Part shown: piece after piece, positions 1 through 64,000 of the stretch
How the letters are laid out: every line of letters starts with the position of its first letter
How positions within the stretch are numbered: the stretch's first letter is position 1
DNA from: a virus
IMG/VR virus record: IMGVR_UViG_3300020411_003736
Location: 1 to 64,000 of that record
DNA: 64,000 bases
Direction: 5' to 3' (one strand)
Notes under the pieces: generated by a model
What the model was told of the DNA's origin: nothing
The model's input: the letters and a program-made list of their open reading frames with translations, nothing else
Database searches by the model: none
Program-made: the position numbers and the translations under genes

Positions 1-605
1 ATAACGATAGCAGGTGCTTTTGAAGATGATCCTGAACCACTTCCTGGAATCACTAAGTAAATGTAAGCACCATCCTGAAAAGGACTTTTGATACCATTGT
101 TACCCATATTCTTTTTGAAGTCAGCAGCACCATCAGCATCGAATCCAACTTGAACTTGATGTTGGTCACCAGCAAAACTCATCCAATCACCTTGTAGTGC
201 ATCTTCATCATCAACAGATGGTGAAAAAACATATACGAAATCTGAGTTATCATCAGTATAAGCACCTATGTTAGCAAGGATATCTTCTACATATGCTTCC
301 AAAGCTTCATCAGTATCTTGACCATCAGCTAATGTAACACCACCAACAGCAGCGTCATACTTAGCTTGTCCAGGGAAACGACCTTTACCCTCTTCAGATA
401 CAGCTTGGTTGTAATAGTTATTAGCTACAGATAAAAGTTTATCAATGTTATTCATTGTTTTCTTTTCTTTAGCACCAGAACCAACAGCACCAAACTTTGG
501 AGCAGCTGTGGTAGCCAATGTAGCCATCATAGCAGTAGTAACAGCAAATTCAGCAAGTGAATTTCCTTTGCTACTCTTTATTTTTTTAATTAAGTTTATG
601 AACAT
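1..605 (-). CDS. type IV prepilin-like protein (partial, cut by left edge)
   Basis: Reading leftward from an ATG at 605, the frame stays open to the window edge, so the C-terminus is missing (at least 201 residues). The N-terminus is a short basic leader ending in Lys13-Gly14, then NSLAEFAVTTAMMATLATTA: the class III (prepilin) signal layout, with cleavage expected after Gly14 and the hallmark Glu at mature position +5, followed by a hydrophobic helix. The rest is a soluble, Asp-rich domain with a Ser/Gly-rich stretch near the edge, as in pseudopilins and type IV pilins. A good AGGAG lies just upstream of the start. No prepilin peptidase is present in the window, so processing would need the host enzyme. 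The family resemblance is clear; a pilin or pseudopilin role in a phage is inference. Confidence 0.8.
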   Translation of the reverse strand, partial: MFINLIKKIKSSKGNSLAEFAVTTAMMATLATTAAPKFGAVGSGAKEKKTMNNIDKLLSVANNYYNQAVSEEGKGRFPGQAKYDAAVGGVTLADGQDTDEALEAYVEDILANIGAYTDDNSDFVYVFSPSVDDEDALQGDWMSFAGDQHQVQVGFDADGAADFKKNMGNNGIKSPFQDGAYIYLVIPGSGSGSSSKAPAIV

Positions 606-727
606 TTCAGTTCTCCTAGTTAAGTTAATATTTACATCTTATATAATACAAAAACCATACCAAACTTTGCAAACACCGAAAATCAACATATTTTGTATCA
701 GAAAATTACAATATATGTATCAATCTG

Positions 728-1372
728 TTAATTTCTGTTACTATAACTAATCAATTGATTACTTAATAAACTTTGTATTGAATAATAAAGAGATGGATTT
801 CTCTTTAACAACTCTTTAAATTCATTTTGTTTCCAAACTAAACATTCTGTATCATGTTTTGCAATACAAGTTGCTGTTGCTGGTTTTTCAGTAAGAAATG
901 ACATCTCTCCTACAAACTGACCATCTTTCAGTTGAGCTACAGCTTTATGGTCTACAGCAACATCTACTGTACCATTGTATATCAACACTAAATCTGTTAC
1001 TGGTGTATTTTGTGTTATTATTTTTTCACCACAACTATATGTTTTCCACTCAGCTACTTTACTAATTTTTAAATATTCAACAGGACTTAAATCTTTAAAT
1101 AAAGTTTCATACAATTCTTTGTCCTTTGGATCCATATACACAGGTCTTTTTTCATATATGATAACTGCTATGTGATACAGATTAAGAACTATAAAAACAA
1201 AATTCCAATGTATAGCAATCCACATTGGCTCTATAGGTATTACCCAATTATAAAATACAGAAAAGAGACTCGCTAATATAGATACAACTCGTAACCATAA
1301 GATGTCCTTGACCAGAAAAGAAAAGGCTATTAGTCCAAATGCTAAGTGACCAGCTATAAGAGCTATATTCAT
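728..1372 (-). CDS. Popeye-like membrane protein with cyclic-nucleotide-binding fold
   Basis: The 214-residue protein starts with three predicted membrane helices (about residues 3-22, 27-47 and 50-72), then a cNMP-binding-type beta-roll (about 95-205). The order of helices and the segment IHWNFVFIVLNLYHIAVIIY resemble bacterial members of the Popeye (POPDC) family. The phosphate-binding cassette is recognisable as FVGEMSFLTEKPATAT, but the usual Arg of the P-R-x-A-T core is replaced by Ala, as in divergent binders, so the ligand is uncertain. The start codon overlaps the stop of the upstream gene (TAATG), implying translational coupling. A sensory membrane protein is unusual in phage and fits the neighbouring exported proteins. 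Confidence 0.72.
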   Translation of the reverse strand: MNIALIAGHLAFGLIAFSFLVKDILWLRVVSILASLFSVFYNWVIPIEPMWIAIHWNFVFIVLNLYHIAVIIYEKRPVYMDPKDKELYETLFKDLSPVEYLKISKVAEWKTYSCGEKIITQNTPVTDLVLIYNGTVDVAVDHKAVAQLKDGQFVGEMSFLTEKPATATCIAKHDTECLVWKQNEFKELLKRNPSLYYSIQSLLSNQLISYSNRN

Positions 1373-1746
1373 TAGAATACATCTTCTGCCAACATATCGT
1401 CTATAGCACCTTTGATGTCTTTAGCAGAACAGTCTACTTCTCCATCCATATCGGCTTTCCAAGTTTCTTTTTTACTTCCATCAAAGAAGAGGGCAATTGA
1501 TGGGAAGTTTCTAAATCTTAATTTCTTAACAACCTTTTTTGCCTGTTCACTCTTAACATAAATGATTTCACAATCTTGGTATCCTTCAACACCTTTAAGT
1601 ATCTTCTTATCTAATTCTTGCTCCTGCCATTCTGCAGTAAAAACAGCCACTACTACACCACCATTTATTTTTTCTTTGAAGTTCTTGTCATTTACTTGTG
1701 AAAATGTAACAGACAGGAATAGCAATAATGTTAATATATTTCTCAT
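1372..1746 (-). CDS. exported thioredoxin-fold protein lacking the CXXC motif
   Basis: This is a 124-residue protein with a signal peptide (MRNILTLLLFLSVTFSQ). The mature part follows the thioredoxin pattern: strand VVVAVF, then TAEWQEQE where WCxxC is expected, and the cis-proline loop FRNFPSIALFFDG. Both active-site cysteines are gone, so it should not act as a dithiol oxidoreductase; a binding or chaperone-like role outside the cytoplasm is possible. Two other Cys (in QDCE and VDCS) remain. It is coupled to the Popeye-like gene and lies 9 nt after the MshEN-like gene. Confidence 0.65.
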   Translation of the reverse strand: MRNILTLLLFLSVTFSQVNDKNFKEKINGGVVVAVFTAEWQEQELDKKILKGVEGYQDCEIIYVKSEQAKKVVKKLRFRNFPSIALFFDGSKKETWKADMDGEVDCSAKDIKGAIDDMLAEDVF

Positions 1747-1755
1747 AACAAACTC

Positions 1756-2385
1756 CTATTTATCCCTCTTGCGTCTTTCAAGATCCTTTATATCTTGTCT
1801 CAACTCTTTTATAAGTTCCTCATACTCATCTAGTATTTCATAAACAGCATCCATATCTTCCTGCAATCCACCAACTTGATTTTTATATTGTTCATAAGAC
1901 CGAGGCCAGTTATGCCCTTCTGGTTTAGATGGATATTCAGCTGAATATAAAGTTTCTAAATTTGGTAATTCTTTTGCTTCTTGTATTTCTCCTTGTAGAG
2001 TATACCACATTCCAATCAATGATGCCATACCAGTTCCCAATGCCACCATAGTCTGTACTGACAATGTGAACTTAGTATCTAATACTTTGTCTTCACTCAA
2101 TTCTATTGGTTGTTTTTTCTTAGGTTTTTCTTTTGGTTTTTTTATAACTTGTTTGGGTTCAGAATGTATTTCTTCTGTTTTTTCTTCGTGATGTTTAGTA
2201 TCAGCTTCATGATTTAATAAAGCATCTGTGATATCATCAAATTCGCAAAAGCCCATACTAACAAGTATTTCACCAAGTGTGCGTTTATCACCCTTTACTT
2301 GAACTTGTAGAGCTTTGTTCAATTGTCGTTTAGTAATGATATCCTCATCACATAACAATTTACCTATTTTGATATCACCATTCAT
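1756..2385 (-). CDS. MshEN-like domain protein with membrane anchor and coiled coil
   Basis: Residues about 4-60 match the tandem helical motif of MshEN / T2SS-E N-terminal domains: IGKLLCDEDIITKRQLNKAL, then TLGEILVSMGFCEFDDITDA. Known MshEN domains bind cyclic di-GMP on pilus and secretion ATPases; here the first motif lacks the usual Arg and second Gly, so binding is uncertain. A charged linker rich in Lys/Glu/Pro, one membrane helix (about 112-130) and a C-terminal coiled coil (about 165-209) follow. No ATPase domain is present. It shares an operon with the prepilin-like and Popeye-like genes, which makes a type IV pilus-related role plausible but unproven. Confidence 0.65.
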   Translation of the reverse strand: MNGDIKIGKLLCDEDIITKRQLNKALQVQVKGDKRTLGEILVSMGFCEFDDITDALLNHEADTKHHEEKTEEIHSEPKQVIKKPKEKPKKKQPIELSEDKVLDTKFTLSVQTMVALGTGMASLIGMWYTLQGEIQEAKELPNLETLYSAEYPSKPEGHNWPRSYEQYKNQVGGLQEDMDAVYEILDEYEELIKELRQDIKDLERRKRDK

Positions 2386-2537
2386 TACTTTCCAAATCTT
2401 CCAAATCTATTAACAGGTTGACCACCACCCTTTGCTACCCATTTTTTATGTTGATTTGCTGTTCTACCTTCTGTAGCCCATTTTTTATTTAATTTTGCTT
2501 TTTGTTGTTTTCTTAATTTAGCTGCTTTATTTGGCAT
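2385..2537 (-). CDS. small basic protein, 50 residues
   Basis: A 50-residue open frame fills the space between two longer genes and overlaps both by a TAATG junction (at 2385 and 2537), strong evidence that it is translated. The product begins MPNKAAKLRKQQKAKLN and is rich in Lys, Arg, Gln and Gly, with a GGGQPVNRFGRFG tail. It may bind nucleic acid. No family is recognised. Confidence 0.65.
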   Translation of the reverse strand: MPNKAAKLRKQQKAKLNKKWATEGRTANQHKKWVAKGGGQPVNRFGRFGK

Positions 2538-3124
2538 TAGTAAAACTCCGAATAAAATGTGTTTGCTGTATCTGTTCCTATCGTAACATTCTCAAATAAT
2601 AACAAACCATTTTGTAATGTTTCATTATATGGATTATAGAAAGTTCCCTCTACAACTCCATCTACTACATTGTCCTCATTTCTTATTATTGCACCTTGTG
2701 CATTTGATGTGTAATCTGATAATCCTACAATCTCCAATGTAACACCTTTTGTAGATTGTGATGCTGGGTTTACATAAGAACCCTCATCAATTAAATCATC
2801 ATTATCTATACCATCAATATCATACATTATCAAAGCATAATGTTCTTTTTCAGGTGAAATCCTACCACCATCCTTCTGAAAATGGATTACAAATACCTTT
2901 TTAACATCACCACTATCCGTAAGAGTTTTTACTCCATAAGTAGTTACGCTTTCATAATAATCATATACAGGTATTTCATTACCATCTAACCACATTTGGA
3001 TTAACTCTTGTGGTGTTTCATCTGCCACTCTATCATCTTCACAACTTGACATCATAAACATGGTCACCATTAACAATGAACCACAAATTGCTCTTACTGT
3101 GTTATATATTTCCTCATGTGTCAT
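2537..3124 (-). CDS. putative lipoprotein of unknown function
   Basis: The best start is the ATG at 3124, 1 nt after the stop of the upstream gene; the open frame extends to 3154 but that would overlap the neighbour. The N-terminus has a hydrophobic stretch ending in MFMMSSC followed by acidic EDD, a lipobox-like signal. The mature domain is beta-strand rich and acidic, with no catalytic motif I can name. Its position next to the predicted outer-membrane protein suggests a surface or periplasmic role. Confidence 0.55.
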   Translation of the reverse strand: MTHEEIYNTVRAICGSLLMVTMFMMSSCEDDRVADETPQELIQMWLDGNEIPVYDYYESVTTYGVKTLTDSGDVKKVFVIHFQKDGGRISPEKEHYALIMYDIDGIDNDDLIDEGSYVNPASQSTKGVTLEIVGLSDYTSNAQGAIIRNEDNVVDGVVEGTFYNPYNETLQNGLLLFENVTIGTDTANTFYSEFY

Positions 3125-3125
3125 T

Positions 3126-4427
3126 TTAAAATCCCATAAATTGATAGTTAACACCTAATTTGATATCGTATGCTGGTCTTTCCCAATAATACAAATATCT
3201 ACCTTCAGCAAACACTCCAAGATTATCTTTGAGTTTTACTCCAAATATTGCACCCATATCGTAATCATTCCAACTCATCCACATTGGATCCATAAACATA
3301 AAATCATATGGTTCTTTACCTTCTTCCAAATGATCTTGATATGCTGCAGCATTGTGATATGAATGTTTAGTATGCCCATAATGATATGGTAGCCAATTAC
3401 CCCAAGCATGCAACCACCAACTTTCATCATAATGATAAAAATCAGCACCTATTACTACTGATGTTTCATTTTGATTTCCTAAACCCTTTTTTAAATCATC
3501 TATATATTCTTCCAACATTCCTGGAAAATGATAGACAAAATATTCTCTATCAGTATAAGCAAATATTCTACCATCAGCATCTCTCCATAACCAATCATGT
3601 CCCCAATATTCACCTTGCCCATTCCAAAAAGGACCATCTCCTTCAACTCTCTGCCATTCTCCATTTACATATTCCAATAATTCGTTATGTTTCCAAATAG
3701 GATTACCATCTTCATCATAACCCTCTAACATATCTTCATCATACCACATATTATCATCAATACCAAAAGCATCTTCAGCGAATGCCCACCACGAACCACG
3801 ATACCAAGTGGTATCAAGAACCATAGCGTCAAATCCATATACAGGATGTTGTCTGTGTTTAAATCCAGCAGAAAAATGTAATTTGTTACCAAGAGCTTCT
3901 GGTGTGAGATGTAATCTTATATCCCCTTGACCATATTTAATATCTTCCAATCCTAATTCAGTAACACCAACTTTAGCCATCACCCAATCACCGATATATC
4001 TTAACCAATACTCTTGATTCAGATATTCATCACCCCATTGACGACCTTGTGAGAACTTAACTAAATATTCCCAACCTTTAACAGGTCCGAATGTAGCACT
4101 TTCGTTAGCATTCTGTTCTGAACCATCATACCACTTACCACCTTTACCAGCAGATTTAACTCCATGTTTTGCTTCGTATTGGAATCTACCAATTTTACGA
4201 AGTCCAAAAGATGTTTGAAAATCTGGTTTTAATTCTCTATCAGTTCTTTCCACTATTAAATCACCTGTGGATAAACCACCTATTATAGCAAATCTATCGT
4301 CTTGATATCTTGGTGCATTTAAACTAAAACTACTATAAGCAGTTGAGTATTTAAAAAAATTCAGCAATGCATCTTGGCCAAACAAAGATGAGGCTAATAA
4401 TAACCCAATTATAAGTTTCTTTAACAT
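3126..4427 (-). CDS. predicted exported/outer-membrane beta protein
   Basis: This 433-residue protein has a clear signal peptide (MLKKLIIGLLLASSLFG, cleavage before Gln) and a mature region rich in Trp, Tyr, Gly and Asp. It has repeated amphipathic strands and ends in an aromatic residue (NYQFMGF), features of outer-membrane barrels. An acidic loop region (about 225-275) contains several DxDG-type segments that could bind calcium. An AGGAG ribosome site and a TATATTTAT-like element lie upstream. The family is not recognised. An envelope function in late infection, such as altering the host surface, is inferred. Confidence 0.55.
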   Translation of the reverse strand: MLKKLIIGLLLASSLFGQDALLNFFKYSTAYSSFSLNAPRYQDDRFAIIGGLSTGDLIVERTDRELKPDFQTSFGLRKIGRFQYEAKHGVKSAGKGGKWYDGSEQNANESATFGPVKGWEYLVKFSQGRQWGDEYLNQEYWLRYIGDWVMAKVGVTELGLEDIKYGQGDIRLHLTPEALGNKLHFSAGFKHRQHPVYGFDAMVLDTTWYRGSWWAFAEDAFGIDDNMWYDEDMLEGYDEDGNPIWKHNELLEYVNGEWQRVEGDGPFWNGQGEYWGHDWLWRDADGRIFAYTDREYFVYHFPGMLEEYIDDLKKGLGNQNETSVVIGADFYHYDESWWLHAWGNWLPYHYGHTKHSYHNAAAYQDHLEEGKEPYDFMFMDPMWMSWNDYDMGAIFGVKLKDNLGVFAEGRYLYYWERPAYDIKLGVNYQFMGF

Positions 4428-4455
4428 CTGTTTTCTCCTAATAAGTTTTTATAAC

Positions 4456-4464
4456 TATAAATAT
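4456..4464 (-). promoter_or_regulatory. late-type promoter element
   Basis: The minus strand reads ATATTTATA, 29 nt upstream of the ATG at 4427. It matches the TATATTTAT element seen before several other genes in this window. Use by the gp55-like sigma factor is inferred. Confidence 0.4.
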
Positions 4465-4477
4465 TAATATTGTTAAG

Positions 4478-5305
4478 TTAGTAATCCATCCGTAAAAAAA
4501 ATCTCATTGGAAGTTCCGTTGATTTTGGGATAGGTTTCGACATTCTTGATATAGCCATTAAATCTCCTTCTTCATCATATAAACCAACCTCTGATATATA
4601 ATTTGGCCAATAACTAGAAGTTAAATTATCTTTAAAATGCCCCAATCCGTCTTTTTTATATATTGTAATATTCTGAGTTTCATTTAGTTCATTTGGTTCA
4701 GTTCTACAGACAAATTCATAAGTAGATATTTCCAAACTCCCCTTAAAAGATAAAGAGTAATTACCATCAGTAACATCAGCATAAGTTTTGGTAGCACTAA
4801 AAGATCCCGTTTCTGTTATAGTAAACACACCCAAATCATAAAATATATTTCCTACATAATTAGCAGATGATGATATCGAAGCTCCTGAATCTTCAAATCG
4901 TGTGGCATTTGTTGCATAAAGATTTCCATTTGAATCATCTACTATTTTAGCACCAGTGGTTGTATCATCTAAAACAAAACTTCCTTTCTTTATTTCTTCC
5001 CCAAATAAAGATTGTGATATTGAGACAACAGAACCAGTATTATGAAACTTACTTAAAAATATACCCTGCCCATCGAATCTATTACCAACAGTAGGATATG
5101 TATTGAATAATGGATTTGATTGCGCTACATCAGAACCACTCAAATAAAAATTTATTCTAGAAAACTCATAATAACTTTTAGATACTTCATTAGATGAAGC
5201 AGATAGAAATTGATGTCTTGTTACATCAGCTTGAGTTAAAGAGTGGGTTTTGTGGGCCTTGAATTTATAAGTATTTATCTGACCTTCTTCAAAATGCTTA
5301 AACAT
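4478..5305 (-). CDS. virion structural/tail fibre-like protein, paralogue A
   Basis: The 275-residue protein shares its C-terminal pattern with the next gene: YISEVGLYDEEGDLMAISRM...K...MRFFLRMDY here versus YISEVGLYDASGELMAVGRL...K...VKVRLTY there. The N-terminal part is Ser/Thr/Gly/Asn-rich and beta-like. The conserved ending is typical of tail-associated proteins in marine T4-like phages. It is the last gene of the structural block, 13 nt from its paralogue. The exact place in the virion is unknown. Confidence 0.55.
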   Translation of the reverse strand: MFKHFEEGQINTYKFKAHKTHSLTQADVTRHQFLSASSNEVSKSYYEFSRINFYLSGSDVAQSNPLFNTYPTVGNRFDGQGIFLSKFHNTGSVVSISQSLFGEEIKKGSFVLDDTTTGAKIVDDSNGNLYATNATRFEDSGASISSSANYVGNIFYDLGVFTITETGSFSATKTYADVTDGNYSLSFKGSLEISTYEFVCRTEPNELNETQNITIYKKDGLGHFKDNLTSSYWPNYISEVGLYDEEGDLMAISRMSKPIPKSTELPMRFFLRMDY

Positions 5306-5318
5306 TTCATAAGATCAC

Positions 5319-6395
5319 TTAGTAAGTCAATCGTACTTTTACGACTGCCTCTGAACTAAAGTTTTTTACCAATGGTGAACTTAATCTACCAACTGCCATC
5401 AATTCACCTGATGCATCATACAATCCAACTTCACTAATATAAGTTTGTGGGTTGGAAACCATATCATTGTGTCTAATTGCATATTGTGAACCACTCCAAA
5501 ATGTTACATTATTAGAAAGGTTAAACTCATTAGCCTTAGCTCTACAAAAATAATCATATATGTATTGATTCTCTTCAGAACGCATTGTCTGTGATGCTGA
5601 AATCATACATGCTGCTAACTTACCAGCATTATCTATACTATCAGTTGAACTCCCACTATCAGGATCTAAACCAACACCCACAAATACAGCAAAAGGATCG
5701 GTGGTGGCTTGTTGTTGATATGCAGGTTTGCCTGGGAGTGAAGATGAAAGTGCATTAGCACTCAACACAATCAATCCAGCATCTGGATAAAACTTACCAT
5801 ACTCACGAGTATCTGCAGACTTTAATGTACCAGCAGAACCAGACCTTACAGAATATCTTGGACCAAATGGTGAACCTGGAGTTTCAGGATCATTAGCAAC
5901 ACTATTATCTGTTAAATTTATGGTTTTCTTTGTACCATTTTTTAAAGAACCACTCAATGAAATTGTCCAAGTTCCAGGATTCAATCTATCCTTCATTCTT
6001 AATCTTTCAGCCGCTATAAAGTAACAATCGGATTGTGTTACTGGATTTGTACCATCTGTACCATCAGCAATTAACCAACCACCCGAATCTCTTAACCTAT
6101 CAGATTGTGGTTCTACTAAATTATAAAAACCTTTATATATAGCTTCTGTTGTACCTACCTCATTAGTAGCATCAGCATTACTACCACTTCCAGCAATATG
6201 TCCATAAGCAACACTAAAATGATCTGTTGAATTATATTGCAAATTATAATAATATTCTTTTTGTGTTGATGATAGTGACGATGTTGCTAATGAACCACTA
6301 TTTATTGTTCCAGTACCAGAAGTTCCGAAGAAACCATTGGTTGTTGTTATCTCTGTTATCACTACATCATTTTGTGGATTTATACTTTTTAACAT
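5319..6395 (-). CDS. virion structural/tail fibre-like protein, paralogue B
   Basis: This 358-residue Ser/Thr/Gly-rich protein is related to its neighbour through the C-terminal TYISEVGLYD...GELMAVGRLSSPL...VKVRLTY module. Length differs because the central region is longer. It belongs to the late structural operon. The product is probably a tail or fibre component; the host-binding role is inferred only from position and composition. Confidence 0.55.
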   Translation of the reverse strand: MLKSINPQNDVVITEITTTNGFFGTSGTGTINSGSLATSSLSSTQKEYYYNLQYNSTDHFSVAYGHIAGSGSNADATNEVGTTEAIYKGFYNLVEPQSDRLRDSGGWLIADGTDGTNPVTQSDCYFIAAERLRMKDRLNPGTWTISLSGSLKNGTKKTINLTDNSVANDPETPGSPFGPRYSVRSGSAGTLKSADTREYGKFYPDAGLIVLSANALSSSLPGKPAYQQQATTDPFAVFVGVGLDPDSGSSTDSIDNAGKLAACMISASQTMRSEENQYIYDYFCRAKANEFNLSNNVTFWSGSQYAIRHNDMVSNPQTYISEVGLYDASGELMAVGRLSSPLVKNFSSEAVVKVRLTY

Positions 6396-6411
6396 TTCTA
6401 TTCCTATCTAA

Positions 6412-7050
6412 TTAATTCGAAGTATTTGATTCAATAGTTACAGTTAAAAATGCAGGTGCAGCACCATCTCTACGAACCTCAACACCAATAACTTTTTGTG
6501 CAGTAATTTCACCTGCTCGAGCATTTAAAACAAGTTGCTCACCACTTACCTGAACTGGTTGAACATCTGGACTAGAAAAAGGATTTGCTGTGGTATCATC
6601 ATCATTTATTATCAAACCTCTGGCATCCAAAATTCTAAATGTAAAACCTATTGATGTTTCACTAATTGGGACTACAGTTGGTGTAATTGATATTGGTTGA
6701 CTAGTAAAACCTTCATTCCCCACTGTGTTTGTTTTTGAAATTGTTTCTGTAATATTTTGTAGATGAACATATGTATAATTCTGTACATTTCTTTGCCCAG
6801 TTCCATAAAGTTTTGATCTCATAAAAACCAACTCATGTGGTACTGCTTCCATCTGTGGTAAAGATGTTATAGCTGTTCCATAAGCAGAAGAACCATCAGG
6901 GTGATTTGGATTATATAATGTGTAATCCACACCAGTATCACCAAAGGCAAATTGAGTTATACCCAATGGTTTTCCCTCAGCCAATTTTCTTCTACCAGCT
7001 TTTGTTAAAATTGCATCTACTATTACTGTATCGTTGTCAAGTAAGCCCAT
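6412..7050 (-). CDS. conserved tail/baseplate-associated structural protein
   Basis: This 212-residue protein begins MGLLDNDTVIVDAILTKAGR and continues with ...FAFGDTGVDYTLYNPNHPDG. I recognise this N-terminal pattern from structural proteins of marine contractile-tailed phages. The rest is beta-rich. A TATATTTAT element lies about 30 nt upstream, so this gene may start a late transcript that includes the two downstream paralogues. Confidence 0.6.
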   Translation of the reverse strand: MGLLDNDTVIVDAILTKAGRRKLAEGKPLGITQFAFGDTGVDYTLYNPNHPDGSSAYGTAITSLPQMEAVPHELVFMRSKLYGTGQRNVQNYTYVHLQNITETISKTNTVGNEGFTSQPISITPTVVPISETSIGFTFRILDARGLIINDDDTTANPFSSPDVQPVQVSGEQLVLNARAGEITAQKVIGVEVRRDGAAPAFLTVTIESNTSN

Positions 7051-7079
7051 AATATTTTTTCCCGTTTATACTTTCGTTA

Positions 7080-7088
7080 ATAAATATA
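7080..7088 (-). promoter_or_regulatory. late-type promoter element
   Basis: The minus strand reads TATATTTAT between the 1586-residue tail protein gene and the 212-residue structural gene, 30 nt before the latter's ATG. This is a full match to the element used repeatedly in the window. Confidence 0.5.
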
Positions 7089-7112
7089 TCTAAAAAAAGT
7101 TTTATATATCTA

Positions 7113-10100
7113 TTATGTTAATTGTAATTGATTACCCCCCGTACTTGTAATTGTATAGGCAGATTGTGTATGATATACATCCGGCGCTGTGTTGGTAGGA
7201 TCTAAAGTTGGATTACTACCATCATGTTGTGTTCCTTTGTAAATTAAATTATCTAATACATCTTTACTCGTTCTAGCAATCAGATAATGATTTGATGGAT
7301 AATGTATATTTCCTTCTGATGAACTAAAGTAACTTGTTCTACCAACCATCCTTCCATCTATTGTTGGATTGGGTTGATGTAATGTTGAGTAAGTATATCC
7401 ATTACCCGCGTCAATAAATTGTCTGTTAAAAAAGTCCTCAAACTCATCATGTTTATTTGTCTTTTGTCTAACACCAGCAGTATAACTAGCAGTTATAGGT
7501 ATGTAAAGTTCGGTATCACCTATAGTTGGAAAAGTAAATCTATCCTCATAATGATATGTATTAAAAGTGCTTCCTGATCCTGGATTAGCAGATTTAAACC
7601 AAGTCTTATCTGGTTCTTTTCCATGATTTTTATAAAATTCATTTTTAGAACCTAACATTATATTTTTAAAATCACTTGGTTCTAAAGTATAAACAGATTG
7701 ATTTATTGAATTGGTTAAATCTACAGTATTTAAAGATACTGCATTTGACCTTATAGTTAGATTTTCTGATGAGAGATTATAAAGATTTGTGCCGCTTATC
7801 TCCCCACCCCTTATAGTTAGATTTTCTGATGATACATTATAAATGTTTGTACTTTTTACCTCTCCATTTGGATTGAATCCAGCAACCCTTTGATCAAAAT
7901 ATGAATAAGAATAAGAATCAATTTTTGAAGATGATAAAGTCAATTCATTTGTTAAAACATTTATATTACCATCTTTTACAGTATCATTTACAAATGTGGA
8001 AATAGTTGGTTCTGCTAAACTAGAACTACCCACAACATTATTTGCATTTAACTCAGTAGTTAGTTTTGCATTTTTTATTCTACTTCTAAAAAGAACATCA
8101 TTCCTCACATCATAAGAAAAATTTAATTGAGTGCGTGCGGGTAACAAATCCGACATCTGTCCTTCATCTAATGTTGATATAAAATTCTCTATTGATTTTT
8201 GATTTTTCCCAACATCTACTGTTATTTCCGCATTAGTAATCAAATTTTTTCTCAAATCCTTTAAATCCTCATAACCATCGGATAGTGTAGAATTATAATC
8301 TCCTATTTCATTTTCTATACTAAAATCAGGAATGATATTAAATATCAAAGAATCTACAGCATTAACATACGATAGACTTGAACCAAAATTATTTGAGAAA
8401 AATCTTCCTGGAGTAGGATTATAAGGTTCAGTCAAAGATTCAAAATTTGGATTCAAATTTGCTTCACTTGATAATTCAGGATAAAGATTTGAAGTATTAT
8501 CATTTTGAATATCATCCCTACCACGAACACCAAAAGAATAAAAAATTTGTTCTGTAGTTACAGTTCTATAATTTAATTTATCTTGTGTTGTTAGTAAATG
8601 GGTAAAGTTCTTTACATTATTTGGATTCGAATCATTTATGTTAAGTGAAGCTAAATCAGGATTTGTATCTGAATTTACATATCCCTCATTCAAACGATAC
8701 CTATATATTATATCAGAGAAAGAAGATGTTATAGTTCCACCAACCGTACTTTCATAATTTAAAATATGTTGTTTAAATTTAGAAGAACTTAAATAAGCAC
8801 TCCAAGCCCTAACCTCTGCAATAGAACCAGTTACAGTTTCTCCAATCAATAAATTTTGTATTCTTGCACCATCGGATGCAATACTTCCAGAATTTCTAAA
8901 ATTTCTATTAGCTCTCTTTGCCATAAGTTTACTAATACCATCACCAATTGATGAAGATATTGACATACTAACTATATGATAATCCACTATAGCATCATTA
9001 TTCTTTCTACCAACAAACATCTGATAAGATTGACTTAATGGGAATCCATCTTCAAAATCACTTCCAGAATTTCTTTGTAAAATTAAATTATAGATATTAT
9101 CCCCAAATAAATTATCTATTAATGGTGTCTCCATACTAAAATGTGTAGTACCACTTCCATTCGCTGTCCTATTCAATCGAAATTGAATCTTACCTTTTGT
9201 TGTAGAAGTATTATGTTCTGGTATTAAATTTATATTCCACAAATCATTATTAGAACCACTTAATCTCATCAAAGATTGTGTTACATTACTCGTCGGTTCT
9301 TCCGCATTAAAAACTAACTCCAAACCATTTGGTTCAGCACTATTAGCAAACCAATCCACCCCAAATCTATTATGTCCATTTGAAGCAGATGATACATTCA
9401 ACATTAAAAAGGGAGTTATATTTTCAATGAAAGATATACTACCAGATGTATTCTTCAGACCATCTAACAAACCTTGAGAGTCATTTGTAATTATAGTAGG
9501 ATTATGTTCAGTTATAGAACCACCATATTCCCTTAAATTAAATGCATCGGAATTGAATCCATGAATATTAAGTAATGCTTTTATCGATTCTACAGAACCT
9601 TTTGTTTTATAAATGTAAATTAAATTATTTAATATTTTTTTCCATGTAGCATTTATAGCATCTTTTGTTCCTATTTCTTCCGTCTTATTAGAATCTATAT
9701 AATCAGATAAACTACTTGATAAAGAAGATAAAAGTTCATAACCAGCGCTATCAGCAACAATTGGCAAAAGATTATCTGGAATAGAATTTGGATTTTTGTA
9801 ACCCAACTTAGTAATATTTAAATAATTGTCTATATAATTTCTTAATAAATCATATTCTTCGGATATCATATTTATAAAATCACGTAAAACTTTATGTTGA
9901 TTATCCTCTCTCAAAAATTCAGGTATGTTATTAACTAATGAATGTATATTTTGAGTATCATATAGAGATGCAGAACTAAGCATTCCATCATACCACCCAT
10001 TCCATTCCGATGAACCACCATAACTTCCACTCGGTGGTCTATACATTGGCGAAAATGGATGAGTATTAGTTGGATCTTTTAAAGATACTCTTACATCACT

Positions 10101-11873
10101 GACATATGTTTCATAATTACCATTTGACTTTATTCGTATTGGAAACAAATCACCTTGCGGTAAAACAGATGCTGTTACATATCCACGATTAACTAAACCC
10201 TTTTCATCCACAATAGTTGGAAAAAAAGATGGTGTATGATATCCACTAGCATCCTTTATTCCATAAGCAAAACCATCACCAATACTACCACTTGTTGAAG
10301 CACTTATATAATTAGAACCCGATAAAATTTCATAATCATCATTTAATCCACCAACCCAATCATTTATAAGAATTATTTCTCCCCCAACCCCTAAAGTATT
10401 TAATGGTCTCCAATAATTTTGTTGAGCTCTTACTATATATCTCTTATATTCCGAACCAGTTGCTGTTGGATTTAAAAGAGAAGAACCACTAGCTGCTTCT
10501 TTAGGTACATTTACACTTTTATTATATTTGAAACCATCTAATGATTCATCACGATAAATTGGATTTGAAGATGAATTTTCTGTAGTGATATTATATGTTG
10601 TATCTGATTGTCTATCACCACTTAATATAAAAGATAAATAAACCCAATCATTTGTATTATAAAAAGGTGGTTGTGCTACATCATAAATGCCAGTAAACAT
10701 ATGAAGTTCATCATTTGAACTTGTAAAATGTGTTACTCTATCAAAACCATCAAAGTCTTGAAATGACTCTATAAAACCATGATTATTATTAAATTGCCCA
10801 CCAGCTAAATTTTTTCCTAAACTTGGTGCAGAAGATGTTGAATAACTTTGACCATCATTATATAAAAATTTCTCATATAGTGTGAATGTATCTTTTACTT
10901 CTTCTATTTTTTTAAATATCTTTTTTCTTTTTTCTTTAACATCAAAACTACTACTGTAAGATAATGAATTATTTATTGAGTTGTAATATCCTTCTAATGT
11001 AACAACCTTATCTTTAAAATTTTCTAATTTACTAACAGCTGAACCAAAATGTGTGTGATTTTTAAATTCAGTGAAATCTATATTTAGATTTAAATCTTTT
11101 TTATCTCTTTTGAATTCATCGAAAATTCTTTCACTTAAAGATCCAGTTATAGTATTAAATGATTCATAGGTATCTTCATCTAAATTATTATCTGCACTGG
11201 TACTAACATCAACAGCCAAAGCTTTGGCTTGTATTGCCAATCCCTCAATATCCTTAAAAAATATTTCATTTCTTTGTGTTGGAATAAATTTTCTTACTAC
11301 TTCAAATGATTGATATAATCTCCCTATTTCATTAGGTAATGGATTATTTAATTTAAAAATTAAAGTTGGTTCTTCATATGTTACCCTATCCTCAACAAAT
11401 GAATTTATTGGTATATATTGATTATTTGGTAATTCTAAATTACCCTCAAAGGTATAGAGATTTTCTGAATTAGTTAACCTCTCAAAAGATGATGATATAA
11501 AATTCTGATTATCACCATCATTTTTTGATTTCAATCTTATTTCAGTTCTAGTTGAAGAAATTTCATCAATATATAAATTTTCTGTAGAAACTTTTTGGAT
11601 AAAATCATATTGTAATTCGTAATTACCCTCTACTAATTGTGCTGAATCTAATTTATCATTTGGTTTAAAAATAATTGAACCATTATTTACATAATAATCC
11701 TCATCTTTGGTTAGTTCATAACTGTCAATATATGTACCCCTACTATAAACAGATAATTTAATAATATGTGTTTCATCAAATTCTGGTAAAGTATATAAAA
11801 AATCTTCTCTGTCATCTAAACTACCAGTAATAATTGACATAATATCAGAAGTGTAATCGTATCTTATATCCAT
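7113..11873 (-). CDS. giant tail/baseplate protein with P2 I-like and LamG-like regions
   Basis: The 1586-residue protein has a beta-rich N-terminus. A helical central region (about residues 640-800, including PEFLREDNQHKVLRDFINMI and TKGSVESIKALLNIHGF) resembles the phage tail protein I (P2 gpI) / wedge family, which links baseplate to fibres. A later region (about 830-1080) has the look of a LamG/concanavalin-type sandwich (...VDYHIVSMSISSSIGDG..., ...AEVRAWSAYLSS...). Two tandem 20-residue repeats with the core SSENLTIR follow near residue 1350. Its stop overlaps nothing and its start is coupled to the upstream gene at 11873. It is likely a baseplate-fibre connector. Confidence 0.6.
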   Translation of the reverse strand: MDIRYDYTSDIMSIITGSLDDREDFLYTLPEFDETHIIKLSVYSRGTYIDSYELTKDEDYYVNNGSIIFKPNDKLDSAQLVEGNYELQYDFIQKVSTENLYIDEISSTRTEIRLKSKNDGDNQNFISSSFERLTNSENLYTFEGNLELPNNQYIPINSFVEDRVTYEEPTLIFKLNNPLPNEIGRLYQSFEVVRKFIPTQRNEIFFKDIEGLAIQAKALAVDVSTSADNNLDEDTYESFNTITGSLSERIFDEFKRDKKDLNLNIDFTEFKNHTHFGSAVSKLENFKDKVVTLEGYYNSINNSLSYSSSFDVKEKRKKIFKKIEEVKDTFTLYEKFLYNDGQSYSTSSAPSLGKNLAGGQFNNNHGFIESFQDFDGFDRVTHFTSSNDELHMFTGIYDVAQPPFYNTNDWVYLSFILSGDRQSDTTYNITTENSSSNPIYRDESLDGFKYNKSVNVPKEAASGSSLLNPTATGSEYKRYIVRAQQNYWRPLNTLGVGGEIILINDWVGGLNDDYEILSGSNYISASTSGSIGDGFAYGIKDASGYHTPSFFPTIVDEKGLVNRGYVTASVLPQGDLFPIRIKSNGNYETYVSDVRVSLKDPTNTHPFSPMYRPPSGSYGGSSEWNGWYDGMLSSASLYDTQNIHSLVNNIPEFLREDNQHKVLRDFINMISEEYDLLRNYIDNYLNITKLGYKNPNSIPDNLLPIVADSAGYELLSSLSSSLSDYIDSNKTEEIGTKDAINATWKKILNNLIYIYKTKGSVESIKALLNIHGFNSDAFNLREYGGSITEHNPTIITNDSQGLLDGLKNTSGSISFIENITPFLMLNVSSASNGHNRFGVDWFANSAEPNGLELVFNAEEPTSNVTQSLMRLSGSNNDLWNINLIPEHNTSTTKGKIQFRLNRTANGSGTTHFSMETPLIDNLFGDNIYNLILQRNSGSDFEDGFPLSQSYQMFVGRKNNDAIVDYHIVSMSISSSIGDGISKLMAKRANRNFRNSGSIASDGARIQNLLIGETVTGSIAEVRAWSAYLSSSKFKQHILNYESTVGGTITSSFSDIIYRYRLNEGYVNSDTNPDLASLNINDSNPNNVKNFTHLLTTQDKLNYRTVTTEQIFYSFGVRGRDDIQNDNTSNLYPELSSEANLNPNFESLTEPYNPTPGRFFSNNFGSSLSYVNAVDSLIFNIIPDFSIENEIGDYNSTLSDGYEDLKDLRKNLITNAEITVDVGKNQKSIENFISTLDEGQMSDLLPARTQLNFSYDVRNDVLFRSRIKNAKLTTELNANNVVGSSSLAEPTISTFVNDTVKDGNINVLTNELTLSSSKIDSYSYSYFDQRVAGFNPNGEVKSTNIYNVSSENLTIRGGEISGTNLYNLSSENLTIRSNAVSLNTVDLTNSINQSVYTLEPSDFKNIMLGSKNEFYKNHGKEPDKTWFKSANPGSGSTFNTYHYEDRFTFPTIGDTELYIPITASYTAGVRQKTNKHDEFEDFFNRQFIDAGNGYTYSTLHQPNPTIDGRMVGRTSYFSSSEGNIHYPSNHYLIARTSKDVLDNLIYKGTQHDGSNPTLDPTNTAPDVYHTQSAYTITSTGGNQLQLT
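7749..7855 (-). repeat. tandem in-frame repeat inside the giant tail gene
   Basis: A 24-nt identical block occurs at 7749-7772 and 7809-7832, 60 nt apart, with similar flanks. It encodes two copies of a 20-residue unit with the core LSSENLTIR/VSSENLTIR. The spacing keeps the reading frame. It is probably a short beta-strand repeat in the tail protein. Confidence 0.75.
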
Positions 11874-14656
11874 TATATCGCTTGCTTAGTTTTATTTATT
11901 TCTGTTTGTGATGTATTCATAATACCTTTTTTTCTTATTGGAGTCTCTTCATTTTTTTTCTCTAATTCATAATCACCAATTAAAATAGCAGTTTTACTAG
12001 TTCCTATTGTATTTTGTAAAGTTGTAAAAGTTCTTTTTTCCGCATTTAATTCCATTGTGACATCCCTCTTAACATTATTATCAACTCTATCTATAAATAT
12101 ATTACTCACCAAAGTATTATCAAATGAACTACTATTAATATTAAAATCACCAATATGGTTCTCTAATCTCTTAACTCCTGAAAAAGTTCTTAATGTACCC
12201 AAATCAAATTTTTCAGGACTCTTACCCCACATACCATTTTCAAGTTGTTTTACAAATTCCTTATTTGCACCTCTATTTAGATAATCACCTGAACCATATT
12301 GATCTTTATCGTTTATCATTCTACTACTTTTTACATATTTAGAATCTTCATCCAAACCACCAACTATAATTTGATTCTTCCCCATTGGTAAAAATTTATA
12401 ATCCGTTCCACCGAATATCTCAAAGTCTTGTGTTGTTATTGTACCATCGTTAATTATTATATTCTTTGTTAAAAGTGTAGTGCTGAGTATATAAAACCCA
12501 TTTTTTGTATAACGAAAAATTAAAATCTTAATTGATTTTATTCCAGGAGTTATATATGTATGTTTTGTTTTTTCAGTTAGATGTTTAGCCCCCTTCTGTG
12601 TTTGTGCAAATAATTTATAAAAATAATTATTGCTAGTAGTTGGTGCTTCATTAATTTCAAAGTCTTCTTCATCATAAAATTTACTATAATACCGTTCCTC
12701 TAATTCCTCATCTGTTAATAATTTCTTCTCATCACCCCACTGTATTACCCTATATGAATAATATGATTCCGATGGGTTATCATCAAAATTATCAACTGCT
12801 GTATAATCCCCTCTATAATATTGATTTAAAAATTCATTATAATCATCTGGTGGTGTAACCATATCTAAATCTATTGTTGATGATTGATTATATAAACCCA
12901 GATTAACTTCAACAGTCAAAGGAAATGAAGTATTTTGATAATCATCTGTTTCCTCATCATAAAATAATAATGGTTTTTCCAAATCATTGATGTATGTGTT
13001 TACTACAAAATCTACTTCCTGAACATAAGGATTATCTTCAGATGTATAATCAGTTCTATATTGTAACTTATACAAATCCTCTCCATCTGATCTATGACCA
13101 AGTGATGTTAACTGGCTACTAAAATATGTTGAAATAGAATCTTGTAAGTAAATACTCATCTCACCAAATCCAGACTCAGCACCATCTACTTCCCCCTCTT
13201 CCACCATTCCATCCGTAACTGTGGGTGAAAATATCATTATATTATTATCAGGAATATGTTGATAAGCTCCCCAATCCGATTCCACTGACCACTTTTGTCC
13301 ATTATGAAAAGTACTTGGATAAGCAATACTGAAATGGTAGGGATTCAATTCCCAACGATCTATGTCAGACCCATCATCTGAATTAGGAAATATAAATGGG
13401 GAATGGTAATGCCTAACACGTTGAATTGTATGATTTTCCCCAGTGTCTGGATGATTAAAAGAATATGTAGCTGAGTCAGGTATATTCACTGTAAAAGGAA
13501 AAGAATCTGAATCTACTGGTATTTTTGGGTATAATCTATCATCATCAAGTACTCCCATTAATATTCTTCCTGGCCTTGGTGATCTCCAATAATCAGTACT
13601 ACCACCATCTCCAGCAAATGATTCATCACCAAATAAATCTATACCCACAACATACTCTATATCTTCATGCATAATAGTAAAATGTCTTGGAAAAAATATC
13701 TCATGAGTTGGTCTCTCCAAAACACCAGTACCAGCTATATCATATAGATATCTTGGATCATTCCAATCAGCTCCATTGGGCTCCCCTGAAAAAAGTGCTG
13801 AAAAGAGTGGATATATAGTATCTAAACTTTTTAGATTATTTGGTAGACTATCATAAATTGGTTCAGATAAATCAAATACATGAACTAATTGTTGTATTTT
13901 TTGTAATATATTTTCTGGAAACTTAAATTCAAATCTTTCGTATCTACTACTAACTTTTTGTTGTATATAAACCTCACCATCATCATAACTAATAAGTTCT
14001 CTATTCGGTAAAATAGCTTCACCATACCGACCATTCTGCATTGGTAGAACCGATCCATGATGGTTTATATCAAAATAATGTTGTAATATTTTAAATTGTC
14101 TATAATGAGTATGTCTATGATCCTGGTAATTACCATTTTTATCTATATATCCACCATTATTTGCTGGAGCTATAAGTCTCTTGTTACCAAAAGAATCAAA
14201 ATTCCATTGATTATTCTCATAAGTGCTCTGGTCAGGATCACTAGCTGGCACTCCTATTTGTGATAAATTACAAATTCTAAATTCAGGGTGTGCACCACCA
14301 CCAGACTTACCAACAATATTTACTATTTGATTATTATTATTTACATGAACTAAGTAACTTCCCAATGGTGCTGCATATGGATCTAGTAAGCCACCACGAA
14401 ACTCTTTTGTCCCAAATCTCATTCTAACAGGTCTTCCTCTTTGTGGTGGTTGATTTGGATCAAAAAGTTTATTCAATAATTCTTCATTTTGTAAATAACC
14501 TAAATTTAATTTTTCATTTCTATAAGATGTATTCCAAGAACCTAAACTAAATTTTTCGAAATCATCATAACCGATTCCATTTAATTTATCATCCTCATCC
14601 CAATAAATTCCAGGTTTATCTGGATTAGGTATTCTATCTTTTTTTATAAATCCCAT
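11873..14656 (-). CDS. large tail-associated protein, 927 residues
   Basis: The start overlaps the stop of the upstream gene and the stop overlaps the next start, so it lies inside the tail operon. The N-terminus (about 1-260) is rich in Asn, Gly, His and Asp. The middle is beta-rich. The C-terminal third (GGLDEDSKYVKSSRMINDKD...RTFSGVKRLENHIGDFN) resembles the equivalent part of the next upstream protein (GGYSEDSTYFKTMLVIGGYN...MYTGVRKMNKHLGFN), so the two share a module. No enzyme motif is seen. A fibre or baseplate-decoration role is inferred. Confidence 0.5.
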   Translation of the reverse strand: MGFIKKDRIPNPDKPGIYWDEDDKLNGIGYDDFEKFSLGSWNTSYRNEKLNLGYLQNEELLNKLFDPNQPPQRGRPVRMRFGTKEFRGGLLDPYAAPLGSYLVHVNNNNQIVNIVGKSGGGAHPEFRICNLSQIGVPASDPDQSTYENNQWNFDSFGNKRLIAPANNGGYIDKNGNYQDHRHTHYRQFKILQHYFDINHHGSVLPMQNGRYGEAILPNRELISYDDGEVYIQQKVSSRYERFEFKFPENILQKIQQLVHVFDLSEPIYDSLPNNLKSLDTIYPLFSALFSGEPNGADWNDPRYLYDIAGTGVLERPTHEIFFPRHFTIMHEDIEYVVGIDLFGDESFAGDGGSTDYWRSPRPGRILMGVLDDDRLYPKIPVDSDSFPFTVNIPDSATYSFNHPDTGENHTIQRVRHYHSPFIFPNSDDGSDIDRWELNPYHFSIAYPSTFHNGQKWSVESDWGAYQHIPDNNIMIFSPTVTDGMVEEGEVDGAESGFGEMSIYLQDSISTYFSSQLTSLGHRSDGEDLYKLQYRTDYTSEDNPYVQEVDFVVNTYINDLEKPLLFYDEETDDYQNTSFPLTVEVNLGLYNQSSTIDLDMVTPPDDYNEFLNQYYRGDYTAVDNFDDNPSESYYSYRVIQWGDEKKLLTDEELEERYYSKFYDEEDFEINEAPTTSNNYFYKLFAQTQKGAKHLTEKTKHTYITPGIKSIKILIFRYTKNGFYILSTTLLTKNIIINDGTITTQDFEIFGGTDYKFLPMGKNQIIVGGLDEDSKYVKSSRMINDKDQYGSGDYLNRGANKEFVKQLENGMWGKSPEKFDLGTLRTFSGVKRLENHIGDFNINSSSFDNTLVSNIFIDRVDNNVKRDVTMELNAEKRTFTTLQNTIGTSKTAILIGDYELEKKNEETPIRKKGIMNTSQTEINKTKQAI

Positions 14657-15795
14657 TAGAATGCTTGCTCACTATTTCTCTTTTCCATCAATTCAATATT
14701 ATCCTTTTCACCTTTTTGTACTCTTATCTTATCATCAAACTCAACAGAAAAATCAAATGTACCCTTTATTTCAAATTGAGATGTTCTATCAATTAAATCA
14801 TTCACAGTATCTTGATTGAAATCAATATCTAAAATCAAACTTTTTTCACCACCCCGACCTTCAGGTTCACCAATTGCTACATTCGTAAAACCATAAGAAG
14901 ATGTAACTTCATTTACAAATTTTCCAACTTTATTTATTTTTGGTAAAACAGGCCAATACCCATTTACCCAACTCTGTGTAGCACTATCATCAATATGATA
15001 TTCTTTATATTCTTCAATTAAAGCTTTTGAGCCTGATATAGGTTCTCTGTAAATACCATAATCAATTCCCTCTCTATCAGTCCATTTCCATTTCTTTGGA
15101 ATTATATTGTTCCAATATTCATCTTTATTTGGATCATTAGCTGGTGATGTATTATTAAAACCCAAGTGTTTATTCATCTTTCTAACACCAGTATACATTT
15201 TACAACTCCCAACATCTACATTATTCAAACCTGTAGTTTTTAAAATATCTTTATATTTTTTAGATGAATAATTATTATTAATCAATTCATCACCATCATA
15301 TATAGGTTTTGTATATGCATCCAAATATGTGTTATATAAATTTCCATCAAACTTCATCAGTGTATCTAAAATTTTTATTTTATCAAATTCATTATATTCT
15401 TCAATGTTAACTATATTGGTTTTAATTTCTTTATCGAAATTATATCCACCAATAACTAACATTGTTTTAAAATAAGTAGAATCTTCACTATAACCACCTA
15501 TCATAATAAAATCTTCTTCCTCAAAATATGGTGTATCATATGTATTGGATTCATTTATCACTATATTTGATTTAAACCTCTCCCATGTCATCACTTCTTT
15601 TTTGTCAGGATTATCGATATTATTTATAGCAAAAACTAAACCTGTAATAGTATAAAATCCAGGTTTATCATACACATGCTCAAACAAATCTATATCATCA
15701 TATAATCGTTTAGGTTTATCTGTAAATTGTGGATCCGAACCATCACCCCAATTTAAATTCATAACATAATATTCACCTATTCTTGTGTAAGACAT
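14656..15795 (-). CDS. tail-associated protein with PKD-like domain
   Basis: The 379-residue protein opens with an Ig-like/PKD fold signature: LNWGDGSDPQF...LFEHVYDKPGFYTITGLVF. The remainder carries the module shared with the 927-residue neighbour. PKD domains are common in extracellular and phage tail proteins, where they mediate weak surface binding. It is coupled to neighbours on both sides. Confidence 0.6.
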   Translation of the reverse strand: MSYTRIGEYYVMNLNWGDGSDPQFTDKPKRLYDDIDLFEHVYDKPGFYTITGLVFAINNIDNPDKKEVMTWERFKSNIVINESNTYDTPYFEEEDFIMIGGYSEDSTYFKTMLVIGGYNFDKEIKTNIVNIEEYNEFDKIKILDTLMKFDGNLYNTYLDAYTKPIYDGDELINNNYSSKKYKDILKTTGLNNVDVGSCKMYTGVRKMNKHLGFNNTSPANDPNKDEYWNNIIPKKWKWTDREGIDYGIYREPISGSKALIEEYKEYHIDDSATQSWVNGYWPVLPKINKVGKFVNEVTSSYGFTNVAIGEPEGRGGEKSLILDIDFNQDTVNDLIDRTSQFEIKGTFDFSVEFDDKIRVQKGEKDNIELMEKRNSEQAF

Positions 15796-15796
15796 A

Positions 15797-18700
15797 TCAG
15801 TTTCCCTGACCTAATTCTGTGTTTATTAGCGACTCGGTGCGCTCCAGCGCATCATCATCACCATCCCCTGGCCGTTTTCCACCACCATCATTTCCACCAT
15901 CAGCAAATATTGCTCTAACACTAGCAGTTCCATCATCATAGTTACCACCATTATTCCATTTTAATTCAGGATCATCATATATCTCATACCTAAGATAATG
16001 TGGTCCGAATCCCACTATTCCTATCTCATTATCATCGTTTGAATCTTCCATACCAGTCCAATTCTCAACACTCCACCTAACGAATTCCTTTCCATCATCA
16101 GGAAAAGCTTGTATCATTTGAATTTGGTCTGAATGTGTCATTGTAAATACATAAACTCCATCACCATTTTGAGAAACTCCTGGAACATTTACTTCTCCAC
16201 CACTTCCACCATAAACCGTAACCTCTACAGGGTTACCATAATCCTCTGACACAGGTATATAATTTGCATGTAGTGTCAAATTAAGTATATCTTCACTTTC
16301 CCCATTTGCATCATTTGCCCATTGTATCGTTGTAGTACCCAAATCATATAAATTATCAATAATTATTGCATCTGTATTTGCATGTGGTGGTTGTATTTCC
16401 CAACCAGTAAATTCATATCCAGATTCTGATATAGCACTTATACTCACTTGTGATGGATAATCATCATCACTATCTGGTGCACTTAATATCAATTCAGTTC
16501 CTTCTGGTGGTGCAATATTATCATCCCTCGTAGAACTTAAAATTACTCTTACAAGACCCAATCCAACATATTGGTCTCCGCTATCAACTCCAACCATTGA
16601 TTCAACATAACTATCAGAACCAGGATAAAATAGAGTTCCTTGATTTGTATTTGGTGATTCGACTACTGCTCGAATTGCAAACTTATAATTTGTATTGAAT
16701 TTATATTCATCAAAAGTTGTATCAAAAGTAAATGTATTCACACCACCATTAACTGTACCAATATATTGATAATCTCCATAACCAATGTACTCTGACAAAT
16801 ATTCTGCCACATACAACTTATAACTAACCTGTTGTGCTACATCAATATCCCAATTATATCTTGTACCTACGCCTATGGTTTCATATTCCCATTTAAAAAC
16901 ATCTGATGGCATTACAGTCCATGATAAATCTATCTTACCAGTAAATACCCCATATTCTAAATTAAAATTATGTTGTGTAATAAAATAAAGTTTAGTTGCT
17001 GCAGTAACATCAAATGGTGCCTCTAAAGGGTGTCTATTGGCAAATGGATTATGATATCCAACATAATTATTTAAATCACTTTGTATATCACCTCTACCAC
17101 TCGTTCTTTTGATAATCTTCAAATAAACTTTATTATCTGAAGTTGCTTTATACTCCTCTTCATGTAATTTTTTATCATAATAAAAACATAAAGGATATAG
17201 TTTATCACCATCTAAAGTTTCTTTTTTTGTATATGCAAAAGCATCAACTGAAAATGTTTCTAACATTCTATCCCTCACCCCTTCAGGTCTTGTTGAATAG
17301 TTAGCCGTTATATCAGGCTCTACTAATTTTTCCTCATCTCCAAAAATTGCTGGATAAGTTGACCACTCTCTTTCAAACGAATCAACCATTTGTAAATCCA
17401 CATCTTTTATATTAGATTCAAGTTTTTCTGCATCAAAAGTATTTTGTTCCCAAAAATCTCGATTATTTTCAGTATAAGTTCCCAATGGAAATCTATTATC
17501 ATTTTCATATGATAAATTATCATCATCATGATCAATATAAATTTCCCTTCCTTGCCATGGGTGATTAACTACAGAAAAGGTGCTTATTTGTTCTTCCATA
17601 GCTGGTTTTGTTATTTGAAAATTAACATCAATATTTGCATCTATCAAATCTTCTAGTGATGAAGAAATCATACCATAAGATGAAAAATTAATTGGTAGTT
17701 CGTCTATCTGTGGTGTGAATGTTGTTGTTATTGTTTGACTCCAATTAACTATATATTCATCACTAATTGGTGGTGCTAACCTATATGATATATTACTATG
17801 AACCGATGTATTTTGGACATTATTATATTGTCCCTCACTTGGTATTTCAAAACTAAACCACATATCAAGAGTTGTGCCAGGATCATCCTCTCCCCAATTT
17901 TGAACAACTCCTTGAAATATTTCTGTCCCATCTATTCCAGGTACCTCTATACGATATTGTCTGTTAGGCATGTTCTCTCCATTCAAAGATGTACCGTACC
18001 AATCATAATAATTTGAACCATCATTTGAATCATAGTATGTGGTGAACCAACCTCTGTATGTTCTTTCAACTCCATCACCAATAGTAACAAGCCACCAAGC
18101 ATATTGCGGTGGGGAAGTTAAGTTATCTGCATTAACACCACCACCATAATACTGTCCATTGGTTAACCATTGCCACTGCCAAACATTTCCCGACATATCA
18201 GTGAAATTTTCATATAAAGTTGGTGTCCCACCACCATATTCCTCTGTTGGAAATTCGGGCATTCCATTTGGATACTCCACAGTAGTTTGAAATTTTCCTG
18301 AAGATAATTCTAATATTTCAAAAGGAAAATGATCTGATAAATCTTCTTGAATTGTAAATTTGGAATCATCAGCATATGTTGGTGTTAAATTTTCAATCTC
18401 AATCGATGGATTTTCTTCTTCTCCTTGCCAGATTTGAAGATTTTGTGTTTCAAATGGATTACCAGTTACCAAATCAACTTTAACATTATTATTGTTACTA
18501 TAAAACGCTACAGTCCTATCTGTCAAATCAGAGTTATAAGTTGCTTTAATAGAAGCAATACCACCAAACCAATCTGTAGTAACCTCAGGATTCCCTTCAC
18601 CCATACCATAATCACCACCAAAATCAATAATTCCATGAATTAAACTATCTGCAGTATGATGAATAAAATAGTGTGCTATATCTGTGCTATGTTGATAATA

Positions 18701-19327
18701 TTCAACACCAGTAATATTATCACTTTGATCATTCTGAAGAACGACACCTGTATTATATTGTGGTATTGTAAACCCAAAAGTTTGTGTACCATTTCCATTA
18801 TTTTGATTTACAAAAAAATCTGTGAAATCCTCATTCCAATTAGCATTTATATTGGTTGTTGACATATCATCAACTACTATTCTATACTGCGCCTCTCCAA
18901 TCCGTTTTAAAGTTCCCGTTCCACTAAGTTCAATGCTATCGTGATGTGTAATATCTTCTATATCCGATGAATATATTTGTGTATCAATTATTATTTCATT
19001 CGCTTGTTCATTTGGAACAGTTGTTATATTTACAGTCTCTTCTCTTGTAATACCATCATCATCTGTCAAACTTATAACAACATCACTCCACAAGTCTTGT
19101 GCATTAACTCTATCAGTTCCACTATATAATAATGATTGATTAGTTGATTCAATAGAATTAACAGTAATCATCTGTGATGGCGTCGCAATTGATCCGACAA
19201 TTGTAATAGTTTCCGCTGGCTCATAAGGTAAATCAATGGATGTAGATATAGATGAACTACCAACAGTTTGAAAATTGTAAGCTGTAAGGCTATCTAAACT
19301 TCTTCCATCTATATTAATATCAGACAT
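15797..19327 (-). CDS. tail adhesin-like protein with FN3 and InlB-type beta repeats
   Basis: This 1176-residue beta-rich protein contains an Ig-like N-terminus and a fibronectin III-like section (about 815-925, with YKLYVAEYLSEYIGYGDYQY). Two divergent InlB B-type repeats follow near the C-terminus (VSISAISESGYEFTGWEI and IQAFPDDGKEFVRWSVENW), then a Gly/Asp-rich tail (DGGNDGGGKRPGDGDDD). This architecture matches extracellular adhesins and phage receptor-binding or decoration proteins. It follows the 994-residue gene after 8 nt. Receptor binding is inferred. Confidence 0.55.
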   Translation of the reverse strand: MSDINIDGRSLDSLTAYNFQTVGSSSISTSIDLPYEPAETITIVGSIATPSQMITVNSIESTNQSLLYSGTDRVNAQDLWSDVVISLTDDDGITREETVNITTVPNEQANEIIIDTQIYSSDIEDITHHDSIELSGTGTLKRIGEAQYRIVVDDMSTTNINANWNEDFTDFFVNQNNGNGTQTFGFTIPQYNTGVVLQNDQSDNITGVEYYQHSTDIAHYFIHHTADSLIHGIIDFGGDYGMGEGNPEVTTDWFGGIASIKATYNSDLTDRTVAFYSNNNNVKVDLVTGNPFETQNLQIWQGEEENPSIEIENLTPTYADDSKFTIQEDLSDHFPFEILELSSGKFQTTVEYPNGMPEFPTEEYGGGTPTLYENFTDMSGNVWQWQWLTNGQYYGGGVNADNLTSPPQYAWWLVTIGDGVERTYRGWFTTYYDSNDGSNYYDWYGTSLNGENMPNRQYRIEVPGIDGTEIFQGVVQNWGEDDPGTTLDMWFSFEIPSEGQYNNVQNTSVHSNISYRLAPPISDEYIVNWSQTITTTFTPQIDELPINFSSYGMISSSLEDLIDANIDVNFQITKPAMEEQISTFSVVNHPWQGREIYIDHDDDNLSYENDNRFPLGTYTENNRDFWEQNTFDAEKLESNIKDVDLQMVDSFEREWSTYPAIFGDEEKLVEPDITANYSTRPEGVRDRMLETFSVDAFAYTKKETLDGDKLYPLCFYYDKKLHEEEYKATSDNKVYLKIIKRTSGRGDIQSDLNNYVGYHNPFANRHPLEAPFDVTAATKLYFITQHNFNLEYGVFTGKIDLSWTVMPSDVFKWEYETIGVGTRYNWDIDVAQQVSYKLYVAEYLSEYIGYGDYQYIGTVNGGVNTFTFDTTFDEYKFNTNYKFAIRAVVESPNTNQGTLFYPGSDSYVESMVGVDSGDQYVGLGLVRVILSSTRDDNIAPPEGTELILSAPDSDDDYPSQVSISAISESGYEFTGWEIQPPHANTDAIIIDNLYDLGTTTIQWANDANGESEDILNLTLHANYIPVSEDYGNPVEVTVYGGSGGEVNVPGVSQNGDGVYVFTMTHSDQIQMIQAFPDDGKEFVRWSVENWTGMEDSNDDNEIGIVGFGPHYLRYEIYDDPELKWNNGGNYDDGTASVRAIFADGGNDGGGKRPGDGDDDALERTESLINTELGQGN

Positions 19328-19335
19328 TTTATAAC

Positions 19336-22320
19336 CTATTCCATTACCGGATCTTCATAACTCTCCGGCGTTATAGCATCTGAATCTCTGGTTGTTATTT
19401 CAGCATCTTGTGGTTCACTATCCTTTGGTTCTTCTCGTTCTAAATCAATATCGTCTGGTTCTAAATCAACATCTCCATCATCTAAATCAAAATCCATAGT
19501 TGTCTCATTTGAATCATCTTCTGGTACTGGTGGATCTTCCTCTTCACTTGCTATTTCAACTTTAAATCCCCTCGCTGTTAATAAATCTCTTTTACTTATT
19601 ATTTCAACTTTAGCTCTATCTTCTTCTGTCCTATCAACTTCAGGATCGTAAGTTGCACATATAAAAAACCACTCATCTAGATTATCAGTAGGTATTCTTG
19701 TATAGTTGAAAGCAAATTCATGTAATGCACCTCTCTGCCCCTGCTCCCCATATTCTGAAGAAGGGAAATAAACAGGAAGTGCGCTTTTTCTACCTGAAGC
19801 ACCCTCACCCCTTACCTGGCCCTGCGAACTATCAATTGGATTATAAAGTTTTTGTCTAGATTTTCTCTGTGTACTAAAATGGCTATCATAAAGTTTTCCA
19901 TATGTTCCATCATCATTAACTAATGAACCACTAACATATGGTTCTGTATCTGTGTGATCCCAAACCACAAGTCTTACAAACCTCTCATAATCGCTATATG
20001 CAAATGGTTCTGGATCCAACCAATCACCATTTGCAAATCTGCCTTGTGTGAAACCATTTATAGGTTCAGATAATTCTTCAAACTCAGTAAGATTATCAGT
20101 TTCAAAATCATGAGATGGTTTAGTAATCCAATTCGATGCGTTATATCGATATTTTGGTGTTCCATCGTCATTATAGTCACCAGTTTCCACCCTATATTGA
20201 TGTGGATAAAGTGGATATCTATCCTTTTTACTTACAGTAAATGTTTCTAATCTAAACCCATATCTACTTTGTACATCTTCTTTGTAGGGATTGCCATAAC
20301 TAAATAAAGTTCCATTTCCAGTCCTACCAACAAATCTAACCCACATTGTTATTGTAAACCCATCAGTTAAATAAGAATCATTCTTTTGAAAATCCATTTC
20401 ACCACCATCAGGATTTCTTATAATAATTGCTTGATTTGGTTTCCTTAACTTTAAAAAACCCTCTGATTTATTTTGGTATTCTGGTCTGATATCATCTATC
20501 TCATCCACTATATTATCAACATCTTTCAAATAAAGATTTAATGTATTTCGTAATGATTCTAGTGTTTTATTCTCATTAGCAATATTTGCCTGATTATCAA
20601 GTCTTGTAATTGGTGCATTTAAATCATCGGTTTCACTTATTCTAGATCCAGAATCAACGGCTAAATTCTGATTTGTAATGGAAGCATCGGCATCAAATGC
20701 TGGAATATTTCCTAAAAAATTATCTGATGTAAATTTTGTAAAAAGTTCATCAATTTCATTTTGTCTAGATCTCTGATATGGTAATAATTCAAATATATTA
20801 GTATCCAAATTTGATTGCGCTTTTCTTATATCTACTGTTTCCCCAAATTGATTTAAAAAATTTATATTCGGTATATTCGGAACATTTGTCCATTGTCCTT
20901 CTTCTTTGATGGCATAAATTTCCGTTATCTCTGGAATGTTTGTGTATATCACTTTATAAGCATAAGGCATGCCCATACCACCACTTTTGGTATATTGTAA
21001 ATTAGAAGATATTTGATTCTTAATTATGTCTAACAATTGACTTTCACTTTCCATAGAAGAAAAAGCTTCAAGGAAATCTGTGTAAATCCTTCTGACTATT
21101 CTCTCTATATCTTCACCAGATTGATTCAATACATTCCCATCTTTTTTCGTATAAACTAAAAGTTCATCATCACTTCTACCAACAGTCAATGCACCATCTC
21201 TTACTGTTTGTTGAAAACTCAATACATCTTCAGCTGATAATGTCTCATCATTTAATATTGAACCATACATTCCCTCATAAACTTTTTCTCTAATAAACCT
21301 CTTTATAGTTTTTTCATCTGGTATTATAGCCGCACCATCACTTCCAGTTGGATAAAAATCAACTTGCCCCCCAACATCTTCTATATCTGGTGAGACATAA
21401 AAATCAGGTGATTGTGGTTCTAATAAATCATCATCTTCCATAGGTAGGGTATCATCCACCACATTTGTCATATTTTGTTGGTTATCATCTTCCATACCAC
21501 TAGCTTCTAAGTCATCCATATTTACTGTATCATCTGTGATGTTATTTGTAAATGTAGGTGTATCAACATCATCACCTTGACCAGTTTCAGAATCTTCTGA
21601 AAATGATGGATGTGGCATTGTTGTTGTATTATTACCCCCAATATCTTCTTGTGTTTCCAAATTAGCAATAGTTGTTTTTATTTCACTCCAAGAAGCACAC
21701 CAATAATTACCTCTAACATCAGCCTTCCATTTTGAACAATAACTTCCAGCTTCTATAAAAAATTCACAATTATCGCATTTATTTTGAGTTGAAGCAAGTT
21801 GATATGCATTTGGTAGTGGTGGACTTTGTATAATTTCCCCATCACTATAATATAAACCTTCCACACCATCTATAGTAAATACTCCAGATTGTTTTTCTAT
21901 TAAACTTATTCCAGTCTCTTTATCTAATGGTGGATCGTTATCTCCTATAATAACCTCTTCAGCTATATTTGAAATTGTAGATGATTCTATTTCACTATCT
22001 GTTAATGTATCATACTTAAAAACACTCTTTGCACCATGATTATTTAAACCCATAATATTAGTTGTTAAAATAACTTCTCCAGTATTTGAATCATGGATTC
22101 TTATTTCAGCACCAACATCATATGGTGGTGGTGTATTTGGGTAAGTAAAAGAATTATCTACTAATGCTAATTTATTACCAACTGTATCAGCTGTTGCAAA
22201 ACCCTTATATGCCCCTACAGTATAATCGTATTTTTCTTTTGCTTTTAAATTAAAAATGTTTTCTAAGAAGATATCTATCGTACCATACCCACCCATAGAT
22301 CCTGTTTTATGATACGACAT
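19336..22320 (-). CDS. tail/baseplate protein with HiPIP-like Cys4 motif and LamG-like domain
   Basis: In the 994-residue protein, residues about 182-210 read KCDNCEFF...SYCSKWKADVRGNYWCASW. The four cysteines (182, 185, 195, 208) with aromatic residues are arranged like the high-potential iron-sulfur (HiPIP) motif CxxC...C...WCxxW, with a shorter second spacing. A LamG-like sandwich lies around 650-930 (FTITMWVRFVGRTGNGTLFS). The C-terminus is strongly acidic (many Asp/Glu). It sits in the tail operon between the DNRLRE protein and the adhesin. An iron-sulfur cluster or zinc in a virion protein is plausible; which metal is unknown. Confidence 0.55.
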   Translation of the reverse strand: MSYHKTGSMGGYGTIDIFLENIFNLKAKEKYDYTVGAYKGFATADTVGNKLALVDNSFTYPNTPPPYDVGAEIRIHDSNTGEVILTTNIMGLNNHGAKSVFKYDTLTDSEIESSTISNIAEEVIIGDNDPPLDKETGISLIEKQSGVFTIDGVEGLYYSDGEIIQSPPLPNAYQLASTQNKCDNCEFFIEAGSYCSKWKADVRGNYWCASWSEIKTTIANLETQEDIGGNNTTTMPHPSFSEDSETGQGDDVDTPTFTNNITDDTVNMDDLEASGMEDDNQQNMTNVVDDTLPMEDDDLLEPQSPDFYVSPDIEDVGGQVDFYPTGSDGAAIIPDEKTIKRFIREKVYEGMYGSILNDETLSAEDVLSFQQTVRDGALTVGRSDDELLVYTKKDGNVLNQSGEDIERIVRRIYTDFLEAFSSMESESQLLDIIKNQISSNLQYTKSGGMGMPYAYKVIYTNIPEITEIYAIKEEGQWTNVPNIPNINFLNQFGETVDIRKAQSNLDTNIFELLPYQRSRQNEIDELFTKFTSDNFLGNIPAFDADASITNQNLAVDSGSRISETDDLNAPITRLDNQANIANENKTLESLRNTLNLYLKDVDNIVDEIDDIRPEYQNKSEGFLKLRKPNQAIIIRNPDGGEMDFQKNDSYLTDGFTITMWVRFVGRTGNGTLFSYGNPYKEDVQSRYGFRLETFTVSKKDRYPLYPHQYRVETGDYNDDGTPKYRYNASNWITKPSHDFETDNLTEFEELSEPINGFTQGRFANGDWLDPEPFAYSDYERFVRLVVWDHTDTEPYVSGSLVNDDGTYGKLYDSHFSTQRKSRQKLYNPIDSSQGQVRGEGASGRKSALPVYFPSSEYGEQGQRGALHEFAFNYTRIPTDNLDEWFFICATYDPEVDRTEEDRAKVEIISKRDLLTARGFKVEIASEEEDPPVPEDDSNETTMDFDLDDGDVDLEPDDIDLEREEPKDSEPQDAEITTRDSDAITPESYEDPVME

Positions 22321-22321
22321 A

Positions 22322-23440
22322 TTAAGTCCTCAAAATAAATTCAAAGTCATCATCAAATATAATTTCTTGATTATCATCATATGAAACTTTTATCAATATT
22401 TTATAAGACCTATTTGGTTCAAAGGTATTCAAATCCTGTTTAAAATAACTTGATACACTGTCACAACTCATTGTAGTATAAGCACTAAAAGGAACAACAT
22501 CCTCATTAGTTGCCATATCAATAATTGAGTAAGAACCAGAGCCTTCTGGTATGAAACTACCCGTAATAGTTTGTACAGATGTACTAAATGTTTTATCAAT
22601 ATATCTTTTTCTAGCTCCAAACCTAAACTTAACAACTTCACTTTCTTTATATGATTCCCTATGATGTAATTTATATAAATAATTTTCCGTATTGCCAGAT
22701 AAATCTAATGAAGTTAAACTACCTGTATTTGAACCAGTAGCAGGTAAATGGTCATCCCATTTTATCTCTAACTTAGGTGAATAGATTGTGTTGGTTTGTC
22801 TCGAAAAGAATTTCAAATCCTCGAAACTTCCACTATGCGTTTCATATGTTGTATTTGGTTCTATTGTACTACCCGATAATGTTAATAAGAAACCATAATT
22901 TTTATTTGTCCCATCCAACCATTTCTTTACAATTGATGTAACATTCATATTAATATCAGGTGACTCTGAACTAAAAGATTGTGATACTTTATCACCAGTA
23001 ATATAAGTTGTTCCAGCATTTGTCCAATCTATCTCCTTTGCTCCAGATTTATTTTTTCTATACAACCAACTAACACCATTAGTTGTTTTTGGTTCATCTG
23101 ATTCTTTTCCGACACCTTCATCCCAAGACTCACTAATAGGATAAGCAGCAATTTTGTATTCTTCCGACAAACCACTTGTCCCCTTTGTCTCATAAAGTCT
23201 AAGTGAAGCACTATATTGATTTGAAGATATGTTATTTGCAGATAAAAATGTTTGGACTTCGTTAATGTCGAACTGAATTAAAGATCTGGTATGATATTTA
23301 TATGTTCTATCACTAAAAACTTTTTTTATCTCCAATACTTCATCCTGCCCAACATTTTTATCTTTGTATGTTTCCCCATCAATTAAACTTGAACCACTAT
23401 TTATTGTAGCATCTTTTGTTGCAAAAAAGTATCTGTGCAT
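22322..23440 (-). CDS. DNRLRE-domain-like tail protein
   Basis: The 372-residue sequence has the pattern of DNRLRE/disaggregatase-related domains: YFFATKDATINSGSS near the start, RSLIQFDI, ASLRLYET, and INMNVTSIVKKWLDG with NYGFLLTL. These beta-sandwich domains occur in surface and phage tail proteins. The gene is packed between gp6-like and the 994-residue gene with 1-nt spacers. It is probably a baseplate or fibre component. Confidence 0.65.
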   Translation of the reverse strand: MHRYFFATKDATINSGSSLIDGETYKDKNVGQDEVLEIKKVFSDRTYKYHTRSLIQFDINEVQTFLSANNISSNQYSASLRLYETKGTSGLSEEYKIAAYPISESWDEGVGKESDEPKTTNGVSWLYRKNKSGAKEIDWTNAGTTYITGDKVSQSFSSESPDINMNVTSIVKKWLDGTNKNYGFLLTLSGSTIEPNTTYETHSGSFEDLKFFSRQTNTIYSPKLEIKWDDHLPATGSNTGSLTSLDLSGNTENYLYKLHHRESYKESEVVKFRFGARKRYIDKTFSTSVQTITGSFIPEGSGSYSIIDMATNEDVVPFSAYTTMSCDSVSSYFKQDLNTFEPNRSYKILIKVSYDDNQEIIFDDDFEFILRT

Positions 23441-23441
23441 G

Positions 23442-25364
23442 TTATCTCACCTTACCTATGATATCTATATTTGGATTTCGTATTTCAAATACTGCTGGTG
23501 TTACTGATGGTCTTAGTATCTTATTAGCTACTGCCTCATTGGTTTCGTCATTATTATCGTCAGCAAATGGATAATAAAATCCATACCCAACGCTTCCATT
23601 TGTTACAGCATTACCATCTTTATCCAAATTGTATAATAAACGGTTATCTGCAAATTGATTCACTAATGATAATTTAGATATCCCAATAACACCATCCAAC
23701 CCAATAATATTATACTCTAAATCGTTTAAATTTATAGTTTGTTTAAACTGCATTTTATTAATATCAAAGAATTTTTTTATCTCATCTATCACTTCCACCT
23801 TAACTTGTTTAGGATCAAATCTCCTATCATAGTTAACATCAAACTCAACTCCAAAATTTATATAATGACCAGAAATATTTCCCCCACTTAAACCTATACC
23901 AAAATCTATATTATCATTTATCATTTTAAATTTTTCTAAATATCTTTGTAAATTTTTTAATACTGAAAATGGTGTTTGTACTAATTGTTTATTTTTGTTA
24001 TATGATAAAGTTCTAACTAAAAGAGTTTGTCCACCACTTCCCCTTTCAACATAAGCTTTAGCCACATTACCAAACTTTGCAGGCATATTCATTATTCTTG
24101 CCTGATAATCTTCCTTCGTCACACACCTATGTTGTGATGAAAACATTGATTTAGCATTTTCTCGTATTTCATCTTCACTAAATCCATCCGAACCACCAAC
24201 AGCTGGAATTTCATTTGTTACAGTAACCCCATCAGTAGTATCAACAACCTCAGTTAATTCACCTGATTGTGCATTGGAAAGTGAACCACCACCAACTCTA
24301 TATGATACAGTTAAAATTGTATTGGCTGGTGTCTCACCCAAATTTACAGTATTATTTTGTACCAAATTATCTAAAGCAGAATTTATATTTGATAATGGTA
24401 CACCAGCAACATTTATTCCTTGTTGTTGTATTATAGAATCAAATGAACCAGCAGAACCAGATACACTATATTTATATAAACCATTTCCAAATTGTAACTT
24501 AGTATTATTAGTATCAACATCTACCTTTCTAACAAATTTTTTGTTAGTTTTTATATATTCCAAAGTATATGGTACAGCAACATCAACTTCCCCATCTGGT
24601 ATTATTTGGTTTTGATTACTATTTTTACTATAATGTGTTTCTTTTAATAATTTGTTTTGTGCTAAATAATCTACTTCATACCACTTTTGTCCTGAACTAT
24701 CTATTACATTCAGTATTTCTATCACATTACTTTCACCCAAATCCAATTCCAAAAATTTAGTTGGGCTAGTTATGTTAAAAGTTTTAGTCTTTGTTTCACC
24801 AGAAATCGCATTTATGGTATGTGTAATGTTATATTTGGTGGCAATACCATTTGCATCTTGTGCCGATACCTCTACAGTTGGTTGTGGATATGAACCAGTA
24901 TTTTGGAAATCAACATAATCCAATGTTTCAAATATCAATTCACTATCAGCTGATGATTTTATTTGGAAGCCTGGTTCTAATAAAGTAGTTGTTTTAGTTG
25001 GTTTAGAAGTATCATTGGTATCAGCATCAACTTCTTTTGTTATTTTCAATTCAACCATAGCTGGGGAAACATCATTATATTTGTAACCTAAGAATTCAGC
25101 TAGATTTAAAATGTTTCTTTTTTCTGTCGCTGTAGATAATAAACTTTCCTTGTATTGATAATCTATATAATAACTTAAAACATCACCAACATAACTTGAA
25201 AGTTCAATCATCATCATACCAGGAGAAGTTTCATTAAAATCCCTATAGGTATCTGGAAAATATGTTTTAGTATAATTTATCAAATCCTCTTTTATTGATG
25301 AAAAATCTTTTGAGGTGTATTTGATATTCGTTGGTTGAAATTTATTATCGTTTGTGTAAGCCAT
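23442..25364 (-). CDS. baseplate wedge protein, gp6-like (baseplate J family)
   Basis: The 640-residue protein begins with a helix-rich segment containing YTKTYFPDTYRDFNETSPGM and LSSYVGDVLSYYIDYQY, the signature of T4 gp6 / baseplate J wedge proteins. The later section has ...ENAKSMFSSQHRCVTKEDYQ..., the typical J-like junction, then a C-terminal domain. T4 gp6 forms the ring that joins wedges around the hub. Next to gp25-like, as in T4-like genomes. Good confidence in family, and length is close to T4 gp6. Confidence 0.85.
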   Translation of the reverse strand: MAYTNDNKFQPTNIKYTSKDFSSIKEDLINYTKTYFPDTYRDFNETSPGMMMIELSSYVGDVLSYYIDYQYKESLLSTATEKRNILNLAEFLGYKYNDVSPAMVELKITKEVDADTNDTSKPTKTTTLLEPGFQIKSSADSELIFETLDYVDFQNTGSYPQPTVEVSAQDANGIATKYNITHTINAISGETKTKTFNITSPTKFLELDLGESNVIEILNVIDSSGQKWYEVDYLAQNKLLKETHYSKNSNQNQIIPDGEVDVAVPYTLEYIKTNKKFVRKVDVDTNNTKLQFGNGLYKYSVSGSAGSFDSIIQQQGINVAGVPLSNINSALDNLVQNNTVNLGETPANTILTVSYRVGGGSLSNAQSGELTEVVDTTDGVTVTNEIPAVGGSDGFSEDEIRENAKSMFSSQHRCVTKEDYQARIMNMPAKFGNVAKAYVERGSGGQTLLVRTLSYNKNKQLVQTPFSVLKNLQRYLEKFKMINDNIDFGIGLSGGNISGHYINFGVEFDVNYDRRFDPKQVKVEVIDEIKKFFDINKMQFKQTINLNDLEYNIIGLDGVIGISKLSLVNQFADNRLLYNLDKDGNAVTNGSVGYGFYYPFADDNNDETNEAVANKILRPSVTPAVFEIRNPNIDIIGKVR

Positions 25365-25373
25365 TATTATTCT

Positions 25374-25892
25374 CTATAAGGGTGAATCAGGTATTGTACC
25401 AACAGTATCAGTAATTGGCGAAATGGTTAAATCTGAATCAGATACAAATTTGTTGAAATTCAAATCAACAGTTTCGAAATCACTACTCGCCGTAGAAAGA
25501 GATGCTGGAGATTTATTAATATTAAATCCCAATTTAACATTCAATTGATTAGAACTATCAACCATTTCGATGCTAGTAAGTTCGACAAATGGCATCCACA
25601 TCTCTAAAGCTTCTACAATAATATTTTCTATTTGAATTTGATGTTCATCATTTAATGGTTCGAATAAAAATTCTTTTATAGATATACCTAAATTTGGTTG
25701 AAAAACTCTTTCACCTTTATTGGTATTCAATAACATTTTAATATTATTCTTTATAGATTCTATTGTAGTTTTCGATGATTCAAAATACCCATCTCCACCT
25801 GTTTTATTTGAGAATGGTAATTTGATCCCAACGCTTATTCTAGAATCTTTATCTTCAATAAATTGATTTGTTCTTCTATCTAATATTGCCAT
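25374..25892 (-). CDS. baseplate wedge protein, gp25-like
   Basis: The 172-residue protein contains the gp25-like core: SIKNNIKMLLNTNKGERVFQ, PNLGISIKEFLFEPLNDEHQ, and a following helix IENIIVEALEMW. This is the small inner-wedge subunit that contacts the sheath and starts sheath assembly. Length fits, with a short C-terminal extension. Start overlaps the upstream stop at 25892. Confidence 0.88.
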   Translation of the reverse strand: MAILDRRTNQFIEDKDSRISVGIKLPFSNKTGGDGYFESSKTTIESIKNNIKMLLNTNKGERVFQPNLGISIKEFLFEPLNDEHQIQIENIIVEALEMWMPFVELTSIEMVDSSNQLNVKLGFNINKSPASLSTASSDFETVDLNFNKFVSDSDLTISPITDTVGTIPDSPL

Positions 25893-26227
25893 TATGGTAG
25901 TATCTCTTCAGGTTTTACAAATTCAGCTTTAACCTTTGTTACATATGTGTTTAAAGGTTCTAATGGAAGTCCCGTCATACCTTTTCCCTCTCTACTCAAA
26001 CTAGCAACACCCGGCCCCATAGCTGTCATAACTGGAGCGTTCATTTCAGTAATAACAAATTCTTGCCGAGCGACATATTCTGTAATCGCTTTGGTTAAAT
26101 CAAATGCCAACTTATCAAGCTTACCACCCTTACCAAGCTCATCCGCAGGATTAACCAACTCACCATCAGCATCGGTATATGTTAAGTTTTCAGCTATAGC
26201 ATTATATATATCCGTTCTCAATCCCAT
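25892..26227 (-). CDS. conserved structural-operon protein, 111 residues
   Basis: The frame sits between gp25-like and a 138-residue gene, coupled to both (1-nt overlap and 2-nt gap). The protein has a helical N-terminal half and a small segment VMTAMGPGVASLSREG. I do not recognise a family. Position suggests a baseplate or assembly role. Confidence 0.6.
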   Translation of the reverse strand: MGLRTDIYNAIAENLTYTDADGELVNPADELGKGGKLDKLAFDLTKAITEYVARQEFVITEMNAPVMTAMGPGVASLSREGKGMTGLPLEPLNTYVTKVKAEFVKPEEILP

Positions 26228-26229
26228 TA

Positions 26230-26646
26230 TTAAATTCCATTTTTCATTTTAGATTTTTCATCAGCTTTTTTTATTATCTGTGAATAATCTTTATTAAAAG
26301 CATCAGCTAAATGATCTGGTAAATTAGTAGTCTCTTTAGCAGATTTAGTATCCATAGGTCTATCCATATCTTTCCATTCACCACTTTGCGCTGTTTCTGC
26401 TAAAATATCATTCAATATCTGATTCTTTGTGTTAATAGGACCTTTAGGTATACCACGAACGCGAGTTGAATCTAATTTTTTCTGTAACTTATTATAGACA
26501 TCCTCTTTAGGCGCCTCTTCATATATCTTAGTTACCTTGTTCTTAACTATAGCTTCTTGTATATTATTTTCAAGTCGTTTCAAAGAAAAATCTAATTCTT
26601 CTCTTATTACTTCCCTAATTAATCTCTTAAATATATCAACCTTCAT
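26230..26646 (-). CDS. helical structural-operon protein, 138 residues
   Basis: The N-terminus MKVDIFKRLIREVIREELDF forms an amphipathic helix similar to leaders seen on many marine T4-like phage proteins. The rest is charged and helical (KNKVTKIYEEAPKEDVYNKL). It lies between the hub gene and the 111-residue gene. It may be a chaperone or minor baseplate factor; no catalytic motif is visible. Confidence 0.55.
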   Translation of the reverse strand: MKVDIFKRLIREVIREELDFSLKRLENNIQEAIVKNKVTKIYEEAPKEDVYNKLQKKLDSTRVRGIPKGPINTKNQILNDILAETAQSGEWKDMDRPMDTKSAKETTNLPDHLADAFNKDYSQIIKKADEKSKMKNGI

Positions 26647-26654
26647 TTCAACTC

Positions 26655-28025
26655 CTATGTTGTTCTGTTTGTATTTTCTAAATTTGGTTCAATAAAATGA
26701 TGATGGCTCCAGTAAGAAGGACCTGTTATTCTATCACCTTCTGGAATACCTTCATTGTAATTCTTTTCAAATTGCACATCAAGTTTTTTAATAATTTCAT
26801 TTATTTTTGGTAAGAGTACAGCACCTCCAGAATCAACTAAAGGTACAGGTACTCCTTGAACTAAAGCATGTGCACTTTGTATGATATCCATAATATCCTT
26901 CAGTAAATTATTTAATTCATTACCCAACACCATAGGTTGAGTTCTTTTTTTAGCTTCCTCTCCTAAATAAATATTCTTTGACTGAATAACTGTAAACCCT
27001 TTGTTTGTTAAAGTAAAATTCTTTCCAGCACCAATATTTATATTTTTCATTGATGATAATGTAAGATGACCATCACCATATGCATCAAAAACAATTCTTT
27101 CAGATGTTATAAATATCTGATGTTTTGGTTCATATTCTATATCATTTCTATTCTCAGGTGGAATTCTTTTTAATGTGGGTCCATAATCATAATCAAATCC
27201 CCTCTCATCATTTAAATCATCATTACCCATACCTATTTTCCATTTCTGCATATAATCTTCTGTTGGTGGATTATCATTATCACAAGATAACATAAAGGTA
27301 TTTAAAATTGTTTCATCATTTCTTTTACTGGGTGTTTCTGTGTCAAAGTGGTCATCAATACCACCAAGTGATGACATAAAAATTGTTGAACCGACATATG
27401 TTTGATTTGTATTACTACCATTATTAATACTAATCAATGGTGATACATTTCTGTTTCCTATTCTTATGTGGTTGTTATATCTACCTTCAATTATTAAATC
27501 ACTAACTCTTGATTCATAATCAACTAATGAACCATCAAACTCAGCTGTTTTTTGATTAGGGTCGTCTAAGTCTTTATTAGTTTTACTTTCTACTTTGGGA
27601 ATTGATACTCTTGGAACTAATTTATTATAACCATCTGAATCTTTCATATCATCAAGTTCATCATTCATATAAACATGATCAGCTGAATAGTTAGGATTAT
27701 TATTTGTATTTACAGGACCAATATAAAATGATTTATCATCTACATTACAATATAAAATCAAATCACCATGAGTAATAGCATCTGAGAATCCTCTAAACAT
27801 AGGTATTCCCAATTTCTTTCGTTTTCTTCTATTGGATTTTGATGATTTGGAATATGGTGAGAATTCTACTACTTGTGATGCATAAGTAAAAGTCTTTTCA
27901 TAACTTTTATTATAAGAACTTAAATCAAAACTATCATTAAAGACTCTTTCCACATGTCCCAATTTAAATTTTATTCCCGAAGATAAAATGCTATCAGGTA
28001 TAAATGCTCCAAATCTATTAGACAT
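26655..28025 (-). CDS. baseplate hub/central spike protein, gp5-like
   Basis: The 456-residue protein has an N-terminal OB-fold-like region (RFGAFIPDS...; GDLILYCNVDDKSFYIGPVN with NNNPN) typical of gp5-type hub proteins. The C-terminal part has ITSERIVFDAYGDGHLTLSS and MKNINIGAGKNFTL repeats, a short-strand pattern that precedes the spike beta-helix. No lysozyme domain is seen, unlike T4 gp5. It lies in the gp6-gp25-gp5 neighbourhood expected for the hub. Confidence 0.65.
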   Translation of the reverse strand: MSNRFGAFIPDSILSSGIKFKLGHVERVFNDSFDLSSYNKSYEKTFTYASQVVEFSPYSKSSKSNRRKRKKLGIPMFRGFSDAITHGDLILYCNVDDKSFYIGPVNTNNNPNYSADHVYMNDELDDMKDSDGYNKLVPRVSIPKVESKTNKDLDDPNQKTAEFDGSLVDYESRVSDLIIEGRYNNHIRIGNRNVSPLISINNGSNTNQTYVGSTIFMSSLGGIDDHFDTETPSKRNDETILNTFMLSCDNDNPPTEDYMQKWKIGMGNDDLNDERGFDYDYGPTLKRIPPENRNDIEYEPKHQIFITSERIVFDAYGDGHLTLSSMKNINIGAGKNFTLTNKGFTVIQSKNIYLGEEAKKRTQPMVLGNELNNLLKDIMDIIQSAHALVQGVPVPLVDSGGAVLLPKINEIIKKLDVQFEKNYNEGIPEGDRITGPSYWSHHHFIEPNLENTNRTT

Positions 28026-28026
28026 A

Positions 28027-28410
28027 TTAATTAACCGATTTACTTATTGATGATTGTTTATCTACCCTTTTGTTTAAATCGTTAGCAACTTCTTCTAAAC
28101 TAGCCATCAACTCTTCCTTCTCTTCCTCACTTAATAGTGAAACATCACTATCATCAATTGGCTGTTTTGACATAATTCTTTGATATATGGTTGCTAACTT
28201 AACTAAATTATCATCATTCTTAATACCAGCTTCCATCAATTCTTTTATGATAGGACCAACTACAGCAATATCTTCAATTCCTTGTATATAGCCATGCACC
28301 TCTTGAATTAAAAGCTCTATTTGAGTTTTCTTTACTTTGGAATTCTCATATATCTCTTCTGATAAATCAGAGAATTTTTTGTTGCCGAATATTTTAAAAT
28401 CTTTTTCCAT
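28027..28410 (-). CDS. small helical acidic protein in baseplate operon
   Basis: The 127-residue protein is mostly helical and acidic (DSDVSLLSEEEKEELMASLE) and ends 1 nt before the hub gene. A TATATTTAT element lies 12 nt upstream of its ATG, so it likely begins the late baseplate transcript. No Shine-Dalgarno sequence is obvious between element and start. It may be an assembly factor; not recognised. Confidence 0.6.
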   Translation of the reverse strand: MEKDFKIFGNKKFSDLSEEIYENSKVKKTQIELLIQEVHGYIQGIEDIAVVGPIIKELMEAGIKNDDNLVKLATIYQRIMSKQPIDDSDVSLLSEEEKEELMASLEEVANDLNKRVDKQSSISKSVN

Positions 28411-28422
28411 ATCATTCTAATA

Positions 28423-28431
28423 ATAAATATA
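28423..28431 (-). promoter_or_regulatory. late-type promoter element
   Basis: The minus strand reads TATATTTAT between the sigma-factor gene and the baseplate operon. It is a full match to the late-type element and is placed to drive the block from 28410 leftward. Confidence 0.55.
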
Positions 28432-28445
28432 GAATGAAAGAAAAC

Positions 28446-29168
28446 TTATCCTATAGAACCCGTTGTTGACATTAAATCTTCTATATGTCCCTTTTCCAAA
28501 ACTTCTTTTTGAATTTTAGGATATATTGATCTAAATATATTTGATACTTGAGTTATTTTGGATGTCTTAACATCTGTCATTTCCCTTATCATAATATACA
28601 AAGCCTTTTTATTATAATTGTCAATACTATCTTTATTTTTACACAAATATAAAATAGATTCAGCTACATGTCTATCATTTTCTGAGGGGAATAGTTCTTC
28701 CAATTTTGTATCAAAATAACTTATGGTTTTATCGAAAATATCATTGGTTGGTGATGGATTTAAATTATTATCAAAATCAGCTTTAGTGGATAATACAGTT
28801 AAATCATCATGTGTTTTAAGTTTTTTATAATTAGCATTATTATTGAGAATTAAATAATTTTTTGCTATAATAGAAAAATAACTAAACGCTTTAGATCCTC
28901 TTGTCTCATCATACTTATGCATGTTTATGAGTAGATTAGATACAACTTCTTCTTGCAAATCTCTGAATCCGTAATCAAAATAACTAAACTTAAATGTATT
29001 GATTATGTTTTCAGCCAACTTCATAAATGCTGGATGAATTGTTTCGGTATATATTTTATGTTTAAATTCTGTATCTTCAGAATGATTATATTCTATAATA
29101 GCTTCTTGTACAGGTAATCCGAAATATATTTTACTTTTTTTCTTTCTTTTTACTGGTGCTTTTTTCAT
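28446..29168 (-). CDS. late-transcription sigma factor, gp55-like
   Basis: The protein (240 residues from the ATG at 29168, preceded by GAGG) has a divergent sigma70 region 2: FSYFDYGFRDLQEEVVSNLL, INMHKYDETRGSKAFSYFSI and IAKNYLILNN, as in T4 gp55 and its cyanophage relatives. These direct host RNA polymerase to late promoters together with the sliding clamp. The basic N-terminus (KKAPVKRKKKSK) precedes the domain. It sits directly upstream of the late structural block and is probably the reader of the TATATTTAT elements. A longer start at 29180 is possible. Confidence 0.8.
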   Translation of the reverse strand: MKKAPVKRKKKSKIYFGLPVQEAIIEYNHSEDTEFKHKIYTETIHPAFMKLAENIINTFKFSYFDYGFRDLQEEVVSNLLINMHKYDETRGSKAFSYFSIIAKNYLILNNNANYKKLKTHDDLTVLSTKADFDNNLNPSPTNDIFDKTISYFDTKLEELFPSENDRHVAESILYLCKNKDSIDNYNKKALYIMIREMTDVKTSKITQVSNIFRSIYPKIQKEVLEKGHIEDLMSTTGSIG

Positions 29169-29436
29169 CAACAACCTCATCTAATGGTTCAAAAAGTTCT
29201 TCTAAATTAGAACTTAATAATTTTATTTCCTCAAAAAAGAAACCGACTTCATCATCGGCTTCAAAATGACCTTTATCATCTATTAGTTTTAGTTGTTGTT
29301 TTATGTATTCTATTCTATTATTAATGTTTAGTATTATCGATTCATATTGATTAATTCTTTTTATGGTATAATAACTTAACAACCCAAAAAAGGATGTAAG
29401 TATACCAAGTAAAATAAAAAGTGTTGTTTCTAACAA
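29131..29436 (-). CDS. membrane-anchored coiled-coil protein, 101 residues
   Basis: The N-terminus has one membrane helix (LFILLGILTSFFGLLSYYTI), followed by a coiled coil (QYESIILNINNRIEYIKQQL) and a Lys-rich end. The 3' end overlaps the start of the sigma-factor gene by about 38 nt. The layout resembles small spanin- or holin-associated proteins, but no specific family is recognised. Confidence 0.55.
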   Translation of the reverse strand: MLETTLFILLGILTSFFGLLSYYTIKRINQYESIILNINNRIEYIKQQLKLIDDKGHFEADDEVGFFFEEIKLLSSNLEELFEPLDEVVDEKSTSKKKEKK

Positions 29437-29757
29437 TTAAGACTCACCAACTATTGTATCTAAAAAATCAATATCGAATTCTTCTTCAAAATCTTTTGAG
29501 TTTTCTTCTTTCATATGTAAACTATTTAGTGTAGTCAAGACTTGAAGATGTTTTTTTTCTATTTCATCAATCTTAGGGTGTTCCCCCACTATCTCAATTA
29601 ACAATGTATCAAGCTCTTGATTTATATCTTTCAATTCATTTTTAACTGTAACTAATGCTTCAGAAATTCTTTTATTTTCCTTTTCATTTTTTTCAATGCG
29701 TGTGATTACAGCATCTAATAAGATTTTGATGTCTTTATTTGAAGGATCCATTCTCAT
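29437..29757 (-). CDS. coiled-coil protein with acidic-hydrophobic tail
   Basis: The 106-residue protein is a long coiled coil (NEKENKRISEALVTVKNELK...) ending in DFEEEFDIDFLDTIVGES. The acidic-hydrophobic tail is reminiscent of clamp-binding tails on T4 late-transcription factors, so a coactivator role next to the gp55-like gene is conceivable but speculative. TTAGGA upstream serves as ribosome site and overlaps a GATATTTAT element. Confidence 0.5.
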   Translation of the reverse strand: MRMDPSNKDIKILLDAVITRIEKNEKENKRISEALVTVKNELKDINQELDTLLIEIVGEHPKIDEIEKKHLQVLTTLNSLHMKEENSKDFEEEFDIDFLDTIVGES

Positions 29758-29759
29758 AT

Positions 29760-29768
29760 ATAAATATC
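29760..29768 (-). promoter_or_regulatory. possible late-type element overlapping a ribosome site
   Basis: The minus strand reads GATATTTAT 2 nt before the ATG at 29757. If active it would yield a leaderless transcript. The overlap with TTAGGA makes chance similarity possible. Confidence 0.25.
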
Positions 29769-30131
29769 CTAATTCAGTGATTTTTTACATAAATTTTTAT
29801 CCCTCTTAGCTATATCTTCTGCTTGTACTTCATATGGATGTGTGTTATATTCATACCCCATATTGTAATATCTTTCCATCCATGTCGGTGATTGCAAATA
29901 ATGTTGATATTCGTGAATTATAGTTTCAATCAATTCATCATAAGTATTAATATGTTTTGGATATATAATTAAAGAATTATCATCTGCGATATATTCCCCC
30001 ATCATACCCAAATCATCTTCACTAAAATCCAACCATGGTACATCATCATGGTGTTTAGAAAAACCATATGTATCTAAACACCAATCTAATGCCCGTTCAG
30101 CATCATCTAAACCTGTTTCCCAACAAATCAA
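29769..30131 (-). CDS. putative zinc metallopeptidase-like protein (HEXXH)
   Basis: The 120-residue protein contains HEYQHYLQSP at about residues 75-84, the HEXXH zinc-binding helix, and further on HPYEVQAEDIA, which supplies a plausible Glu third ligand. This matches small SprT-/WLM-like or peptidase-related zincins of phages. The order and short length suggest a single minimal domain. It overlaps the acidic 79-residue gene by 4 nt. Substrate unknown. Confidence 0.65.
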   Translation of the reverse strand: MICWETGLDDAERALDWCLDTYGFSKHHDDVPWLDFSEDDLGMMGEYIADDNSLIIYPKHINTYDELIETIIHEYQHYLQSPTWMERYYNMGYEYNTHPYEVQAEDIAKRDKNLCKKSLN

Positions 30132-30367
30132 TATATGTCCATCCCCGCGTCGCTAAGAGTTTCAATTTCTTCTCTACCATCACAATCTGAATAATCATCT
30201 ACCCCAACATCTTCAAGTTCATCTTGATTATAATATTCTAAATTAACCCTTTTATTTTTTGGGTAATTGGGATCATCTTTCATAGTTTTGTTATCAAGTG
30301 ATTTCATTCGTTTCTCATCTTCTTCATCCAACATAAATTGTGATAAGTCTATCTTTTTATTTTTCAT
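30128..30367 (-). CDS. small acidic protein, 79 residues
   Basis: The frame begins MKNKKIDLSQFMLDEEDEKR with an AAGGAT site 7 nt upstream and overlaps the zincin gene by 4 nt. The C-terminal half is very acidic (DVGVDDYSDCDGREEIE). It is unknown in function; an inhibitor or partner of the downstream metalloprotein is possible from coupling alone. Confidence 0.5.
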   Translation of the reverse strand: MKNKKIDLSQFMLDEEDEKRMKSLDNKTMKDDPNYPKNKRVNLEYYNQDELEDVGVDDYSDCDGREEIETLSDAGMDIY

Positions 30368-30386
30368 ATTTATCCTTAGATTTTAG

Positions 30387-30479
30387 TTAAAATTTTTTTG
30401 GGTTTGAAAAGAAAGGAAGAAAGAATTCAAACCCGAAGTTCTTTGGAGAACGATAACCATTAGTGTACTTCCAACACAT
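30387..30479 (-). CDS. possible 30-residue aromatic peptide
   Basis: An ATG frame in the 130-nt gap encodes MCWKYTNGYRSPKNFGFEFF followed by LPFFSNPKKF. It lacks a clear ribosome site. The DNA also folds into two adjacent hairpins: a 9-bp GGGTTTGAA/TTCAAACCC stem and GTTCT-TTGG-AGAAC. The region may therefore be a structured leader instead of a gene. Confidence 0.3.
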   Translation of the reverse strand: MCWKYTNGYRSPKNFGFEFFLPFFSNPKKF

Positions 30480-30497
30480 TGTAATATAACAATTATT

Positions 30498-30935
30498 TTA
30501 CTTACTTACAAGTATTTTATCAACTCTTTTTTTAAATCTTTTGTACATTTTATTTAAAGCCTTTCGCTGATTCAATGTCAATTGGCTACCCCTTCGCAAC
30601 CAACTATCCATACTTTTTAAAAACTCATCAGCACTAAGCTCATAGGATGCTGTATATTTACATTGATATAAAAGAGATTGAATCTTAGTAATCTTTTCAC
30701 GACTTTTTTCAATTTTCTCTTTATAGTTAGGATCATTTTTCAAAAAGAAATATTTGGCATATCTTTTAACAGCTTTACTTACAGCCGCATTTTGTTTTTC
30801 TGTCAATACCCTACCTTTATGTAGGTGTTTATGCATATCTTTTATAAAGTCTTTAAAACCATTATCATTTTTCCAATAAGCATCATCACTTATCATATGT
30901 GCTAATTGGTCTTTTCTTTTACTAGCTGAAACCAT
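30498..30935 (-). CDS. basic protein with internal duplication, 145 residues
   Basis: Two related halves are visible: ...FKDFIKDMHKHLHKGRVLTE/KQNAAVSKAVKRYAKY and ...ADEFLKSMDSWLRRGSQLTL/NQRKALNKMYKRFKKR. The pattern is an aliphatic helix, a Gly-Arg/Ser-x-LT turn and a basic helix, which suggests a nucleic-acid-binding repeat. The protein is very Lys-rich. No family name can be given with confidence. Confidence 0.55.
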   Translation of the reverse strand: MVSASKRKDQLAHMISDDAYWKNDNGFKDFIKDMHKHLHKGRVLTEKQNAAVSKAVKRYAKYFFLKNDPNYKEKIEKSREKITKIQSLLYQCKYTASYELSADEFLKSMDSWLRRGSQLTLNQRKALNKMYKRFKKRVDKILVSK

Positions 30936-30938
30936 TAT

Positions 30939-31316
30939 TTAATAAGGACCATCAATTGTTGATTCTAAATTACCCCACATAAGAAGAGAACCTACTAACT
31001 TATCATCATTATCTGTCCACTCATCATTAGTTTTATCTTCCCAATAAATCTCACCTGTATCGTGATTGTATATTTGATGAACATGCATTTCATCATCTTT
31101 ATAATACCACACAACAGCTAACATTTTTATTTCATCAATCTCTTTTTGTGGTATTCTTGTACCATCATTATTTGTTAAACAATTAGTTTCATCCAATAAT
31201 GCAAGTAATGTAATATTCCTCAATGGTGTATTATCTACTTCATCGACACCAATTAAATAACTGGTGGGATAGATTGTTTCATCATAATTCCAATAATGAT
31301 TTTCTGTGTATTTCAT
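30939..31316 (-). CDS. hypothetical protein, 125 residues
   Basis: This is the first gene after an early-type promoter (31343-31371). The acidic protein has beta-rich composition with repeated Trp/Tyr (AVVWYYKDDEMHVHQIYNHD). No known domain is recognised. The 5' leader contains AAAGGGAAAA before the start. Confidence 0.5.
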   Translation of the reverse strand: MKYTENHYWNYDETIYPTSYLIGVDEVDNTPLRNITLLALLDETNCLTNNDGTRIPQKEIDEIKMLAVVWYYKDDEMHVHQIYNHDTGEIYWEDKTNDEWTDNDDKLVGSLLMWGNLESTIDGPY

Positions 31317-31342
31317 AATATTTTCCCTTTATTAACACCTAA

Positions 31343-31371
31343 AGCTAATAATAAAATGCAATACAAGTCAA
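31343..31371 (-). promoter_or_regulatory. early/middle sigma70-type promoter
   Basis: The minus strand has an A-tract, TTGACT, a 17-nt spacer and TTAGCT, upstream of the gene at 31316. It belongs to the repeated promoter family described in the findings. Confidence 0.65.
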
Positions 31372-31379
31372 GACTTTTT

Positions 31380-32162
31380 TTAAATAAATTTATCCACTTC
31401 TCTTTGTTCTTCGACTTCGACTTTCTGGATTTCTGCGGTGTTTATAGTGTCGGCGGGATAAGGATATAGTTTATGTTTTAGTTTTGATTTGTATAGTCTG
31501 TTTTCTTTTTTGTTTCCGATGAAATAGAGATATCTATGTTTCTCTGCTTCCTTCTTCAACCAAAATGTTTTACCTATTTTCTTAATTAAATTTTTGGGTG
31601 CGGCTGAACCATATAAAGAATAAACGGTTCTGCTATGTATCCACTCTCCATCTTCTGTGAGTCTTAAACTGAATGTTGGCGCCATCTGTATTTCGCCGCA
31701 CCCTTGATATAACCAATTAGTTGCTTGATAAATTTTACCTGAATGATTTTGTTCAGGATCTGCATATGATATTAATACTTTAATGTTTGGTGCGTTCTGT
31801 TTCAACCAAGCAAACATAGCACCTAATACAAGTGATTCTATATTCTTACCATAACCATCATCAATATAAAGTCTTGTAAGTTCTAAAAGATTTGTTGTTT
31901 CCAATCCTATATCTTCACTAAAGATAGAACCCAACACTCTTCTTCCTACGGGAAAACCAAGGGTCATACAACCTATGAGAGTTTCTTTGGATTCGTTTTC
32001 GAAGAATGGATGTGGGGAATCATCTTTATAAAAGATTCCTAAAGCATATCTACAAGAAGAAGATTTATGAGTATAATGTTTTTCAACAATTATATTCTTT
32101 GCTTGTTTCTTAGGTATTTGTTGTAGATATACTTTTGATTTATCTACATATTTTTCTTCCAT
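31380..32162 (-). CDS. Mom-like DNA modification protein (GNAT fold)
   Basis: The 260-residue protein carries the Mom-family pattern: IVEKHYTHKSSSCRYALGIF near the start, LIGCMTLGFPVGRR, LELTRLYIDDGYGKNIESLV, then ISYADPEQNHSGKIYQATNW. In phage Mu, Mom converts adenine to a carbamoylmethyl-type N6 derivative that blocks restriction enzymes; Mom relatives occur in several T4-like phages. No Com-like activator is seen. It lies downstream of tRNA-Gly and the structured RNA on the same strand and may share their promoter. Host-defence evasion is the likely role. Confidence 0.78.
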   Translation of the reverse strand: MEEKYVDKSKVYLQQIPKKQAKNIIVEKHYTHKSSSCRYALGIFYKDDSPHPFFENESKETLIGCMTLGFPVGRRVLGSIFSEDIGLETTNLLELTRLYIDDGYGKNIESLVLGAMFAWLKQNAPNIKVLISYADPEQNHSGKIYQATNWLYQGCGEIQMAPTFSLRLTEDGEWIHSRTVYSLYGSAAPKNLIKKIGKTFWLKKEAEKHRYLYFIGNKKENRLYKSKLKHKLYPYPADTINTAEIQKVEVEEQREVDKFI

Positions 32163-32197
32163 ACCATATAACTCGGTTATCGTTCACTTAAAATTTG

Positions 32198-32269
32198 AGC
32201 GGTGTTAGAGAATCGAACTCCACCTTCTTCGTTGGAAACGAAGTGTATCGCCTTTGATACTTCCACCGC
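32198..32269 (-). tRNA. tRNA-Gly (anticodon UCC)
   Basis: A 72-nt cloverleaf can be drawn on the minus strand: acceptor GCGGTGG/ACACCGC (six pairs and one G-A mismatch), a D arm GTAT/ATAC with GG in the loop, and an anticodon arm CTTCG-TTTCCAA-CGAAG with UCC preceded by U33. The T arm is TGGAG-TTCGATT-CTCTA. The discriminator is U, as expected for bacterial tRNA-Gly; CCA is not encoded. It would read GGA codons. Position 8 is A instead of U, which is unusual. Confidence 0.88.
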
Positions 32270-32275
32270 AAATCA

Positions 32276-32857
32276 ATGGGTAACTCTGTTGTCTTTTATT
32301 CTTGAATTCTAGTGGAGAAAAAAGATCGATCGAATTACCCATAAAACTTTATTGGAATTTAGGTGGGATGTGAGATTAACGATTACTCACAACTTTCAGC
32401 TCAGATTTTTTATACCTTGTACCTAACACCTATCAGCTACTATAGTTCTTTGTAATGAATGGTTAGTTCACGTAACAAAGTGAGTACAACCTCTGTGTTA
32501 TTACCTTATCTCTCTGAGTTTAGATTATTCAGTCATAAAGTGGGATTAGGTTTTATCCGACCCACAACAAGGTCAAAGAATCGTGTTCTTTATTTTTCTG
32601 AAAGTACATTAGATGGTAGATGTCTCTACAGGACAGTTAAACCTCTACAACATTTAGCAGAGTTCCAAGCACCATACTTCATCTTAGATTCCCTTATGAG
32701 CTTCAAAGTATACTCATTATTCAGGCAATCCCATACAGAGTTAATTACTCTCTGTACTTTCCTATTCCAAATTTTCAAAAATCAAGGGTTGATGCCAGAA
32801 GAACTATGTTCTAACAGTGATGATATACATCCTAATCAACCCATATCTTATATATTA
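32276..32857 (-). ncRNA. candidate large structured non-coding RNA upstream of tRNA-Gly
   Basis: About 580 nt without a credible gene lie between an early-type promoter (32858-32886) and tRNA-Gly on the same strand. Several strong helices can be seen. A GGGTTGAT/ATCAACCC stem (32786-32793 with 32835-32842) closes a three-way junction holding GATG/CATC and AGAAC-TAT-GTTCT hairpins. There are also TACAGAG/CTCTGTA (32734-32756), GTAGA-TGTC-TCTAC (32616-32629), ATGAG/CTCAT (32696-32717), GTGGG/CCCAC (32540-32565), TGTGAG/CTCACA (32369-32391) and an 8-bp ATGGGTAA/TTACCCAT stem (32276-32342). Size, phage setting and adjacency to a tRNA recall the ornate ROOL/GOLLD RNAs; that link is inference and untested. 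Confidence 0.5.
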
Positions 32858-32886
32858 ATATAAGTATATTTATATATATAAGTCAA
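32858..32886 (-). promoter_or_regulatory. early/middle sigma70-type promoter for structured RNA and tRNA
   Basis: The minus strand reads TTGACT, a 17-nt spacer and TTATAT, preceded by an A-rich tract. It is positioned to start transcription at about 32850 into the structured region, tRNA-Gly and mom. The spacer also contains TATAAATA, the T4 late consensus, so dual use is possible. Confidence 0.65.
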
Positions 32887-33164
32887 GAGGTTTTTTTATT
32901 TTTTTTTAATCCTAATAACTTTAAATTATGTGATATAAAACCACCAATCTCTTTCTTACCTACCTTGCTTCTATATACATTCTCTAATCGTGTCCATGGA
33001 CAATCTAATGTTCTACTGAATGCTAAATGCATTATCCAAGCACAAATTGGAAATGAAATATAGAATGGTTCACATATCAACACCAATGGTACTGACACTC
33101 CAGCCATGATAAGAAATATCCAATGTGATAATTGAATAAAAAATAATATTAATTTATTTACCAT
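32883..33164 (-). CDS. small membrane protein, DUF2784-like
   Basis: The 93-residue protein has two membrane helices (LILFFIQLSHWIFLIMAGVS and a second at about 27-45), followed by RTLDCPWTRLENVYR. The CPWTRLEN motif and helix layout resemble the DUF2784 family of inner-membrane proteins. It overlaps the 2OG oxygenase gene by 7 nt. Function unknown. Confidence 0.55.
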   Translation of the reverse strand: MVNKLILFFIQLSHWIFLIMAGVSVPLVLICEPFYISFPICAWIMHLAFSRTLDCPWTRLENVYRSKVGKKEIGGFISHNLKLLGLKKNKKTS

Positions 33165-33775
33165 AAGATAAGCGCTTTATCATCCCATTGTTGATATGTT
33201 TTTATATCAAAATTATTTGGATTCAAAAGAGGTCTTGTATTTGATAAAAATTCCATATTGATAGAAATTCTTGGCTCTTCACTCTTACAAGGATTTGGTT
33301 TATGTGACAACCAACCAGGCATAAGAAAGAGATGTTTTTCAAATGGTTTAATTTCTACCTCTTCCCCATTTTCCACCATCAAACTCAATGTACCATCAGT
33401 ATCTGGAACACTTGCATAGTAAACACCATTTACCGAAGCTCTGTTACAATGGTTGTGCCAATAAGAATCATATCTCTTTTTACCATAAGATACATAAGCA
33501 CATCCAAGTGATTTATTGGGATTCATACTCATACAATTTTCAGGTAGATTATTAAACAATTTATGACATCCATGTTTAAAGATATTATAAAGATTTTTCA
33601 TTTCCCATGTATCATCCATTCGTGTATTATAAGTTCCTTCCTCTAAATTGGATCTTTCCTTATTATCCGATTCTATAGATTGTTCCACCAACTTATCATT
33701 AGTTTCATCATCTATAACATCTGATAAATCCAATCTCAATAACCATGGATAGTTTTTTATTGGCAATAAATTCAT
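33158..33775 (-). CDS. 2-oxoglutarate/Fe(II)-dependent oxygenase-like protein
   Basis: The 205-residue protein has the order expected for the phage 2OG-Fe(II) oxygenase family: DSYWHNHCNRASVNGVYYAS provides the proximal His and partner, LFLMPGWLSHKPNPC the distal His, and PRISINMEF the Arg that binds 2-oxoglutarate. Length is normal. Such proteins are abundant in marine T4-like phages; substrates are mostly unknown (protein or nucleic acid hydroxylation). Coupled to neighbours on both sides. Confidence 0.78.
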   Translation of the reverse strand: MNLLPIKNYPWLLRLDLSDVIDDETNDKLVEQSIESDNKERSNLEEGTYNTRMDDTWEMKNLYNIFKHGCHKLFNNLPENCMSMNPNKSLGCAYVSYGKKRYDSYWHNHCNRASVNGVYYASVPDTDGTLSLMVENGEEVEIKPFEKHLFLMPGWLSHKPNPCKSEEPRISINMEFLSNTRPLLNPNNFDIKTYQQWDDKALILW

Positions 33776-34350
33776 TTATTGAAATATTTAAAAACTCTAT
33801 TGACATAAAAGTTATCTGATATATAAGCATAACTATATTTTTTTGTAGCAGTTGGACCGTGACTATAGCCTGTTAAAGCATAATACCAATCATCACCAGA
33901 GTTGTGATATAAATCAGAAAGATACATTATACCAACAGTTACATTAACATATGGATCATATAAATCTTCTTTAGGTGTTTTGAATTCACTATATGCTGTT
34001 TCAGGTTTTATCTGCATCAATCCTATAGCACCACTCGTAGATACTGCTTTGTGATCCCAACTTGATTCAGTCATTATAACTGATTTAGCCAAATCATATG
34101 GTACGGTATATTCATCACATAAGGCATGGATATAAATCAACACATGCTTTAGTTTGGATTTATTTAATGATGAATTTATTTGTTCTGCATCATCGGAAAA
34201 GTTTGGTTTGGGTTTTTCTATTTCAACTAAATTATCAATCTTACGAACTACAGTTTTTATTGGAACTTCATACATATTTTCCATATAGAAAACTACAGCG
34301 GCAAACGCAGTAAGTATTCCCATTATAAAAGTTGTTTTAGGGTTATTCAT
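33772..34350 (-). CDS. membrane-anchored lytic transglycosylase (SLT family)
   Basis: The 192-residue protein begins with a signal anchor (TTFIMGILTAFAAVVFYMEN). The SLT domain follows with SVIMTESSWDHKAVSTSGAI and GLMQIKPETA (catalytic Glu in TESSW) and a C-terminal ...YALTGYSHGP... helix. It cleaves the glycan strand of peptidoglycan, so it may serve lysis or entry. It overlaps the HNH gene and the oxygenase gene by a few bases. Confidence 0.85.
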   Translation of the reverse strand: MNNPKTTFIMGILTAFAAVVFYMENMYEVPIKTVVRKIDNLVEIEKPKPNFSDDAEQINSSLNKSKLKHVLIYIHALCDEYTVPYDLAKSVIMTESSWDHKAVSTSGAIGLMQIKPETAYSEFKTPKEDLYDPYVNVTVGIMYLSDLYHNSGDDWYYALTGYSHGPTATKKYSYAYISDNFYVNRVFKYFNK

Positions 34351-34804
34351 TATTATCTCCTGTTTTATGTTTCATATCTTGTTTAGTTTTTTCTTTGTGA
34401 CATTTACGACATAAGGTTTGTAGATTCTTCTCATCCCAATATGACCAATCCACCTCATCAGCTGTTTTATTCTTTTGTTCATACAATGGTTTGATATGGT
34501 CTATTTCAAATCGTACATCATAATTACCACATTCAGCACATTCACAATAATCTCTTTTTTTGATATACTTTCTAATATGTTTAGAATTGTATATCATCAA
34601 ATATTGTTCACTACATTCTGGATGCCAACTAGCCCTATTATTTCTTCTACCATATTCATCATTAATAACAGAACCACACCACCTACACTGACCCCTTTCC
34701 TTTATATCATAATAGGAATCAGGCTTAGGTGGATATCGATAATCCTTTTCTTGATAATCGAATTTTCTAGACTTTCTTCCGAGTGTTCTTCTTATCCTTG
34801 GCAT
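34343..34804 (-). CDS. HNH endonuclease
   Basis: The 153-residue protein has an N-terminal zinc-finger-like CRWCG...HPEC unit and a C-terminal HNH domain: CECAECGNYDVRFEIDHIKP, then KNLQTLCRKCHKEKTKQD. The DHI, N and H of the catalytic core and the two CxxC pairs are all present. It could be a free-standing homing or packaging-type nuclease. It overlaps the 64-residue gene by 38 nt. Confidence 0.82.
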   Translation of the reverse strand: MPRIRRTLGRKSRKFDYQEKDYRYPPKPDSYYDIKERGQCRWCGSVINDEYGRRNNRASWHPECSEQYLMIYNSKHIRKYIKKRDYCECAECGNYDVRFEIDHIKPLYEQKNKTADEVDWSYWDEKNLQTLCRKCHKEKTKQDMKHKTGDNNE

Positions 34805-34961
34805 ACTTTTCGATATCTTCTTTCAAAGAATATAACTCACATCTTGCGGAATCAACATAAGACTTACCATCACTATTACAATCATATTCTGGAATAGAAT
34901 AGTAAGCATCATCTAAAGCACCCTCTATTTCGATTAATTTTTCTAATATTTTATCTAACAT
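34767..34961 (-). CDS. small acidic helical protein, 64 residues
   Basis: The frame starts MLDKILEKLIEIEGALDDAY and is mostly helical. It has ACTCC-type ribosome complement (GGAG) upstream and overlaps the HNH gene. No family recognised. Confidence 0.5.
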   Translation of the reverse strand: MLDKILEKLIEIEGALDDAYYSIPEYDCNSDGKSYVDSARCELYSLKEDIEKYAKDKKNTRKKV

Positions 34962-34974
34962 TTTTTACTCCTTA

Positions 34975-35337
34975 TTATAAATAGTTTGGACCTGTCCAAC
35001 TAAACCAATCGGTTCTACCATCGAAGATACTACCTCTAACCCATTTGGCTGGAGCATTCCAACTAGCAGCTTTGAATACATCCCCACACTCATAGGTTTG
35101 TCCTTTGAACACACCAGCTTTTTTAGCTATGAATCCCCAAACCCTACCTTTTTCAATAACCTTATCGAATTTCCTACCAGAGTTTATTTTCAAACCACTT
35201 CTAAATTGATTGACTCTATCTGCATTATTGTGAGGATTCCAATTGGCATAACTATTACCGATTTCGGTTAGTAGGTTTTCCACCGACTCATCGTATTTTG
35301 ATTCGTTTAACACACTATTTAGGTTCATCGTTGACAC
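34975..35337 (-). CDS. hypothetical protein with LNE leader, 120 residues
   Basis: The N-terminus MSTMNLNSVLNE|SKYDES resembles the MIKLKDLLNE leaders of the plus-strand cassette, ending in the same LNE that would suit a T4 gp21-type prohead protease. The rest contains Gly/Trp/Asn-rich segments (GRVWGFIAKKAGVFKGQTYE). It may be a capsid-internal protein; this is inference. The start overlaps the upstream gene. Confidence 0.5.
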   Translation of the reverse strand: MSTMNLNSVLNESKYDESVENLLTEIGNSYANWNPHNNADRVNQFRSGLKINSGRKFDKVIEKGRVWGFIAKKAGVFKGQTYECGDVFKAASWNAPAKWVRGSIFDGRTDWFSWTGPNYL

Positions 35338-35608
35338 TCCTATTTGAGAGATTTTCTTGAGAGATTTTTTGCTCTTCGCTGTCTATATATATAGAATTCA
35401 AAATCTCATCTAATGTTTCCCCTGTACCTTCAAAACCAGGTATTATATCTTTCATAAATGGTTCAATGCCAGAATCATTATCAGGAGCTGGATTGGATAG
35501 TATTTCATAATGTTCATCAGGTGTGAGTGGAATACCATCAACATATATTGGTTCAATATCTTCAGCCGACATTTGTTCAAAGATTATAGTTTCAGCTATG
35601 TTTCCCAT
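35315..35608 (-). CDS. acidic hypothetical protein, 97 residues
   Basis: This strongly acidic protein (for example EQMSAEDIEPIYVDGIPLTP) lies 2 nt after the 86-residue gene and overlaps the next start by 23 nt. No domain recognised. Confidence 0.5.
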   Translation of the reverse strand: MGNIAETIIFEQMSAEDIEPIYVDGIPLTPDEHYEILSNPAPDNDSGIEPFMKDIIPGFEGTGETLDEILNSIYIDSEEQKISQENLSNRSVNDEPK

Positions 35609-35610
35609 AC

Positions 35611-35871
35611 TTATATCCCCATCGCTAATTCAGCTTTCATTTCATAGTATTCAGCTGCTGTGTCATCCAACTTTACATAAATAGAATCAGGAACGATTCT
35701 TTGTAATGTTGTCCAATCCTCAGTACTAAGAGCATCAAAGAACTCTTCATTCTCTATGTCGTCAATGTGACAAGCACCATCTACATCATAGTCACCATCA
35801 ACTAACATTGGATAAGTTACACCATTCTCATCAATGACACAACCAACACTATTTAAGTTTTTTAAAACCAT
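35611..35871 (-). CDS. acidic hypothetical protein, 86 residues
   Basis: The product begins MVLKNLNSVGCVIDENGVTY and is rich in Asp and Glu. It is tightly packed (2-nt gaps) between two other small genes in the transcript from the promoter at 36121-36149. Unknown function. Confidence 0.5.
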   Translation of the reverse strand: MVLKNLNSVGCVIDENGVTYPMLVDGDYDVDGACHIDDIENEEFFDALSTEDWTTLQRIVPDSIYVKLDDTAAEYYEMKAELAMGI

Positions 35872-35873
35872 AT

Positions 35874-36092
35874 CTACCCAACCTTCTTTCTGATGACAGT
35901 GTTATTAAGTAAATAATCCTCTTCCAACCTAGCCATCAACTTATCCCTACCTTCGTGACTCATCCAATTAACCCTATGGAACTTACCATTAACCCACATA
36001 TCAACCACTTTGATTGAATCAGTAACAGTGCTAAAGCAATACTCTACTTTAACATTGTCCTCATTTACAACATATTCAAAAACATAAGTCAT
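35874..36092 (-). CDS. small beta-rich protein, 72 residues
   Basis: This is the first gene after an early-type promoter. The product starts MTYVFEYVVNEDNVKVEYCF with alternating strand pattern. AAAGGAAAA precedes the start. No family recognised. Confidence 0.5.
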   Translation of the reverse strand: MTYVFEYVVNEDNVKVEYCFSTVTDSIKVVDMWVNGKFHRVNWMSHEGRDKLMARLEEDYLLNNTVIRKKVG

Positions 36093-36120
36093 TTATTTTT
36101 TTCCTTTTCTTTACCCCTAA

Positions 36121-36149
36121 AGCTACAAAAGAAATACTATACAAGTCAA
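36121..36149 (-). promoter_or_regulatory. early/middle sigma70-type promoter
   Basis: The minus strand reads TTGACT, 17 nt, GTAGCT, after a long A-tract (AAAAAAACC). It drives the small-gene run from 36092 leftward. Confidence 0.6.
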
Positions 36150-36168
36150 GAGGTTTTTTTACTTTTTT

Positions 36169-36276
36169 TTAATTTTTTTTTACTCGTTTAACTTGTAGTG
36201 TATTAATTAAAAATTTAATACTTTCCTGGATATCTTTATCCATTGATTTAAATAACTTCTGTACTTTTTTATTCAT
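36169..36276 (-). CDS. small protein, 35 residues
   Basis: An ATGA overlap with the stop of the nucleotidyltransferase gene starts a 35-residue frame, MNKKVQKLFKSMDKDIQESI then KFLINTLQVKRVKKN. It is basic and helical. The overlap and an upstream AAAGAAATCC support translation; the C-terminal Lys codons run into the A-tract of the next promoter. Confidence 0.55.
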   Translation of the reverse strand: MNKKVQKLFKSMDKDIQESIKFLINTLQVKRVKKN

Positions 36277-36710
36277 TGGATTTCTTTTAATCCCGTTAGG
36301 TCACTACTGCTTCGTATCTTATCACCTAACCCATCAACCATCTCAATGTTATATTCTTTCATGACCTTTGTTTCAGGTATCTCACCCAATGACCTATCAC
36401 CACCATTGGCGAATATGTCTGGCTTTATGGCAGCTAAAGATTCACATACACTTCTATCTCTATCTATACTGAGAAAGGCTTTATCCACAACCTTTAATGA
36501 TTGTACTATCTTTAACCTATCTTGTTCTGGCATAAATGATTTACCCTTCTTCAACTCACATTGGTAATCATTATTCACTATCACTATAAGTTCACCCCAA
36601 AGTTCATCACCACTTAATGCTCTTTGGTCTGTTAATTTTCTAGCTAATTCTAAATACTCTATATGTCCCACATGTATGGGATCAAAATATCCACTTACTG
36701 CTACTCTCAT
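36273..36710 (-). CDS. cytidylyltransferase-like nucleotidyltransferase
   Basis: From the coupled ATG at 36710 (ATGA overlap with the upstream gene), the 145-residue protein has RVAVSGYFDPIHVGHIEYLE, the HxGH motif of the class I nucleotidyltransferase fold, and a late ANGGDRSLGEIPE segment. The closest resemblance is to heptose-phosphate or glycerol-phosphate (ADP/CDP-forming) transferases such as the RfaE C-domain. Possible roles are nucleotide-sugar supply for glycosylation or host envelope metabolism. Confidence 0.7.
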   Translation of the reverse strand: MRVAVSGYFDPIHVGHIEYLELARKLTDQRALSGDELWGELIVIVNNDYQCELKKGKSFMPEQDRLKIVQSLKVVDKAFLSIDRDRSVCESLAAIKPDIFANGGDRSLGEIPETKVMKEYNIEMVDGLGDKIRSSSDLTGLKEIQ

Positions 36711-36931
36711 ACGAAAGGCGGAGTTTCTTTTTTTATCCACTCTATATCCTCATATCTATTATTACTTTTTGGATCTAATACTTTGCGTTCTATATCCTCT
36801 TTAGATTCCCCATATAGCCAGAATTGTATAACCTTACCCTTTGGTTTAAAAATGTCTATACATCTGGCTCTTATATGATACCATCCTTCTTGGTCTTCAT
36901 CATCTCCCCAAAAAGGATTATTTGTCATCAA
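36707..36931 (-). CDS. small protein, 74 residues
   Basis: The product reads MMTNNPFWGDDEDQEGWYHI near the start and has aromatic and charged composition. It overlaps both neighbours (ATGA at 36707, 14 nt at 36918). Not recognised. Confidence 0.5.
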   Translation of the reverse strand: MMTNNPFWGDDEDQEGWYHIRARCIDIFKPKGKVIQFWLYGESKEDIERKVLDPKSNNRYEDIEWIKKETPPFV

Positions 36932-37172
36932 AGAAACCCATATCTTTTAATACAATTAATGCTAAATGATTAGCCATAGCTCTATACTTAGAATGATTAC
37001 CCAACGCATTAATCAGATTAACAAAATATTCAGTAGGAATATGTTCTATCTCAAATTCCATCATAGCTTCACACGCAGTTGCAAATGATTTTAATGCTAC
37101 ATCAACATCTTCAGGTAAGTTTTCTACCACTTTTAATTTTTTAAAAACTTCCGATAAATTTTCTTTTTCCAT
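36918..37172 (-). CDS. small helical protein, 84 residues
   Basis: The first gene leftward from the divergent promoter at 37178-37206. The product is a compact helical protein (FKKLKVVENLPEDVDVALKS). TATCC-type ribosome site (GGATATG) is very close to the start. Function unknown. Confidence 0.5.
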   Translation of the reverse strand: MEKENLSEVFKKLKVVENLPEDVDVALKSFATACEAMMEFEIEHIPTEYFVNLINALGNHSKYRAMANHLALIVLKDMGFFDDK

Positions 37173-37177
37173 ATCCT

Positions 37178-37206
37178 AATATACATTATTTCGTTTAATT
37201 AATCAA
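37178..37206 (-). promoter_or_regulatory. early/middle sigma70-type promoter (divergent)
   Basis: The minus strand reads TTGATT, a 17-nt spacer and TATATT. It overlaps the opposite-strand late element region, so this is a divergent promoter pair at the strand switch. Confidence 0.55.
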
Positions 37207-37210
37207 GCTT

Positions 37211-37219
37211 TATATTTAT
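37211..37219 (+). promoter_or_regulatory. late-type promoter element
   Basis: The plus strand reads TATATTTAT 34 nt before the ATG at 37253, with AGGAG between. It would start the plus-strand island. Confidence 0.55.
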
Positions 37220-37252
37220 AAGTACAACGCGTTAATTTCATAGGAGTTTAAA

Positions 37253-37447
37253 ATGAAATCTATATTATCAGGAATACTTTCTCTCTTTATATTCTTTGGT
37301 GCTGTTCCAACTGCTAATGCTGCAGATATGAACATGGCAGGAATGGAAGAAGTAAAGAAAAAGAAGAAGAAGAAAGGTAAAAAACTTTCCGAAAAAGGAA
37401 AGAAAAAGAAGAAAGGATTCTTCTCAAAAGTATTTGGTTCTAAGTAA
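37253..37447 (+). CDS. exported Lys-rich peptide, 64 residues
   Basis: The protein has a signal peptide (MKSILSGILSLFIFFG...PTANAA, cleavage before Asp) and a very basic mature part of Lys runs (KKKKKKKGKK) ending FFSKVFGSK. AGGAG lies at a good distance upstream. A strong terminator follows. The mature peptide could bind membrane, lipopolysaccharide or nucleic acid; the role is unknown. Confidence 0.6.
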   Translation: MKSILSGILSLFIFFGAVPTANAADMNMAGMEEVKKKKKKKGKKLSEKGKKKKKGFFSKVFGSK

Positions 37448-37470
37448 CCAATCACTTTTAAATATACAAT

Positions 37471-37503
37471 AAAAAGCCAGATTATTTTTAATCTGGCTTT
37501 TTT
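37471..37503. terminator. rho-independent terminator (14-bp stem, T run)
   Basis: AAAAAGCCAGATTA pairs perfectly with TAATCTGGCTTTTT across a TTTT loop. The plus strand ends in a T run, so it terminates the 64-residue gene; the A run on the other side would allow function on the minus strand too. Confidence 0.9.
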
Positions 37504-37518
37504 ATATATTTTATTCTC

Positions 37519-37527
37519 TATATTTAT
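37519..37527 (+). promoter_or_regulatory. late-type promoter element next to start codon
   Basis: The plus strand reads TATATTTAT with only 6 nt before the ATG at 37534. No ribosome site fits between, so a leaderless transcript is predicted if the T4 late spacing applies. Confidence 0.45.
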
Positions 37528-37533
37528 GTATGT

Positions 37534-37797
37534 ATGGAAGAGTATTCTCAGTTTATACCAAAGGGTTCTGGCTCTAATATTAAGTTTGTGGTAAACATAG
37601 TAGGATTATTAGGTGCTATGGCTGGTGGATGGTATAAGTTAGAGAGTAGAGTATCTGATTTGGAAAGACAATTAGAGCAACAAGAAAAAGTTAAATCCAT
37701 ACAGCGTGAAATAGAATTGATGGAGAGAGACCAACAGTTAGAAGAATTAAAGTGGCAGTTTAAATTAGATTCATTAAAAATGGCTAACAATGATTAA
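37534..37797 (+). CDS. membrane/coiled-coil protein, 87 residues
   Basis: A short membrane segment (IKFVVNIVGLLGAMAGGWYK) is followed by a long coiled coil (ESRVSDLERQLEQQEKVKSI). The stop codon is formed inside the ATGATTAAG start block of the next gene. Small anchored coiled coils of this type are common among late phage genes. Function unknown. Confidence 0.6.
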   Translation: MEEYSQFIPKGSGSNIKFVVNIVGLLGAMAGGWYKLESRVSDLERQLEQQEKVKSIQREIELMERDQQLEELKWQFKLDSLKMANND

Positions 37798-38026
37798 GTT
37801 AAAAGATTTACTTAACGAGAGATATGTATCAAAAAGGTCTGATACGATTGAAGATGTATATCAATCTGCAGTAGACTCATTAGAAGACTTATCTGATTTA
37901 TTCAAAAAACATGCACCAGAAGAAAGATTATTATCCCGTACTTTAGAAAAACAATCTATGATGGTAAGAAGAATGATAACTAAAAGTAAATCTTATCAAG
38001 ATATTAAGGATATGACAAATGATTAA
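37790..38026 (+). CDS. putative capsid-targeted protein with MIKLKDLLNE leader (copy 1)
   Basis: The 78-residue protein begins MIKLKDLLNE|RYVSKRSDTI. The leader is almost identical to three other genes in this cluster, whereas what follows differs. In T4, internal head proteins carry a similar short N-terminal capsid-targeting sequence cleaved by the gp21 protease after (L/I)xE; LNE fits. The mature part is helical and charged. This role is inferred from pattern only. The stop again falls in the next start block. Confidence 0.55.
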   Translation: MIKLKDLLNERYVSKRSDTIEDVYQSAVDSLEDLSDLFKKHAPEERLLSRTLEKQSMMVRRMITKSKSYQDIKDMTND

Positions 38027-38204
38027 ATTAAAATGGATTCTTGCAATAATTCTTTTATGTGGCGCCTTAGAACCTATTGAAGCTAATGTTAAAGAAGGTA
38101 AGGAACAAATAAAAGAAAAGAAACCAAAGAAACATACGCCAGGATGCAATTGTGGTGAACCACCAAAACCACCAAAGTTTTGGTTTTGGTTCAATTGGAA
38201 ATAA
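38019..38204 (+). CDS. exported Pro/Lys/Trp-rich peptide (leader variant)
   Basis: The 61-residue protein starts MIKLKWILAIILLCGALEPI, a signal peptide built on the same initial codons, followed by a Lys-rich stretch, GCNCG and a PPKPPKFWFWFNWK tail. AAGGA precedes the start. It may be a small lipoprotein or periplasmic peptide. It shows the same repeat start but has lost LNE. Confidence 0.5.
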   Translation: MIKLKWILAIILLCGALEPIEANVKEGKEQIKEKKPKKHTPGCNCGEPPKPPKFWFWFNWK

Positions 38205-38205
38205 A

Positions 38206-38472
38206 ATGATTAAGTTAAAAGATTTACTAATAACATTCTTTCTGTTATCAACATTGAATGGGCAAGAGATACTAAAGGATGGTGTTAAACCAACATCATT
38301 TACTTATGAAGAAGCGGTAGAGATGTTAAAGGCTCGTGACGCTGAGTGGGAAGCTAAAGTTAAGAAGTTGGAAGAGAGAGTATATGTAGATTCTCTTATC
38401 ATAGTTGCAAAGAACGCTCACATTGAATCCCAAAAGAAACAGATAAAGGTATTGGAGTTACTTACAAAATGA
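38206..38472 (+). CDS. exported coiled-coil protein (leader variant)
   Basis: The true start is the ATG at 38206, 1 nt after the previous stop. The 88-residue protein begins MIKLKDLLITFFLLSTLNGQ, so the shared leader runs into a signal peptide with a likely cleavage at NG-Q. The mature part is a coiled coil (YEEAVEMLKARDAEWEAKVK), reminiscent of spanin subunits but without a lipobox. Overlaps the next start. Confidence 0.5.
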   Translation: MIKLKDLLITFFLLSTLNGQEILKDGVKPTSFTYEEAVEMLKARDAEWEAKVKKLEERVYVDSLIIVAKNAHIESQKKQIKVLELLTK

Positions 38473-39158
38473 TTAAGTTAAAAGATTTATTAAACGAAGG
38501 AAAGTACACAGTTTATTTTGATGTTGGTTCACCTGGCTTAATGTCTAAAACTGTTAGTGCAAGAAATGAAAAGGAAGCTGCTAAACAAGTTGCTAGTGGA
38601 TTAAAGGGTGGCGCAAAACTTATTAAAAAAGTGGTAAAGGAAGGAACTGGTCTTACATATAAAAAAGGTAAGACAGTAAAGGTTAAACATAAAACATCTG
38701 GAAAAAGTATTGTTATTATAGATAAACCAAATGTAAGAAGAGAATATGAAAAAATAGGATTTTTTGCTGAAGGAAGTTGTGGGTATGGAATAGATGGAAA
38801 GGTTGGTAAAAAGCCAGCAGGTCCTCATTTGTTAAAAAAGAAGAAAAAAATATTAAAATCAAGAGTACATGAAGCACCAGGTAAATCTGGCAAAGATGAA
38901 TATGTTGGTACTGCTAGAGTTAAAGTAGAGCCTGGTACATATAAAGGTCAAAGAGTTAATTTTCACGATGTATCAATGTATCGTGACCATAAAAAACCAT
39001 ATCATTATTATTTGACAATTAGACTTGCTCACTCTGATGGTAAGAAAGTTGATATGGTGATAAGTACAGGCACACATATTCTAAAAAAAGCTGGTAAGTG
39101 GGCACAAGGATTTATTAAGAGAAGAGTTGGTGGGACTGGTAAAGAGAGATTTCAATAA
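38469..39158 (+). CDS. putative capsid-targeted basic protein with MIKLKDLLNE leader (copy 2)
   Basis: The 229-residue protein begins MIKLKDLLNE|GKYTVYFDVG. The mature region is strongly basic (KKGKTVKVKHK, LLKKKKKILKSRVHEAPGK) with a C-terminal beta-rich section (YHYYLTIRLAHSDGKKVDMV). A DNA-binding internal head protein would fit the leader and charge. No homologous family is recognised. Start overlaps the upstream gene by ATGA. Confidence 0.5.
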   Translation: MIKLKDLLNEGKYTVYFDVGSPGLMSKTVSARNEKEAAKQVASGLKGGAKLIKKVVKEGTGLTYKKGKTVKVKHKTSGKSIVIIDKPNVRREYEKIGFFAEGSCGYGIDGKVGKKPAGPHLLKKKKKILKSRVHEAPGKSGKDEYVGTARVKVEPGTYKGQRVNFHDVSMYRDHKKPYHYYLTIRLAHSDGKKVDMVISTGTHILKKAGKWAQGFIKRRVGGTGKERFQ

Positions 39159-39298
39159 TGACTAAACATTTAAAAGAAACAAACATGGGTTATTTTAAAC
39201 ATTGGTGGAGAGCTATGAAGTTAAGTGGTGCACTATTTATTCATGCATTCTTACCTGATGTTTTAAGTGATTACGCAAGTAAGGAGTTACAGAAATGA
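39158..39298 (+). CDS. small protein, DUF6356-like, 46 residues
   Basis: A 46-residue frame coupled to both neighbours (TAATG before, ATGA after) encodes a protein with FKHWWRAMKLSGALFIHAFL then PDVLSDYASKELQK. The pattern H-x7-A/S-x-x3-HAxxPxxxxxxAS resembles the DUF6356 family found in marine phages. Probably membrane-associated. Function unknown. Confidence 0.6.
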   Translation: MTKHLKETNMGYFKHWWRAMKLSGALFIHAFLPDVLSDYASKELQK

Positions 39299-39570
39299 GT
39301 AATGTATTAACATTAACACTAAAGAAGAAATACTTTGACGCAATATTAAGTGGTGAGAAAACAATAGAGTATAGGGATATAACTGATTATTGGAGACCAC
39401 GATTGGAGAATAAAGATTATGATACTATTCTATTTAGGAATGGATATAGTCCTGATTCACCTACAATGACTGTAGAGTATAAAGAATTAACAATAGATAG
39501 ACAATCTAATCCAAACCGATACGCATTAGTGTTGGGAGAAGTATTAGATTCTGCAAATTTGAAGAACTGA
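39295..39570 (+). CDS. ASCH domain protein
   Basis: The 91-residue protein matches the ASCH fold: LTLKKKYFDAILSGEKTIEY with the conserved GEKxxEYR, then DTILFRNGY and a C-terminal strand YALVLGEVLD. ASCH domains bind RNA or act on nucleosides and occur in many phages. Coupled by ATGA to the upstream gene. Confidence 0.75.
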   Translation: MSNVLTLTLKKKYFDAILSGEKTIEYRDITDYWRPRLENKDYDTILFRNGYSPDSPTMTVEYKELTIDRQSNPNRYALVLGEVLDSANLKN

Positions 39571-39599
39571 TAACCTTAAACAAAAGGAGTGAGAAGTAA

Positions 39600-39887
39600 A
39601 TGGGACTATTTGGTAATGACGCTGAGTTAGAAGCTAAGATAACTCAAATTGAACAGAATATATCTGTAATAGAAGAACGGATTACACAACTTAATGTTGA
39701 TGTAGAGAGTTCTTATTCAGATATAAAGAACGATATCCAAAGGTTAAAAACAAATACATTGGAGAGTCTTGAGATACCAGAGCCTGTAGTTACATCCACA
39801 ATAGATGAATCCAAACTAAGTGATTTGGAACAAAGGTTAGAAACAATAGAGAAGAGATTAATGATTGGTGGATGGGCACCTAAGTAG
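39600..39887 (+). CDS. coiled-coil protein, 95 residues
   Basis: AGGAG lies 12 nt upstream of the start. The product starts MGLFGNDAELEAKITQIEQN and consists of two coiled-coil segments with a Pro-containing hinge (IPEPVVTS). It ends 8 nt into the convergent minus-strand gene. Structural or assembly role possible. Confidence 0.55.
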   Translation: MGLFGNDAELEAKITQIEQNISVIEERITQLNVDVESSYSDIKNDIQRLKTNTLESLEIPEPVVTSTIDESKLSDLEQRLETIEKRLMIGGWAPK

Positions 39888-40056
39888 AAATATCTTTTAT
39901 CTTTTTACCACTATCTATATAATCCATAATATAACGCTCTATATCTTTAGGTCTAATATATAACCCAAACATCTTTATTGAACCCTTCTTATTGCTGAGT
40001 AGTTCTTGTTCTAAACACATTCGTTTAAATAGGTACTTAGCTAAATCATCTAACAT
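39880..40056 (-). CDS. small protein, 58 residues
   Basis: The minus frame encodes MLDDLAKYLFKRMCLEQELL and continues to DSGKKIKDIST. It lies 14 nt downstream of the Cys-rich peptide gene and overlaps the end of the plus-strand gene by 8 nt. The ribosome site is weak. No family recognised. Confidence 0.5.
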   Translation of the reverse strand: MLDDLAKYLFKRMCLEQELLSNKKGSIKMFGLYIRPKDIERYIMDYIDSGKKIKDIST

Positions 40057-40070
40057 TCTGCTAATATAAT

Positions 40071-40118
40071 CTATTTACAATCACATCCACAATCGCAACA
40101 TTCACAACACTTACACAT
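40071..40118 (-). CDS. 15-residue peptide with eight cysteines
   Basis: The frame encodes MCKCCECCDCGCDCK and stops at TAG. Cysteine occupies positions 2, 4, 5, 7, 8, 10, 12 and 14. GGAG lies 8 nt before the ATG, and a full TATATTTAT element lies 30 nt upstream, so it has its own expression signals. The composition is that of a miniature metallothionein or metal-cluster ligand. No such family is known to me; an alternative is a spurious frame, but start signals argue against this. Confidence 0.6.
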   Translation of the reverse strand: MCKCCECCDCGCDCK

Positions 40119-40147
40119 AATTTTCTCCAGTTTTATTATACACATAG

Positions 40148-40156
40148 ATAAATATA
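40148..40156 (-). promoter_or_regulatory. late-type promoter element
   Basis: The minus strand reads TATATTTAT, 30 nt upstream of the Cys-rich peptide start and followed by a proper ribosome site. Confidence 0.55.
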
Positions 40157-40260
40157 AAAAAGCTATACTGAAAAAAACCTGGCTCGGTATTCGTGTCGAT
40201 TTAGCGTGGGCCTCACACCTCTTCGATCGGTGGACAACCAAATGAAGATGTCGGTGTGGG

Positions 40261-40450
40261 GGTCGGGTGGTGTTTAGGTGTGGGGTAGTTGGTGGGTGGT
40301 AAAATCGAAACAAAATCGACAACATCGGAAATCGATTTGTAGGTCGGGTGGTGTGTTGTGTAAATGGTTGGTGGGTAGTAAAATCCCCTAAATCGGATTT
40401 GTCGGAAATAGGGCGGGTGGTGTGTTGTGTAAGTGGTTGGTGGATAGGGT
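40261..40450. repeat. G-rich imperfect direct repeats in the strand-switch region
   Basis: Three copies of a G-rich unit start at 40261, 40342 and 40411 (GGTCGGGTGGTG, GGTCGGGTGGTG, GGGCGGGTGGTG). Copies 2 and 3 share GTGTTGTGTAA(A/G)TGGTTGGTGG. Copies 1 and 2 continue with TAGTAAAATC-like and CGGA(A/T) segments. The base composition differs sharply from the AT-rich surroundings, and plus-strand G runs could form quadruplexes. The 360-nt stretch 40119-40478 holds no gene. A replication origin or protein-loading site is possible. Confidence 0.6.
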
Positions 40451-40478
40451 GATAGGTGTGATTGGGTTAACCATCACT

Positions 40479-40601
40479 TTACCATTCTTCACGCCTTCCA
40501 AAATTATTTTTGTTTATTCTTTTTTTAAGGTGTCGTTTATACCACCAAAAAAAATATATCTTTTGTATCCTATCTATTATGTAATGTATAAAATTAACCA
40601 T
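40479..40601 (-). CDS. small basic aromatic protein, 40 residues
   Basis: The frame begins MVNFIHYIIDRIQKIYFFWW and ends ...RREEW. GGGAG lies 6 nt before the ATG and the gene follows the 66-residue gene after 15 nt. It is basic in the second half. No family recognised. Confidence 0.5.
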   Translation of the reverse strand: MVNFIHYIIDRIQKIYFFWWYKRHLKKRINKNNFGRREEW

Positions 40602-40616
40602 AGTAACTCCCACGCC

Positions 40617-40639
40617 TTATTGAGACTCAATCTCAATAA
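40617..40639. repeat. inverted repeat at gene end (copy A)
   Basis: TTATTGAGA-CTCAA-TCTCAATAA is a 9-bp perfect palindrome that includes the stop codon of the 66-residue gene. The block CACGCCTTATTGAGACTCA recurs at 42630. Confidence 0.7.
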
Positions 40640-40817
40640 ATAATTCTAATTGGTTTGGGTTGGGTTTCATAGGTCGAAACCAATTACCATATTCATCAAT
40701 CCAATTTTCCCAACCATAAGAAGTCATTTGTATTTCTATACATTCCAACATATATGGTGTTAGATTGTCGTGTGATTCTAATGTGATTGGTAATTTACTA
40801 TGTCTTATTTTCTTCAT
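40617..40817 (-). CDS. small protein, 66 residues
   Basis: The product begins MKKIRHSKLPITLESHDNLT and ends NQLELFIEIESQ. Trp/Tyr-rich middle (SYGWENWIDEYGNW). The last codons lie inside an inverted repeat. Unknown function. Confidence 0.5.
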   Translation of the reverse strand: MKKIRHSKLPITLESHDNLTPYMLECIEIQMTSYGWENWIDEYGNWFRPMKPNPNQLELFIEIESQ

Positions 40818-40901
40818 TCATTTTTCTTTACATATTAGTAATATCAGATATATCTTATATTACTCATTCGTAAAATGGAAGTGCCTCTTTTTAATAGAAT
40901 A

Positions 40902-40936
40902 GGTGGGGTAAGAAAAAGGAGGAAACTCACCCCACC
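40902..40936. terminator. hairpin after the AAA+ ATPase gene
   Basis: GGTGGGGT pairs with ACCCCACC (8 bp) across a 19-nt loop, 20 nt after the ATPase stop on the minus strand. The T run is weak, so it may protect or end the transcript. Confidence 0.5.
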
Positions 40937-40955
40937 ACACGATGGGTAAATGAAC

Positions 40956-42104
40956 TTAGTCACTCACCTCATCAAATAATTCTTCATCACTTCCATCACT
41001 CACAAACTTTTGAACGATTTGTTTGACAAAGGTTCTTTCGGAATCAACACCACCACTACTATCGTATTGTGGGTAGATTGTGATATCCGCGGATTCTTCC
41101 AAAGTGAATCCATCAAATAATAGTGATACTATTTCAACAGAAGTTCGAGTTGAGATACCACTACTAATTCGTGGATTATCATTTAGTGATTCCATTCGTG
41201 TCATATGAGATATTTTACTTACATTAGAAACTAATGTCTCATCTACAGATGGAAACATATATCTGAGTAATCCGAACTCTTCTTCTTCATTTAGTAAATC
41301 CATTTCAATAGTAGTGAACCTATCCATAAGTGCCTTATCTAATTGTCGGGTCGCGGTATACTCATTACCTATGTTCGCCGTGGCGACAAATGTAACTCCA
41401 TCAGATACCTTTATTGTATCCGAACCATCTTTTTCATCCAACCTTAAATATCTTTGTCCATAATCCAAAACAGACATTAGGATATTCCACGCATCGGGAT
41501 GTGCCCGCGTCAACTCATCCAATAGTATGATTGAGTTTGGAGTTTGTATCGCCTTTACAAAAAGTGATTCCGAAAAGTAAGTTCCTTTTTTGGAATCGAA
41601 ATGTGTATTTCCAATTAGGGTACTTCGTGGATCTTGTGTACTTCCCAAATTGAAGTAGAAAGATTCCCTATCCAAAGAATTGATTAAGGATTTCGCCGCG
41701 AGTGTCTTACCACACCCCGCTTGCCCTGTCATCATAATATTCTTACCTCTAATCGCAGACCTTATGAGATATTTCCACTTCAACTCTTTCATCACCAAAT
41801 CTTTTGGTTTGAGTTTATATGAAGTTGAAATGAAGTTCATCACTTCTTCGTGTTCAGATGGTATTTCGACATCCGAAGATGGTGGTGTAGTATATGTACT
41901 TCCCATACTATCGAATTGTGACATTGGGACTTTCCACCAATATATCCTTCCACCCTTCCCAACTCTTTGTTCTAAGGCCATACCCGCGTTAAAGGCGGAT
42001 TTTCGTGTGGATGTGAGAATCTCTGAAGTCCTTTTGACTCCATTCTGATCCCACGCATTGAATCTGTTCCCACTTTTTTCAATTTTAACGATTGTTGAAT
42101 TCAT
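40956..42104 (-). CDS. cobS: AAA+ ATPase of the MoxR/CobS type
   Basis: The 382-residue protein has an N-terminal extension (about 1-100) and an AAA+ domain: Walker A GQAGCGKT (127-134), Walker B SIILLDELTR (about 191-200), sensor VATANIGNEYT and the finger segment ALMDRFTTIEMD. MoxR/CobS ATPases work with VWA partners to insert metals or remodel complexes; the likely partner is the VWA protein at 45831-47798. AAGGAGAAAAAA precedes the ATG and an early-type promoter lies upstream. In cyanophages related genes are called cobS, but cobalt chelation is unproven here. Confidence 0.8.
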   Translation of the reverse strand: MNSTIVKIEKSGNRFNAWDQNGVKRTSEILTSTRKSAFNAGMALEQRVGKGGRIYWWKVPMSQFDSMGSTYTTPPSSDVEIPSEHEEVMNFISTSYKLKPKDLVMKELKWKYLIRSAIRGKNIMMTGQAGCGKTLAAKSLINSLDRESFYFNLGSTQDPRSTLIGNTHFDSKKGTYFSESLFVKAIQTPNSIILLDELTRAHPDAWNILMSVLDYGQRYLRLDEKDGSDTIKVSDGVTFVATANIGNEYTATRQLDKALMDRFTTIEMDLLNEEEEFGLLRYMFPSVDETLVSNVSKISHMTRMESLNDNPRISSGISTRTSVEIVSLLFDGFTLEESADITIYPQYDSSGGVDSERTFVKQIVQKFVSDGSDEELFDEVSD

Positions 42105-42132
42105 CGTTTTTTCTCCTTTTTCTGATACCTAA

Positions 42133-42161
42133 ATTTACTCACTAAATACTATATGAGTCAA
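42133..42161 (-). promoter_or_regulatory. early/middle sigma70-type promoter
   Basis: The minus strand reads A-tract, TTGACT, 17 nt, GTAAAT, 29 nt before the ATPase start. Confidence 0.55.
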
Positions 42162-42189
42162 GCTTTTTTTTCACTTTTTTTCAATAAAT

Positions 42190-42545
42190 CGCGAGGTGGG
42201 GAAGAGGTCTTATTGACATCGCCTTCCTCACCCACCGAAATTTTCAGAGGGAATTAGTCGTCACCATTCCCTCTATATCTTAACTCACCGAATGACTATT
42301 CCCGTCGGAATTCATTACAAAGTGTTTAAGAAGTCTTTAAAAAATCTTTGGGAGTCTTTGTCAATGAGTTCTCCCTTTTCTCATCACCTCTGAAAATTTT
42401 ATCATCACCACGAGGATTTTTATGATGATGGTTGGTACATTCTACTCCTTAGTTCGTATTTACCGGCCCAACTCGGTGAACTTCAAATAGGGTATCATTT
42501 AAGTCATCTAAGTCTCAATTCCTTTTTTTTATCTCTCTCATTACA
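42190..42545 (-). ncRNA. second structured non-coding transcript or long leader
   Basis: No credible gene lies in this roughly 350-nt stretch, which starts at an early-type promoter and ends before the ATPase promoter. A perfect 13-bp helix AAATTTTCAGAGG/CCTCTGAAAATTT pairs 42238-42250 with 42387-42399. An overlapping 9-bp hairpin AGAGGGAAT/ATTCCCTCT (42246-42274) competes with it. GGTGGG/CCCACC (42195-42236), GGGAG/CTCCC (42350-42375) and ATCATCA/TGATGAT (42401-42429) add to the fold. Mutually exclusive helices suggest a switch or a trans-acting RNA. Untested. Confidence 0.45.
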
Positions 42546-42550
42546 CCCAA

Positions 42551-42579
42551 ATGTACCCATAAAATGCAATATGAGTCAA
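42551..42579 (-). promoter_or_regulatory. early/middle sigma70-type promoter for the structured transcript
   Basis: The minus strand has AAAAAAAACC, TTGACT, a 17-nt spacer and GTACAT. No gene follows for about 400 nt, only the structured region. Confidence 0.55.
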
Positions 42580-42633
42580 GGTTTTTTTTCACTTTTTTTC
42601 ACTTTTTTTTACCATAAGTTATCCCCCCCACGC

Positions 42634-42658
42634 CTTATTGAGACTCATTATCAATAAG
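42634..42658. repeat. inverted repeat, copy B
   Basis: CTTATTGA-GACTCATTA-TCAATAAG is an 8-bp palindrome. It is preceded by the CCCACGCCTTATTGAGACTC block also found at 40610. A related GTTGAGTCTCAATAAC-type palindrome lies at 42696-42713. Confidence 0.65.
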
Positions 42659-42715
42659 TGTAACTATAGTAATATTAAGACTTACGACACGCATTTTGTT
42701 GAGTCTCAATAACAT
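42635..42715 (-). CDS. possible 26-residue peptide or relic gene end
   Basis: The minus frame starts MLLRLNKMRVVSLNITIVTL and ends IDNESQ, mirroring the IEIESQ end of the 66-residue gene at 40617, including the following AATAAGGCGTGGG. A promoter lies 43 nt upstream, but no ribosome site is seen. It may be the remnant of a duplicated gene. Confidence 0.25.
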   Translation of the reverse strand: MLLRLNKMRVVSLNITIVTLIDNESQ

Positions 42716-42757
42716 TTGAGTAATTAATCCAAAACTCTAAGTTATGGTAAAGTGTGG

Positions 42758-42786
42758 AATATACATAAAGTTATCCTTAAAGTCAA
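42758..42786 (-). promoter_or_regulatory. early/middle sigma70-type promoter
   Basis: The minus strand reads AAAAAGC, TTGACT, 17 nt and TATATT, one of the best -10 matches of the set. Downstream lie the inverted repeats. Confidence 0.65.
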
Positions 42787-42880
42787 GCTTTTTATATCGA
42801 TATATTGTTTTATATACCAAAAATTTTAAAGTGGCGTGCGTGTGTCCATAGTATTTTGGATTCTATAGTATATTATATTA

Positions 42881-42910
42881 ACCCTAATTAAAATATATAT
42901 TAGGGTTTTA
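42881..42910. terminator. hairpin in intergenic region
   Basis: ACCCTAAT pairs with ATTAGGGT (8 bp) over a 10-nt AT loop and is followed by TTTTAT on the plus strand. It sits between the minus-strand gene at 42976 and the promoter at 42758, so it could insulate the two units. The rest of 42787-42975 holds nothing I can name. Confidence 0.4.
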
Positions 42911-42975
42911 TGAAGTGGGTAATTGTGGTTTAAAGTGGTAACTTATGGTTAAGTACCACTATTATAAGGTATATC

Positions 42976-43191
42976 TTAATCTTCTATAAAATATTTGACT
43001 AAAACGGCGAGTTTATCCTCATATTCTGCCATTTTCTCTAATTCTTTTTCGATTGTCTCCATAGTATCTGGATGTTCCGCCACACCCACACCATTTTCAA
43101 TCATTATATTGATATTAACTTTATGTTTATTAATTTGGGATTCAAAGTAATCTTTCAATCCTTCCATTATATCATCTCTAAAGTTATTCAT
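42976..43191 (-). CDS. small helical protein, 71 residues
   Basis: The last gene of the small-gene run. The product is helical (NFRDDIMEGLKDYFESQINK) and starts in an ATGA overlap with the upstream stop. Unknown function. Confidence 0.5.
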   Translation of the reverse strand: MNNFRDDIMEGLKDYFESQINKHKVNINIMIENGVGVAEHPDTMETIEKELEKMAEYEDKLAVLVKYFIED

Positions 43192-43364
43192 ATCCTCACC
43201 TCTCTCAATGTCTTAACATATTTCCACGCATCACCCATTGTTTTGGAAATGTACTCTTTCGCATCTTCTTCATTTAGTGCGAGAAATGTGTACCCTTCAT
43301 CGGTTCTCCACCTCTTATAGTGTGAGAATTGTTTTGATTTTTTATCTTTCTTTTGTCTCTTCAT
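43188..43364 (-). CDS. small basic protein, 58 residues
   Basis: The frame begins MKRQKKDKKSKQFSHYKRWR and continues ...TDEGYTFLALNEEDAKEYIS. It overlaps the next gene by ATGA, with GAGAGGTGAGG near the end acting as that gene's ribosome site. Possibly nucleic-acid-binding. Confidence 0.55.
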   Translation of the reverse strand: MKRQKKDKKSKQFSHYKRWRTDEGYTFLALNEEDAKEYISKTMGDAWKYVKTLREVRI

Positions 43365-43387
43365 ATTATGTGTCTAACTTCCTTATT

Positions 43388-43600
43388 TTATTTGTTTTTA
43401 TTTGTGAGTGAAATTTGGGTTCGAATCCATTCATCATATATCTTATCTATCTGTTCATCATCATATCCTCTCTTCTGGAATGCATCTTCTCTACTCATAT
43501 ATGTCATAGGTACATCGGATAGATTATACTCCCTACCATATGTATCTACAAATATTCTTTCCTTTAACCATTTAGGTTTATACTCTCTGTATGTTATCAT
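43388..43600 (-). CDS. small protein, 70 residues
   Basis: The product begins MITYREYKPKWLKERIFVDT and is rich in Tyr, Asp and Lys. It starts 1 nt after the zinc-ribbon-like gene. Not recognised. Confidence 0.5.
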   Translation of the reverse strand: MITYREYKPKWLKERIFVDTYGREYNLSDVPMTYMSREDAFQKRGYDDEQIDKIYDEWIRTQISLTNKNK

Positions 43601-43601
43601 C

Positions 43602-43805
43602 TTAATTCATGTCCTTTTTAACTTTAGGTTCATAGTATACTTTATCATAACAATTTAAACATAATTGTCCACACCCTTCTATATATCCCAATCTGAAATC
43701 CAAATGTTCATCTATGTCAAATTGAGTTTCACAATCACATATCACGCATTTATCTTTAGGTTTTATCTCTTCTTCTATTCCAATTGTCATTAATGGTTTT
43801 CTCAT
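43602..43805 (-). CDS. small zinc-ribbon-like protein, 67 residues
   Basis: The protein contains KCVICDCETQF and then CGQLCLNCYDKV, giving CxxC...CxxxCxxC spacing suited to a zinc ribbon. The start is coupled by ATGA to the stop of the predicted selenoprotein gene. Function unknown. Confidence 0.55.
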   Translation of the reverse strand: MRKPLMTIGIEEEIKPKDKCVICDCETQFDIDEHLDFRLGYIEGCGQLCLNCYDKVYYEPKVKKDMN

Positions 43806-44050
43806 TTTACTAAATTATATCCTTCTATTAAATCCTCTACTTCATCTGTATTAGGAAATCTCCCAACCTCTTCCTTACTAAACAACATAGATGTCGCGTT
43901 ATTTGTGTGTAGAAACTTTACATTAAATATTCCATCCGAACCTTGTATTAAATCTACTTCTACTCCGAATCTATTTACTAAACTTTCCCTTAAACTAAGG
44001 GCTTGAAATTCATACCCTCATTGAGTACAATACTCTATAGTGATTTTCAT
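43802..44050 (-). CDS. predicted selenoprotein, SelW/Rdx family (in-frame UGA = Sec)
   Basis: Reading the TGA at 44018-44020 as selenocysteine gives 82 residues: MKITIEYCTQ-U-GYEFQALSL then ...ESLVNRFGVEVDLIQGSDGI... and LFSKEEVGRFPNTDEVEDLI. This is the Rdx (SelW/SelT/SelH) thioredoxin-like fold, with the redox motif CxxU at positions 8-11 followed by Gly-Tyr exactly as in SelW. Sixteen nt after the UGA a CCCTT-AGTTT-AAGGG hairpin forms, matching bacterial SECIS rules. TGA is a normal stop elsewhere in the window. GGA lies upstream, and the true TGA stop overlaps the next start (ATGA). No Sec machinery is in the window, so host SelA/B/D and tRNA-Sec would be required. A nonsense-mutated Cys gene is the alternative. 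Confidence 0.8.
43987..44001 (-). promoter_or_regulatory. putative bacterial SECIS hairpin
   Basis: CCCTT-AGTTT-AAGGG forms a 5-bp stem on the minus strand inside the SelW-like gene. The apical loop starts 21 nt after the UGA and has G at its second position, both within the known range for bacterial SECIS elements. Confidence 0.65.
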
Positions 44051-44054
44051 CTAT

Positions 44055-44177
44055 TTATCCATTTATACATTCTAAGAATCTTTTTAATATTCTTTTTATC
44101 TTATTCCTTTCACCTCTATTTCTTTCCCATAATAGAAATAACTCTTCTCTAAGTTTTGCCTCCGCTGACTCGCTCAT
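44055..44177 (-). CDS. small basic helical protein, 40 residues
   Basis: The frame starts MSESAEAKLREELFLLWERN and ends ...RFLECING, overlapping the upstream gene by 29 nt, with GAGAG before the ATG. It ends 4 nt before the selenoprotein start. Unknown. Confidence 0.5.
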   Translation of the reverse strand: MSESAEAKLREELFLLWERNRGERNKIKRILKRFLECING

Positions 44178-44334
44178 TACTCTCTAATTCCTTTAACTCT
44201 TTTTCCAAACCTTCAATCATCCAACCATCCAAATGTCCTTTGGCTGTCAATTGTTGTTTGATGTGTTCTATTCTTTCCTTTCTCTTTAACTCTAAGGACA
44301 TCCCCTCTATCCAATTAGAAACTTGCTTCATCAA
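44149..44334 (-). CDS. small helical protein, 61 residues
   Basis: Charged helices (LELKRKERIEHIKQQLTAKG, MIEGLEKELKELES) with 4-nt overlap to the upstream gene. Not recognised. Confidence 0.5.
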   Translation of the reverse strand: MMKQVSNWIEGMSLELKRKERIEHIKQQLTAKGHLDGWMIEGLEKELKELESNERVSGGKT

Positions 44335-44570
44335 CCTCTTAACTCATAGTCTGAATATAAATCATCTTCCAATTCATCTTTCTTCTTACCTAATCTCCTA
44401 ATGATGTCCGACTCTTCCTTATCGGGACTAATACTTTCGGTTTTTTGTGCTATGTCAATACAATGAACCAAAAACTTCAATTGTTTTTCACTTAACGCAA
44501 TTCCATAACTTTTCTCCACATTTGGATTCATATAATTATGAACTTCACCAATTGTAAATTTCTCTTTCAT
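44331..44570 (-). CDS. small protein, 79 residues
   Basis: The ATG at 44570 overlaps the upstream stop (TAATG); the longer frame to 44597 is unlikely. The product has MKEKFTIGEVHNYMNPNVEK and a helical C-terminal half with acidic end. Unknown. Confidence 0.5.
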   Translation of the reverse strand: MKEKFTIGEVHNYMNPNVEKSYGIALSEKQLKFLVHCIDIAQKTESISPDKEESDIIRRLGKKKDELEDDLYSDYELRG

Positions 44571-44815
44571 TATTCTTTCTCCAAGGTTATTCCGCATCCT
44601 TCCAACAACTCATCTAATGATATACCATCATCATATTCTTTACATTTTTGCATTTCTTCTACTAAGGGTACTAAAAACTTTTCATTTATTTCGGGCCGTT
44701 CTTCTATCAATCCCATAATAACAATTAATAATTGATTCATCACATCCCCATTCACCACATACTTATTTTCTCTAGCAAATGAGTAATAATCATAAAACTC
44801 GTTGTTAAACATCAC
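44570..44815 (-). CDS. small acidic protein, 81 residues
   Basis: The product starts MMFNNEFYDYYSFARENKYV and is helical and acidic. It is coupled to the downstream gene and lies 6 nt from the upstream one. Unknown. Confidence 0.5.
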   Translation of the reverse strand: MMFNNEFYDYYSFARENKYVVNGDVMNQLLIVIMGLIEERPEINEKFLVPLVEEMQKCKEYDDGISLDELLEGCGITLEKE

Positions 44816-44821
44816 ATCATC

Positions 44822-45184
44822 TTAAGCTTGCCCAATCTTATCATTCATTAAATCTTCCATAATTTGTTTCATCATATGGATTTCTTTAATTTCTTCAAAA
44901 CTCAATGCTTCCATCTCTTCTTCATTATGTTGTAACAATTGAGCTTTACTGATAACATCCACCAAATCTTCCGTAATACATTCTAATGAATCTTTTGTAG
45001 TATCATCTATATTAGAACCTTCTACAATTAATTCAATCAACCTATCTACCACGGTAGTTAGTTTTTTAGTGTCTAATTTTGGATTTGTTAAAGTATTTCT
45101 CATATCAACTATAAATATCTTCTTTTTCATACAAACCTGAGAACTATTTCGTATATATAGTGCCCCAACAAATTTTGGCTCCAC
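44822..45184 (-). CDS. helical protein, 120 residues (GTG start)
   Basis: The frame opens with GTG preceded by GAGAGA, 4 nt after the upstream stop; an internal ATG at 45130 (MKKKIFIVDMRNT) is an alternative. The body is helical and acidic (KDSLECITEDLVDVISKAQL). Unknown function. Confidence 0.5.
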   Translation of the reverse strand: MEPKFVGALYIRNSSQVCMKKKIFIVDMRNTLTNPKLDTKKLTTVVDRLIELIVEGSNIDDTTKDSLECITEDLVDVISKAQLLQHNEEEMEALSFEEIKEIHMMKQIMEDLMNDKIGQA

Positions 45185-45188
45185 TCTC

Positions 45189-45659
45189 TCATTTGAGAGG
45201 CATTTTCCCCCAACCCGTTAAATTTCTCGCTTTCAACCCACTCTCAAAATTATCAACCCAATCTTTTGATTCTTTAAGAGTTGGTATGTTCCCCTTACCA
45301 TTTAACCTTTCCATTTCTTTTCTGTATATTTTTATTGCTTCTATCTTCATACCCTTCTGTAATTTTTTTTCTATCTGATACTCCAATTGTGATTGAAAAG
45401 AACCATCAACTTCGCCATTCCACACCTTACGCCTATATTTCCAAATGATATTAGCCCTTCTCATTATATCTGCAATTTCTTCCTCTGTTAATTCATCATA
45501 ATTCGCAGCAACATTCGCTGTCATTACATAAGCCTCAGAGGAAAATGAAGAGAATAAATGATCATCGGTAGGTTTTATGTCTGGCTCTGTTGCCTTACAT
45601 AACTTTAATAACCTCTGGAGTCTTTCATACATCCATTCTTTTTTGTTACTACTAGGCAA
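45189..45659 (-). CDS. helical protein, 156 residues (TTG start)
   Basis: The frame begins with TTG (upstream GGATGAGATAG supplies a ribosome site), with an alternative ATG at 45632. The product is helical with a Lys/Arg-rich middle (RRANIIWKYRRKVWNGEVDG). No family recognised. Confidence 0.5.
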   Translation of the reverse strand: MPSSNKKEWMYERLQRLLKLCKATEPDIKPTDDHLFSSFSSEAYVMTANVAANYDELTEEEIADIMRRANIIWKYRRKVWNGEVDGSFQSQLEYQIEKKLQKGMKIEAIKIYRKEMERLNGKGNIPTLKESKDWVDNFESGLKARNLTGWGKMPLK

Positions 45660-45830
45660 TTATTTAACTATCTCATCCAATTTCAATTTTAACCTACTAA
45701 CCCAACTACCTTCTTTCTGAATCACCACAACATTTTCACCATCTATACTCTCGACCTCATACAAACCATCAATCCCAACCTTTAAAACTTTTACCCAATC
45801 TCCTACTTTTATTTCCTTTTTTTCTTTCAT
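45660..45830 (-). CDS. small SH3/KOW-like protein, 56 residues
   Basis: The product begins MKEKKEIKVGDWVKVLKVGI and continues DGLYEVESIDGENVVV. The VGDWVKV...G.Y.V..I.G..VVV pattern resembles small SH3-like barrels. It lies directly after the VWA gene with no gap. Unknown binding partner. Confidence 0.55.
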   Translation of the reverse strand: MKEKKEIKVGDWVKVLKVGIDGLYEVESIDGENVVVIQKEGSWVSRLKLKLDEIVK

Positions 45831-47798
45831 TTATTTCTCCAAAAACATATTGTTCATTGTTTTAGCCACTTCCATCATATTTGTGGGATTGATAAAAGTC
45901 GCATCCCTACCATACATTCTACTAAAAGTAGTTTTTTCATTCTCATAGGAATAATCACTACTGATAAAGTAACTCAATATTTTGATTCCATTATTTCGAA
46001 GTTGCTTCACCATTTTTTGAGTATGTTTCACAGCTTCTGTGCCTGAATAATGAATATCATTATTACCAAACCAAGGAGCCCCATCTGAATAATTGATGAA
46101 GTAATTATCATCACTATTTGACAAACCTAAAAAGTGATTCATCATAGCTTCGTAACATAGTGACTCTGGAGTAGTTCCACTAGTTCTAAGTGATGGCCAT
46201 AGATTCTTAACTTTACTTATCTTATCTTTTTGTGAATCATACGCAATCAACAGAACAGGATTATTTTCATTAGTATATCTCATACTCACAACAACTCTAA
46301 TGTTTCCAGCCATCTCAGCCGCTTTAATGATTGCCACAGTAGAGGTAATTGCATTTTCCCACTTCTTACCATTCATAGAACCTGAACCATCAATAGAAAT
46401 ATGAAGATTAGCTTTATTATATCTTTCTGTAAAGGTTTGTGAAAAAACTCTCTCATTACCAAATCCCAACTCAGAAATTAATCTTTTGTCTATTTTACCA
46501 GTATCTTGACGAGTGAAAATTAAATCTCTCTCTTCCCCACGAACCTTTAATTTCTTACCTAACATAGTTCCCAAACGAAGACCCTCAAGAATTGGTTTCC
46601 CATAATGTGAATCCCATACATCATCACCACCATACAACCAAGGTTTTTGAGCAAAATGAAAAGCATTACTATCTATTAAATCTTGAGTAAGATTAGGAAT
46701 AACAACACATTTTGTTTTTCCCATATATCCACCATCACCAACCTCAACCATCTCAGCACCACTTTTTGCAACAGAATTAACAATCTGAGCATCTCTTTTG
46801 GTTAGTTTGGATTTTGGTGTTTTTCCATCCATAAAATCTTTAGCTTTTTGAACAGCATTGATGAGTGATTTCTTTTGTCTATCTGATAACTCTTCAAAAT
46901 CTACAGAATCACCTTTTTCACCATCTTCAGCATCACCCGACTCAGCATCATCTCCTGGAGTCATTTCAGCATCACCAATATCAATAGTAGTTCCACCACC
47001 CATTTGAGAATCACTTTCTTCATTCTCTCCATCACCATTTTGTGACTCCGGCTGACCATTACCATTTTCATCATTGGTAGATTTAACAGAACCAACTATT
47101 GAAAATACCATATTTGAAACTTCTCTAGCCAAATCAATCACACCTTCAGGACTCAATCTCAATACATTTTTCAAATCCATCAAATTGTATATCTCACGAA
47201 GTTTTGGAAGTGCGTCTAAATCTGATTCCTTTGGAGCCATAAAACCTAAGATACGAAACTCATAACTTTCGATATCATACTCACGATACATACCTGATTT
47301 CAAACCCTTCCTAATGGCGTTATTTCTGAAATACTTCTTATAAAGACTGTGGTAGTAACCTTTGTAGCCAGGTGAAGATTTGAAAACCTTAGTATCGATT
47401 CTCCTATCCTCAATAAAGTTAATCATATTTTTGAAAAAAGCCCTTTGTTCATAAGTCCAATCCTCAGGAGTTTCTCTAATAGCGTCAGCCAAAAGTTCAA
47501 AATCACTAAAGGCAATGTGACTACCTTCGTGAAGAGCCAAACCAACTACATGGTCAAAATTCTTATCATTAATATTAGCAGAAATAGTAACATTCTTACC
47601 ATCTGTGTAACTATCTCCTCTTTGTGTATATTTAACAGGAATATTTTGTCCACTTACAATACGAACAAAATTTGCGATAGCTCTCTGATTAGAAGCCATC
47701 TGAATGTAATCTTTCTTTGGTTTTTCCTTTTCGATACCCAACAACTCATCAATGTCAGTATCATATTTATCAAACCAAAAATCCGAATAATTTTTCAT
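45831..47798 (-). CDS. VWA-domain metallopeptidase-like partner of the AAA+ ATPase (CobT-like)
   Basis: The 655-residue protein has an N-terminal domain with GLALHEGSHIAFSDFELL (HEXXH-type, residues about 87-104) and NFIEDRRIDTKVF (about 127-139), matching the N..ED.R motif of CobT/VWA-associated zincin domains. An acidic, Gly-rich linker (about 240-300) follows, then a VWA domain with the MIDAS start DGSGSMNG (470-477). CobS/CobT-like pairs of AAA+ and VWA proteins act together on metals or large complexes. The ATPase gene is 3.7 kb away on the same strand, each with its own early promoter. Function in phage is unknown. Confidence 0.72.
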   Translation of the reverse strand: MKNYSDFWFDKYDTDIDELLGIEKEKPKKDYIQMASNQRAIANFVRIVSGQNIPVKYTQRGDSYTDGKNVTISANINDKNFDHVVGLALHEGSHIAFSDFELLADAIRETPEDWTYEQRAFFKNMINFIEDRRIDTKVFKSSPGYKGYYHSLYKKYFRNNAIRKGLKSGMYREYDIESYEFRILGFMAPKESDLDALPKLREIYNLMDLKNVLRLSPEGVIDLAREVSNMVFSIVGSVKSTNDENGNGQPESQNGDGENEESDSQMGGGTTIDIGDAEMTPGDDAESGDAEDGEKGDSVDFEELSDRQKKSLINAVQKAKDFMDGKTPKSKLTKRDAQIVNSVAKSGAEMVEVGDGGYMGKTKCVVIPNLTQDLIDSNAFHFAQKPWLYGGDDVWDSHYGKPILEGLRLGTMLGKKLKVRGEERDLIFTRQDTGKIDKRLISELGFGNERVFSQTFTERYNKANLHISIDGSGSMNGKKWENAITSTVAIIKAAEMAGNIRVVVSMRYTNENNPVLLIAYDSQKDKISKVKNLWPSLRTSGTTPESLCYEAMMNHFLGLSNSDDNYFINYSDGAPWFGNNDIHYSGTEAVKHTQKMVKQLRNNGIKILSYFISSDYSYENEKTTFSRMYGRDATFINPTNMMEVAKTMNNMFLEK

Positions 47799-47830
47799 TT
47801 GTTTCCTTTTTTATTTCTCATTTCGACCAA

Positions 47831-47859
47831 ATATAACGATAAAATGCAATATGTGTCAA
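47831..47859 (-). promoter_or_regulatory. early/middle sigma70-type promoter
   Basis: GTGAAAAAAAAGC, TTGACA, 17 nt and TTATAT on the minus strand, 33 nt before the VWA gene. A near-ideal match. Confidence 0.7.
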
Positions 47860-47874
47860 GCTTTTTTTTCACTT

Positions 47875-48192
47875 TTATTTAATTTGTAATTCTTGTAACC
47901 ATTTTGGTACATTCTCCTTCATATAATGTTGTATAACAAATGCTTCAACCATATGAGTAAAAAACCAAATAAATGTAAGTATTGGTACATATATCCTAAA
48001 ATCCAATTCTAAATATCCCACACCAAACCAAGTCAGAAATAACATACCAACCGTTTTAGTTAAAAATCCCATTCCAGTAAAACCCAAACTCATCAAATTA
48101 CCACGTGCCACCACTACATACAAACCCATAACTAAATGTAATAAGTTTAATATAATTGGTGCTAACACACCTAATAAAATATATTCAATCAC
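47875..48192 (-). CDS. membrane protein, 105 residues
   Basis: Three predicted membrane helices (IEYILLGVLAPIILNLLHLV, a second near 38-55 and a third near 65-85) with an amphipathic tail (KWLQELQIK). It overlaps the next gene by 8 nt. Could be a holin or inner-membrane modulator; no family recognised. Confidence 0.5.
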   Translation of the reverse strand: MIEYILLGVLAPIILNLLHLVMGLYVVVARGNLMSLGFTGMGFLTKTVGMLFLTWFGVGYLELDFRIYVPILTFIWFFTHMVEAFVIQHYMKENVPKWLQELQIK

Positions 48193-48490
48193 TGTTTTCC
48201 CCTATATTAGTAGCTACCAAACGACCTTTATAACATTGACTATAAAATTTATACAACCTATTACATATTTTCATTTCATTGGTAGTTAGTTTCTGTTGAT
48301 TTTCTGGCAACCCATCATCACTTAGTATTCTATCTAATTTCTGAACAAATTTAAAGTCATCTTTCCACTCAACTCCGTTTCTAGATGGAATAGAGTAGTC
48401 GTAGTCTGCAGCCTTTTTGATTTTATTATCCTCTGCCCACACAATCATAGTGTGTTCTAAATGTCTAAGTTTCTTCAGATTTTTGTTCAA
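48185..48490 (-). CDS. hypothetical protein, 101 residues (TTG start)
   Basis: GAGG is 7 nt before a TTG start. The product begins MNKNLKKLRHLEHTMIVWAE and is charged. It overlaps a 43-residue frame by 26 nt. Unknown. Confidence 0.5.
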   Translation of the reverse strand: MNKNLKKLRHLEHTMIVWAEDNKIKKAADYDYSIPSRNGVEWKDDFKFVQKLDRILSDDGLPENQQKLTTNEMKICNRLYKFYSQCYKGRLVATNIGENSD

Positions 48491-48596
48491 CTTCTACCTC
48501 ACATTTTTCACCAGTTGTTTCAGATACAAATCTATATATTTTTGTCTTTGGTTTTGGTTTTTGTAAAAACCATTTTTTTAACCATTTAAAAATCAC
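48465..48596 (-). CDS. small protein, 43 residues (GTG start)
   Basis: A GTG inside the end of the HAD gene opens MIFKWLKKWFLQKPKPKTKI, ending EVEVEQKSEET. The Trp/Lys amphipathic N-terminus and overlaps on both sides make it plausible. No family. Confidence 0.4.
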   Translation of the reverse strand: MIFKWLKKWFLQKPKPKTKIYRFVSETTGEKCEVEVEQKSEET

Positions 48597-49095
48597 CTGG
48601 CGCTACCTGAAATGTATTCAATCCCAAATCTCTCCACATCTTCACAACCTTATCTCTATCATCTACAACCAGAAAAACATCATTGATATCTACGAAAGTA
48701 TCTAACATAGCTTTCTTTAAGATTTCATCTGGCATATATCTCATATCTGGTGTAGCTGGATTACCATCAGCAATCGGCCACGAGTCTGCTTTAAATTTAT
48801 CTGGTCTCATAACTAAAAGGTCAAATGGTACATTGTGTATCTTTAACCAATCTTTAGTAGCAAAGAAACCTCTATCGTTTCTACCACTAAATATAACTAT
48901 TTTGAATCCATCATTTTTAAATAGTTGAGCCATCTTGATGACTGGTACATTAGGTGTATCCCAATCCATAATAGAAGTAGGTGAGGCAAATATTTCCCAA
49001 TCCAACTTACCATTAGGTTTAAGAGACTTATCTCTCCTAACATCAATATTAGCAAGAGTTCCATCCAAATCAAATATAACTGTATTTTTACTCAT
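48586..49095 (-). CDS. HAD-family phosphatase, polynucleotide kinase 3'-phosphatase-like
   Basis: The 169-residue protein has motif I FDLDGTLANID, motif II VIFSGRND, and VVDDRDKVVKMWRDLGLNTF at the end, the same pattern as the phosphatase domain of T4 polynucleotide kinase (PseT). The kinase domain is absent. It would remove 3'-phosphates from nucleic acid ends. An early promoter lies just upstream. Confidence 0.8.
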   Translation of the reverse strand: MSKNTVIFDLDGTLANIDVRRDKSLKPNGKLDWEIFASPTSIMDWDTPNVPVIKMAQLFKNDGFKIVIFSGRNDRGFFATKDWLKIHNVPFDLLVMRPDKFKADSWPIADGNPATPDMRYMPDEILKKAMLDTFVDINDVFLVVDDRDKVVKMWRDLGLNTFQVAPGDF

Positions 49096-49121
49096 TATTT
49101 CCCCTTTAATCCATTTACTAA

Positions 49122-49150
49122 AAATAACAATAAAATAACATACAAGTCAA
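49122..49150 (-). promoter_or_regulatory. early/middle sigma70-type promoter
   Basis: TTGACT, 17 nt and TTATTT on the minus strand, 27 nt before the phosphatase start. Confidence 0.6.
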
Positions 49151-49153
49151 GTT

Positions 49154-49507
49154 TTATTTAAAACTCTTTTTATTTTTATTTACTATGTAAGTGTATCCCC
49201 ATTCACCATTCTCATCTTTCCTATAAACTACTTTGATATCTTCCCAATGGAAATGAAAAGCACAATATTGTGTCAATTTCTGATTGTGCTGTGGGAATAT
49301 AAAACTATCAAAATTATCTCTGTATTTATGTTGCTCTCCCTTATAATCAATAAGTGGATAACTCGTAATCTTTGTGGGAACTCTTGCTATTGGTACACCC
49401 TTATGTGTTGTATTTTTTGCACAACCCTTCAGTAGTAATACAATTATTAAAACTATCAGTAAATAAAAAAAAGATAATAAATCCTTTAAATCAAAATTAT
49501 TCTTCAT
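49154..49507 (-). CDS. putative small lipoprotein/membrane protein, 117 residues
   Basis: A hydrophobic N-terminus (LLSFFYLLIVLIIVLLLKGC) ends in a Cys that could be lipidated, though Lys before it is atypical. The remainder is soluble and His-rich (QYCAFHFHWEDIKVVYRKDE). It overlaps the 89-residue gene by 11 nt. Unknown. Confidence 0.5.
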   Translation of the reverse strand: MKNNFDLKDLLSFFYLLIVLIIVLLLKGCAKNTTHKGVPIARVPTKITSYPLIDYKGEQHKYRDNFDSFIFPQHNQKLTQYCAFHFHWEDIKVVYRKDENGEWGYTYIVNKNKKSFK

Positions 49508-49766
49508 CTTCTGGCTTCTTCCTCGGTTTATTAGTCCAATGCCCCTTTACCAATTCCACATCTGCAAAATCATACCACATTTCATCACCACCATTTCCTA
49601 ACATAATATAATACATTTCATTCTTCATATCTCTTTCCTGTATGAAGCCGAATGTCTCTTTCCTTATCGGACCAATTGATGTGTATTCAGTTGTAAATAT
49701 CCTACAAGGATTTCTCCTACTACCTTCTAAAATTGATTTTTTCTTTTTCTTTTTGAAAAATGCCAT
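49497..49766 (-). CDS. small basic protein, 89 residues
   Basis: The N-terminus MAFFKKKKKKSILEGSRRNP is strongly basic; the rest has a beta-strand pattern (EMYYIMLGNGGDEMWYDFAD). Unknown function. Confidence 0.5.
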   Translation of the reverse strand: MAFFKKKKKKSILEGSRRNPCRIFTTEYTSIGPIRKETFGFIQERDMKNEMYYIMLGNGGDEMWYDFADVELVKGHWTNKPRKKPEDEE

Positions 49767-49798
49767 ATGTAACCTTTATTTTAATTAAAAAAACTTTT

Positions 49799-50050
49799 TT
49801 ATGATCCGAAATAACTCCATATTCTATCAATCATAAGAGCCATAAAACCAGTACCTAAAATACCTCTCCACTTAGCAGTATTTTCTCTAAATTGAGTATT
49901 CTTCTTTGTCTCAGCCCACAAACCTTCATGTGGATTAAATAGATTCTCTTTGATAAATTTGATATCTTCATGCATCTTTATCCTATCACGTTCGGCCTGT
50001 TCCATCCGTTCTATTATCACATTCAAATCTTTTTTATCTTGCCCATTCAT
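49799..50050 (-). CDS. coiled coil with C-terminal membrane helix, 83 residues
   Basis: An N-terminal coiled coil (NVIIERMEQAERDRIKMHED) is followed by a membrane segment (KWRGILGTGFMALMIDRIWS). A TATATTTAT element lies 22 nt upstream. Similar small proteins occur in late lysis or assembly gene sets; not assigned. Confidence 0.55.
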   Translation of the reverse strand: MNGQDKKDLNVIIERMEQAERDRIKMHEDIKFIKENLFNPHEGLWAETKKNTQFRENTAKWRGILGTGFMALMIDRIWSYFGS

Positions 50051-50072
50051 TGTATTGTTCCATTAGTTGTAA

Positions 50073-50081
50073 ATAAATATA
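50073..50081 (-). promoter_or_regulatory. late-type promoter element
   Basis: The minus strand reads TATATTTAT upstream of the 83-residue gene, in the gap after the J-domain gene. Confidence 0.55.
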
Positions 50082-50129
50082 AAATCATATCTGTATCGTT
50101 GTATTTCCTTGCTTGGAAAATATAGAAAA

Positions 50130-50648
50130 TTAAGCTTTTCCAAATTGCATCATTATCATTTGTTCAAGTTGTGGTTTGTTCTCTTCAGGAGTATTGTGCC
50201 ACTGTAATACCAAGGATTTCATCATTACATCAATCTTATTTTTGGTCATCTCTATCTGTACACTCAAATAAGAAACCTCATCTATTTCTTCTTCAATGTT
50301 TACATCATACTTTTGAGCCATATCAATCAAACCATCCAAATCATAACTGTCAACATCATCTTTTAACTTTTGGAAATCCTTATGACTTCCAGTCTTCTTA
50401 TCAGGATGAACCTTTTGAGCTAACTTCTTATATATGACATCAACTTCTTCTCTTCTTTCGACTTTTGGTTTTTCAGCTTTAGCCTCCTCAGCCGCCTTCC
50501 CAGTTCTCATCATATCTAACTTATCTCTGAAATATTCATCAAAGCCCTTTTGAGCTTGTTCGAATATAGCCTGTTGATACTCCAATTCAGCCTTTAGATA
50601 TTTATACTCAGCATTCAGTTTTCTTTTCTCTAACTCTTTATCAATCAT
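50130..50648 (-). CDS. J-domain (DnaJ-like) protein
   Basis: The 172-residue protein holds a J domain in the middle (VIYKKLAQKVHPDKKTGSHK...DFQKLKDDVDSYD) with the essential HPD, flanked by coiled coils. J domains recruit DnaK-type chaperones; a phage J-protein could redirect host Hsp70 to assembly or replication. The start overlaps the HD gene by 8 nt. Confidence 0.75.
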   Translation of the reverse strand: MIDKELEKRKLNAEYKYLKAELEYQQAIFEQAQKGFDEYFRDKLDMMRTGKAAEEAKAEKPKVERREEVDVIYKKLAQKVHPDKKTGSHKDFQKLKDDVDSYDLDGLIDMAQKYDVNIEEEIDEVSYLSVQIEMTKNKIDVMMKSLVLQWHNTPEENKPQLEQMIMMQFGKA

Positions 50649-51399
50649 TAAATAGTTCTTTGAACAAATCGTTAGCTTTCTTAGATTGTTCCGATACTGC
50701 TTTCTTCTCTTTTGGTTTCTCTTTCATTTCATTGGCATAAGCACCACGTTTCCACCTATCAAATTCAATATGAGTAGCCATCATATCAGCTTGATGTAAT
50801 ATGTAAGCAATATTGGTTTTCAATGACCTTTCAGGTGTCCAACCTATGAAGTAACTTTTATTAGCCTCTTCATAAAGTCCATCTGTCAATTTTAACCCAA
50901 TGTACTCATTCTCTGACATATTGATACCAAAGTGTTGTAACAAAAACATAGCTCTATCAGTTACAGTCATATACTGTAAGTTAGGATTATGTTTGTATAT
51001 CAGACCTTGATTCTTACGATGCCACTCCGAATCATTTATGGAATAATAATCCTCAGCCAAATCCCCAATCTTACCTAAGTCATGATGCATAGCCGCAAAT
51101 ACTAATTCCTCTTCTGTGAAGTTTATTGTAGCACCATTATCTTCCCACAACTTATAGATTTGTTTAGCACAATTAATAACATGCAACACATGATCCACAT
51201 ATCCACCAGCATAAGCATTATGGTAGTGCTCCCTACCACTCGCAGGAGCTATTGACATCCTTTCCTCAAAATAATCATACATTTCACGCAATTTAGTATG
51301 TCTTTCGTTATCGTCTGTATCTACGAAAGTATCATCTATAATTTGCATTAACTCTTTCCAATTATCCACAATATCTTCTGATGTTAATTCTCTTATCAT
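50641..51399 (-). CDS. HD-domain phosphohydrolase
   Basis: The 252-residue protein carries HAYAG-like and HHDLGKIGD motifs (ELVFAAMHHDLGKIGDLAED) with an upstream His in GGYVDHVLHVI and a downstream Asp (ILHQADMMATH), the full H...HD...D set of metal-binding HD hydrolases. Possible substrates are nucleotides or cyclic nucleotides. A Lys-rich C-terminus follows. Overlaps the exported protein gene by 4 nt. Confidence 0.78.
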   Translation of the reverse strand: MIRELTSEDIVDNWKELMQIIDDTFVDTDDNERHTKLREMYDYFEERMSIAPASGREHYHNAYAGGYVDHVLHVINCAKQIYKLWEDNGATINFTEEELVFAAMHHDLGKIGDLAEDYYSINDSEWHRKNQGLIYKHNPNLQYMTVTDRAMFLLQHFGINMSENEYIGLKLTDGLYEEANKSYFIGWTPERSLKTNIAYILHQADMMATHIEFDRWKRGAYANEMKEKPKEKKAVSEQSKKANDLFKELFND

Positions 51400-51995
51400 A
51401 AAGAAACCTCTATTCCTATTTTACCTTTATAAAACTCTTTACCTTGAAGTTTGGATACTTCACCTAAATTATACAACCTAATCTTATCTGTAAGTTTCCA
51501 ACTAACTTTGAACTTATCTTCAAATTCAAAATTATCTAAACGGGTATCACCATTTTCATCAGGTGGTAAATATCCATCAAATGTTGCTTCAATTTCTATC
51601 TTATCATCAAAGTATTTTTTCTTTTTACTCATACCAATTGAAGCAAATGTTTCAAAGTTTTTGCTGAATACATTGTCATCATCATTACGACTTGTAAATC
51701 CATATGACCAATCTTTCCATTTATGTCTCCAGTCAAGTTTAAAATATTTGACACCTTGACTTTCTTTATTCATATACTCTGGTTTGAAGTAAATACCATC
51801 CTCAATCTTAACCCATATCAAATCATCAATATAAGGTTTACCAAGTTCCCTTTCCCACTGACGATTGAAATAGTATGCTGGGTGACTAACACCAATACTA
51901 ACTTCGTAGTCATCAGGATTAGGTTGAACATTTGGTGTTCTAATTGCGAATGAACTAAATAACATCACACCCGCTAATAGACTGTCCAATATCAT
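51396..51995 (-). CDS. predicted exported beta-rich protein, 199 residues
   Basis: A signal-like start (MILDSLLAGVMLFSSFAIRT) is followed by alternating amphipathic strands with aromatic residues (KYFKLDWRHKWKDWSYGFTS) and a typical outer-membrane-like end (KGKIGIEVSL). It may be a small outer-membrane barrel. Function unknown. Coupled by TAATG to the upstream 44-residue gene. Confidence 0.5.
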   Translation of the reverse strand: MILDSLLAGVMLFSSFAIRTPNVQPNPDDYEVSIGVSHPAYYFNRQWERELGKPYIDDLIWVKIEDGIYFKPEYMNKESQGVKYFKLDWRHKWKDWSYGFTSRNDDDNVFSKNFETFASIGMSKKKKYFDDKIEIEATFDGYLPPDENGDTRLDNFEFEDKFKVSWKLTDKIRLYNLGEVSKLQGKEFYKGKIGIEVSL

Positions 51996-52129
51996 TATTT
52001 TTTTCTCCTGGTATATTTTCTTTTTGTAGTTTTTCTTTTAGAAGTTTTAACTCTCCGCTCATCACCACTTCTCTTATCAACACCAATCCAATTCATTAGT
52101 GTCTCAATTGCTTTCATAAAGTTATTCAT
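51995..52129 (-). CDS. small basic protein, 44 residues
   Basis: ATGA overlap with the glycosyltransferase stop starts MNNFMKAIETLMNWIGVDKR, ending in an Arg/Lys tail (KRKTTKRKYTRRKK). Its stop overlaps the next start. The AGGAG inside it serves the next gene. Possibly nucleic-acid-binding. Confidence 0.6.
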   Translation of the reverse strand: MNNFMKAIETLMNWIGVDKRSGDERRVKTSKRKTTKRKYTRRKK

Positions 52130-53490
52130 TTGTCTCTCCATTCATAACCATGTTTAGTAAATTTAATCTCATCATACTTCCTAAGAGCGTGTCTATAACC
52201 ATTCCAACCTATTCGAACTCCCCATCCAAGGTATTCCAAAAGTTCTTTTTTGGTTACAAATCTTTTCCTCTCTATAAAGTCTTTTATTTTAAGAACACTT
52301 TCAGTTTCTTGTACTGGTTTAAAGTCAAAGACAGTATCCCAACCATTGAACCATTTAGATATTCTCTCTTCCCACATCATATTTTTAGCCAATGTAGTAG
52401 TGTCGTAATCTATTTTATTATCCAACATTGAATTAAATTTGTTCTTAAAATCTTCTCTGTCGTCATATAAATATGGATAGGGATCATCAACTACACTAGT
52501 CATTTCAGGATAACATAGTTTGTTAGGTAGTAGATATGGAACACCAACAGAAAAACCATCAGTAGTTGAAATACTCCAAGCAGAATACTTCTGAAATGTT
52601 CCCACTCCAAACTTCACATTGGATAGAAAATTCATATAGTCATCTCTCGTATCAATACTAACTCTCTCATTCCAAGGCCTATCAACCTGTGTCAATGTGG
52701 TGTAGACTTTGAAGTCCTGCCTTTGTTCCCATATCTCATCAACAACCTTTACGAACCATTCCCATCCAGTATATCCAGCACCTCTATGATTGAAAACCAC
52801 AGTCTTATCTTTGTATTTGTCCCGTACATTAATCCTATCCACACCCAAATAATGAGGTTGAATGATTTCATGCAATCTGTTGATAACCTTATCATTCCAA
52901 TGTAGAGCTGCGTTCTTAATGGTAAGTTGTTTTAACCAATCGCTATTAACTCCACACTCATCCATCATAAGCAATCCAGCCACACTTTCATACAAAGCTC
53001 TAGCAGGAAAATCCTTATGAACTCCAGCCCTATCACCATATGGTGCATTTTCAGGAACCTCAAACCAATGTGAATAACCAATAAATTTAGGTTTAAGATT
53101 TGAATTGTTATACAGACAATTAGCCATCTGTAGTGTATGTTCTGGCAAATGTGAATACACTATGTCAAAATCATTTCTCTTCCAATCCACATGCGACATA
53201 AATTGTTTTGTGTCAAAATGTTGTCTCATCGTATTGATGTATGTTGGAAGTGTGTACATCCTCTGTTCTACATTAGGGAAATTCAGAGACTTAACAAACT
53301 CTGGTATTAATAATGTGAAATGTATCTTCCATCGTTTGCTCATATATGGTATGGTGTGTCTCAACACCTCAACCAAACTATCAGCCTCTAAGTTATCACG
53401 ATAGGTATAGTTACCATATAACAATATCTTATAATCATATTGTTCATGCTCATACCTATCATCTAAGTAATCATTTATATCTCTTATCAT
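52126..53490 (-). CDS. GT-B type glycosyltransferase
   Basis: The 454-residue protein has a Rossmann-like N-domain (YKILLYGNYTYRDNLEADSL...), a middle linker, and a C-domain VVFNHRGAGYTGWEWFVKVV followed by ...DYMNFLSNVKFGVGTFQKYS and TTDGFSVGVPYLLPNKL, the GT4/GT1-like donor-binding layout. A winged-helix-like end (about 405-454, RKRFVTKKELLEYLGW) could bind DNA. T4-like phages glycosylate modified DNA bases; a DNA or surface target is inferred. AAGGAAGGA precedes the start. Confidence 0.65.
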   Translation of the reverse strand: MIRDINDYLDDRYEHEQYDYKILLYGNYTYRDNLEADSLVEVLRHTIPYMSKRWKIHFTLLIPEFVKSLNFPNVEQRMYTLPTYINTMRQHFDTKQFMSHVDWKRNDFDIVYSHLPEHTLQMANCLYNNSNLKPKFIGYSHWFEVPENAPYGDRAGVHKDFPARALYESVAGLLMMDECGVNSDWLKQLTIKNAALHWNDKVINRLHEIIQPHYLGVDRINVRDKYKDKTVVFNHRGAGYTGWEWFVKVVDEIWEQRQDFKVYTTLTQVDRPWNERVSIDTRDDYMNFLSNVKFGVGTFQKYSAWSISTTDGFSVGVPYLLPNKLCYPEMTSVVDDPYPYLYDDREDFKNKFNSMLDNKIDYDTTTLAKNMMWEERISKWFNGWDTVFDFKPVQETESVLKIKDFIERKRFVTKKELLEYLGWGVRIGWNGYRHALRKYDEIKFTKHGYEWRDK

Positions 53491-53498
53491 ATTCCTTC

Positions 53499-54854
53499 CT
53501 ACTTTACTTCTGGCACATTACAATCACGACAGATAACTTTGGTGTTCTCTACAGTGGTAGCACCACCAGCAGAATGTGCATCTATATGTCCTTTCACTGC
53601 GTCACCGAAACGAAGTGTACATCCACAATCCTCACAAACCTTATTACCTTTACCATCATCATTTTGTAACCATAAATTAAATAAATCTCTATCCGAAATA
53701 ACTCTCAATGGATCAACACCAATCACACCATCGCAACTATCTAACTCATTAAGTAAAAATTGCAATCTAATCTCTAATCCCCTTGAATCAGAACCTAATC
53801 GTGTCTTTTGGTGATAAGCTGTCTCCTCAATACCCATCTTCTTCTGCTCATCACTAACCATTGATAATCTATTGTGTGTAACAAAAAACCAATCAACAAA
53901 CTTATTCCAATGTTTGACTCTCAATGACTTATCATTTAATATATGATTTGTTATGAGAGTTAAATTTAAAATAACACCTAAGTTTATACTCTTCTTATAC
54001 TTCTTGTTTTCCAACATGGTGTATAACTTATCTAAAACTTTATCAACTTTTGTGCTGATAAAGTGATTTCTATATTCAGGTTTCAAATACATATCTTTCA
54101 AAGTTTTTGCTGAAAGACCAGATTCTTTACCTATACCCAAAACAATAGCAGTAATCTTAGCTAACAACTCATCTTGTGCCATCTTCTTAAATGTCAATGA
54201 AGTATACAATGATTTAAGAGATTTACTATCCCTCTTAAATAAATTATGTAATTCAAACTTCGTACCCTTCCACTCATTATCTAATCTAGCAGTTCCACGA
54301 ACATAAGCAGCAGGTGCGGTATTTATCGCATTTCTCTTTTCAGCTTCTGTCATAGCATTAAGGTCATTTAAATCACAAAACATCTGCATTATCTCAGCTT
54401 CATTTGAAGAATGAGTCAACACCAATCTTAATTCGGATGAGAGAAACTTCTCTGCTAAGTGTGGGTGATTATTCTTCACATCAGACCAATTCATACCACT
54501 AAGATCATAATTATCTCTTAACTCATAATCTACCACAACACATGTACCCAATTTAAATTTGTCATTAAGAAAATCCGTAATGGTTCTAAATCTCTGTTGT
54601 CCATCTATCATTTCTGTTATGGAATGTAAAGCGCTTATTCTATTTCCACCATCCATAACCATATACTGATCATCAACTCTAGCGTATAAATTAGGGATGA
54701 CACGATTACCCTCAAAAATACTACCAATGAGTTTTTGTTGCCAACCCTTCCTTTCATGTGCGATGTAATCTCGCTGATAGGCTGGGTTTAAATTTATTGT
54801 TTTTGATATCGTTTCGATATCCTTTATGTTTATCACTTTAAGTGAACTCTTCAT
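53499..54854 (-). CDS. DUF262 (ParB/Srx-like) plus HNH nuclease
   Basis: The 451-residue protein starts with a DUF262 domain: LNPAYQRDYIAHERKGWQQK, LIGSIFEGNRVIPNLYAR, then VMDGGNRISAL and MIDGQQRFRTITDFL, with two D-G-x-x-R loops. A helical middle leads to a C-terminal HNH unit: VCEDCGCTLRFGDAVKGHID AHSAGG... and ICRDCNVPE. The arrangement is like GmrSD/BrxU-type enzymes that act on modified DNA, and like other phage DUF262 nucleases. Possible roles: host DNA degradation or exclusion of other phages. Confidence 0.72.
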   Translation of the reverse strand: MKSSLKVINIKDIETISKTINLNPAYQRDYIAHERKGWQQKLIGSIFEGNRVIPNLYARVDDQYMVMDGGNRISALHSITEMIDGQQRFRTITDFLNDKFKLGTCVVVDYELRDNYDLSGMNWSDVKNNHPHLAEKFLSSELRLVLTHSSNEAEIMQMFCDLNDLNAMTEAEKRNAINTAPAAYVRGTARLDNEWKGTKFELHNLFKRDSKSLKSLYTSLTFKKMAQDELLAKITAIVLGIGKESGLSAKTLKDMYLKPEYRNHFISTKVDKVLDKLYTMLENKKYKKSINLGVILNLTLITNHILNDKSLRVKHWNKFVDWFFVTHNRLSMVSDEQKKMGIEETAYHQKTRLGSDSRGLEIRLQFLLNELDSCDGVIGVDPLRVISDRDLFNLWLQNDDGKGNKVCEDCGCTLRFGDAVKGHIDAHSAGGATTVENTKVICRDCNVPEVK

Positions 54855-54903
54855 TTGTTTATTTTCCTATGTTTGGCTATTATTATGTAGGACAATCATT
54901 TAA

Positions 54904-54967
54904 ACCATTTCAATAAATGGTATGATTCTTAATCCCTTTGACATATACTCTGCCAATATAGAGTATA
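54904..54967. terminator. two hairpins between AbrB-like and DUF262 genes
   Basis: ACCATTT-CAAT-AAATGGT (7 bp, 54904-54921) and TATACTCT/AGAGTATA (8 bp, 54944-54967) lie in the 119-nt gap. The second is followed by a T run on the plus strand and preceded by TTTGACA, so termination or a plus-strand promoter are both possible. Confidence 0.4.
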
Positions 54968-54973
54968 ATTTTT

Positions 54974-55186
54974 TTAATCTAAAATCTTATCATCAATGTT
55001 TCTAAGCAAAATCCTAACCTTATTATTGTCAACATCCTCATTTTCTTGCTTAGTGATATCCCATTCAACCAATGTACCCTCTTCCCAATCCAACTCATCA
55101 TATATCGCTTTTGGTATGGTGAAAATCAATTCCTCTGTTTTGAAGATTTCATCATTTACTAATTTCTTTTCTACTTTTATTTTCAT
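54974..55186 (-). CDS. AbrB/SpoVT-like small DNA-binding protein
   Basis: The 70-residue protein has ELIFTIPKAIYDELDWEEGT-LVEWDI, close to the AbrB swapped-hairpin consensus (ipk.i...L.w..Gd.v.w). Such proteins are small transcription regulators or antitoxins. It overlaps the DUF4338 gene by 4 nt. Confidence 0.65.
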   Translation of the reverse strand: MKIKVEKKLVNDEIFKTEELIFTIPKAIYDELDWEEGTLVEWDITKQENEDVDNNKVRILLRNIDDKILD

Positions 55187-56379
55187 CTACCTACCTCATT
55201 TAAATACTTTGCCTTTGTTTGATTCCAACTCTTACCAACAACATCAGCATAAAATAACTTCTCAGGTTTCAATCTACCCTCATCAAATAACTTACTATAT
55301 CTTCTGATAGCTTTTGGTTTCCACCAATTGTTTATATAATCCACATCATCAACATACTTCTTCTTCATAATAAGTTCATCCTCATAGATGTTACCCTTTA
55401 GAAACTCTCTACCATTCTCATATATATCTGAATAGTAAACACCTCTTTTGAAACCATGATCATAATTTGAAGCTCTTAAACCCAACTCTTTAAATATCAT
55501 ATTAATGATAATACTCTTCACTCCAGTCTTTGGACCAGCAACTCCCTCTTTTTGTGTGGTTCTTTCTAAATACTCTTCTCTCTTATTCTCTTTAATCCAA
55601 TCATGCCAAACCTCATAAAATGAATCATCTGGCTTCAATGCAATCCTACCAGCAGATTCCCCAAGAGTTTTCCAATGTGGAATTCCATTATACATTGAAT
55701 GTACACCATAAAGAGCAGTAGTGGTAATACCAACTAAAGTTTCATTATAAAGTTCTTCCCATTTATTTCTTATAACAGAACTTGTAGTCATAGCTGCAAC
55801 CAACTTACCACCTAAGAAATTAAATCCCAAAGGTTGTGTACAACATATAGTAGTAGCAATAGAAGTATGTCTCAATTTACCATCAGTTAATTTATCTTCT
55901 TTTGTCCAACCAATATGTTTATCTCTGACACCTATTGCAACTACATCAGACCCCAAACATACCACACCTAATACTTTCTCTGTGTTTCTATCTTTGATAA
56001 AGAACTTTAGATTTCTACCAGGATTAGCAGTAAACTCCATACTATGAATCAACTTCCTTACTGAAACCCAAGTATCTGTAGCTTTGGCATCCCCTTGCTC
56101 AATATATTCCACATAAGGGTTTAACTCTTCTATCTCTTTTATAGTTTGTTGTTTGTTGTTTATGTCAGTGGGTGTCCACAACATATAACCGACATTGAAA
56201 AACTTATTTGCCTTCTTTACCATTTTGTAGGCATCTTTGTTCAGTTCCTGCCACTTTTTATATAAAGTAATCTCTTCAACTGACATAGCCTTCAACATAT
56301 TCATATTATCGATAAACTTATCCCGCTCCCGATCGTAATTAAACTCATCCGGATCGTCAAAAAAATCATTGAACGCCAC
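55183..56379 (-). CDS. DUF4338 (DruA-like) protein
   Basis: The 398-residue protein follows the DUF4338 layout: LGVVCLGSDVVAIGVRDKHI-GW, then ATTICCTQPLGFNFLGGKLV, TTALYGVHSMYNGIPHWKTL-GESAG and a C-terminal helical region. DUF4338 is found in DruA of the Druantia anti-phage system and in some phages and mobile elements. Here it stands alone in a phage, next to an AbrB-like regulator, and has its own early promoter. The biochemical role is unknown. Confidence 0.68.
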   Translation of the reverse strand: MAFNDFFDDPDEFNYDRERDKFIDNMNMLKAMSVEEITLYKKWQELNKDAYKMVKKANKFFNVGYMLWTPTDINNKQQTIKEIEELNPYVEYIEQGDAKATDTWVSVRKLIHSMEFTANPGRNLKFFIKDRNTEKVLGVVCLGSDVVAIGVRDKHIGWTKEDKLTDGKLRHTSIATTICCTQPLGFNFLGGKLVAAMTTSSVIRNKWEELYNETLVGITTTALYGVHSMYNGIPHWKTLGESAGRIALKPDDSFYEVWHDWIKENKREEYLERTTQKEGVAGPKTGVKSIIINMIFKELGLRASNYDHGFKRGVYYSDIYENGREFLKGNIYEDELIMKKKYVDDVDYINNWWKPKAIRRYSKLFDEGRLKPEKLFYADVVGKSWNQTKAKYLNEVGR

Positions 56380-56413
56380 TAAGAACCTTTTATTTGAAAT
56401 ATAACCATAATTT

Positions 56414-56442
56414 AACTTAAAGACATTTATTCAAAATGTCAA
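56414..56442 (-). promoter_or_regulatory. early/middle sigma70-type promoter
   Basis: AAAAAAAAGC, TTGACA, 17 nt and TAAGTT on the minus strand, 35 nt before the DUF4338 gene. Confidence 0.6.
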
Positions 56443-56455
56443 GCTTTTTTTTACT

Positions 56456-56707
56456 TTATTTTGATTCAGCTACAGATGCTTTACGATACTCAGTAACAAG
56501 TTTCTTAATCTCACCAACTGCTTTACGAGCTCTTCCACCAGCGGCTTTGTTACCTTTCTCTACGAACTTATGATGATCAGCTTCAAAAGCATCCCATTGT
56601 TCTTTCATCTGAGCAAATAATTCTGCACTACTCATTATCTTTTCCTTAATCTGAATTACTTTTTTCTCAACTATAACTGGTTTTTGTGGACCTACACCAC
56701 CCCCCAA
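56456..56707 (-). CDS. Hc1-like histone H1 family protein
   Basis: The core from the ATG at 56635 (59 residues) reads MSSAELFAQMKEQWDAFEAD and HHKFVEKGNKAAGGRARKAV-GEIKKLVTEYRKAS, matching bacterial histone H1-like proteins (Hc1 in Chlamydia and relatives in Bacteroidota), especially KGNKAAGxRAR. A TTG at 56707 with an AGGAG 7 nt upstream would add 24 residues (MGGGVGPQKPV...); AAGGAAAAG before the ATG supports the shorter form. The protein should bind and compact DNA. Rare in phages. Confidence 0.72.
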   Translation of the reverse strand: MGGGVGPQKPVIVEKKVIQIKEKIMSSAELFAQMKEQWDAFEADHHKFVEKGNKAAGGRARKAVGEIKKLVTEYRKASVAESK

Positions 56708-56740
56708 CTTATTTCTCCTATTATAGTTGTTAATTAATAA

Positions 56741-57244
56741 TTACGCCTTTTCTTCAGCCGGCTTATCAATTAAGTCACCAGCTTTACCAGCTTTTTCTTC
56801 TTCAATTTCTTTCTTAGCTTCTGCTTTGAAATCTTTTTTCTTACCACCATGATAATCGTAAGCGTGACCTTCTTCAATCAGAATGTCATTTATACTTACC
56901 AATCCATCTTTATTTCTATCAACATTTTCTGATATCTCATGACCAACTACTGATGGGTCTACAAATATTTCTCCCAACACTCTACCGAACTTACCTGTGC
57001 CATAAGATACAATCTTAAATACACCAGCTTCCAATAACTCTTTATTTCGAGCCTTAGCTGCAAGTCCTTTCACCTTCTCTTCTTTATCACGAGTTCTACT
57101 TTCCCAAGTATCAATACCCATATATCTAATTCGTTTTTTAATTTTTAAATCGAAACCTAAATCAATATAACAATCGATTGTATCCCCATCTAAAACTTTT
57201 ACAAGTGTGCCATTATACTCAAATGACGCTGGTTTCTTTGCCAC
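56741..57244 (-). CDS. thermonuclease (SNase)-like protein with EF-hand-like loop
   Basis: The 167-residue protein shows the SNase core: YNGTLVKVLDGDTIDCYIDL, RIRYMGIDTWESR (Arg40 and Glu48 spaced as Arg35/Glu43 in staphylococcal nuclease) and GKFGRVLGEIFV (Arg88). Between the second half of the barrel and the last helices sits DRNKDGLVSIND (109-120), which fits the 12-residue EF-hand calcium loop. An Ala/Lys/Glu-rich tail follows. The enzyme would cut DNA or RNA with calcium. Insert function unproven. Confidence 0.8.
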   Translation of the reverse strand: MAKKPASFEYNGTLVKVLDGDTIDCYIDLGFDLKIKKRIRYMGIDTWESRTRDKEEKVKGLAAKARNKELLEAGVFKIVSYGTGKFGRVLGEIFVDPSVVGHEISENVDRNKDGLVSINDILIEEGHAYDYHGGKKKDFKAEAKKEIEEEKAGKAGDLIDKPAEEKA

Positions 57245-57256
57245 ATAATTTCTCCG

Positions 57257-57667
57257 TTAAAGGCGATGATTTAAATAATCTTCCCTTTCCTTTACAGCCT
57301 TTTTCAAAGCTGCTTTCTTTTCTTTCTCTCTATCTATAAGTATTTGAGTTTTGGTTCTTCTTTTGGGTTTTTTCTTAACTTTTACCTTTGTAGGTGATAA
57401 TGTACCTTTTAATTCAGGCACCTCTTTACCTTTATGATAAACTGTTCCATCCTTATCAACGAACTCAGCCATCCAATGCCAACCAGCAGGTCGACCTGTT
57501 TTTACTTTGACAGGTTTGTTTTGTTCGGGGAACATTTTGTGTAGTCTAGCCATAAGAGCCCTACTACCTATTACGGATACTGCATCTGTACTTACATTAG
57601 CAACAGGATCACCTGTTATTTTGCAATCCATATATGCTACCCCATCTATAGTGTAACCACCATTCAT
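57257..57667 (-). CDS. basic protein, 136 residues
   Basis: AAGGAG lies 9 nt before the ATG at 57667, favouring this start over the ATG at 57712, which would sit almost on the transcription start. The product begins MNGGYTIDGVAYMDCKITGD, has a beta-rich N-half and a very basic C-half (KVKVKKKPKRRTKTQ). Probably nucleic-acid-binding. Confidence 0.55.
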   Translation of the reverse strand: MNGGYTIDGVAYMDCKITGDPVANVSTDAVSVIGSRALMARLHKMFPEQNKPVKVKTGRPAGWHWMAEFVDKDGTVYHKGKEVPELKGTLSPTKVKVKKKPKRRTKTQILIDREKEKKAALKKAVKEREDYLNHRL

Positions 57668-57724
57668 TTCGAATCTCCTTTCTTTTTGTTCATTTGTTTC
57701 TTTATGTTTCATAATCCTAACCCA

Positions 57725-57753
57725 ATATAGATATATATAACTATAAAAGTCAA
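57725..57753 (-). promoter_or_regulatory. early/middle sigma70-type promoter
   Basis: TTGACT, 17 nt and CTATAT on the minus strand, upstream of the 136-residue basic protein gene. Confidence 0.6.
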
Positions 57754-57758
57754 GACAA

Positions 57759-57944
57759 TTAAATCATTTCATACTCTGCATCTATTATTTTCATACAAAT
57801 ATATAATTCATTACCATTTCTTAAAATGGTGTCGGCCAATGAGTACTGTGCCTTTAACTCTTCATTGGAATATTCAGTATTGACCGACACCTTTCCGAGT
57901 ATCATATAACTCACATCATTTACATTGATGATCTTTTTTACCAC
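57759..57944 (-). CDS. small protein, 61 residues
   Basis: The product starts MVKKIINVNDVSYMILGKVS and is mixed alpha/beta. It lies 7 nt after the Hsp20 gene. Unknown. Confidence 0.5.
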   Translation of the reverse strand: MVKKIINVNDVSYMILGKVSVNTEYSNEELKAQYSLADTILRNGNELYICMKIIDAEYEMI

Positions 57945-57951
57945 TCAATCC

Positions 57952-58428
57952 TTAACTTATTTTGACTGAATGTTTTTGGGGCTTGGCGGGCTCCATTTTC
58001 GGAATTTCTATTGATAGTACACCATCCTTAAAATTGGCTTTTATAGATTCACCATCAAGTAATTCACCCAATGTGAAAGATCGTTTAAATGATGAGGCCT
58101 TTAACTCTCTACGAAGCACTTTAGCACCATTCTCTTCAGGTACTCCATGTTTATCACCTGAAATGGTTAAGACTCCTTCCTCAACATCAACATTGAGTTG
58201 CTTCTTATCCAAACCAGGTATTTCGGCAACAATACCAACTTTGTCATCGTATTCATAGACATTTACCTTTGGATAAGCTGTACCTTGATATGGTTTGACA
58301 CCTACTTGGTCTATGATTTCTGGAAATTGAGTTTCCACCATAGTGTCAAACATTTTATCAAATGGGGTTAAAAAATCATCCCTATCTGGAAAAGGGAAAT
58401 TGCGTGTATTAAAAACTAATTTAGTCAT
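57952..58428 (-). CDS. hsp20: Hsp20 small heat-shock protein
   Basis: The 158-residue protein has an alpha-crystallin domain: YPKVNVYEYDDKVGIVAEIP-GLDKKQLNVDVEEGVLTISG, RRELKASSFKRSFTLGE and FKDGVLSIEIPK, ending in a short tail with the typical I-x-I-like KISV ending. Small Hsps are frequent in marine T4-like phages and hold unfolded proteins. AGGAG is 8 nt before the ATG; early and late elements overlap upstream. Confidence 0.9.
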   Translation of the reverse strand: MTKLVFNTRNFPFPDRDDFLTPFDKMFDTMVETQFPEIIDQVGVKPYQGTAYPKVNVYEYDDKVGIVAEIPGLDKKQLNVDVEEGVLTISGDKHGVPEENGAKVLRRELKASSFKRSFTLGELLDGESIKANFKDGVLSIEIPKMEPAKPQKHSVKIS

Positions 58429-58511
58429 TTTTTTCTCCTATGTGTTAACTTTTTAGTCTAACTAATTACCATCCCACTCTGTGGCGATAGCACTCGGTAT
58501 ATTATATACAA

Positions 58512-58540
58512 TAACTATACCTTATATAAATATATGTCAA
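58512..58540 (-). promoter_or_regulatory. combined early and late promoter region for hsp20
   Basis: TTGACA, 17 nt and TAGTTA, with the late-type TATATTTAT (58526-58534) inside the spacer. Both types may drive hsp20. Confidence 0.5.
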
Positions 58541-58556
58541 ATTGACAAAATGTATG

Positions 58557-58826
58557 TCATTTTTTACTTTCAGTTATTGGTGCATCCACATCCAAATAAG
58601 ATTCCTCATCCTTCCACCATTCATATTGTTTACCTTGTCTATCAGCTAATTCTCTTTGTGTGTCGTAATGTTGTTCACTCATTACTTTCCATAACTTATC
58701 AAACTCTTTTTCTTCCATTTGTTTGATACCCATAAAATATGTTTTAGCACCAGAAATACCAACACCGCTAGCAATTTCACATCTACTAACTACCTCATCT
58801 GTTTTATTAACCAATACCCATTTCAT
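58557..58826 (-). CDS. hypothetical protein, 89 residues
   Basis: The product begins MKWVLVNKTDEVVSRCEIAS and contains Trp/Glu-rich helices (EEKEFDKLWKVMSEQHYDTQ). It follows a lipoprotein gene after 13 nt, with AGGAG. Unknown. Confidence 0.5.
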   Translation of the reverse strand: MKWVLVNKTDEVVSRCEIASGVGISGAKTYFMGIKQMEEKEFDKLWKVMSEQHYDTQRELADRQGKQYEWWKDEESYLDVDAPITESKK

Positions 58827-58839
58827 ATGTTTCTCCTAA

Positions 58840-59304
58840 TCATTCATTGTCAACTACTCTCACATGTAATGAATCTACAAAGTGGTCTCCATGATCATCT
58901 GTGTAACCACATATAACTGTAATTCTATACCCTATAAAATTTTCCCAAACTGCAAACATAACATGAGCATTCCCATCTTCATCTGTCATAGATGATGGAT
59001 TAACTAAACTAACCCACTCATTATCGATCTGATACATATAATTTGAATCCCACATTAATCTCTGTGACCATCCACAATTAGTTGAGGCATCCAATCTCGT
59101 ATAAGTTTGTGCTAAATCTGCATTAAATTCTAATTCATAACTTTCATCTGTTTCATTATATGGTAATGTGCTGGATATATCTAACCCACAATCACAATCC
59201 TCAACCATTTCCATTTCTGAACCCATTGGATTTTCTGAACACCCTATCAGTGTCATAACAAAAAAACCTAATAGAAAAAACAATATAAACCTATAACTAT
59301 TCAT
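58840..59304 (-). CDS. lipoprotein, 154 residues
   Basis: The signal MNSYRFILFFLLGFFVMTLI-GC is a classic lipobox (LIGC), followed by SENPMGSEM. The mature part is beta-rich with three more cysteines (DCDCG and TNCGW/VICGY). Probably exposed in the periplasm or outer membrane of the host. Function unknown. Confidence 0.7.
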   Translation of the reverse strand: MNSYRFILFFLLGFFVMTLIGCSENPMGSEMEMVEDCDCGLDISSTLPYNETDESYELEFNADLAQTYTRLDASTNCGWSQRLMWDSNYMYQIDNEWVSLVNPSSMTDEDGNAHVMFAVWENFIGYRITVICGYTDDHGDHFVDSLHVRVVDNE

Positions 59305-59382
59305 TTAAAACTCCCTTTTAAAAGTTACATAATATCCAGCCAAAAAATAAAAATATAAAAATACCATTGTAAAAACTACCAT
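59305..59382 (-). CDS. 25-residue membrane peptide
   Basis: TAATG coupling to the upstream gene starts MVVFTMVFLYFYFLAGYYVT followed by FKREF. It is a single hydrophobic helix with a basic end. Its end overlaps the AAAGGGAG site of the lipoprotein gene. Small membrane peptides of this kind often act on host proteins, but this one is unassigned. Confidence 0.45.
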   Translation of the reverse strand: MVVFTMVFLYFYFLAGYYVTFKREF

Positions 59383-59549
59383 TAGTTACCACCTACCACT
59401 ATAGCATTTGGAAACTTTTCTTTTAGTGATTTCATTTTTTTCTTCACTACCTCTTCCACATCATATACAGCATCAGGTACAACCTCTACACCATTTATAG
59501 TGATGGTTTCCATAGGATTTTCAAGTTTCCTAAACTTATATGTTTTCAT
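59382..59549 (-). CDS. small protein, 55 residues
   Basis: The ATG at 59549 is preceded by AAAAGGGGA; a longer frame to 59600 would run through the promoter. The product is MKTYKFRKLENPMETITING then a mixed domain with a Lys-rich helix (VEEVVKKKMKSLKEKFPNAI). Unknown. Confidence 0.55.
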   Translation of the reverse strand: MKTYKFRKLENPMETITINGVEVVPDAVYDVEEVVKKKMKSLKEKFPNAIVVGGN

Positions 59550-59576
59550 TGTTTTTTCCCCTTTTTTCATACCTAA

Positions 59577-59605
59577 AGCTAACAATAAAATGTAATACAA
59601 GTCAA
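59577..59605 (-). promoter_or_regulatory. early/middle sigma70-type promoter
   Basis: AAAAAAAAGAC, TTGACT, 17 nt and TTAGCT on the minus strand. The upstream gene's stop codon TGA lies inside TTGACT. Confidence 0.65.
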
Positions 59606-59718
59606 GTCTTTTTTTTACCTTTTTTGAATATTTTTTCCCACCTTTTTGCCCATTCTTTTGGTGATATTTTTACTCTTGATTTATCACCCTTACCTGCATC
59701 TGAATATTTTTTATTCAT
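59602..59718 (-). CDS. small basic protein, 38 residues
   Basis: The frame MNKKYSDAGKGDKSRVKISP ends ...FKKGKKKT, its Lys codons being the A-tract and its TGA stop the -35 box of the next promoter. It overlaps the stop of the 87-residue gene by 8 nt. Nucleic-acid-binding is possible. Confidence 0.5.
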   Translation of the reverse strand: MNKKYSDAGKGDKSRVKISPKEWAKRWEKIFKKGKKKT

Positions 59719-59974
59719 CTTCATCTTCTACAAATTGGTCATAACCTTGCATTGGACTAACTTCTGGAGGTGTATCTGTCATTCTCATTATCTTTGTTCT
59801 CTCCTCTTCTAATTTATGAATCCAATCGTTTAACAAATCAATAATTTTATTTTTAGTTACTTCATGATCGTCATTATCCAAAATCTTATCAACCCACTTT
59901 TTATAAGTTCCCAAAAAACCAGACAGCCATATAGCAATTTCAGCCCTCTCTTCAGGCCAGGATCTTTGTCCCAT
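59711..59974 (-). CDS. small acidic helical protein, 87 residues
   Basis: The product begins MGQRSWPEERAEIAIWLSGF with helical, charged content. It starts 2 nt after the 37-residue gene. Unknown. Confidence 0.5.
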   Translation of the reverse strand: MGQRSWPEERAEIAIWLSGFLGTYKKWVDKILDNDDHEVTKNKIIDLLNDWIHKLEEERTKIMRMTDTPPEVSPMQGYDQFVEDEDE

Positions 59975-59976
59975 AA

Positions 59977-60090
59977 TTAGTCTCCGTAGATTACTTTTAA
60001 GTTGTATGAAGCGTCAGTTACCCAGGTTGGGTAAAGGTAGGTGGTATGTGTTTTCTCTTTTGTTACTAAATAGTCAATTATAATTTCCAT
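59977..60090 (-). CDS. small protein, 37 residues
   Basis: GGAG is 7 nt before the ATG, and a late-type GATATTTAT precedes it, giving MEIIIDYLVTKEKTHTTYLY then PTWVTDASYNLKVIYGD. Beta-rich. Small but well supported by signals. Confidence 0.6.
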   Translation of the reverse strand: MEIIIDYLVTKEKTHTTYLYPTWVTDASYNLKVIYGD

Positions 60091-60104
60091 ATTAATCTCC
60101 ACTA

Positions 60105-60113
60105 ATAAATATC
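60105..60113 (-). promoter_or_regulatory. late-type promoter element
   Basis: GATATTTAT on the minus strand, 15 nt before the ATG of the 37-residue gene, with GGAG between. Confidence 0.45.
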
Positions 60114-60123
60114 AATTCCCATC

Positions 60124-60279
60124 TCAATAAGACTTATCATTTATTTTATCCATCATCCTCTGAAGATCAAGTTTCAGATTTTTTCTAGACTTTAACTTAT
60201 CCCGTTTGCTTTTTATAATTTGCTTTATTGGAATTGGGTGTGTGGACATCCTAAGTGTTTTTTTCTTTTTCTTTCTCAT
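60124..60279 (-). CDS. small basic protein, 51 residues
   Basis: ATGA overlap with the upstream stop starts MRKKKKKTLRMSTHPIPIKQ then IIKSKRDKLKSRKN. Lys/Arg-rich; probable nucleic-acid binder. Not recognised. Confidence 0.55.
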   Translation of the reverse strand: MRKKKKKTLRMSTHPIPIKQIIKSKRDKLKSRKNLKLDLQRMMDKINDKSY

Positions 60280-60455
60280 CTCTTTATATAATTTACTAAC
60301 TTATGAATTGTATTCAATAATAAATATAATATATTACTTACCACCATAACAAACAAAATAAAAAGTTTACTCTCTATAACCTTATAGTACATATCAACCC
60401 AACTCTCCGCAATCTCTGGAGTAGTTTTCTTAATTTCGTTAATTATCTTCGACAT
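60276..60455 (-). CDS. small membrane protein, 59 residues
   Basis: A helical N-terminus (MSKIINEIKKTTPEIAESWV) leads to a membrane helix (LFILFVMVVSNILYLLL). It overlaps the 35-residue and 51-residue genes. Unknown. Confidence 0.55.
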   Translation of the reverse strand: MSKIINEIKKTTPEIAESWVDMYYKVIESKLFILFVMVVSNILYLLLNTIHKLVNYIKR

Positions 60456-60546
60456 CTTTCAGATCATCAATTAGAAGTTTTACAGCATCCCAATCTTTAT
60501 CATTGACAGCCCACTGAAGTCTTTTTATTATCATTTCTTTTGTCAT
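60439..60546 (-). CDS. small protein, 35 residues
   Basis: ATGA overlap with the MazG-like gene starts MTKEMIIKRLQWAVNDKDWD then AVKLLIDDLKDVEDN, a compact two-helix protein. Plausible from overlaps. Confidence 0.5.
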   Translation of the reverse strand: MTKEMIIKRLQWAVNDKDWDAVKLLIDDLKDVEDN

Positions 60547-60803
60547 ATCAAATTACTATACTTTTGTAACTTTTCTTTTTTATATTTCATCCTTTTCATG
60601 ATATCTTTTGGATGAATCAATTCCTTTTCAAGCAACATATTTATCATAACTTGCACATCACCAACTTCTTCTATGAGTTTTTCATTATCATAATAATCTT
60701 CGGATCTTATAGCCTTAGAACATGCTTCAACCAACTCTCCACATTCTTCCATTGTAATCATTAACAATTCAGTATTATATTCTAACTTATCATTTATTAC
60801 CAT
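60543..60803 (-). CDS. MazG-like NTP pyrophosphohydrolase
   Basis: From the ATG at 60803, the 86-residue protein has ITMEECGELVEACSKAIR and LIEEVGDVQVMINMLLE, the EExxE...ExxD metal-binding motif of all-alpha NTP-PPases. Phage MazG-like enzymes hydrolyse dNTPs or (p)ppGpp-related nucleotides. The longer frame to 60854 would overlap the 54-residue gene. Confidence 0.75.
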   Translation of the reverse strand: MVINDKLEYNTELLMITMEECGELVEACSKAIRSEDYYDNEKLIEEVGDVQVMINMLLEKELIHPKDIMKRMKYKKEKLQKYSNLI

Positions 60804-60961
60804 GACCACCCCATTATTACAAAGTGAAAATATGAATATCCAGCAACAATCCAAAGAAAGCCTTTATAATATTCCATTCTAACATCAGCATCTGTTACCA
60901 TTTTTTTGGTATACATATCTTCTTTAGTTATTTTTCTATTTCCAAATACATCTCTAGCCAT
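60797..60961 (-). CDS. small protein, 54 residues
   Basis: The product is MARDVFGNRKITKEDMYTKK then a C-terminal membrane-like helix (YKGFLWIVAGYSYFHFVIMG). It overlaps neighbours at both ends by 7-8 nt. Unknown. Confidence 0.55.
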   Translation of the reverse strand: MARDVFGNRKITKEDMYTKKMVTDADVRMEYYKGFLWIVAGYSYFHFVIMGWSW

Positions 60962-61079
60962 AAAAACCCCACATTATTAATTTATATAAAAGATACCAAC
61001 CTAATGCTGTTCCAATTGGCATTAAAATTAACCAGACAAACACTCCAAGCCAATCTACCTTTACTTTAGAATCTCTCAT
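60954..61079 (-). CDS. small membrane protein, 41 residues
   Basis: ATGA overlap starts MRDSKVKVDWLGVFVWLILM then PIGTALGWYLLYKLIMWG, a single hydrophobic helix. Unknown. Confidence 0.55.
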   Translation of the reverse strand: MRDSKVKVDWLGVFVWLILMPIGTALGWYLLYKLIMWGFYG

Positions 61080-61486
61080 CCTTCTTCCTCATGTGGTTTG
61101 CCATGCCAAGGATATAATTCAGCATCATCCTCATCATCAAAAACCATAGGTTTGTCTTTATCTGATTCATCTACATCTTCTGCTATATTAGGATTAATTC
61201 CAGCAGAATTATTCGATTCCACCTCTAATTCACAACCCAAATGATTATAAGCAGAGCCGATGTAATCAAAATCTACATCAAAAGTATTTTTACCACATAT
61301 AGAACATACCCACTTTGCTCTCTCAGCTATTTCTTCTAAATCTTTTTCTTGCCCACCATCAAGTATCATTCTTTCCAAATCATCAATAGTTTCTTCCAAT
61401 TCCAATTTTTGACGAGTATTATTATCCTCTATCTCATCCTTCAATGTATATAATCGAGCCACTATTCTAACTAAATCTTCTTTCAT
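61076..61486 (-). CDS. zinc-binding-like protein, 136 residues
   Basis: A helical N-half (I-ARLYTLKDEIEDNNTRQKL...) is followed by CSICGKNTFDVDFD...NHLGCE, a CxxC...HxxxC metal-binding pattern, and an acidic tail (DEDDAELYPWHGKPHEEEG). The start at 61486 is favoured by a TGATG overlap. Unknown. Confidence 0.5.
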   Translation of the reverse strand: MKEDLVRIVARLYTLKDEIEDNNTRQKLELEETIDDLERMILDGGQEKDLEEIAERAKWVCSICGKNTFDVDFDYIGSAYNHLGCELEVESNNSAGINPNIAEDVDESDKDKPMVFDDEDDAELYPWHGKPHEEEG

Positions 61487-61641
61487 CACGGACTCCATTT
61501 CCCATCATCTTTATATTCATGTTGATATGATTTAATACCTTCATATAACCAATGAATGTATCTTCTAACTCTAGCACCCAACTCCATATCATTTGGATAT
61601 TTATCAACCATTTCTTTTATTATTTTTCTTACGGTTTTCAT
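61486..61641 (-). CDS. small basic protein, 51 residues
   Basis: The product begins MKTVRKIIKEMVDKYPNDME and continues LGARVRRYIHWLYEGIKSYQ. It lies 2 nt after denV and overlaps the next start by TGATG. Helical, not recognised. Confidence 0.55.
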   Translation of the reverse strand: MKTVRKIIKEMVDKYPNDMELGARVRRYIHWLYEGIKSYQHEYKDDGKWSP

Positions 61642-61643
61642 AT

Positions 61644-62054
61644 CTATGCTCCCACATAATTGGTTGTTCTATACCAATCAGGTTTCATTGCGATTTTCTC
61701 TTCTATCCTTTTTCTAATAATTTTATAATCCTCAACCTTTGGCATCCAATCTTTCCACAATTCATCAGGCCATTGTTCCCGTTTAAATACTCTTTCCGAA
61801 TCCGGCTTCATCCCGCGTAACCTCATCTCCCTTACCAATTCATTATAACGCTTAGACAAATACTTACCCTTATTATAAAAAAACTTTACATGACCAGTAT
61901 TCAATGTGTATCGTTTTGGAATACTATCAATATCCCAACTCTTTGATTTGAGACTCCGTTGTAATGCTGAACCAACCATAAATATCTCACGATACTCAGC
62001 AATTAAATGTTGGTCTGTCAATTCAGATGGATGTACAATATTAATTCTAGTCAT
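61644..62054 (-). CDS. denV: pyrimidine dimer DNA glycosylase/endonuclease V (DenV)
   Basis: From the ATG at 62054, MTRINIVHPSELTDQHLIAE-YREIF matches T4 DenV, with nucleophile Thr2 and catalytic Glu23 in place. Further matches are LNTGHVKFFYNKGKYLSKRY-NEL and a C-terminal RRIEEK...KPDWYRTTN. Length (136) equals T4 endonuclease V. It removes UV pyrimidine dimers. Promoter TTGACT-17-TATATT lies immediately upstream, inside the end of phoH. Confidence 0.93.
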   Translation of the reverse strand: MTRINIVHPSELTDQHLIAEYREIFMVGSALQRSLKSKSWDIDSIPKRYTLNTGHVKFFYNKGKYLSKRYNELVREMRLRGMKPDSERVFKREQWPDELWKDWMPKVEDYKIIRKRIEEKIAMKPDWYRTTNYVGA

Positions 62055-62061
62055 TGTTCTT

Positions 62062-62090
62062 AATATACTCAATAATTTTATTTAAGTCAA
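62062..62090 (-). promoter_or_regulatory. early/middle sigma70-type promoter for denV
   Basis: TTGACT, 17 nt, TATATT. The -35 box coincides with the last sense codons of phoH. Confidence 0.75.
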
Positions 62091-62831
62091 GTCCAAATTT
62101 ATCTCATGTTCATCTTCATATGTTTTTAATATTCTCTTAACCAATGGATGTCTGATACAATCATCTCTCGTAAACTGATGATGGGCCACACCTTCGACAT
62201 CTTTTAATCTGAACCAAACATCATAGAACCCACTCTTTTCATAATTGACAACTCCATTGGCTTTGTACTTATCACATTGGCTCATATCACCTTGTATAAT
62301 CATCTTACAATTCTCTGATAATCTAGTCATCAATGTCTTTATCTGCATTGGTGATACATTTTGAGCCTCATCTAATATCACATAACAATTCTCTAAGTTT
62401 ACACCTCTGAGAAAATTCAATACTCCTATTTCAATTTTACTGTCATGTACCATTTTAGCTGCTTTATCCTTACCAATTATCTTATCCAATATGGTAAAGG
62501 TTGATTCGTTGTATTGTTGTATCTTCTTATCTAATTCACCAGGTAGGTATCCTAACTTATCTTCATTACCAACATCAACCGTAGGATTTATGATTATGAG
62601 TTTGTCATAACCCGTACCTCTCCTAAGTACATCTTGCAATGCCTTATAAATTGATACATAAGTCTTACCAGTTCCAGCAATACCATGACACAATATTAAT
62701 TGATTATCAAAATTACAAAGTTTCTGATATAATAACTTTTGATTTTCTGTTTTAGGTTCAAAGTTATTTACAATTTTTGGTATCTGTCCAATTGGTGTTT
62801 TATAAACTCGCTCTTTCTTCAATTTAACCAT
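62082..62831 (-). CDS. phoH: PhoH-like ATPase
   Basis: The 249-residue protein has Walker A GIAGTGKTYVSIYKAL, Walker B CYVILDEAQNVSPMQIKTL and the motif MIIQGDMSQCD typical of PhoH. PhoH is very common in marine phages and is linked to RNA metabolism or phosphate stress, with uncertain function. It overlaps the exported protein gene by 13 nt. Confidence 0.92.
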   Translation of the reverse strand: MVKLKKERVYKTPIGQIPKIVNNFEPKTENQKLLYQKLCNFDNQLILCHGIAGTGKTYVSIYKALQDVLRRGTGYDKLIIINPTVDVGNEDKLGYLPGELDKKIQQYNESTFTILDKIIGKDKAAKMVHDSKIEIGVLNFLRGVNLENCYVILDEAQNVSPMQIKTLMTRLSENCKMIIQGDMSQCDKYKANGVVNYEKSGFYDVWFRLKDVEGVAHHQFTRDDCIRHPLVKRILKTYEDEHEINLDLT

Positions 62832-63187
62832 TCCCTATCAAAATCCCAACTTGCTCCTGTGTATGGCACTCTAACTAAATGATATAATTTGCCATCTATA
62901 GAAAAAATTTCATTTTTATGTTGTGGATTTACAACTTCAAAAGCTATTCTTTCATAAATCATCTCTAAAGTTTCTTCTCTTTGTATATCTATAGGTATTG
63001 AATTAAGTGAATATGGATGAATTATAGTAATACCAAGTTCTAAATTACTATCTGGATGATAATCATTTGGTGATAATATATAAGGTATCATTTCTGGTCT
63101 CACTTGCCCAGTCAGTTTTGCTGTACAAAAAAGGAATGTACTAATTGCAATTAAAAGATGAACTAACGATATATTTATTTTTTTCAT
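62819..63187 (-). CDS. exported protein, 122 residues
   Basis: From the ATG at 63187 (TAATG with the deformylase stop): signal MKKINISLVHLLIAISTFLF then CTAKLTGQ, with likely cleavage before Gln or at Cys. The mature part is beta-rich with ETLEMIYERIAFEVVNPQHK. Unknown. Confidence 0.55.
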   Translation of the reverse strand: MKKINISLVHLLIAISTFLFCTAKLTGQVRPEMIPYILSPNDYHPDSNLELGITIIHPYSLNSIPIDIQREETLEMIYERIAFEVVNPQHKNEIFSIDGKLYHLVRVPYTGASWDFDREWLN

Positions 63188-63822
63188 TATGACTCCACTA
63201 AAACCCAACCCCTTTCCAATAAGGGTATTGCTTTTTTATATTTAACAACCTTTGAATCAGGACCACAAGCAATTAATACCTTCTGATTCCTACCTATTTT
63301 CTTTTCAACTCTGACAGTAGTATCCACTTTCCTATCCATACATACTACACCATTCAAATGATCAATCTCATGTTGAACACAAACTGATTCTAACAATCTC
63401 TGTTCCCTATCATGTTCTTTTGCTTTTTCTGCTTCCCAAGTACCTTTTGCACTTTCACCAACATCACAACCACTAAAAATCCAACCACTTTCTGATTGTG
63501 CGGTTTTTATGTGGACTGTTTCGTATCTTTTGGTGTGTACTCCTTTACCAGGATAAGATAAACATCCTTCATAATAATCTATCTCATTATGTTTCTCAAC
63601 GATTTTAGGATTTATTAAAACTATCGGCTCGCGTACATTAACAACAGCAACAGCAGCATCGATACCAATTTGGTTAGCAGCCAAACCAATTCCATCTTTA
63701 TTTTTGTTGAGGATCCTAAATAATTCTGTTGCAATTTGTTCACCTTCTTCAATTGAAACCTCTCTCAGTTTTTTATTAATAACTGGATTGTGTTCTTTAA
63801 AACAATTTATAACCTTTTTCAT
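63187..63822 (-). CDS. def: peptide deformylase
   Basis: The 211-residue protein has all three PDF motifs: GIGLAANQIG (I), EGCLSYPG (II) and QHEIDHLNG (III) for metal binding. It is longer than usual, with an insert (GTWEAEKAKEHDREQRLLES) before motif III and a C-terminal extension. Phage PDFs remove formyl groups from nascent proteins and are common in cyanophages. An early promoter lies upstream. Confidence 0.92.
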   Translation of the reverse strand: MKKVINCFKEHNPVINKKLREVSIEEGEQIATELFRILNKNKDGIGLAANQIGIDAAVAVVNVREPIVLINPKIVEKHNEIDYYEGCLSYPGKGVHTKRYETVHIKTAQSESGWIFSGCDVGESAKGTWEAEKAKEHDREQRLLESVCVQHEIDHLNGVVCMDRKVDTTVRVEKKIGRNQKVLIACGPDSKVVKYKKAIPLLERGWVLVES

Positions 63823-63827
63823 GTATT

Positions 63828-63856
63828 AACTTACATAGAAAATCTATGATTGTCAA
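63828..63856 (-). promoter_or_regulatory. early/middle sigma70-type promoter for peptide deformylase
   Basis: TTGACA, 17 nt, TAAGTT. The upstream gene's TGA stop sits inside the -35 box. Confidence 0.6.
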
Positions 63857-64000
63857 GTATTTTTTGGATCTAACTTTCTGATACAATGGGTGGGTACATT
63901 TTTTATAACTTCCTTTGTTTCCAGTACCTTAACAACATAAACGCCACCAGCTTCATCTAATATTTCAACCCTTTGTGTTTTATGTATCACACCATCTGGA
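63853..64000 (-). CDS. partial gene at right edge
   Basis: An open minus frame enters from the edge and ends TGA at 63853, encoding at least 48 residues: ...PDGVIHKTQRVEILDEAGGV then YVVKVLETKEVIKNV and HCIRKLDPKNT. N-terminus is outside the window. The stop overlaps the deformylase promoter. Beta-strand pattern; unassigned. Confidence 0.5.
   Translation of the reverse strand, partial: PDGVIHKTQRVEILDEAGGVYVVKVLETKEVIKNVPTHCIRKLDPKNT

What the first reader, a model, noticed from the sequence alone, without database searches (positions are those of the whole stretch)
43802..44050. A phage-encoded selenoprotein: SelW/Rdx-like gene with in-frame UGA and SECIS-like hairpin
The sequence shows a frame that is hidden if TGA is read as stop. 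With Sec at codon 11 it becomes a full Rdx-family protein (EYCTQ-U-GYEFQ, GIFNVKF, LFSKEEVGRFPNTDEVEDLI). The UGA falls exactly at the redox-active position of the CxxU motif followed by GY, as in SelW. A CCCTT-AGTTT-AAGGG hairpin begins 16 nt after the UGA; its apical loop is 21 nt away and has G at position 2, consistent with published bacterial SECIS rules. TGA is used as normal stop in many neighbours (ATGA overlaps), so genome-wide recoding is excluded. Selenoproteins in phages are rarely reported; this suggests dependence on host SelABCD and possible redox control during infection.
Basis: partly seen in the sequence, partly recalled or inferred. Interest (0 to 1): 0.95.

Follow-up and report, generated by a model that had tools for sequence, protein, structure and literature searches.

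The report
Phage-encoded selenoprotein W family
A virus of bacteria carries a small redox-protein gene whose in-frame UGA "stop" codon almost certainly inserts the rare amino acid selenocysteine, and it belongs to a family of such genes found in related phages, so these phages probably depend on selenium-using hosts.

Summary
Confirmed and extended. On the minus strand, 44050..43802 reads MKITIEYCTQ-U-GYEFQALSLRES..., with one in-frame TGA (44020..44018) at the redox position of a SelW/Rdx protein. With Cys there it matches PF10262 (E 5e-16) and TIGR02174 above cut-off, and AlphaFold2 gives a SelW fold. The record is a T4-like myovirus; TGA ends 26 of 113 long genes, so there is no genome-wide recoding.

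IMG/VR scans found 22 further viral contigs (14 distinct sequences), all with TGA at this codon. Parallel motif scans gave 21 Sec relatives and no Cys relative. The hairpin sits at the same offset in all; its pairs covary (97% paired, 0/500 shuffles) and the loop is A-G-[U/G]-U-U. 53 of 54 cellular relatives from one scan also have TGA. Codons after the UGA are under purifying selection. Viral sequences form one clade (100/98), and the gene occupies different genomic positions among related phages.

Weak points: the window hairpin alone is unremarkable and misses the bSECIS energy limit. The host is unknown, the record shows no selB, selD or tRNA-Sec, and Sec insertion is untested. SelW-like selenoproteins are known in bacteria; I found no report of phage ones.

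The parts
43802..44050 (-). SelW/Rdx-like selenoprotein gene, 82 residues with Sec at position 11, terminal TGA included
   Evidence: conserved in 22 viral contigs
44018..44020 (-). in-frame TGA read as selenocysteine (CxxU active site)
   Evidence: TGA at this codon in all viral relatives and 53 of 54 cellular relatives of one scan
43987..44001 (-). bSECIS-like hairpin CCCUU-AGUUU-AAGGG, 16 nt after the UGA
   Evidence: same offset in relatives, covarying pairs
43992..43996 (-). apical loop AGUUU (A-G-[U/G]-U-U in all viral relatives)
   Evidence: fits the N1-G-[G/U]-N-N2 loop rule quoted in PMC13188914

Best explanation
The locus is a functional phage-encoded selenoprotein of the bacterial SelW-like (SelT/W/H, Rdx) family. 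During infection the host's SelB with Sec-tRNA(Sec) recognises the hairpin just downstream of the UGA and inserts selenocysteine at codon 11, giving an 82-residue thioredoxin-fold protein with a CxxU active site. It most likely acts as a small selenol/thiol oxidoreductase during infection. Shown by computation here: the frame, homology, predicted fold, conservation of the TGA, covarying hairpin, purifying selection after the UGA, and phage context. Inferred: SelB recognition, dependence on the host for Sec machinery, and redox function. Speculative: what it reduces.
For: Rdx match above cut-off and SelW fold with pLDDT 90, best solved matches all SelW/Rdx proteins. TGA at codon 11 in all 22 viral contigs; Sec-motif scan 21 relatives of 25 stretches, Cys-motif scan 0 of 31. 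Hairpin at fixed offset with covariation in viral (14 sequences, 97.1% paired, 12 two-sided changes against 4.1 in shuffles, 0/500) and in cellular relatives. dN/dS far below 1 after the UGA (L086 against L087: dN 0.15, dS 1.6). Standard code in the rest of the record. Collinear relative L098 keeps gene and TGA. 16 of 20 genomes with a cellular relative hold selB above cut-off.
Against: No experiment. Host unknown, so its Sec machinery is unknown. The window hairpin folds at -6.3 kcal/mol against the -7.5 limit of the published model, and the isolated RNA prefers a competing fold that pairs the UGA region. L090 and L103 each break one pair of the stem.
Confidence: 0.92

Rival explanations
1. 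The TGA is an ordinary stop: a decayed SelW gene, or a 10-codon leader followed by non-coding DNA.
For: Standard gene callers would end the frame there; TGA is a normal stop elsewhere in the record.
Against: The frame stays open and under purifying selection after the TGA in 14 other distinct viral sequences; no second stop or frameshift in any; the TGA itself is conserved.
Confidence: 0.02
2. The UGA is read through by a near-cognate tRNA (Cys or Trp) rather than by the Sec machinery.
For: Host and its Sec machinery are unknown; UGA readthrough exists in bacteria (general knowledge).
Against: If Cys served, TGC/TGT versions should be common, but none was found in viruses. A SelB-type hairpin is conserved and covaries. 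Cellular relatives with the same TGA mostly lie in genomes with selB.
Confidence: 0.04
3. The phage or its host uses a code in which UGA is a sense codon throughout.
For: Such codes exist in some bacteria and phages (general knowledge).
Against: TGA ends 26 of 113 long genes, long conserved genes have no inner TGA, and Trp is TGG 482 times.
Confidence: 0.005
4. The UGA is a selenium-dependent switch: the gene's main role is regulatory (attenuation of the downstream operon when Sec is lacking) rather than the enzyme.
For: The UGA is early (codon 11) and the gene overlaps the next one by ATGA.
Against: Neighbouring genes differ among relatives, so no fixed downstream target; the protein itself is under selection.
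Confidence: 0.03
5. A refinement of the best explanation: the protein is the electron donor of the phage's class II ribonucleotide reductase.
For: The phage encodes a class II RNR and no glutaredoxin match was found. In L092, L093, L095-L097, L099 and L100 selW sits beside gp32, UvsX/RecA, exonuclease and DnaB genes, within about 5-6 kb of the RNR.
Against: In the window and in L086-L090, L006 and L102 the gene is elsewhere. Thioredoxin was not searched for. Neighbourhood in a phage replication module is weak evidence.
Confidence: 0.15

Closest known systems
Bacterial SelW-like selenoproteins (Rdx, PF10262 / TIGR02174; the most widespread selenoproteins with SelD in marine GOS samples, PMC2398784)
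   Same: Same fold and CxxU motif, Sec at the same residue, hairpin at the same offset with a similar loop
   Different: Carried by phages; separate clade; AT-rich weaker hairpins; no Cys form found in viruses
E. coli formate dehydrogenase bSECIS elements
   Same: Hairpin directly after the UGA; the GGUCU loop seen in many cellular relatives is, from memory, that of fdhF
   Different: Viral loop is AGUUU, and the loop lies about one codon further from the UGA (comparison from memory)
Poxvirus glutathione peroxidases (molluscum contagiosum, fowlpox; PMC8310308)
   Same: Virus-encoded selenoproteins that rely on host Sec machinery
   Different: Viruses of eukaryotes, GPx family, eukaryotic SECIS system

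Membership tests
SelW-like / Rdx family (PF10262, TIGR02174) | profile match above curated cut-off | tested here: met
   PF10262 59.1 against 22.6 bits; TIGR02174 40.9 against 34.2 bits
SelW-like / Rdx family (PF10262, TIGR02174) | CxxC/CxxU motif after the first strand of a thioredoxin-like fold | tested here: met
   C8-T-Q-U11 between E2-7 and H13-27 of the model; SelW/Rdx structures are the best matches
Campylobacterota SelTWH equivalog (NF041051) | score above the equivalog cut-off | tested here: not met
   64 bits against 88; so not filed under this narrower group
Bacterial selenoprotein | in-frame UGA aligned with Cys/Sec of homologues, conserved in relatives | tested here: met
Bacterial selenoprotein | Sec actually inserted at the UGA | not testable with these tools
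   needs 75Se labelling or mass spectrometry
Bacterial selenoprotein | SelA, SelB, SelC, SelD available (phage or host) | tested here: inconclusive
   no selB, selD or tRNA-Sec match in the record, selA not searched; host not identified; 16 of 20 genomes with cellular relatives have selB above cut-off
bSECIS element (model in PMC13188914) | 3-9 nt apical loop, 4-16 bp upper stem, G in the first two loop positions, 16-37 nt from UGA to loop | tested here: met
   5-nt loop AGUUU (3 nt if A-U pairs), 5-6 bp, G second, 21 nt
bSECIS element (model in PMC13188914) | minimum free energy at or below -7.5 kcal/mol | tested here: not met
   -6.3 for the window hairpin, -2 to -7 for the viral set; the 47-nt stretch reaches -10.5 but in another fold
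bSECIS element (model in PMC13188914) | helix supported by compensatory changes | tested here: met
Tailed phage, T4-like | T4-type head, contractile tail and replication genes in the same record | tested here: met

The most novel reading that the evidence does not exclude
An old, Sec-only lineage of phage selenoproteins: T4-like phages have kept and moved a SelW gene between genome modules without reverting to Cys, which ties them to selenium-using hosts and to the supply of selenium.
Probability: 0.8. Interest if true: 0.8.

Novelty: new variant of a known kind. Interest (0 to 1): 0.74.

Why it matters
The virus selenoproteins documented in the papers I could search are poxvirus glutathione peroxidases. 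A phage lineage that keeps Sec where Cys would spare it any special machinery suggests that Sec gives the phage something Cys cannot, and that host range is limited to Sec-decoding bacteria. It also means that gene callers, PHROGs and phage records miss such genes (no PHROG match; no hit in 50,697 phage records), and that some of the abundant marine SelW reads in metagenomes may be viral.

Tried and rejected
Rfam gave no match. A synonymous-codon test on the window alone did not make the hairpin significant, so I do not rest on it. Sub-threshold tRNA-Sec matches in relatives turned out to be ordinary tRNAs. A scan for further Sec genes in the record and in the relatives' flanks found none convincing. 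Host prediction: the nearest cultured-phage head proteins are from Microcystis and Flavobacterium phages at about 50% identity, not informative. Sec-SelW is common in the phylum of L056, titled Neomarinimicrobiota/Fidelibacterota (81 of 149 genomes), and one genome placed there holds an 8.4 kb contig with a collinear phage head module at about 53-56% identity for the head protein, against 38% partial matches in the phylum of L032. But contigs can be mis-binned, that genome showed no selW, and the viral clade does not nest in that phylum's sequences, so the host stays open. The literature search covers open PMC papers only.

Full report
WHAT IS THERE. On the minus strand of the window, 44050..43802 is an 82-residue frame, MKITIEYCTQ-U-GYEFQALSLRESLVNRFGVEVDLIQGSDGIFNVKFLHTNNATSMLFSKEEVGRFPNTDEVEDLIEGYNLVK, interrupted only by TGA at 44020-44018. 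It fills the space between an ORF ending at 44055 and an ORF starting at 43805 (ATGA overlap) in a densely packed minus-strand gene series. With Cys for Sec it matches Pfam Rdx at E 5e-16 and TIGR02174 above cut-off; its best NCBIfam hit, the Campylobacterota SelTWH equivalog, is below that model's cut-off. AlphaFold2, given an alignment of relatives, predicts a confident thioredoxin-like fold (pLDDT 90) whose best solved matches are SelW/Rdx-family proteins.

THE VIRUS. The window lies in a 130,380-base virus record. It encodes a T4-type major head protein, tail sheath, baseplate wedge, DNA polymerase, DnaB, UvsX/RecA, gp32 and a class II ribonucleotide reductase: a T4-like myovirus, distant from cultured isolates (head protein at most about 51% identical, to a Microcystis phage). 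TGA ends 26 of 113 long genes and TGG encodes Trp 482 times, so the code is standard. The record has no selB, selD or tRNA-Sec match.

RELATIVES IN OTHER VIRUSES. Scans of IMG/VR found 22 contigs with a relative, 14 distinct sequences besides the window, at about 40-53% identity to it. Every one has TGA at the same codon. A scan for the Sec motif IEYCxxU[NS]Y found 25 stretches, of which 21 are full relatives; the parallel scan for the Cys motif IEYCxxC[NG]Y found 31 stretches, none a relative; a narrower Cys pattern found nothing. Three large contigs (132 kb, 131 kb, 216 kb) carry the same T4-type head protein. L098 is collinear with the window on both sides of the gene. In L092-L097, L099 and L100 the gene sits in the replication module near gp32 and UvsX and, where the contig reaches that far, the RNR. 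In L086-L089 it is mostly next to a nuclease-like gene, and in L090 it lies between structural genes near the baseplate. The gene has therefore moved, or been re-acquired, within this phage group while keeping the UGA.

SELECTION. In codons after the UGA, amino-acid changes are strongly under-represented: L086 against L087 dN 0.15, dS 1.6; window against L086 dN 0.40, dS 1.85 (Nei-Gojobori, high dS values are rough). This speaks against a pseudogene.

THE HAIRPIN. In the window the hairpin CCCUU-AGUUU-AAGGG starts 16 nt after the UGA. On its own it is not remarkable and the isolated RNA prefers another fold, although a ribosome with the UGA in its A site would be expected to disrupt that competing fold (inference). 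Across 14 distinct viral sequences 97.1% of cells pair, with 12 two-sided changes against 4.1 in shuffles; the loop is A-G-[U/G]-U-U in all. Two of the covarying pairs (columns 21-33 and 24-30) join third codon positions, so in most sequences the changes are synonymous and not explained by the protein. The same helix at the same offset covaries in 48 cellular relatives, whose loops include GGUCU. The shuffle control does not remove relatedness, but the slid-partner control falls well short of the true register. The elements obey the loop, stem and spacing rules of the published bSECIS model but not its -7.5 kcal/mol limit.

CELLULAR RELATIVES AND ORIGIN. A scan of one genome per species gave 54 relatives, many from Desulfobacterota and other uncultured lineages; 53 have TGA at the codon and one TGC. 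Sixteen of 20 such genomes tested (19 with the TGA form, one with TGC) hold selB above cut-off. In the phylum of L056, 81 of 149 genomes carry a relative, nearly all through a TGA. Trees of these short sequences put all viral members in one clade (95/84; 100/98 with denser sampling). Its neighbours are Desulfobacterota-type sequences, with modest support. Sampling is biased by the motif used, so the donor is unsettled.

FUNCTION. From general knowledge of the family: SelW-like proteins have a thioredoxin-like fold with a CxxU motif and are thought to be thiol/selenol oxidoreductases; their bacterial substrates are not known to me. Here I infer a small redox enzyme made during infection. A role as electron donor to the phage class II RNR is an idea supported only by gene neighbourhood in some relatives and the lack of a glutaredoxin match.

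NOVELTY. SelW-like selenoproteins are among the most widespread selenoproteins in marine metagenomes (PMC2398784), and virus selenoproteins are known in poxviruses (PMC8310308). A later marine survey reports that apart from RNR II and two copper proteins the families examined have few or no viral sequences (PMC9402790), and a 2026 review of prokaryotic selenoproteins does not mention phages or viruses (PMC13188914). My searches of open papers found no report of a phage selenoprotein; subscription papers and preprints were not searched. I therefore call it a new variant of a known kind.

Noticed in passing
window 40956-42104 and 45831-47798 (-): A MoxR/CobS-like AAA ATPase gene and a 655-aa gene with a weak match to a phage cobalamin-biosynthesis (CobT-like) family flank the selW region; both are kept in L098 and L102.
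   Followed up: partly
L108:796-1845 (-), record position about 124,796-125,845 (outside the window): Strong match to Volactin (PF25216), an actin-like protein, in the same phage record.
   Followed up: no
window 57952-58428 (-): Small heat-shock protein (HSP20) gene, 69-80% identical in several selW-bearing phages.
   Followed up: no
L139 (8,445 bases): Phage head-module contig, collinear with this phage, inside a genome placed in the phylum of L056; a weak host hint.
   Followed up: partly
L076:8001-8201: The one cellular relative of the first scan with Cys (TGC) at codon 11; its genome still holds a full selB.
   Followed up: no
L131-L134 and L142-L178: Sec-type SelW is common in the phylum of L056: 81 of 149 sampled genomes, nearly all with a TGA in the frame.
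   Followed up: partly
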